Shown: piece after piece, positions 1 to 21,792 of the stretch
Position numbering within the stretch: the first letter of the stretch is position 1
Layout of the letters: each line of letters opens with the position of its first letter
IMG/VR virus record: IMGVR_UViG_3300002053_000078
Location: 1 to 21,792 of that record
From: a virus
Length of the DNA stretch: 21,792 bases
Direction: 5' to 3' (one strand)
Translations under genes and position numbers: made by a program
The notes under the pieces: generated by a model
What the model was told of the DNA's origin: nothing
What the model saw: the letters and a program-made list of their open reading frames with translations, nothing else
Database searches by the model: none

Positions 1-1249
1 GCCCGACCGTCATGGCCCGCGCCGTGGCGTTCAGCCCAACACCCAGAGCAGACCAGGCCGCGCCGTTCCAGGATGCGATATAGTCAGCATTGGCGATGCC
101 GTCCCAGTTCGTAAAGTCGCCGCCGATGTAGATGTACCCGTCCGGTCCGCGACAGATGGTATAGACATCCCCGTTCCCGCCTGGCGCTGCCGGTGGCCCC
201 ATAACAGACCACGCACCGTCGACGCGGCCCATGATGTAGCGTGCCGTCGCCGTGTCCCGCACGTCCAGCATCTCGTGAAACTCTTGCTCTGCGATCCGCC
301 AGAACGGGTCAACGGCAGTCAGCCGGAGCACCAGTGTCTCCGTGAACCCTTTGACGGTCCCGCCTTCCAGCCCCGCATCATAGCGCACCGGAATCTCGAG
401 CCACTTCCCGCTACCGCTGTACCGGAGCCAGAACGGTTGCTCCTCGATCACGCGGTCGGGTTTCACCAGGTCCACCAGGTCTTGCCGGAGTGCGTGCAGG
501 TTGGACAGTGAAGTACCCGACAGCCAAATCACGAGCTGGATGGTAACGGGCGTGATGGTTGCCGAATCGTACTCGGCACCAGGCAGCAGCCCATACTGCC
601 GGTAGTTCAGTCTCACAGGCGGGAACCCGGTCTGCGACCACGTAGTGACGTTGATGTTCAGGTCATCAGACAGATCCCAAATGCGCCCGCCCGCCCTGCT
701 CCGTTCCGAGCGCGTGCTGGTCGAAGCGTAGCGCGTGCCGTTCCATTGGCAACCGTCCTGCTCGCCGTCGCAGTATGTCGTGCGGTAGGCCTTGTTCTCG
801 AGCTGGCAGGCGTCCACATCAAGGTTAGCTTCGTATGAGACGACCCCAAACTGTCTCGCCCCTGCCGTTGCCGTGCCTGTGTACTCGCAGAGGTACCAGC
901 CGTCCTCTAGGGCCGTGATGCTCTGCCAGGCATAGATATTTGTGTCGAACCTGCAGCGCGTGTGGGAACTGGTTGGCACGCCGCCGGCAGAACGCCGCAC
1001 CCTGGCACTGAGGTAGTATGAGGTGGAGCTGGCGGTGATCGTCTGGTGTATTGATGTATATATCCCAGTGCCGAGGTTGCTGGAGGCTGCGCCCCAACCG
1101 TAGCAGGCGGTATCTGTAATCTGTGTCCAGTCGTATCCGATACCATCTCCGCCGAAGTTCCATTCTGTGTCCGGGTCTGGTAAGGTAAACGACGGATCGC
1201 TGAACAGGTTCGTCGTCTCTTCCGGTGTTACAATCTCCCAATGTCCCAT
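1..1249 (-). CDS. Distal tail-like protein with N-terminal carbohydrate-binding-like module and propeller repeats (partial, runs off left edge)
   Basis: An open frame of 416 codons starts at ATG 1249 and reaches the window edge without a stop. Residues about 12-155 look like a carbohydrate-binding beta-sandwich (it opens NLFSDPSF, followed by an aromatic-rich region). A short linker with YCDGEQDGC and Ser/Thr follows. Residues about 190-320 resemble siphovirus distal tail (Dit-like) proteins, ending in LTAVDPFW, a typical ending of that domain. From about 345 there is a kelch/propeller-like repeat (YIYIGGDFTNWDG, then ASWNGAAWSALG). The gene sits just downstream of the tape measure, the usual place for the distal tail protein, and its ATG lies one base after the stop of the tape-measure tail fragment. 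The likely role is hub or baseplate assembly with sugar binding at the tail tip. The domain calls rest on motif memory only. Confidence 0.75.
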   Translation of the reverse strand, partial: MGHWEIVTPEETTNLFSDPSFTLPDPDTEWNFGGDGIGYDWTQITDTACYGWGAASSNLGTGIYTSIHQTITASSTSYYLSARVRRSAGGVPTSSHTRCRFDTNIYAWQSITALEDGWYLCEYTGTATAGARQFGVVSYEANLDVDACQLENKAYRTTYCDGEQDGCQWNGTRYASTSTRSERSRAGGRIWDLSDDLNINVTTWSQTGFPPVRLNYRQYGLLPGAEYDSATITPVTIQLVIWLSGTSLSNLHALRQDLVDLVKPDRVIEEQPFWLRYSGSGKWLEIPVRYDAGLEGGTVKGFTETLVLRLTAVDPFWRIAEQEFHEMLDVRDTATARYIMGRVDGAWSVMGPPAAPGGNGDVYTICRGPDGYIYIGGDFTNWDGIANADYIASWNGAAWSALGVGLNATARAMTVG

Positions 1250-1250
1250 A

Positions 1251-1420
1251 TCAGAACCGCCCCAATGCTCTCATCGCCGCGAAGTTGCCAATCACATTCT
1301 CACTCTGCGCCTGCGAATTGATGGTCAGGTTGTAGTGGTCGTGGTGGGTTGTGCCGCCCATTGCCGGTGCCGGGAACCCCTCGGGCGTGACGGTCACAGT
1401 TTCGCCCCGCGAGCAGGACC
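1251..1420 (-). pseudogene. Out-of-frame C-terminal remnant of the tape measure protein
   Basis: In the -1 frame relative to the end of the tape measure ORF, this stretch encodes RGETVTVTPEGFPAPAMGG, then a His-rich HHDHYNLTIN, then SENVIGNFAAMRALGRF, and stops at 1251. This composition (RGE-TVTVTP followed by a YNLTINS...ENVIGNFAAMRALG ending) is characteristic of the extreme C-terminus of siphovirus tape measure proteins. It directly follows the point where the ORF ends early in GPARGAKL. The next gene starts one base after this stop, so the ancestral tape measure gene probably ended here. An ATG at 1361 could give a separate 36-residue peptide, but no good Shine-Dalgarno sequence precedes it. 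Confidence 0.65.
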
Positions 1421-3304
1421 GCCGACCCTGAACTGGCCGCCGTGCTGGAAGCCGCCGATACCTGTGAACTCATGCCCCCCAATCGTGATGTACTCTGTCG
1501 TTACCGTCACCCAGGTCGCCGTCGGGATCGAGTTGATGGCAGAAGTCAAGTCCCAGCCGGCGGCTGCTGCATCGGACATCGTGCCGCTGAGAACGCCCAT
1601 GCTGCCCGTCCAGTCGCCCAGGGTGCTCTCGCCGTCAATGAACGATTGGGTCATGCCCAGCACCTTTTGGGTGAACAACAGCGTGCCCTCATCCACGATG
1701 CCCAGTTGTTCGGCCAATTGGGTCAGATAGACGGTCATTTCGTCGTAAGCTGTCCCGCTGGCATTGATGTCCTCAATCAGCCCTGCTTCCAGGGCTGCCA
1801 AAAGCTGCCGTTCCGCGATGTTGTAAATCAGCTCGTTTGTGTTTCGCTGGAACGCTTCTGTCTCAGCATCCAGCGCGGTCTGCATCTCGCGGAGTGTCAT
1901 GTCGCCCGCGGCGACGGCGGCCTGCAGCTCTGCGTGTGTAGCCGCAAACTCCTGGAAACTGGCACCAACCTCCCCCCGGATGGCCGTATGCAGCAGGTCA
2001 AGCGCGGCCTTGAACTGGCCCTCGGCTTCCGCCGCCGCCAATGCCGCCCGCTCCGCTTCCCATTCCTGGAGGGCCAGTTGCGATACGTCGTCAGCGGCAT
2101 GAAAAGCTGCGGTTGACACATTCAGGAGAGCCTTTTCGTGGAGGTCCCTGGCCTCTATAGACGCTTCCTGGGCCTCCAGCTCCGCTTGTTCTGCAAGGGC
2201 AAGCTCGAGCGTCGCCTTTCGCGCTTCCCATTCGGCTTGTGTCAGGATTCGCATCCTGACATCGGCCTCCCGGAGCTGCGGACCAACGTTGCCCATCGTG
2301 TCATTGACCTGTTCCCAGGTCTGGCCGTATTTGTAGTGAAGTTCTACCCCTTCGGCTACAGCCTCCGAGAATGCACCCGTCGCTATGCCAGCCTCGATCA
2401 TCTTGTCCACGTATCGGTCGTAGCTGCCAGCACCCATGAGGAGGGTCGGGTGCAATTTGCTCATGGCAGCTTCGACCTCGCGTGCCGGTGTGATCATGAC
2501 CATGAGAGTTTCGGCAATGTCAGCCAGCGGCCCGGAAGCCTTGGCCTTGATGGTGTCGCCCAGGTTGCCCATCGCAGTCTTCAGCCGGTCATACGGGTCT
2601 ACGGCACTGCGGGCACCCTTGCCCGCCTGCTCGATGAGGGTGTTCCCGGCCTCAAGCGTAGCGTTGAGGATGGCCATTGACTTCTCGGAGGCCGTCAGCT
2701 CGTCAACTGTCTTGCCCAGGCTCTTGGCGTAAGCCTCATTCGCCTCGCCCAGCTTGAGTGTGATGCCGAGGTTGTCCAGAATCATCGGGGAGGCGCGTTT
2801 GATGCCCAGGCCGATGGACTCGTACATATGTGATGTCGTGCCCAGGTGCGGGTTGAGGGCGCTGGCGGCCTTGGCAATCTCCATGAGCTGCGGCGATGCG
2901 TCCATCAGGGCCGGTGCCAGGTCGCCCGCTGCCCCCGCCACGAGCTGAGTCACACCAGCCATCAACTCCATGTTCGTGACGGTGCCGCCTGCGGCCACTT
3001 TCAGTTGTTCCAGCAGGTTCGGTGCGCCGCCCAGCGAATCCGTCAGACGTTCAAAGCTGCGGGCTGTTTGGGTGACAATGGCCCCCTGGCGGCCGAACTC
3101 CATCGCCTTGTTGAGGGCCACAAATGCGGCGACGACACCACCGACGATGATCCCGCCGGTCTTGAGGATGCTGCCTAGCTTGTCAAAGCCCTCGCCAGCC
3201 TCTTTGGTCTTCTTTTTGGTATCATCCAGCTCGTCGGATGTCTCTTTGAGGGCGTTCCCCTCTTTCTTGAGCCGGACGAGGATGTCCAGAACTGACCTAG
3301 CCAT
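1394..3304 (-). CDS. Tail tape measure protein, C-terminus apparently frameshifted
   Basis: A 636-residue protein that sets siphovirus tail length and is ejected during infection. The N-terminus (about 1-40) is charged and helical. A hydrophobic Gly/Val/Ala segment lies at about 48-66 (TGGIIVGGVVAAFVAL). Long Ala/Glu/Leu-rich helical stretches follow, strongest at about 355-440. The end is Gly-rich (GGFQHGGQFRVGG), typical of tape measures. It follows the G/T chaperone gene, overlaps it by 8 bases, and has GAGG 5-6 bases before its ATG, so synteny and start are solid. At about 1.5 angstroms per residue the tail would be near 95-100 nm. The usual C-terminal segment lies in another frame immediately downstream (1251-1420), so the gene is frameshifted, recoded or misassembled there. 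Confidence 0.85.
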   Translation of the reverse strand: MARSVLDILVRLKKEGNALKETSDELDDTKKKTKEAGEGFDKLGSILKTGGIIVGGVVAAFVALNKAMEFGRQGAIVTQTARSFERLTDSLGGAPNLLEQLKVAAGGTVTNMELMAGVTQLVAGAAGDLAPALMDASPQLMEIAKAASALNPHLGTTSHMYESIGLGIKRASPMILDNLGITLKLGEANEAYAKSLGKTVDELTASEKSMAILNATLEAGNTLIEQAGKGARSAVDPYDRLKTAMGNLGDTIKAKASGPLADIAETLMVMITPAREVEAAMSKLHPTLLMGAGSYDRYVDKMIEAGIATGAFSEAVAEGVELHYKYGQTWEQVNDTMGNVGPQLREADVRMRILTQAEWEARKATLELALAEQAELEAQEASIEARDLHEKALLNVSTAAFHAADDVSQLALQEWEAERAALAAAEAEGQFKAALDLLHTAIRGEVGASFQEFAATHAELQAAVAAGDMTLREMQTALDAETEAFQRNTNELIYNIAERQLLAALEAGLIEDINASGTAYDEMTVYLTQLAEQLGIVDEGTLLFTQKVLGMTQSFIDGESTLGDWTGSMGVLSGTMSDAAAAGWDLTSAINSIPTATWVTVTTEYITIGGHEFTGIGGFQHGGQFRVGGPARGAKL

Positions 3305-3982
3305 GACGCCTCACACCGCTGCGGCGGCGTTTCGCCTCTGCCTCGCGCCGCCGCTTCTCGCGCTTCTCTTTCGCTGTCATCTGCTCTGCCATCGCTTCAA
3401 ACGCATCCAACCATTCGTCAGGTAGCTGCTCCACGTCCCACGGGGCCACGACTGCGGCCCCCGACAGTTGGTTCACCATGCGGGCCAGGCACATCTGCGA
3501 TAACACCGGGTCGTCCGTGCCCTGGCCCAACGTCAGTCGGAAGGCGTCTCGTTCGCTTTTTTTTTGCGCCAATCGCGGTACTCTGCCATGACGCCCAGGC
3601 TGCGCTCCTGCACGAACTCCCACAGGCCAGGGTCGGTCTCTATGGCCTCAGACGCCAGCTCCTCGATTTCCTCAACCGGCCAGTGCGTCGCGGCGTCCTC
3701 GTGTTGGCTCCATATCTCGGACAGCCAGCCGTAGAGTACGCGGCCCAGAGCCTCGACCTCATCAGACCACGCCTGGACTTCATCCGGTTTCAGTTCTCCC
3801 TGTGCCGCCAGTTTGACCAGGGCCTGCCGCTTCTCCTGAAACTGGCCCAGCAGGGCAGTCAGCGCCTGCCGCTTTTCACGCGGAGGGTTGACCCATACCC
3901 AGATCGTGGCGTCGCCGTACTCCTCCGCGTAGTCGCGGAGGTGCAACGGTCGTACAATGGCCGGAATCGTGATCCGTGCCAT
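3297..3982 (-). CDS. Tail assembly chaperone G-T fusion, made by -1 frameshift
   Basis: Reading starts at ATG 3982 and shifts to the -1 frame on the nine-A run (plus-strand T tract 3557-3565). The product continues from DWRKKK into SERDAFRLTLGQ and ends at TAG 3297, about 228 residues. The T part has a compact segment (DPVLSQMCLARMVNQLSGA), a short acidic helix near WLDAFEAMAEQM, and a very basic Lys/Arg tail (KEKREKRRREAEAKRRR). The T reading frame has no well-placed start of its own. The pair lies between the major tail protein and the tape measure, exactly where lambda gpG/gpGT and their analogues lie. In that family the fusion recruits the tail tube protein onto the tape measure. I see the slippery run and the overlapping frames; frameshifting itself is inferred. 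Confidence 0.8.
3533..3982 (-). CDS. Tail assembly chaperone, unshifted form (gpG-like)
   Basis: A 149-residue protein read without frameshift, ending NETPSD just after the slippery run. It opens MARITIPAIVRPLHLRDYAE, then shows mostly helical sequence (PPREKRQALTALLGQFQEK; WSDEVEALGRVLYGWLSEIW), and an acidic segment (PVEEIEELASEAIE). Size, helical nature, low complexity and position between tail tube and tape measure genes fit the abundant G form of siphovirus tail chaperones. The ATG lies 4 bases after the stop of the major tail protein gene, suggesting translational coupling. The Shine-Dalgarno sequence is weak. Sequence similarity within this family is usually poor, so the call depends on synteny plus the frameshift site. 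Confidence 0.82.
   Translation of the reverse strand: MARITIPAIVRPLHLRDYAEEYGDATIWVWVNPPREKRQALTALLGQFQEKRQALVKLAAQGELKPDEVQAWSDEVEALGRVLYGWLSEIWSQHEDAATHWPVEEIEELASEAIETDPGLWEFVQERSLGVMAEYRDWRKKKANETPSD
3557..3565 (-). other. Slippery poly-A run for -1 ribosomal frameshifting
   Basis: The coding strand reads CGC AAA AAA AAA GCG in the zero frame, a nine-A run containing A-AAA-AAA, one of the most shift-prone heptamers known in bacteria. It sits 7 codons before the zero-frame stop, and the -1 frame continues open for 86 more codons. I did not identify a convincing downstream pseudoknot or an upstream Shine-Dalgarno stimulator. Confidence 0.8.
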
Positions 3983-3986
3983 TGGC

Positions 3987-4949
3987 CTACAGGATTGCAG
4001 CGATAGCGTTCAGGACGGTGATCGTCAGCCAGCCGGTGAACGTCGGGTTATACGTGCCGTCCCACAGCAGGTCTACCGTGATGTTGCCGTCGCGGTCCGT
4101 GAACAGCTCCGCGCCGTCTATCAACGTGCCGCAGAACTGGATGGTGGCAATGTGGGCGCCTGACGTGGCCTCGATCTCGATCTGCCGTTGGACCAGGACA
4201 GGCGTAAGCAGCTCATCCACGATGGCTTTACCCGAGGCGTTGAACTCGAGCACCGTCCGCAACTGGCCCGACCATTGGGTTTCGCCCCAGTCAAGCGGCT
4301 GTACGTCGCCCGCGAACGTCTTGGTGTGCCGCCCGGTGTCCAGGGTCAGCTCGAACGAGATGAGCGTGGCATCCACGTTCGTGTTCCCCATCGTGCCGTC
4401 CCAGGCATCGACGGAAAGCACGGTGTCAGCCATGCGGATGAGTTCTACCGTCCGTACATTCAGGGCGGCCATGCTGTCGTCGTCAATGTCCTTGCAGATG
4501 AACGGGAAATCGCCCGTCCACACCCCGCCCGCTTCGCCTGCGATGGTGAACCCGGTGAACAGCACCCCGCACGCCTCGTACTCCGCGTTCGTCGCGCCGT
4601 ATTCCAGCGTGTACAGGTTCGGCACGACCGCCGCGAGCAGCGGCGCGGTGTAGGTCCAGGTATACGGGTCGGCGGTCCCGACCGCCGTCTCCTCGTCGAA
4701 GATGTTGTCCAGGGGAATGATGATGTCCTCGTAGGACAGGTCAGCGGCGATGTTCCCCGAGCCCTTGAACTCGACCTCGGCTATCAACTCAGACGGGTTC
4801 AGCATCCCCATCTCTTCGGTATGATGGACTGTGTCGTCAATCTTCAACGAGCAGCCCGTCACGCCCATCATGCGCCGCGTCGCTGTCTCGCAGCTCCCCC
4901 AGGTCGTCTCTTCTCCGAACTGGCAGATGATCAAATCGGTGATTGGCAT
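3987..4949 (-). CDS. Major tail (tube) protein
   Basis: A 320-residue, beta-rich, acidic protein. It begins MPITDLIICQFGEETTWG, contains repeated strands of alternating hydrophobic and Thr residues, and has no signal peptide or membrane segment. The segments FTGFTIAGEAGGVWTGDFPF and EFNASGKAIVDELL fit two related beta-sandwich halves, as in siphovirus tube proteins that polymerise into hexameric rings around the tape measure. It is preceded by the strongest Shine-Dalgarno sequence of the tail region (AGGAGGG), as expected for a protein needed in many copies. Neighbours fix its role: terminator-like protein upstream, G/T chaperones directly downstream. The homology itself is recognised only loosely, so the name rests mainly on size, strong RBS and position. 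Confidence 0.75.
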   Translation of the reverse strand: MPITDLIICQFGEETTWGSCETATRRMMGVTGCSLKIDDTVHHTEEMGMLNPSELIAEVEFKGSGNIAADLSYEDIIIPLDNIFDEETAVGTADPYTWTYTAPLLAAVVPNLYTLEYGATNAEYEACGVLFTGFTIAGEAGGVWTGDFPFICKDIDDDSMAALNVRTVELIRMADTVLSVDAWDGTMGNTNVDATLISFELTLDTGRHTKTFAGDVQPLDWGETQWSGQLRTVLEFNASGKAIVDELLTPVLVQRQIEIEATSGAHIATIQFCGTLIDGAELFTDRDGNITVDLLWDGTYNPTFTGWLTITVLNAIAAIL

Positions 4950-4952
4950 TGT

Positions 4953-4959
4953 CCCTCCT
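4953..4959 (-). promoter_or_regulatory. Strong ribosome binding site of the major tail protein gene
   Basis: The coding strand reads TAGGAGGGACAATG. The Shine-Dalgarno AGGAGGG overlaps the TAG stop of the preceding gene and lies 3-4 bases before the ATG at 4949. It indicates strong independent initiation within a polycistronic mRNA. Confidence 0.75.
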
Positions 4960-5401
4960 AAACTATCTGCTCTTTCGTCGTTACCGTTATCTCAAAACCG
5001 TGATATTCCGTCCCAGCGTAGGCCAGCACAGTGACCCCGCCGTCCTCCAGCGTCGGCGGCGCGTACCGCGCGCCGCGCCCTGTGTGCTGCACAGCACCCC
5101 CAAACGTGATGTCGCTCAGATACTCCTCACAAACGGACTGGAGCAGCCCGTAAGCCTCGCTGTAGCCCGCGTCCGGCTTGATGTCCTGCGAGATGGGCTT
5201 GACGTAGAACCGGACATAGAACGTCCGGAACTGGAGCGAAAAGTCAGTCACCCGTTCCCACTCCCCCGGCCCCACGAACACCAGGACCGTCGGCAGGTCT
5301 GCGGTGTTGAGCTTGCCGGGGATTGTCGTCGGCGCAGACCGTATCCCGCTGATTCCCCCGTTGATTGTCTGGATTGCCGCAATGACCGTTGCGATGCTCA
5401 T
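4958..5401 (-). CDS. Putative tail terminator / tail completion protein
   Basis: A 147-residue protein with an N-terminal helix (MSIATVIAAIQTIN), a Pro-rich loop, then alternating beta strands (PTVLVFVGPGEWERV; FRTFYVRFYVKPI) and a C-terminal strand (EYHGFEITVTTKEQIV). This alpha/beta arrangement and length suit tail terminator proteins of the lambda gpU / HK97 gp10-neighbour type, which cap the tail tube and join it to the head. It sits between the gp6-like adaptor and the major tail protein, the standard slot for that function. The start overlaps the previous stop as ATGA. No motif is decisive, and a neck stopper is an alternative. Confidence 0.55.
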   Translation of the reverse strand: MSIATVIAAIQTINGGISGIRSAPTTIPGKLNTADLPTVLVFVGPGEWERVTDFSLQFRTFYVRFYVKPISQDIKPDAGYSEAYGLLQSVCEEYLSDITFGGAVQHTGRGARYAPPTLEDGGVTVLAYAGTEYHGFEITVTTKEQIV

Positions 5402-5982
5402 GCGATTCCCTGCCTGCGGTACGGGTCGAGCAGCACTTGCACGTCACGCGGGATGCCCTGCGGGACCGTGATCACCCCCGCCTCCGGTACGGCTGTCACA
5501 TCGAATACCTGCGCGTCCTTCTGGGCGTAGTAGTACATGGCCAGCCGCTTGCACGCCCGCACGACGTCACGGGGCGGCGTGAGGCTGTAGCCCCACGTCC
5601 CGGCAACTGACACCCAGTAGTCGGTATCGAACTCCCAGGAGTGCGTGGAATCGACCTTGAGCCGGATGCCGAACTTGGGCGTCAGGTTGCGCGGAACGAG
5701 CCAGTATTCGGTATTCGGTATCGGCGTTGCCCCGCTGTCGCCATTGGTCAGCGTCGTCACGTCCAGCAGGTCGCGGTCCACAATCAGCGTGAACCTGTCA
5801 TCGTCCAGGGCATCGCGCTCGTAGTAGCGCGTTTGGGTCTGCGGCTCGAAGTTCCGGTTGGTATAGGTGTCGATGGCTGCCGTGGCCTCGTCCAGATACG
5901 CCTGCAACAGCACATCGTCGTCCGTGGTGTCGGTGTCGATGCCCAGGTCATTCTTGAGTTCGGTCAGTCTTGCATAGCTCAT
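5398..5982 (-). CDS. Head-tail connector (adaptor), HK97 gp6-like
   Basis: A 194-residue protein. The start MSYARLTELKNDLGID, followed by DDDVLLQAYLDEATAAIDTY, is the characteristic N-terminal helical pair of gp6-like adaptors (DnaT/gp6 type 'head-tail connector'). A conserved-looking aromatic FEPQTQTRYY follows. The middle is beta (YWLVPRNLTPKFGIRLKVDS). The C-terminal helix PRDVVRACKRLAMYYYAQ and ending LLDPYRRQGIA also fit family members, in which a final Y-R element is common. These proteins form a ring under the portal. The start overlaps the previous stop as ATGA, and the stop overlaps the next start the same way. Confidence 0.8.
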   Translation of the reverse strand: MSYARLTELKNDLGIDTDTTDDDVLLQAYLDEATAAIDTYTNRNFEPQTQTRYYERDALDDDRFTLIVDRDLLDVTTLTNGDSGATPIPNTEYWLVPRNLTPKFGIRLKVDSTHSWEFDTDYWVSVAGTWGYSLTPPRDVVRACKRLAMYYYAQKDAQVFDVTAVPEAGVITVPQGIPRDVQVLLDPYRRQGIA

Positions 5983-6725
5983 GCGATAGCCCTCGTCACA
6001 TCACCGATGATATTGCAGGGGCCCTCCCCGAGCGTCGTCACATCGCCCCCGGCGTCTAGCATCTGGATGTCATAATGCAGGCCGATGGCCGGAACGAGAT
6101 CGTCTGTCGCCGCCTCCTGCATGACAACCGTGATGTCTCCGGCAACGGCATCGTCTACCGTGATGTCGCCGTTGCCCGCTACCCCGGCGGCCCCGTTCAG
6201 GTACAGCAGGCCCGCCGTCTCCTCGATCTGGATGATGCTCGCGGTGTCCAGATCGGCCAGATTGTCCTTCACGGTGAACCAGAGCTTTGTGCGCCCGCTG
6301 ATGTCACCCAGGCCGGTGATTGCGGCGCTCAGGCTGTCCCCGCGCCGGATGGTCACTACCCCGGCAGACACGGCAGATGCCACGGCCACGGCAGGAATAG
6401 AACTCAGCGGCGTCATGGCCCGGAACGCATAGCAGATCCCGCCGGTGTCGCCGTCCACCGTTGCCTCGATATAGATGGTGTACGTGCTGCCGTGCTCAAA
6501 GCCATTCGCGGCGGTACAGGCGATGCGCTCCGTGTAGAACCCCGTCGTATTGGCGTTGTCCAGGATCGCCATGTTCCCTGTGAGGATGGCGACGGCTGTC
6601 TCGTCCTCATAGATCCGGTACGTGGGCGCAGCGTCCGCATCGGTCAGCTCGCCAGTGTCCGGGTCGTGCGTGCAAACGCTGAATGTGAAATACTGCCCGA
6701 GCCACACTTCTGATTGACAGCCCAT
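5979..6725 (-). CDS. Phage structural beta-sandwich protein, baseplate-upper-protein-like halves
   Basis: A 248-residue acidic protein with two beta-rich halves. The N-terminal half (about 1-105) includes VWLGQYFTFSVCTHDPDTG, PTYRIYEDET and GFYTERI, like small phage proteins that hold an Ig-like fold. The C-terminal half (about 118-245) has VTIRRGDSLSAAITGLGD, KLWFTVK and HYDIQMLDAGGDVTTL. That pattern resembles the N-terminal domain of BppU-type baseplate or fibre-anchoring proteins. The Ala/Val-rich linker near 108-122 would separate them. It lies at the end of the accessory island, right before the connector gene, so it may be a head-fibre or neck component rather than a true baseplate protein. 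Start and stop overlap both neighbours. Function unproven. Confidence 0.6.
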   Translation of the reverse strand: MGCQSEVWLGQYFTFSVCTHDPDTGELTDADAAPTYRIYEDETAVAILTGNMAILDNANTTGFYTERIACTAANGFEHGSTYTIYIEATVDGDTGGICYAFRAMTPLSSIPAVAVASAVSAGVVTIRRGDSLSAAITGLGDISGRTKLWFTVKDNLADLDTASIIQIEETAGLLYLNGAAGVAGNGDITVDDAVAGDITVVMQEAATDDLVPAIGLHYDIQMLDAGGDVTTLGEGPCNIIGDVTRAIA

Positions 6726-6928
6726 CAGCCCTCCCGAAACTCCCCGCAGAACTCATCTGCGTCCATGACCGGCTGCACCCCGTAGTAGTATTCCCCGATC
6801 CGCATGCCGCCGGGCTTGTGTTTCCGGCAGAAGCCCGGCATCTCTTTCCCCTCCCGGTTCGGAATGAGAACAACGCTTGGGTGCCGGTTGTCCCACCACA
6901 TGCAGCATCGGCATCTATGCGTGATCAT
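6725..6928 (-). CDS. Small cysteine-rich protein, putative metal-binding
   Basis: A 67-residue protein. I chose the ATG at 6928 because it forms an ATGA overlap with the stop of the preceding transferase gene; a GTG at 6940 would add four residues. Cysteines fall at 6, 8, 9, 34 and 61, with His 4 and His 37: THRCRCCMWW, then FCRKH, then FCGEF. The arrangement could bind one zinc ion, but it is not a standard zinc ribbon. It contains Tyr-rich GEYYYGVQP in the C-terminal half. Similar small CxCC proteins occur in phage late operons without known function. Its retention between two structural or accessory genes suggests a conserved role. Confidence 0.65.
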   Translation of the reverse strand: MITHRCRCCMWWDNRHPSVVLIPNREGKEMPGFCRKHKPGGMRIGEYYYGVQPVMDADEFCGEFREG

Positions 6929-9009
6929 GGCTTCATCCACATGAACGAGGCTTCGCGCTTCTGGTCGGTGATAAAGAACTCGGTGATGCGGTGCGCCCTC
7001 ACATAGTCGTTAACTGCCGGGACGACGCCCGTCCGGTGCGAGCGGTCGTAATCGTGGCCGGAAACGATGCCGCCCCGCTTGACTTTCCTGCTCCAGAGAA
7101 TCAGGTCAAGCATCACGTTGTCATAGTCATGCGCGGCGTCGATGTAGACGAAATCCAGCGAGCCGTCCGGCACGTCCAGGCTAGCCTGGATACTGGTCTT
7201 CTTGATGATGATTGCATTGTACGGCGCGAGCCGCTTCCGGGCCGGGCCTTCCAGTTTCTTTGACCAGGATGTGCCCCAGTGGTCCACGCACAGCAGCTCG
7301 CAGCCCTCGATATGCTGTAGCATGTATTCGGCGTGCTCGCCCGCTGCTACCCCGATCTCCGCACCCTTCCGCAGCCCCATCAGGCTGATGAGTTTGGACA
7401 CATCGCCCCGGTGCATACCTTTGACCCGTACCGGCGCGGGCAGGAACCGCTCAAGCCCGTAGTGCTTTCGCAGCAGGCGGCAGAGCAGCGATAGCATCTC
7501 AGGCTCGGGGTTCCAGCCCAGCTTTTTGATCATGTGCGGCGGGCTGCCCCAGTGCCCGATGTTCTTGACCGTCAGGTTGCTCTGCCCAGCGTAGTATTCC
7601 TTCTTGAACCGCCCGTCCTGGCTGAAGTTCTTGCCGTGCCGGATGTCCACATTGGGCCGCTCGGATTCATATCTGTGCGTTCGCACACCTCGATAGAGTT
7701 CCGTCGACGGCTGGGCGTCTTTGTCCAGGGCCTTCTGCACCTGTTCCATCAGGTACTCGCGGTAAGCCACGAGCTGCGATAGCGGCCATTTGCCCCGCGC
7801 TTCCAAGTATTCGCTCTGGCCCGGTGCGTAGTAGTAGCGGTTCTGGTTGTACTCGATGCGCTCTTTGATGTCCGGGATATGGGCAAAGTGGGCCGGGGAG
7901 TAAGCGACATCGTGCTCGCACAGATAGACGACCGCGCCCTCAGGTGCGGCCTGGAGGCCCGTCATGATCTGCTCATAGATGCTCCGGTTGCAGCGGGGCT
8001 TTGGCCCGACGTTGATGTTTGTGCCAAAGCTCATGGGCTGCTGGCTCACGCTGATGATCGGGATCTGCCCGCCGGTCACTTTGAGCAGGTTCTTCTGGCA
8101 GGCCCGCATCAAGGCCGGGTCGATATGGTGGTCGGTGTAGTAGACGATCACGCGGCCGGTCTTGAACTCATCGGCCTGGTACGCTTCCCAGCCCGGCACC
8201 GGGGCGAACTTCTGGATGATCCAGGAGAAGGGCCGCGTTTGGTGCTCGAATGCGTTGTCGTTGAAGTAGTAGTTTTCCCGCGTGTACTTGTGCGCCCGGC
8301 CCACCTTGCGCCCATCCATCGGGTACGTGAACCCGCCCTCATCACGCCGGAACCAGTGGGCTTGCCAGGCCCGCTTGTTGAGGATCTGCGTGCCGCCGCA
8401 GAGCCAGGTTCGCAGACTGACCTCGATGCCGACGTTGCCCCAGCTCCCCACGCCCTCATCGAGCAGCCCGATCCAATCGTTCCAGTCCCGCCGGGTGAAC
8501 CAGCACGACCCCTGCCCGGTCATCACCTCCGGGTACTCCAGTTGCGCCTCTGGCCGCTTCCGGTAAGCGTTCCAGTAGTGGCAGTACAGGTCCAGGCCGA
8601 TGTGCATAAAGTGCGTTTTGCCGCGCGGCTTGTCCTGCCAGGTGTGGACGTTCAGGCGGCGCATCTCGGGCAGCACGATTGCCTGCGGCGGGCAGTGGCC
8701 TTTGAGCACTTCGTCGTAGCCGCGACTCATCAGGGCGTGGGCGTCAATCTTCATCACGAACTCGCCGCTTGATTCCCGCACCCCGAGGTTGTACCCGGCC
8801 CGCTGGCCAATGGACTCGTCAAGCTCGATGATCTTGACCCTCGGGTCGTCGCTCGCCACCATTGGCTCCTGGCCGGGGCCATCAACCACGGCCACAACCT
8901 CCACGTCACCCGTCGCCCGTTCCAAGGCGCTGTCGATGGTCTGCTGGAAGTACGGCTCGCAGCGGCCCGGAATGATGACAGACACGCGCCCCGGCACCAT
9001 CTCAGCCAT
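6925..9009 (-). CDS. Three-domain transferase: GalNAc-transferase-like GT-A domain, uncharacterised GT-like domain, SAM methyltransferase
   Basis: A 694-residue protein. Residues about 5-250 form a family-2/27-type GT-A domain: RVSVIIPGR at the start, a DxH metal site (D89-A-H91 in VMKIDAH), then [17 protein letters not shown] at 190-206 and the His of QAHWFRR at 218. This order matches the DxH, the WGGEN-E-S-R-W-CGG motif and the metal-binding H-x-F-R of polypeptide GalNAc-transferases. Residues about 285-480 look like a second GT-A-like domain of unknown specificity ([31 protein letters not shown]). Residues about 540-690 are a class I methyltransferase of the Methyltransf_24 type ([37 protein letters not shown]). 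The start overlaps the Ser-rich protein gene. Its likely role is to add and modify sugars, possibly on the neighbouring Ser-rich virion proteins; this is inference. Confidence 0.8.
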
Positions 9010-11122
9010 TGCAGATCAAGCTCCCGAACGCGATGCTGTGGATACCGGCAGACGATATGATGGGCATGGCGATAAGCCCAGGCCCGGACGGGCTTGTAGA
9101 CGGCGACGCGGACTCGCTGGCCGATGGGCTTGCGCTCTCCGATGCGCTCTCCGAAACGCTGGGGCTGGCACTCTCACTCGCACTTTCAGACACCGACGGG
9201 CTGGCTGATTCGCTGACCGACGGACTTGCAGACTCGGACACGGACGGCGAGACGGACTCTGACGCGCTTTCGCTGGCGCTTTCCGAGACACTGGGCGATG
9301 CCGACTCGCTGGCGCTCTCCGAAACGCTGGGCGATGCGGATTCCGAGACGCTGGGCGACGCCGATTCACTCGCGCTCTCTGAGACTGACGGCGAGGCCGA
9401 TTCCGAGACAGACGGTGATGCGGACTCAGAAGCCGACTCGCTGGCACTGGGCGACGCCCCTGCCGATGGAGACGCGGACTCTGAGGCAGACTCAGAGACT
9501 GAAGGTGATGCCGATTCTGATACCGAAGGACTGGCCGACTCAGATGCGCTCTCTGACGCCGATTCAGAAGCGGACTCTGACAGTGACGGGCTGGCTGATT
9601 CTGAAACACTGGGCGAGGCCGACTCGCTGGCAGACTCCGAGACGCTGGGGCTTGCAGATTCGGAGGCCGACTCGCTGACCGATGGGCTGGCACTCTCCGA
9701 CGCACTCTCAGAGACTGAGGGCGAAGCCGACTCGCTGACGCTTGGTGACGCTGACTCACTGGCGCTCTCGGAAACACTGGGACTCGCGGACTCACTGACA
9801 CTGGGCGATGCGGATTCACTGGCACTCTCAGACGCCGAGGGCGAACCCACGAACCGTAGCACCACGTCTTCGACGTACTCAACCGGCGGGGCTGATGGCG
9901 ATGCTGACTCAGAGACACTTTCAGACGCACTCTCACTCGCTGATTCGCTGGCGCTTTCCGATGCTGACTCAGACGCCGATTCACTGAGGCTCGGGCTGGC
10001 TGACTCACTCGCACTCTCTGAGGCCGATTCCGACGCACTCTCAGACGCGGATTCACTGGGCGACTCAGAAGCCGACTCGGATGCTGACTCAGACGCGCTC
10101 TCTGAGACGCTGGGTGACGCGCTTTCACTGGCTGACTCTGAGGCTGATTCGGAGGCCGACTCGGACGCCGATTCAGACGCACTGGGGCTGGACCCGGTGT
10201 AGTCAACCAGCAGATATGCCGCGTCAACGTCTGTCTGGTCACTGCTGTTGTCGTGCTCGATCCGCAGTTCAGCCCCGTCCACCTTGGCCCAGGTGTTGAG
10301 GATGCCTGAGACATCGACGTTCCGCCAGCCCCACACACCATCCCCGAACGCCCCCAGCCCCGCATCCGTCCAGTCGGTTCCGTCCCACAGCAGGAAGCTG
10401 TCACGGTCCACGCCCGAACTTGACCGGCCGTAGACGTACAGGGTGACGCTATTCAGGGTGTCCGTGTAGGGCCGGGCTGTGTCAGCAAAGCTCCAGTTCC
10501 CCTCGTGCGCCTTCTTTGTCGCCGTCCACACGTAGTCCGTGGGCTGGTTCTGGGTGCTGAGGTACGGGCTGTCGCCAACTTCGGTCCACCCCGTATCCGT
10601 GGCGTCAAAGCCGTTGACCCACAGCTCTTCGGTCGGGTCGTCGCCAAACTCCTCGATGTCTGCCGCCAGCCGCGCAATCTCTCGCGCCTTCGCCAGGATC
10701 ACCAGCAACCGATCCTTGCGGTCTTCGGCTATGATGAAGTCAAGGCTTTGAGCCTTCTGTAGTTCGTGCGCCTCCTTCTCCGGCAGCGTGAACTCTGCCA
10801 GGGCCGGGCATTCCAGCTTCTGTCTCTGGTCCTTTGTGCAGGCCTGCGGGAACTCCGCACAGGCTCGAGGGCGCGTCTCATAGATGGCGCAGCCGCCGTT
10901 TGGGTCTTTGGCGCGGTAGAACCGACAGGGGTGTTTCGGCGCTTTCACCGTGTCGGTCAGGTAGAACCCGGATCTGCGCGAGTCAGCGTCGTCGATGTAG
11001 CTGACCGCATTCAGGATGTCCAAGCGGCCCTGTTTGGCCCAACGCAGAACGTCACTATAGGCGACGTTCACGTTGACCGCCCAGCAGCACCAGCCACAGC
11101 CCGCACACAGATGCGCCGTCAT
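9002..11122 (-). CDS. YkgJ-type cysteine-cluster protein with a very long Ser-Ala-Ser-Glu repeat stalk
   Basis: A 706-residue protein. The ATG at 11122 overlaps the upstream stop as ATGA; an upstream in-frame start at 11188 lacks such support. Residues 6-13 carry CxxCxxCC (CAGCGWCC). A matching set of cysteines follows at 66 (PCRFY), 78, 88 (RPRAC) and 95, as in the YkgJ/CxxCxxCC family thought to bind zinc or an iron-sulfur cluster. A helical segment (about 115-160) leads to a beta-sandwich-like domain at about 165-310 ([34 protein letters not shown]). From about residue 312 the chain is almost only S/A/E/P/V repeats. It ends in a hydrophobic, Gly-rich tail, [14 protein letters not shown] then [13 protein letters not shown]. 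It is probably an extended virion fibre or displayed protein, and the repeat could be an O-glycosylation acceptor. Function unknown. Confidence 0.8.
9086..9841 (-). repeat. Ser-rich repeat block 2 ([12 protein letters not shown]-type units)
   Basis: About 250 codons of S-A-S-E and S-x-S-P-S-V-S-E units, with many 8- and 12-residue phases. Every second residue is serine. Serine is written with mixed codons (AGC, AGT, TCA, TCC, TCG, TCT), so the protein repeat is far cleaner than the DNA repeat. Ends just before the hydrophobic C-terminal tail. The antisense strand is also open through the array. Confidence 0.9.
9896..10186 (-). repeat. Ser-rich repeat block 1 (mostly SASE units)
   Basis: About 97 codons, dominated by plain S-A-S-E tetrapeptides with occasional SPSVSE and SPSLSE breaks. 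It is separated from block 2 by a non-repetitive island (9842-9895) encoding [16 protein letters not shown]. The unit mix differs between the two blocks, which suggests that two arrays of separate history were joined. Confidence 0.88.
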
Positions 11123-12375
11123 AGCGTGCTCGTCACCCGGATCTGGACGAACCCCAGGCTCATGAACGGGGCCACGTAGTCCTGCCATGCGGCGGCAGCA
11201 CAGGCCGCTGCCGTCGCGCCATGCCGGTAGTCCAGGTCCACGTCATCCCCTGGGGCGTAGTTGTTTTGTAGCAGTTCGCATGTCACGGTGTCCGTGAACA
11301 CCATCTCGCTGATCATGTACTCGGTGGATTCCAGGGCCAGGCGCTCGGTGTCTCCTGCACCGGGGTTCTCGATGGCCCCTGTCCCTGTCCAGTGGTTGAG
11401 GAACGTGCGGATGTTGGTTTCCAGCACGCCGGTCACATGGCCCCAGCACACGTCACCCGTCGGCCCCGGCGAGGGTGATGCTGACTCGCTGGCCGACTCG
11501 GACGCGCTTTCGGATGCAGACTCCGACGCCGACTCCGACGCTGACTCTGAGGCTGATTCTGACGCGCTCTCTGAGGCTGACGGTGAGACTGACTCACTGG
11601 CCGACTCCGAGACAGATTCCGACGCGCTCTCTGAGGCTGACTCGCTGAGACTCGGGCTGGCGGATTCGGAGGCGCTTTCACTTGACCCCTCTACTTCTGC
11701 CAAATCCTCCAGTTCTGCTTGTGATAGCACATAGTCGAATATGGCGAAGTGGGCGTAACTGCCGTGCCAGCGTCCGGTTGACGTTGTAGAGGCACCCAGG
11801 ACGCAATGGGCGCTGTTCAGCGCGCCGCTCCAGCTCCCTCCGCACGCATAAGTACCTCGCGTGGTGTTAAAGTGATATGCTGTCTGGTTGCCCGATTTGT
11901 CCCATGTGATGCCCAGGAAAAACCAGTCAGTCGTCGTGGTCGTTGTGGGTGCGCCATTCCACGTCCCGCCGCGCATGACTTCTTTGGCGAGGTTATCCGC
12001 TCCGCCATTGGGCAGCTTATAGGACTGAATGCAGTTGTCTGCATCGGCCCCGATTCGGAACGGGTTCCGCCAGTTGCCATCGGTCCAGACGCCGCTGTTG
12101 GCAACCCTAACCCAGCAAATCAGCGAGCCCAGCTCCGTGTCAAACACACTCGCCAGCGTTGCCGAATAGACATCAACGTAGTCGTTGGTGCCATCTGCCT
12201 GGGGTGCGGTGCTGCCGTCACCGATGCCGGGGCCTGTCGGCCAGGTGGACACGTCGCTGCTGTAGGTGCCGTCCTGGTTGCTGTCTACATAGCAATTCGC
12301 AGTTGTGCCGCTGGCCTCATTCAGCGGCCAGTAGGCTATCGGGCTGTACCCCAGCACCTTGTTGATGTAGCTCAT
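11119..12375 (-). CDS. LamG-like lectin protein with Ser-rich repeat and unknown C-terminal domain
   Basis: A 418-residue protein in three parts. Residues about 5-228 match a concanavalin A-like LamG/LamGL lectin domain: [44 protein letters not shown] and the ending [21 protein letters not shown] are typical of that family. Residues about 230-300 are [11 protein letters not shown] repeats. Residues about 303-418 form a compact mixed domain ([60 protein letters not shown]) that I do not recognise; it may be the virion attachment domain. The start is 3 bases after the beta-helix gene stop. Likely role: a virion-surface lectin binding host or environmental glycans, held on a flexible stalk. There is no signal peptide, so it acts as a virion part or inside the cell. 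Confidence 0.75.
11472..11688 (-). repeat. Ser-rich SASE repeat between lectin and C-terminal domains
   Basis: About 72 codons of S-A-S-E / S-V-S-E units with two SASPS or SVSPS breaks, joining two folded domains. It is the same repeat type as in the downstream neighbour gene but only one fifth as long. The closeness of two arrays of the same type gives a route for recombination between the genes. Confidence 0.9.
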
Positions 12376-12378
12376 CTG

Positions 12379-13296
12379 CTACCAGCTCACGAGTTCGTCT
12401 GTCAGGTTGATGGCACCGTTATCCAGAAGCGCACCATCGTTATTGCCGTAGGCCACACCGTTCAGCCGGACGTTTGTCACGCCGTCCGCGAGCACATAGC
12501 CATAGGATTGCCACGCCGGATCTTTTGAGTCATAGCCATAGCAGCCCATGAGCTGTGTCCGGTCGCCGCCGACCCAAAAGCCTTCGGCCCTGGCCTCTGC
12601 CCGCCCGTTGTTATGGGCCACGCATCCCACAAAAAGATTGTCCTGTAGCACAATCTCGAAACCGACTCCATAGTTCTCTTCGGACTGGCAGTTCGTCAGA
12701 CAGGACTGAGCATAGAGCCGGAACCCGTTCGTGCCGTTCCAAAACGCCTTGCAGTTCGTCAGTTGCGCGTTCCAGCCCTCGACCGCGAGTCCATAGGTGC
12801 CGTTACCCCCGGCGATGCAGTTGACGTATTTCATGTCAGAGGCATAGTTGTAGAAGCCGCAGCCATCGCAGGTGTACACCTTGCACTGTTCGAGCATGGT
12901 TTCCCGAGCATCACCCGTTATGTGGATGCCGTTGCCCTTACAATGATGGACAACCACATTCGTCAGGAGATGGTGGGCGTCAGTCAGTGTGTGCGGGTGG
13001 CCATCGTCATTGTCAAGGAAGATGCCGTGGCCGCTACTCTGGCCGTCCTTGTTCCCATCAACACGGAGATCCCGTAACACAGTCAGGTCTACAGTCTTGT
13101 CGGCAAGCTCAATCATATTCGCGTTCAGGCCGTCAATGGCCCTGAGTACGGTCGCCCGGCCCTGGCCGCGCAAGGTGATCCGGCTCCTCAATCGGATAGT
13201 TGATTCAATCCAGAGGATTCCTTCGCCCAGTATGATCTCGCCCCCGAGCGGCAGCGCGTCAATCGCTGCCTGGATTTGATCGCCCCTTTCTATCAT
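12379..13296 (-). CDS. Right-handed beta-helix protein (pectate-lyase-3-like), putative fibre or glycan-binding protein
   Basis: A 305-residue protein when started at ATG 13296, 8 bases after the sulfotransferase stop and preceded by GGGG; an upstream in-frame start would overlap that gene by 58 bases. MIERGDQIQAAIDALPLGGE then IILGEGILWI is the classical opening of pectate-lyase-3-type beta-helices. Coils follow with recurring N/G/C turns about every 20-25 residues: NVVVHHCKGNGIHITG, KYVNCIAGGNGTYGLAVEG, QLTNCKAFWNGTNGFRLYA, NLFVGCVAHNNG, TQLMGCYGYDS. In phages such proteins are spikes that bind or cleave polysaccharides. I cannot identify catalytic residues. Its place among head genes suggests a head-associated fibre or a separate enzyme, not a tail spike. 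Confidence 0.78.
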   Translation of the reverse strand: MIERGDQIQAAIDALPLGGEIILGEGILWIESTIRLRSRITLRGQGRATVLRAIDGLNANMIELADKTVDLTVLRDLRVDGNKDGQSSGHGIFLDNDDGHPHTLTDAHHLLTNVVVHHCKGNGIHITGDARETMLEQCKVYTCDGCGFYNYASDMKYVNCIAGGNGTYGLAVEGWNAQLTNCKAFWNGTNGFRLYAQSCLTNCQSEENYGVGFEIVLQDNLFVGCVAHNNGRAEARAEGFWVGGDRTQLMGCYGYDSKDPAWQSYGYVLADGVTNVRLNGVAYGNNDGALLDNGAINLTDELVSW

Positions 13297-13304
13297 TGAC
13301 CCCG

Positions 13305-14207
13305 TCAATCCCACTCGTACCCGAGCCGCGTCACCCAGTCGGTCGGGTCGTGTTTTCGCCACAACTCCACATGCTCGGGCCGGAAGTGCTCCTTCCAGCC
13401 GCCCGTCTTGCCCTTGCGAAACGTCGGGCTGTAGGGCCGCGCATCGTCCGCGACTTTCAGCAGGTATTCCGTCGCCTTGTTCAAGTCCTCCTGGAAAAAC
13501 GTGAGCTTGAGCCCCGCTGCCCTCGCCGTCCTGCCGTAGACGTACCGGATTACGAGCTGCGCGGTGTCAAACGCCTTATGCCGCATGTCCTCGTACCGCA
13601 GGGACAGCGTCCAGGTGCTTTTGAGCCAGCCTGCGTACAGCTCCCAGCGTTCGATAAGCCCCGCCCACGGCCCGAAGCCTGCGATCACGGCCCCCAGGAT
13701 TTCGTCAAAGTTGTCGTCCAGATGTTCCCGGATCTGCTCTGCGCCGGGATGGAACAGGATGTGCCCATTCTCGTCCAGTTCGCGTTTCGCGTTCAGGATG
13801 TGATACACCTGAGATACCGCAACGTCGCGGAGATCCCGGTAGACGAACACATGGGCAATCCCGTTGTCCCACAGCTTCTGTTCGATGTCCTCACGGTGGC
13901 CGGTGTGCGCTTTCAGGTACGTCCCCGGCCGCAGCTTGTCGAGCCGGGCGAACAGTTCATCGGTGTCGCTCCACTTGGTCGTCCAGGCGAACCCCTGAAA
14001 GCTACCCGCCCACGGCCTCGGCACCCACGCCGGCCCCTGGACGAACGGCAGCGACCAGCACCAGAGCAGGTGTAGCCCCGATTTCGGGAACCCGTTCAGG
14101 TACAGTTTGGGCGCGAGCGGCTCGTCGGCAGAAGGCAGGGGAGCAGCCTCGCCCCCCTGCCCGTTGCCCTTAGGCGTCAACGATTTCGTCCACGCTGGCG
14201 AGATCAC
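13305..14207 (-). CDS. PAPS-dependent sulfotransferase
   Basis: About 300 residues with all main sulfotransferase family 1 landmarks in order. The 5'-phosphosulfate loop is GFPKSGLHLL (39-48, Lys 42). A KAHTGH segment (99-104) holds a His at the catalytic-base position of KTH-type enzymes. The 3'-phosphate site is VFVYRDLRDVAVS (120-132, Arg 124, Ser 132). YEDMR is at 205-209, and the C-terminal PAPS loop is RKGKTGGWKEHF (264-275). It should move sulfate from PAPS to a hydroxyl or amino group in the cytoplasm; the acceptor is unknown, perhaps a glycan on virion proteins. The start is uncertain: GTG 14207 overlaps the decoration gene by 38 bases, TTG 14180 is possible, and a stem-loop (14134-14161) lies in this 5' stretch. 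The folded domain begins near residue 33. Confidence 0.85.
   Translation of the reverse strand: MISPAWTKSLTPKGNGQGGEAAPLPSADEPLAPKLYLNGFPKSGLHLLWCWSLPFVQGPAWVPRPWAGSFQGFAWTTKWSDTDELFARLDKLRPGTYLKAHTGHREDIEQKLWDNGIAHVFVYRDLRDVAVSQVYHILNAKRELDENGHILFHPGAEQIREHLDDNFDEILGAVIAGFGPWAGLIERWELYAGWLKSTWTLSLRYEDMRHKAFDTAQLVIRYVYGRTARAAGLKLTFFQEDLNKATEYLLKVADDARPYSPTFRKGKTGGWKEHFRPEHVELWRKHDPTDWVTRLGYEWD
14134..14161 (-). other. GC-rich inverted repeat, possible attenuator or mRNA-stabilising hairpin
   Basis: Perfect 8-bp arms GGCAGGGG / CCCCTGCC separate a 12-base loop. The hairpin lies 8 bases after the decoration gene stop, at the boundary between the head core and the accessory island. No U-run follows on the transcribed strand, so a simple intrinsic terminator is unlikely. 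It could reduce read-through or protect the upstream capsid mRNA 3' end, or be chance in GC-rich DNA. Confidence 0.35.
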
Positions 14208-14622
14208 CGACCGATGCCGGCTTGTAGCGGGCGCGGTCGGCCAGGACTACAGCGCCCAGGTCTGCCGTGCCTGCCGTGCCGCCGATGGTCAGCACGCCGC
14301 GCAGGTAGCGGTATCCGTCCGCCATGTCCTCACCCCGCACGGTGACAACAACCTGCTTGTCACTGTCGGCGGCTGCCGCGAGCTGAGTGATAGACGTGAC
14401 GGCGGTCGCGGTGTTGAACGTGCCTGCCGTCGTCCCGGTGCCCTCCTGCACGTCAAAGTCAATCGTCGTGTTTGCGGCGACCGTGCCCGTCATGATGACG
14501 AAGGCCGCCTCATGATGCACGCTCATGTCAAACACGTCGGTCGTGACCGTGGCCGCAGTCGTGTAAGCCTCCGGGTCGATGGTGGCGACGATGGCCAACT
14601 GTTCTGATAGTCTCTCAAACAT
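14170..14622 (-). CDS. Putative head decoration / minor capsid protein
   Basis: A 150-residue, Thr/Ala/Val-rich, beta-type protein. It begins MFERLSEQLAIVATIDPEAY and contains DMSVHHEAAFVIMTG, TTIDFDVQEGTGTTAG and VVVTVRGEDMADGYRYLRGV. The pattern of paired strands with a YRYLRGVLTIG-like segment is common in small phage proteins encoded directly after the major capsid gene and often annotated as decoration or capsid-associated proteins. A strong Shine-Dalgarno (TAGGGGG, overlapping the capsid stop) lies 5-6 bases before the ATG, implying high expression. Position and expression signal support a capsid role; the sequence alone does not prove it. It is the last gene before the large accessory island. 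Confidence 0.55.
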   Translation of the reverse strand: MFERLSEQLAIVATIDPEAYTTAATVTTDVFDMSVHHEAAFVIMTGTVAANTTIDFDVQEGTGTTAGTFNTATAVTSITQLAAAADSDKQVVVTVRGEDMADGYRYLRGVLTIGGTAGTADLGAVVLADRARYKPASVGDLASVDEIVDA

Positions 14623-14631
14623 CGTTTCCCC

Positions 14632-15804
14632 CTAGTCCGTGGTGTTGAGCAGCGCGACGAACGGCGACACCTGATTGGTCGTGTCGATGTAAATCGGCGC
14701 GCTCAAGCAGGGCTGCCCGTCGGTGCGGAACACGAACCGCCAGGTCGTCAGGTCCGAAGTGAAGGCGTAATGCTGGGACACGTCGATGGTGAGGCCGCTC
14801 CGGTCGTAGATGTAGTAGTAGCTGAAGTCGCAGAGCATCACGTCGCCCGTCGTGCCCAACGCAGGCGTCTTCTCGGTCCAAATGACCGGGATTCCGTACA
14901 GGCGCAGGGGCATCGCTGCCGTGGCGTCCGGCCCCCAGATGTAATTGGTGCCGTCGCCCAGCGCCAGGATGAATTCCATGCAGGTCTGGTTGATGACCCA
15001 CACGGCGTTACCGATACTGGTCGGCAGGAAGATGGCAAGCAGGGAGTGGATGTCGTTCGCGCTCACCTGGTTCGCCACGTCCCGAGCCGTGGTCAGCAGC
15101 GCACCGGAGTTCAGCACCCCGAGCGGCTGGCCGACGCCTGTGCCGCGCAGGTAGGCGTAGTCACGCCGCCACCGCACGGCCCCGCCGAACAACTGGCGCA
15201 GCAGCGCATCGAGGGCGATGGCGCTGTCTGCCAGAAGCTCGTCACTGGCCTGGGTGTACCCGGCCAGCTTGTGGGCGACCAGCTCAAGCTGCTTGAAGTC
15301 AGGCTCCGTCGAGGTTTTGCCCGCCGCCTCTTCCGTCCAGTAGCTCAACACCCCGCCGTAGTAGTTCGGCTTGCCGTAGGCGGCAAACGCCCCGGTCTGG
15401 TCAAGCACCGGGATCTGGATGCTGCGCCTATTACCGGGAATCTTCCGGGCGCGGGGATAGACCACTTCGGAGAAGGGGTCGCCCACAGCAACCAGGTCAG
15501 CCAGGAACTCGACCGGCACGAGGTATCCGCCCTCGGCCCCGGTCTGCTCCACCATCGTGTCCTTCCTGGCGCTGCCGTAGACCGCCTTCATCCGCTTTTC
15601 GTCGCGCCGGCTCACGCAGAGCAGCCAATCGCCAAAGCTCTTGCTGCCCTCCAGTTTGCCAAGCGCGTCCTCTACGCTGTATCCACCCTTCTGCAAGGGC
15701 TCCTCGTCGCGCAGCGCCTTGAGCACCGCGTCAACGATTGCGGGCGTGATTGCCTCGCCCAGTGCGGAGGTGTCCAGCGTTTGAACCTCTTGCTTCTCAG
15801 CCAT
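14632..15804 (-). CDS. Major capsid protein from internal start (HK97 fold)
   Basis: An in-frame ATG at 15804 (codon 337 of the fusion) is preceded by GGAGGT with 7-base spacing, the best ribosome binding site in the head region. Initiation here gives a 390-residue capsid protein beginning MAEKQEVQTLDTSALGEAIT, a normal length for an HK97-type protein with its scaffolding delta-domain (about residues 1-80, acidic and helical). Maturation cleavage would then fall before the region of GAEGGYLVP. A virion needs hundreds of capsid subunits but few proteases, so I infer that most capsid protein comes from this start and a minority from the fusion. Mass spectrometry or N-terminal sequencing of virions would show which is true. 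Confidence 0.75.
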   Translation of the reverse strand: MAEKQEVQTLDTSALGEAITPAIVDAVLKALRDEEPLQKGGYSVEDALGKLEGSKSFGDWLLCVSRRDEKRMKAVYGSARKDTMVEQTGAEGGYLVPVEFLADLVAVGDPFSEVVYPRARKIPGNRRSIQIPVLDQTGAFAAYGKPNYYGGVLSYWTEEAAGKTSTEPDFKQLELVAHKLAGYTQASDELLADSAIALDALLRQLFGGAVRWRRDYAYLRGTGVGQPLGVLNSGALLTTARDVANQVSANDIHSLLAIFLPTSIGNAVWVINQTCMEFILALGDGTNYIWGPDATAAMPLRLYGIPVIWTEKTPALGTTGDVMLCDFSYYYIYDRSGLTIDVSQHYAFTSDLTTWRFVFRTDGQPCLSAPIYIDTTNQVSPFVALLNTTD

Positions 15805-16812
15805 TGTTTGTACCTCCGTAGGTTTCAAGATTGAGCCTTCCGGCTTCCCAACACTGGCTTCGCCGTCGCCTTCCGTCGCACTGGCCGCCGATGTCTCTGT
15901 TACATCGGCCTCTGGCAGCAATGCCTTGACCGCCGGTTCGGTTTCTGCCAACGAACGCAACGCCTGGACCCCCAGCGTCCTGGGTTCGCATGGCGTAGGC
16001 GTCAAACTGAACTCCACAACAGGCCAGGACCGGATGGCCCCACCCTTGTCCACATCCACGAGATGCCCGACGCTGCCCGAGGACCATCCCAACACGCCCT
16101 TGTCAGCCAGCTCCAGTAATGCCTCGCGGTACTTTTCAGCGCGGTCCAACTGGGCCTCAATCCACAGCCCTATATCATCCGGCACCTTCGTGACGACCTG
16201 GCCCACGACGCTTTTCATCACCGCGTCGTCCAACCCGTGCTGGTACAGGACCATCGGCGTCTCAGTCAGCCGGTCAAACCAGAAGTCGGTGTCCGGTGTG
16301 AAGTGCTCGCCATCGAGATCTTGGCCGCCCCACACGATGCCGTATCCGGCCAGGACTGGAGCACCGTCCCGCGCCTTGACCTGGGCAACTTCCCAGGCCT
16401 TGGCCGGGACGTCCATGCCTTCGGCCTCGTACAGGGCGCGGAGTTTGCGGATGGCCTCCTGTTTCCCTGGCCCCTCATAGCGGTTGCCCCGGTAGCCCTG
16501 GTGGAGCGCAGCCCACGCCGCGCCCATCAGTCGATGGTCCGGCTTGCCGTCCACGCCCCTGACGCGGAGGTGCCACGTCGTCACCTGCTCCGGGTCTTCC
16601 ACGACGAGATAGTGGCTGGCCGGGTGCTCGCCGTCAGCCTCGCGCTTGCGGACCTGGGCATTGATCGCCTTCTCCTCGTGGGCCTCCGCGTACATCCGCG
16701 CACAGATGGCCACGGCCTGGTCCTGGTCCTCTGCCGTCTCATCTTCCAGCACAACCGGGATGCACCGTTCCATCCACTCGTCTCTCGATTCGCCTTCCCT
16801 CACATCTGGCAT
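14632..16812 (-). CDS. Prohead protease fused to HK97-type major capsid protein
   Basis: A single 726-codon frame holds two genes' worth of protein. Residues 1-145 hold an N-terminal extension (MPDVREGESRDEW; MGAAWAALHQGYRGNRYEGP; KLRALYEAEGMDVP) of a kind I associate with fused or long prohead proteases. Residues about 150-285 are the U35-type serine protease: the likely triad is His 192 (LYQHGLD), Ser 244 or 245 (GWSSGSVGH) and Glu 267 (VVEFSLTPTP). An Ala/Glu linker (286-336) leads to the capsid part: a helical scaffold-like segment, GAEGGYLVPVEFLADLV at 425-441, then RGTGVGQPLGVLNSGALLT, typical of the HK97 fold. The protease would mature the prohead from inside. There is no stop between the domains, but a strong internal start exists at codon 337 (listed separately). 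Confidence 0.9.
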   Translation of the reverse strand: MPDVREGESRDEWMERCIPVVLEDETAEDQDQAVAICARMYAEAHEEKAINAQVRKREADGEHPASHYLVVEDPEQVTTWHLRVRGVDGKPDHRLMGAAWAALHQGYRGNRYEGPGKQEAIRKLRALYEAEGMDVPAKAWEVAQVKARDGAPVLAGYGIVWGGQDLDGEHFTPDTDFWFDRLTETPMVLYQHGLDDAVMKSVVGQVVTKVPDDIGLWIEAQLDRAEKYREALLELADKGVLGWSSGSVGHLVDVDKGGAIRSWPVVEFSLTPTPCEPRTLGVQALRSLAETEPAVKALLPEADVTETSAASATEGDGEASVGKPEGSILKPTEVQTMAEKQEVQTLDTSALGEAITPAIVDAVLKALRDEEPLQKGGYSVEDALGKLEGSKSFGDWLLCVSRRDEKRMKAVYGSARKDTMVEQTGAEGGYLVPVEFLADLVAVGDPFSEVVYPRARKIPGNRRSIQIPVLDQTGAFAAYGKPNYYGGVLSYWTEEAAGKTSTEPDFKQLELVAHKLAGYTQASDELLADSAIALDALLRQLFGGAVRWRRDYAYLRGTGVGQPLGVLNSGALLTTARDVANQVSANDIHSLLAIFLPTSIGNAVWVINQTCMEFILALGDGTNYIWGPDATAAMPLRLYGIPVIWTEKTPALGTTGDVMLCDFSYYYIYDRSGLTIDVSQHYAFTSDLTTWRFVFRTDGQPCLSAPIYIDTTNQVSPFVALLNTTD
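15812..15817 (-). promoter_or_regulatory. Internal ribosome binding site inside the protease-capsid ORF
   Basis: The coding strand reads GGAGGT, 7 bases, ATG (15804). The site lies within the fused ORF and encodes T-E-V in the linker. A perfect Shine-Dalgarno at an ideal distance from an in-frame ATG, exactly at the domain boundary, is unlikely by chance. Confidence 0.75.
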
Positions 16813-16816
16813 TGTC

Positions 16817-17278
16817 TCACCATCCCATTCTAGCCAGGATCGTATTCACCATCCTGTCAATCACGCCGGATCTCACCACCTGGTCAATCGCCTTTTTGTC
16901 TGTCATCCAGCCGTGTCGCTTGTGGGCCTCGGCCTGGTCCTTCGCGCTGTGAACCCATCCGGCATAGCTGGCGATGTTCCCGAGAATCGTCCCGGTCGTG
17001 CCTGACTGCCGGAACCCCCACCGGCGGCCTAGCGTCTCGCTGGTCTTGCTGCCGCCGATAGAGCCATCCACCCGCATCCAGCGAGGGCCATAGCCGCGTT
17101 CGTACCAGCGGCTTCGCGGTCCCGCGGGCCGGTTGCCCGCTGTCGCTGCTGGATACGGCGCGATCTTGTCCTGCACCTCAGCCGCGACTGCCCGCGTCAG
17201 CCCCCGCATCTGCCGATTGAACGTCTCCGCATCCAGCTTCTTTTGCAGTTGTTCCAGACCCCGGATCTCAATCCGCAC
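16817..17278 (-). CDS. HK97 gp10-like phage protein (neck / tail completion family)
   Basis: 153 residues from GTG 17278, which has GAGG 7 bases upstream; a TTG at 17284 would add two residues but sits too close to that Shine-Dalgarno. It begins MRIEIRGLEQLQKKLDAETF, the standard opening of HK97 gp10-like proteins (a short strand, then G-L-x-x-L-x-x-K-L). A helix with AVAAEVQDKIAPYP follows, then a Gly/Arg/Tyr-rich loop (RWYERGYGPRW), then a second helix with YAGWVHSAKDQAEAH, and a C-terminal helix. Family members join head to tail. It lies between portal and protease-capsid instead of after the connector gene, which is unusual. A minor-head-protein role is possible. Confidence 0.68.
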   Translation of the reverse strand: MRIEIRGLEQLQKKLDAETFNRQMRGLTRAVAAEVQDKIAPYPAATAGNRPAGPRSRWYERGYGPRWMRVDGSIGGSKTSETLGRRWGFRQSGTTGTILGNIASYAGWVHSAKDQAEAHKRHGWMTDKKAIDQVVRSGVIDRMVNTILARMGW

Positions 17279-19217
17279 CGGCAAACCTCAGCGTCGTGCT
17301 ACACCTGCAATTGACATGGGCGGGCGGGCCGTCAGGGTAATCGCTGGCCCACTTGCTTTCAGGCTGACCATCAAGCGGCGCACAGATGGGACACACGATG
17401 TCGTCGCGGTTCGTGCGCCATACCCGCTCCATCTCAAGCCCGGCCTCCTGCCTGATAAGCTGCTGATAGTTGGTCGTGGCTCGCGAATAGGCGCGAGTGA
17501 CCTCCGTTACCGCGATCATGCTGGCGCGAGGCTGCCCGAATGCAGGTGCCAACAGTTCTTCAACCGCAGCCCGAGCCATCCCCGGCGTTTCGACATATTG
17601 CGTGATAGCGTTCTGCACCACCTTGCGGGTCGTCTCCGTCAGCCCCCGCACCAGCTCAAACGTGTATGTCCGCGCCCAATCTGCGGCAAGCTCGTTGACC
17701 ACGGCGATGTCAAATTCCACGCCGATATCTACTGCCAGCCTCAGCGCCTGTTCCGTTGCGATCCTGCCAATCTTTGGCGACAGGATAGCGCGGAACTCGT
17801 TGGCAAACTCATCCCAATCGACCGGCCTGTCAGCCAGGATCGCGGCTGTCGCTTGCCGTTCCCACTTCTCCAGAAACGGCACAATCGCTTCTGCCATCGC
17901 TGCTTCTGCGGCTGCAACATCGGCTTGCTTCAGAAACTCAAATGCCGCGTCGCCATATGCGGCCAGGGCAACCTTGATTGCTTCCATCCACGAGGCCGGG
18001 ATGTGTTCACTCTCAAACGCGACATCGGCACCCCGATTCTTAGCCTTCGTCCGCCAGCGCCGGAGGTCTGCCAGAATCGCAGCCTTCGCCAGCTCCGGCA
18101 CCTGGGCGGCGGGCGTCTCGACCTGCATCGCCGGCGGCGTGGGTTCCTGCTCCTTCTCAAACGGTTCCAGGCCCATCTGCTCGCGGGCCTCGTTCACCGT
18201 CACGATACCGGCGTTCAGGAGCTGCACGATATGGAACGCCTTTTCAGCCTCGTCCTTTTGCAGCGCCTCGATCTGGTCGTACTGGAACTTGAACTCGAGG
18301 CCCAGGCGCGTGAATAGCTGCTCGTTGATTGTCGTTTCCATCTGGCGGGCTTCCGGGATCACCGTCTCCTGGTAGAACGATAGCCTGTGCTCCTTGGCCG
18401 TAGCGTAGTTCGCGGCGTCGGCAATCATCGTCTCGGGCACGCCGAACGCAACTGCCACTTGTGACCTGACAGAATCCATCAGTTCGGGCATGGCCAGATC
18501 CCTGACCGGCATGCCGATGACCTCAGGCTTCAGCCCGCGCCTCAGCACCAGCGTCCTCCATGCCTTCTCCACGCCCTCCGTCAGCCGCCTCCAGGCATTT
18601 GATACCCGCTCGATTTCGGCGTCCGGCAGCTCCGCCTCGCTGTGCAGGATGACCGCAGGAATCGCGCCGTGTTCAAAGAATCTTGATGCCCAGCGGTTCG
18701 CACTCTTGGCCAGCCCCGCCGCCTCCAATGCCACCCTCATGGGCGATATGCCCGGCCCGAGGTCGTCCGCAGGGTGCCAGAGCCGGTAGTAGACGATCTG
18801 CTCTGGCTTGTACTCAATCGTGCTGCCGCTGATGTCCTGCTCGAACCCAACGATGCCCTTCCGGGCGTCCTTCTTGACCCTCATGGTCAGCGGGTTCAAC
18901 CATTGGAGCTCCACCAGCCGCATCCGGTTCGCCCGCTTCAGCCAGTACGCCGCACCGAACAGGCACAGGGCCGATTCCGTCACCCACCACAGGTCATGCA
19001 GTGGGATGGGCCACTCAGTCTCGTTCTCTCCCCTCAGGATCGTGTATGGGATCGCGCCGAGGGCATTGGCCCGCAGGTTCACGCAGCGGTAACACCAGGC
19101 GACGGTCTGGTAGACCGCTTCGATGTCGGGTTCGTCACTGAGCCCCTGCAAGTATTCAAAGAACTGGTCTACACTCAGCGCCTTGGTCGTCCCGCCACCC
19201 GCGATCCTCGTTGCCAT
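17268..19217 (-). CDS. Portal protein fused to a MuF-like minor head domain
   Basis: 649 residues from ATG 19217, which has GGAG 6 bases upstream; the ORF extends further in frame, but that part overlaps the methyltransferase gene. Residues about 1-375 are a HK97/SPP1-type portal: AVYQTVAWCYRCVNLRANAL near the start, DDLGPGISPMRVALEA, the FFEHGAIPAVILHSEAEL segment, and PETMIADAANYATAKEHRLSFYQ, typical of portals. Residues about 400-649 are a MuF-like region with long helices, then TEVTRAYSRATTNYQQLI, and the diagnostic end DIVCPICAPLDGQ...PPAHVNCRCSTTL, which has C-x-x-C and H-x-N-C-R-C. The portal forms the DNA channel; MuF proteins are minor head proteins, sometimes ejected. In most phages these are two genes, so the fusion is notable but known elsewhere. 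Confidence 0.9.
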   Translation of the reverse strand: MATRIAGGGTTKALSVDQFFEYLQGLSDEPDIEAVYQTVAWCYRCVNLRANALGAIPYTILRGENETEWPIPLHDLWWVTESALCLFGAAYWLKRANRMRLVELQWLNPLTMRVKKDARKGIVGFEQDISGSTIEYKPEQIVYYRLWHPADDLGPGISPMRVALEAAGLAKSANRWASRFFEHGAIPAVILHSEAELPDAEIERVSNAWRRLTEGVEKAWRTLVLRRGLKPEVIGMPVRDLAMPELMDSVRSQVAVAFGVPETMIADAANYATAKEHRLSFYQETVIPEARQMETTINEQLFTRLGLEFKFQYDQIEALQKDEAEKAFHIVQLLNAGIVTVNEAREQMGLEPFEKEQEPTPPAMQVETPAAQVPELAKAAILADLRRWRTKAKNRGADVAFESEHIPASWMEAIKVALAAYGDAAFEFLKQADVAAAEAAMAEAIVPFLEKWERQATAAILADRPVDWDEFANEFRAILSPKIGRIATEQALRLAVDIGVEFDIAVVNELAADWARTYTFELVRGLTETTRKVVQNAITQYVETPGMARAAVEELLAPAFGQPRASMIAVTEVTRAYSRATTNYQQLIRQEAGLEMERVWRTNRDDIVCPICAPLDGQPESKWASDYPDGPPAHVNCRCSTTLRFAGAD

Positions 19218-19219
19218 AT

Positions 19220-19771
19220 CTATCTCCGAAACGCCGCGACGCTGCCCTTCACGCCCAGGCGCTGCCAATCACCCATTTCTGCATCCACAACCATCGTCAC
19301 GGCAGGCCACCGGGCCGAGCCGTAGTCGTCAAACGCCATCACGCCACCCGGCACGACACGCGGCTTCCAGGCCGCGATGTCAGCCGCCAGCGCCTGCGGC
19401 GTATGCCCGCCGTCCACAAACACGAGGGCCACGTTCCCCACGAACCCCGGCACCGCCGCCGTGTCGCCCTTGACGAGGTGGACGTGCAAATCGCCAGCGA
19501 ACTGCTTGGCCACCTTCACAGGGCTGGGCCGTGGGCCGGCCTTCCGCTTGGCGTCCGGTCCCTCCTGGTAGTTGTCAATCGTCACGACCATGCGGTTTGG
19601 CGCAGCCCTGTGCAGCAGCATCGCGCTCCGGCCCTGGTACGTGCCCAGGTCCACCAACCAGCCCGGAGGCACGGTCTGGACGAGCTGCGCCAGGTACGCC
19701 AGTCCCGCCGCGTTCGTCTTGCCCGGAACCTGAGCGCAGAGCAGCAACCCCAACTCCAGATAGTTCATCAT
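19220..19771 (-). CDS. Class I SAM-dependent methyltransferase (CmcI/TylF-like), accessory
   Basis: 183 residues from ATG 19771, which overlaps the glycosyltransferase stop (ATGATGA). Longer in-frame reading upstream only covers the neighbour gene. Motif I is WLVDLGTYQGRSAML (38-52), an acidic residue after strand 2 is VTIDNY (63-68), and the pair VFVDGGHTPQALAADI (117-132) plus PGGVMAFDDYG (140-150) follows. The DGGH and DDYG elements are typical of Methyltransf_24, CmcI and TylF/MycF-type enzymes, several of which O-methylate sugars with a bound metal. Directly following a glycosyltransferase, it probably methylates a sugar or glycan. The Shine-Dalgarno of the portal gene lies within its last codons. 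The acceptor is unknown. Confidence 0.82.
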   Translation of the reverse strand: MMNYLELGLLLCAQVPGKTNAAGLAYLAQLVQTVPPGWLVDLGTYQGRSAMLLHRAAPNRMVVTIDNYQEGPDAKRKAGPRPSPVKVAKQFAGDLHVHLVKGDTAAVPGFVGNVALVFVDGGHTPQALAADIAAWKPRVVPGGVMAFDDYGSARWPAVTMVVDAEMGDWQRLGVKGSVAAFRR

Positions 19772-20430
19772 AGTGATGCGTAGTATTTGAGCCCGGCCCG
19801 CCGAGCCCTGGTGAAATAATGCCGGACGATCCGACCCTGGTTGTTGTTGTATTGGTTCGGCAAGATGTGAATCCGCACTGGCGACCGCACGAGTGCACGC
19901 ATCAACGCCGCCTGGTCCCACTCTGCCCACCGGGACCATTCCCGCCGCCACTCCTCAAAGAAGGCATGGACAGCCGCCGACTTCTGAAACGCCATGACGC
20001 CGCCTTGGAGTGCCAGCAGGTCATCCCCGCCCAGTTCTGCGAGCGTCTGCAACCGCTCCTCCGTGCCGACGTGTCCAAACACGCCCTCCCGCTGCCGCAG
20101 ACAGGGTACAATGGCCATGTCCCACCCGTCGTCCAGGATGCCGAACAGCGGCTTGACGGGCCCGCCGATGCGGGTGTCCGCGTCCAGGTAGATCGTCTGG
20201 TCCCACGGACTGAGCTTGTCAATCTGCAACTTCACGGCCCGCGCCCACAGCTCCACGTCTGGATGGATCATCGTCCTGAACGCCGGCCAGTTCCTAGGAC
20301 GCTCCAACCCACGGTCGGAGATGACGACCACAGGCAGTCAACGGTGCTGCTCGCCCAGGCTCTTGATGCTCAGGAGCACCTGCGCCCTGGCCTGCTCCCC
20401 ATAGGCGACGTACAGCACGCCGCGACTCAT
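19768..20430 (-). pseudogene. GT-A glycosyltransferase interrupted by an in-frame TGA at codon 31
   Basis: The gene begins at ATG 20430, with GGAGGTG just upstream and an ATGA overlap with the previous stop. It reads MSRGVLYVAYGEQARAQVLL, then SIKSLGEQHR, then TGA (20338-20340), then L-P-VVVISDRGLERP in the same frame. The upstream part supplies the first strand and helix of a GT-A fold (VLYVAYG), and the downstream part the second strand. The rest is intact: IYLDADTRIG has a D-x-D metal site at about 83-85, followed by LQGGVMAFQKSAAVHAFFEEW and WDQAALMRALV, then PNQYNN. It resembles GT8-like nucleotide-sugar transferases. Either the gene is dead, or the TGA (followed by C, a leaky context) is read through, or translation restarts at GTG 20331, which has no clear Shine-Dalgarno sequence. 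A sequencing error is possible. Confidence 0.75.
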
Positions 20431-20762
20431 GCCACCTCCAACGGTGCCAGCGGCATCACCAGCACCCGCGATTCGTAGATGGCAGTACGCAACGCCAGGG
20501 GGCCATCCCCACGCCAGAGTTTGAGCAGCTCAAACGCGCCCCGGCACCGGCGGACCAGCAGAAGCCGCGTGTCCCACGTCACCTGGTCGCCGTACCAGGA
20601 CATCAGCGGGATCGCCGCCTCCCAACCGTTGTCAAATGCGCGTTCTGCGATGTCGAGGAGGGCCTGGGTCGGGCTCACGTCTGCCGCCCTCAGGATGCAG
20701 CGAGGCCCCGGCAGCGTAGGCCGTTTGCCAGCAACGAGAAGTACATCAGTCCAATCGCTCAT
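20427..20762 (-). CDS. Unknown 111-residue accessory protein
   Basis: I do not recognise this protein. It runs MSDWTDVLLVAGKRPTLPGP, then RCILRAADVSPTQALLDIAERAF, then IPLMSWYGDQVTWDTRLLLV, then RRCRGAFELLKLWRGDGPLAL, and ends with hydrophobic VLVMPLAPLEVA. It looks like a small mixed alpha/beta protein with no signal peptide, membrane helix or metal motif. Both ends overlap neighbours by ATGA (terminase stop, glycosyltransferase start), so it is clearly a real, translationally coupled gene. A small terminase is unlikely, since it comes after the large subunit and has no obvious DNA-binding helix-turn-helix. It opens the small accessory island between terminase and portal. Confidence 0.7.
   Translation of the reverse strand: MSDWTDVLLVAGKRPTLPGPRCILRAADVSPTQALLDIAERAFDNGWEAAIPLMSWYGDQVTWDTRLLLVRRCRGAFELLKLWRGDGPLALRTAIYESRVLVMPLAPLEVA
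20433..20439 (-). promoter_or_regulatory. Ribosome binding site deciding the glycosyltransferase start
   Basis: The coding strand reads TTGGAGGTGGCATGAG. GGAGG lies 4 bases before ATG 20430, which also overlaps the previous stop (ATGA). Together they fix the true start upstream of the in-frame TGA. Confidence 0.7.
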
Positions 20763-21792
20763 ATCACGTACACCGCTGGGCCAGCGTCAGCCCCCGACCA
20801 CGCCAGGGCCAGGGCAATCACCATGTCGTCGTGCATCCCTTCCGGCGCGTTGTACCGCATCATGCCTGACGGCAACCGTTCCTGCTCGTATGCCTGCAGC
20901 TCGCCAATCAGCACCGGGTCAGCCGGGATCTGCACCGTGCCGCGCTCAAACGCCAGGGCCAGGGCATCAATCGCAATAGCCTTGCTCGCGTTCGTCGTAG
21001 TGAACGGCACCATCGGCAAGCCGTCACGCAGGAGCTGCTCTATCAGCGGGTCGCCCATGCTATTGCGCTCTGCCACAACCGCTGTGGGCTGGAAACGTTC
21101 GGCCAGGGCCTTGAGCCGCCCGGTCTGGAGGGCATAGTCAATCCGGTTGAACCTGTCGATGTTCACGACGGCGCTGTCGGTGGCGTCCAGGACCATGATC
21201 ACGGTGTAGTCCTCATGCTTGCCCCAGTCCACGCCGAAGATGTACTCGTGGCCGTCTGCCCTGCCGTCCTGTGCCCTGGCGGTCGTCGCCTCCATCACAC
21301 GCCGGAACACGCCGCCCGCGTCATCGATGAACTCCGCCATGTACTCCTGTAGGAAGATGCGCTCCGGCAGATCGGCCTTCGCCTTTTCTATCTCGCCCGG
21401 CGGGATATACGGATTGGAGGAGGTCGGGAACTGCCACGATGCCCAGTCCTCCTCCCCCATCTGCCCCTTTTGCCAATAGCGCCAAAACCAGTTGTGGCCT
21501 TTCGGCGTACCGATGAACATGGCGCGCCCCAGCCGGTCAGATAGCGATGGCCGCAAGGCTTCGGTCCAGGCCGTTTCCTTCGTCACGCCGCTCTCGTCAA
21601 ACACGACGAAATCTAGCCCTTCACCGCGCAGACTATCGGGATTGTCGGCAGAGCGTACCGTCACGCTCCCGCCGTTTGGTAAGGTGATCATCCGGTCAAC
21701 AAGCCGGACCTCCGCGCCGATGCGATGGCCCAACCGCCGGATAGGACGCCAGCCTACTTCACTCATCTTGTAGCTGGGCGAAATCCACCATG
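20759..21792 (-). CDS. Terminase large subunit (5' end cut by the window edge)
   Basis: The frame is open to the right edge; before the first internal Met it reads WWISPSYK, a common terminase element, so the N-terminal ATPase Walker A part lies outside the window. Counting from Met at 21766, the Walker B strand LDFVVFDES is at 51-59 and the IGTPKG coupling segment at 85-90. The RNase H-like nuclease shows three acidic metal ligands: FGVDWGKHEDYT (Asp 180), VVAERNSMGDP (Glu 233) and MHDDMVIALALA (Asp 313/314). It cuts concatemeric DNA and drives packaging through the portal. The stop overlaps the next start (ATATGAG). Downstream order terminase, island, portal is standard apart from the island. 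Confidence 0.92.
   Translation of the reverse strand, partial: WWISPSYKMSEVGWRPIRRLGHRIGAEVRLVDRMITLPNGGSVTVRSADNPDSLRGEGLDFVVFDESGVTKETAWTEALRPSLSDRLGRAMFIGTPKGHNWFWRYWQKGQMGEEDWASWQFPTSSNPYIPPGEIEKAKADLPERIFLQEYMAEFIDDAGGVFRRVMEATTARAQDGRADGHEYIFGVDWGKHEDYTVIMVLDATDSAVVNIDRFNRIDYALQTGRLKALAERFQPTAVVAERNSMGDPLIEQLLRDGLPMVPFTTTNASKAIAIDALALAFERGTVQIPADPVLIGELQAYEQERLPSGMMRYNAPEGMHDDMVIALALAWSGADAGPAVYVI

Follow-up and report, generated by a model that had tools for sequence, protein, structure and literature searches.

Does an open reading frame (ORF) that encodes both a prohead protease and a major capsid protein yield one protein or two? This question is raised by a gene in a 21,792-base IMG/VR virus record, the whole of which was analysed and is called the window here. 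Fusions of a protease with a capsid protein are already known (PMC9671004, PMC9753647, PMC8601537, PMC6563490, PMC8306868; also NF045541). The fusion of Pseudomonas phage PAJU2 has been suggested to be a self-cleaving polyprotein, according to the citation of that suggestion in PMC8306868. In the initial annotation of the window, a dual start was proposed, with an internal ribosome binding site between the two domains.

Organization of the fused gene

The head and tail genes of the window are located on the minus strand. The fused gene and its parts are as follows.

14632–16812, minus strand: fused ORF of 726 aa, comprising an N-terminal motif, an accessory domain, a prohead protease treated as S78-type, a linker and an HK97-fold capsid protein
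16816–16821, minus strand: Shine-Dalgarno (SD)-like GGTGAG of the upstream (fusion) start, SD dG -10.7
16678–16812, minus strand: aa 1–45, Cys-containing N-terminal motif (MPDVREGESRDEWMERC...AIC), read from the ORF translations
16384–16641, minus strand: aa 58–143, protease-associated accessory domain, with a phrog_19463 match at aa 50–120
15970–16380, minus strand: aa 145–281, prohead protease domain by domain profile, with invariant His192 and Ser244
15643–15969, minus strand: aa 282–390, poorly conserved 109-aa linker and start of the capsid N-terminal (scaffolding-like) region
15812–15817, minus strand: internal SD GGAGGT, dG -10.9
15802–15804, minus strand: internal start codon ATG, codon 337, in frame
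14632–15804, minus strand: putative free capsid protein of 390 aa, translated from codon 337
14692–15531, minus strand: aa 428–707, HK97-fold capsid core (PF05065, Pfam Phage_capsid, E 2.7e-41)

The protease and capsid domains share one frame without a stop codon between them, and the next ORF upstream stops 4 bases ahead of the fusion start at 16812. The capsid domain passed the cut-offs for HK97-fold major capsid proteins, both with PF05065 (142 bits, cut-off 24.2) and with TIGR01554, which covered aa 393–707 (205 bits, cut-off 27.5). A stretch that looked similar by eye to the accessory domain was present in the separate S78 protease of locus L144.

The window protein alone scored below the curated cut-offs for S78 proteases (PF04586, 15.1 bits, cut-off 21; TIGR01543, 21.6 bits, cut-off 59). 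PF04586 was matched at E<=1 by 17 of 24 aligned homologous domains, the best with an E value of 5.2e-8, and matches to the head maturation protease families phrog_80 and phrog_7015 were obtained. His192 and Ser244 (columns H48 and S100 of alignment A3) were invariant among the 24 homologues, and an invariant His/Ser pair with the identical spacing of 52 was found in the PAJU2 and Microbacterium/Curtobacterium proteins. These residues might form the catalytic pair, and the domain was treated as a divergent S78-type protease. A profile search found no solved structure for the protease domain, and AlphaFold2 run on a 10-sequence alignment of the fusion returned an unusable model (pLDDT 38).

Elsewhere in the window, two adjacent ORFs with long Ser-rich SASES/SASPS repeats were observed (9002–12375), one with a Cys-rich N-terminus (CAGCGWCC...) and the other with an N-terminus of LamG-type appearance. 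The head and tail genes are also interspersed with a sulfotransferase (PF00685) and with ORFs that look like glycosyltransferases and methyltransferases (13305–14207, 6925–9009 and 19220–20331), which suggests modification of virion or surface glycans.

The proposed internal start in the window

According to the initial annotation, GGAGGT followed after 7 bases by ATG sits precisely between the protease and the capsid protein of a single frame. The frame and the motif were confirmed: codon 337 (15804) is preceded by CCTACGGAGGTACAAACA-ATG, i.e. GGAGGT at a spacing of 7, in frame. The site follows the protease domain and precedes the capsid domain, 54 aa ahead of the conserved capsid block; it does lie between the domains, but inside the 109-aa linker and not at the edge of a folded domain. 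Judged by its position, the ATG is at the point where a stand-alone capsid protein with an N-terminal scaffolding region would begin.

The internal SD was the strongest among all 313 coding-strand ATGs of the window, and the 70-nt fold at the internal ATG (-10.0 kcal/mol) was reached by only 2% of window positions. The upstream and internal starts were nearly equal in SD energy (-10.7 vs -10.9) and in accessibility measured as folding (-11.1 vs -10.0), and the proposal that the fusion is a minor product thus found no support in the sequence. The motif as such was not significant within the window, as GGAGGT-N4-10-ATG was expected 1.37 times and was present in 79% of shuffles; the case for the internal start must therefore rest on conservation. 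It is the position, frame and conservation of the site that go beyond chance, not the motif itself.

Conservation among fused relatives

Loci from a viral contig collection were sorted with profiles of both domains, which yielded 39 fused genes and 16 loci with a separate protease ORF; the other loci had no detectable protease of the window type. Removal of near-duplicates left 26 fused genes as the set for statistics. Locus L002, which looks fused but whose protease was missed by the profile, was excluded from this set; its linker site is weaker (GAGG, spacing 8).

An in-frame ATG was present in the linker of all 26 non-redundant fused relatives, 45–84 aa before the capsid block, and was typically preceded at 4–11 nt by GGAGG(T), AGGAGG or AAGGAG. 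With a strong SD defined as dG<=-8, ATGs carrying a strong SD were far more frequent in linkers (25/69) than in the protease and capsid domains (5/283; p 2e-15). The strong SD was tied to ATG codons and not to linker composition, since only 163 of 2555 other linker codons had one (p 1e-12). When the genes were shuffled synonymously, with protein and codon usage kept, a strong-SD site was expected in 10.1 genes and was observed in 21 of the 26 (combined p 0.0015; this and the other combined p-values ignore the relatedness of the sequences and therefore overstate the significance). The weakest cases were L148 and L149 and, outside this set, the Microbacterium cluster EE, with only poor SDs (-4.9 and -5.8).

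Folding provided a test that is independent of the SD. In 40-nt windows, the folding energy was about -9 to -10 kcal/mol at 75–90 nt upstream, -3.5 at the ATG and about -8 at 45 nt downstream, and the low-structure dip extended from roughly -60 to +15 nt relative to the ATG. Structure at the ATG was weaker than elsewhere in the gene in 25 of the 26 fused relatives and weaker than in synonymous shuffles in 23 (combined p, with the same overstatement, 4e-7 for folding and 2e-12 for GC); the synonymous bias against structure was absent from L158 and L174. The internal site is AT-rich (GC 0.47 vs 0.64), and codon choice around the internal ATG is biased towards weak structure and low GC.

The open frame and the internal ribosome binding site were thus conserved jointly. 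The median protein identity of the linker was only 17%, versus 35–39% for the protease and capsid domains, and the start persisted regardless. Even in the closest relative (L009, 74% capsid identity) the linker had been rewritten and CGGAGG...ATG was kept. The product of the internal start, 390 aa in the window, had a median length of 390.5 aa among the fused relatives, and the capsid proteins of separate-gene relatives measured 378–391 aa.

Other fusion families

In ORF003 of PAJU2, AGGAGGGCAACGAC-ATG was found at codon 197, between the S78 protease and the capsid protein. From the viral contig collection, 68 fused relatives of this family were recovered, 30 of them non-redundant, and the boundary ATG as well as weak folding was present in 30/30, a set with a slight retrieval bias because one of the six search peptides spanned the site. 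The SD was weakly stronger than the synonymous expectation (p 0.03). Among nine naturally split PAJU2-type homologues, the ATG of the capsid ORF coincided with the equivalent site or was only a few residues away in eight, with an N-terminus of the M-K-T-x-A-E-Q-I type; in the split homologue L229 the ATG was absent at the equivalent point. Moraxella phage Mcat7 has two CDSs with a 4-nt overlap, and its capsid protein begins with MNFQEQ, the ATG again being located at or within a few residues of the PAJU2-type site.

The Arthrobacter, Gordonia, Streptomyces, Curtobacterium and Lactococcus fusions examined showed a GAAGGA-like purine-rich motif and ATG, GTG or TTG just ahead of the conserved NVFD block. 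A boundary start codon and weak folding were each observed in 13/13 members of this actinophage/Lactococcus family (combined synonymous p 8e-6, likewise overstated), and the SD was not stronger than the synonymous expectation (p 0.68). The purine-rich motif of the actinophage and PAJU2 families is partly due to conserved amino acids (E-G). In Nocturne116, codon 145 is the ATG of AAAAGGAAAATGAAAAT-ATG, and its fold was weaker than that of any other ATG examined; the Microbacterium cluster EE has the boundary ATG with a weak SD. All fusion records inspected were annotated as one CDS. In Gordonia phage EpicDab, gp9 (L191; PMC9671378) is a fusion whose protease and capsid domains follow an N-terminal segment of 116 aa, in which two TM helices are predicted; a strong internal SD was not seen at its capsid boundary.

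The search for fused relatives without an internal ribosome binding site thus favoured the dual start of the initial annotation, which is strongly supported by the linker ATG in all 26 relatives of the window gene, the strong SD in 21 of them and the recurrence of the layout in other fusion families.

Several other candidates were rejected as fusions. No protease was detected in the long open upstream frames of L105, L090, L035, L091 and L077. Whole-ORF tblastn matches in Caulobacter, Streptomyces and Streptococcus phages aligned on the capsid part, and the protease gene was separate in the Caulobacter and Streptomyces phage records that were opened. Salinibacter phages matched in the protease region, but there the region belongs to another large ORF, immediately ahead of a further gene: in phage 5_12 (L005, 1105–3909), a protease related to that of the window occupies the C-terminal part of a 934-aa ORF and the next large ORF follows directly. 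The match recurred across 184 Salinibacter phage records.

Fused and separate arrangements

In the capsid tree, fused and separate states were intermixed, and the fused state needs at least three changes on well-supported branches. In L129, L130, L136, L138, L141 and L142, protease and capsid lie in the same frame and are divided by a single stop codon 2–3 codons before the capsid ATG. The capsid proteins of the fused L038 and of L144, whose separate protease was missed by the fused-family profile, are 81% identical, indicating that fusion at the capsid start can occur anew. The simplest route between the two states would be the gain or loss of a stop codon beside a capsid start that is kept.

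The N-terminal motif of the window protein (aa 1–45) resembled the capsid ORF N-termini of relatives with separate genes (L081–L088). In L081, L082, L084, L086, L087 and L088, the capsid ORF opens with such a Cys-containing module, after which an SD-like motif and an ATG at codon ~60 precede the capsid. The capsid genes of these loci are possibly another two-start gene.

Discussion

The gene very probably has two translation starts in one frame, from which a free capsid protein and a capsid subunit tagged with the protease would be made. Translation from the upstream start at 16812 would give the full-length protease-capsid fusion, and translation from the internal start at 15804, with its own ribosome binding site, would give an ordinary capsid protein of 390 aa. 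Because there is no stop codon between the domains, any protease made from the upstream start would always be attached to a capsid subunit; a protease available only as a fusion, together with the internal start, would lead to both products unless proteolysis intervenes. The capsid part of the fusion would act as a tag that carries the protease into the procapsid by co-assembly, and the fusion might thereby be built into the shell. Inside the procapsid, the protease would cleave the N-terminal regions from the capsid subunits and also remove the link by which it is itself attached.

Comparable gene arrangements exist for scaffolds. In lambda C/Nu3, one frame with an in-frame internal start encodes a fusion of protease and assembly protein and the free assembly protein. 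Herpesvirus UL26/UL26.5 encodes a protease-scaffold fusion and the free scaffold from the same C-terminal frame, UL26.5 being made from its own transcript. HK97 gp4 and gp5 are two separate genes, unlike the one fused frame of the window. The window gene is similar to C/Nu3 in that a conserved in-frame ribosome binding site and start lie at the boundary of a protease fused to a head-assembly protein, with a free partner predicted from the same frame; the shared C-terminal part is, however, the scaffold in lambda and the major capsid protein in the window. With UL26/UL26.5 it would share the protease fusion, the free partner and the common C-terminal frame, but the herpesvirus internal product has its own transcript and is a scaffold, not a shell protein. 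The protease types also differ, as lambda gpC is an S49-type peptidase (lambda gene identities, PMC10695390) and that of the window is S78-type. PAJU2 ORF003, the 'prohead protease fused capsid protein', likewise combines an S78 protease and a capsid protein in one ORF with a boundary SD-ATG, but belongs to another family, is annotated as one CDS and was published as a self-cleaving polyprotein. The fusions of NF045541 (prohead protease/MCP fusion) have the domain order of the window and a boundary start codon, but are annotated as a single product, and the window protein gave no hit to the model at E<=0.01. Dual-start logic is thus known for scaffolds; a search of the literature, with most subscription journals outside its coverage, found descriptions of the fusions but none of such a start for the capsid protein.

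If the PAJU2 reading applied here, only the full-length polyprotein would be translated from a single start, the protease would cleave itself off, protease and capsid would be made 1:1 and the internal SD-ATG would be incidental. The annotation of every inspected fusion as one CDS and the chance expectation of the motif in the window agree with this. A polyprotein does not, however, predict an ATG in every fused relative, the enrichment of strong SDs in linkers, the dip in structure or the synonymous codon bias, nor that split homologues start at the same site, and we regard it as improbable. The fusion might also be a relic of stop loss between adjacent genes, in which the old capsid ribosome binding site makes all the working capsid protein and the fusion merely supplies protease. 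The intermixed states in the capsid tree, the same-frame neighbours with a single stop (L129, L136, L141), the L038/L144 pair, Mcat7 and the nine split PAJU2-type homologues all fit such an origin, yet it yields the same two products and, on the premise that only the separate products counted, does not account for an open frame kept through linkers this divergent. As a full account it is very unlikely.

Finally, a promoter inside the gene could give rise to a second, shorter mRNA for the free capsid protein, as with UL26.5, the internal ribosome binding site being used only on that mRNA. The site would be conserved either way, and its AT-richness is compatible with a promoter reading, but the low-structure dip (about -60 to +15 nt) has the extent seen at ribosome binding sites. 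We regard a shorter mRNA as extremely unlikely. Two starts on one frame remain our preferred reading. It is also rather probable that tailed-phage protease-capsid fusions in general, in at least four families, are two-product genes, in which the fusion is a protease-tagged subunit and the true major capsid protein, starting inside the ORF, is unannotated; the tag would deliver the protease by co-assembly.

Hundreds of sequenced phages have a protease-capsid fusion gene that is annotated as one product. Use of the internal start would mean that their major capsid protein is wrongly annotated, that two ribosome binding sites determine the protease-to-capsid ratio and that the protease enters the procapsid within one of its building blocks, whereas the polyprotein reading of PAJU2 implies one protease per shell subunit. 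A two-start gene would also make it easy to pass from the fused to the separate arrangement or back, by one stop codon gained or lost beside a start that is kept.
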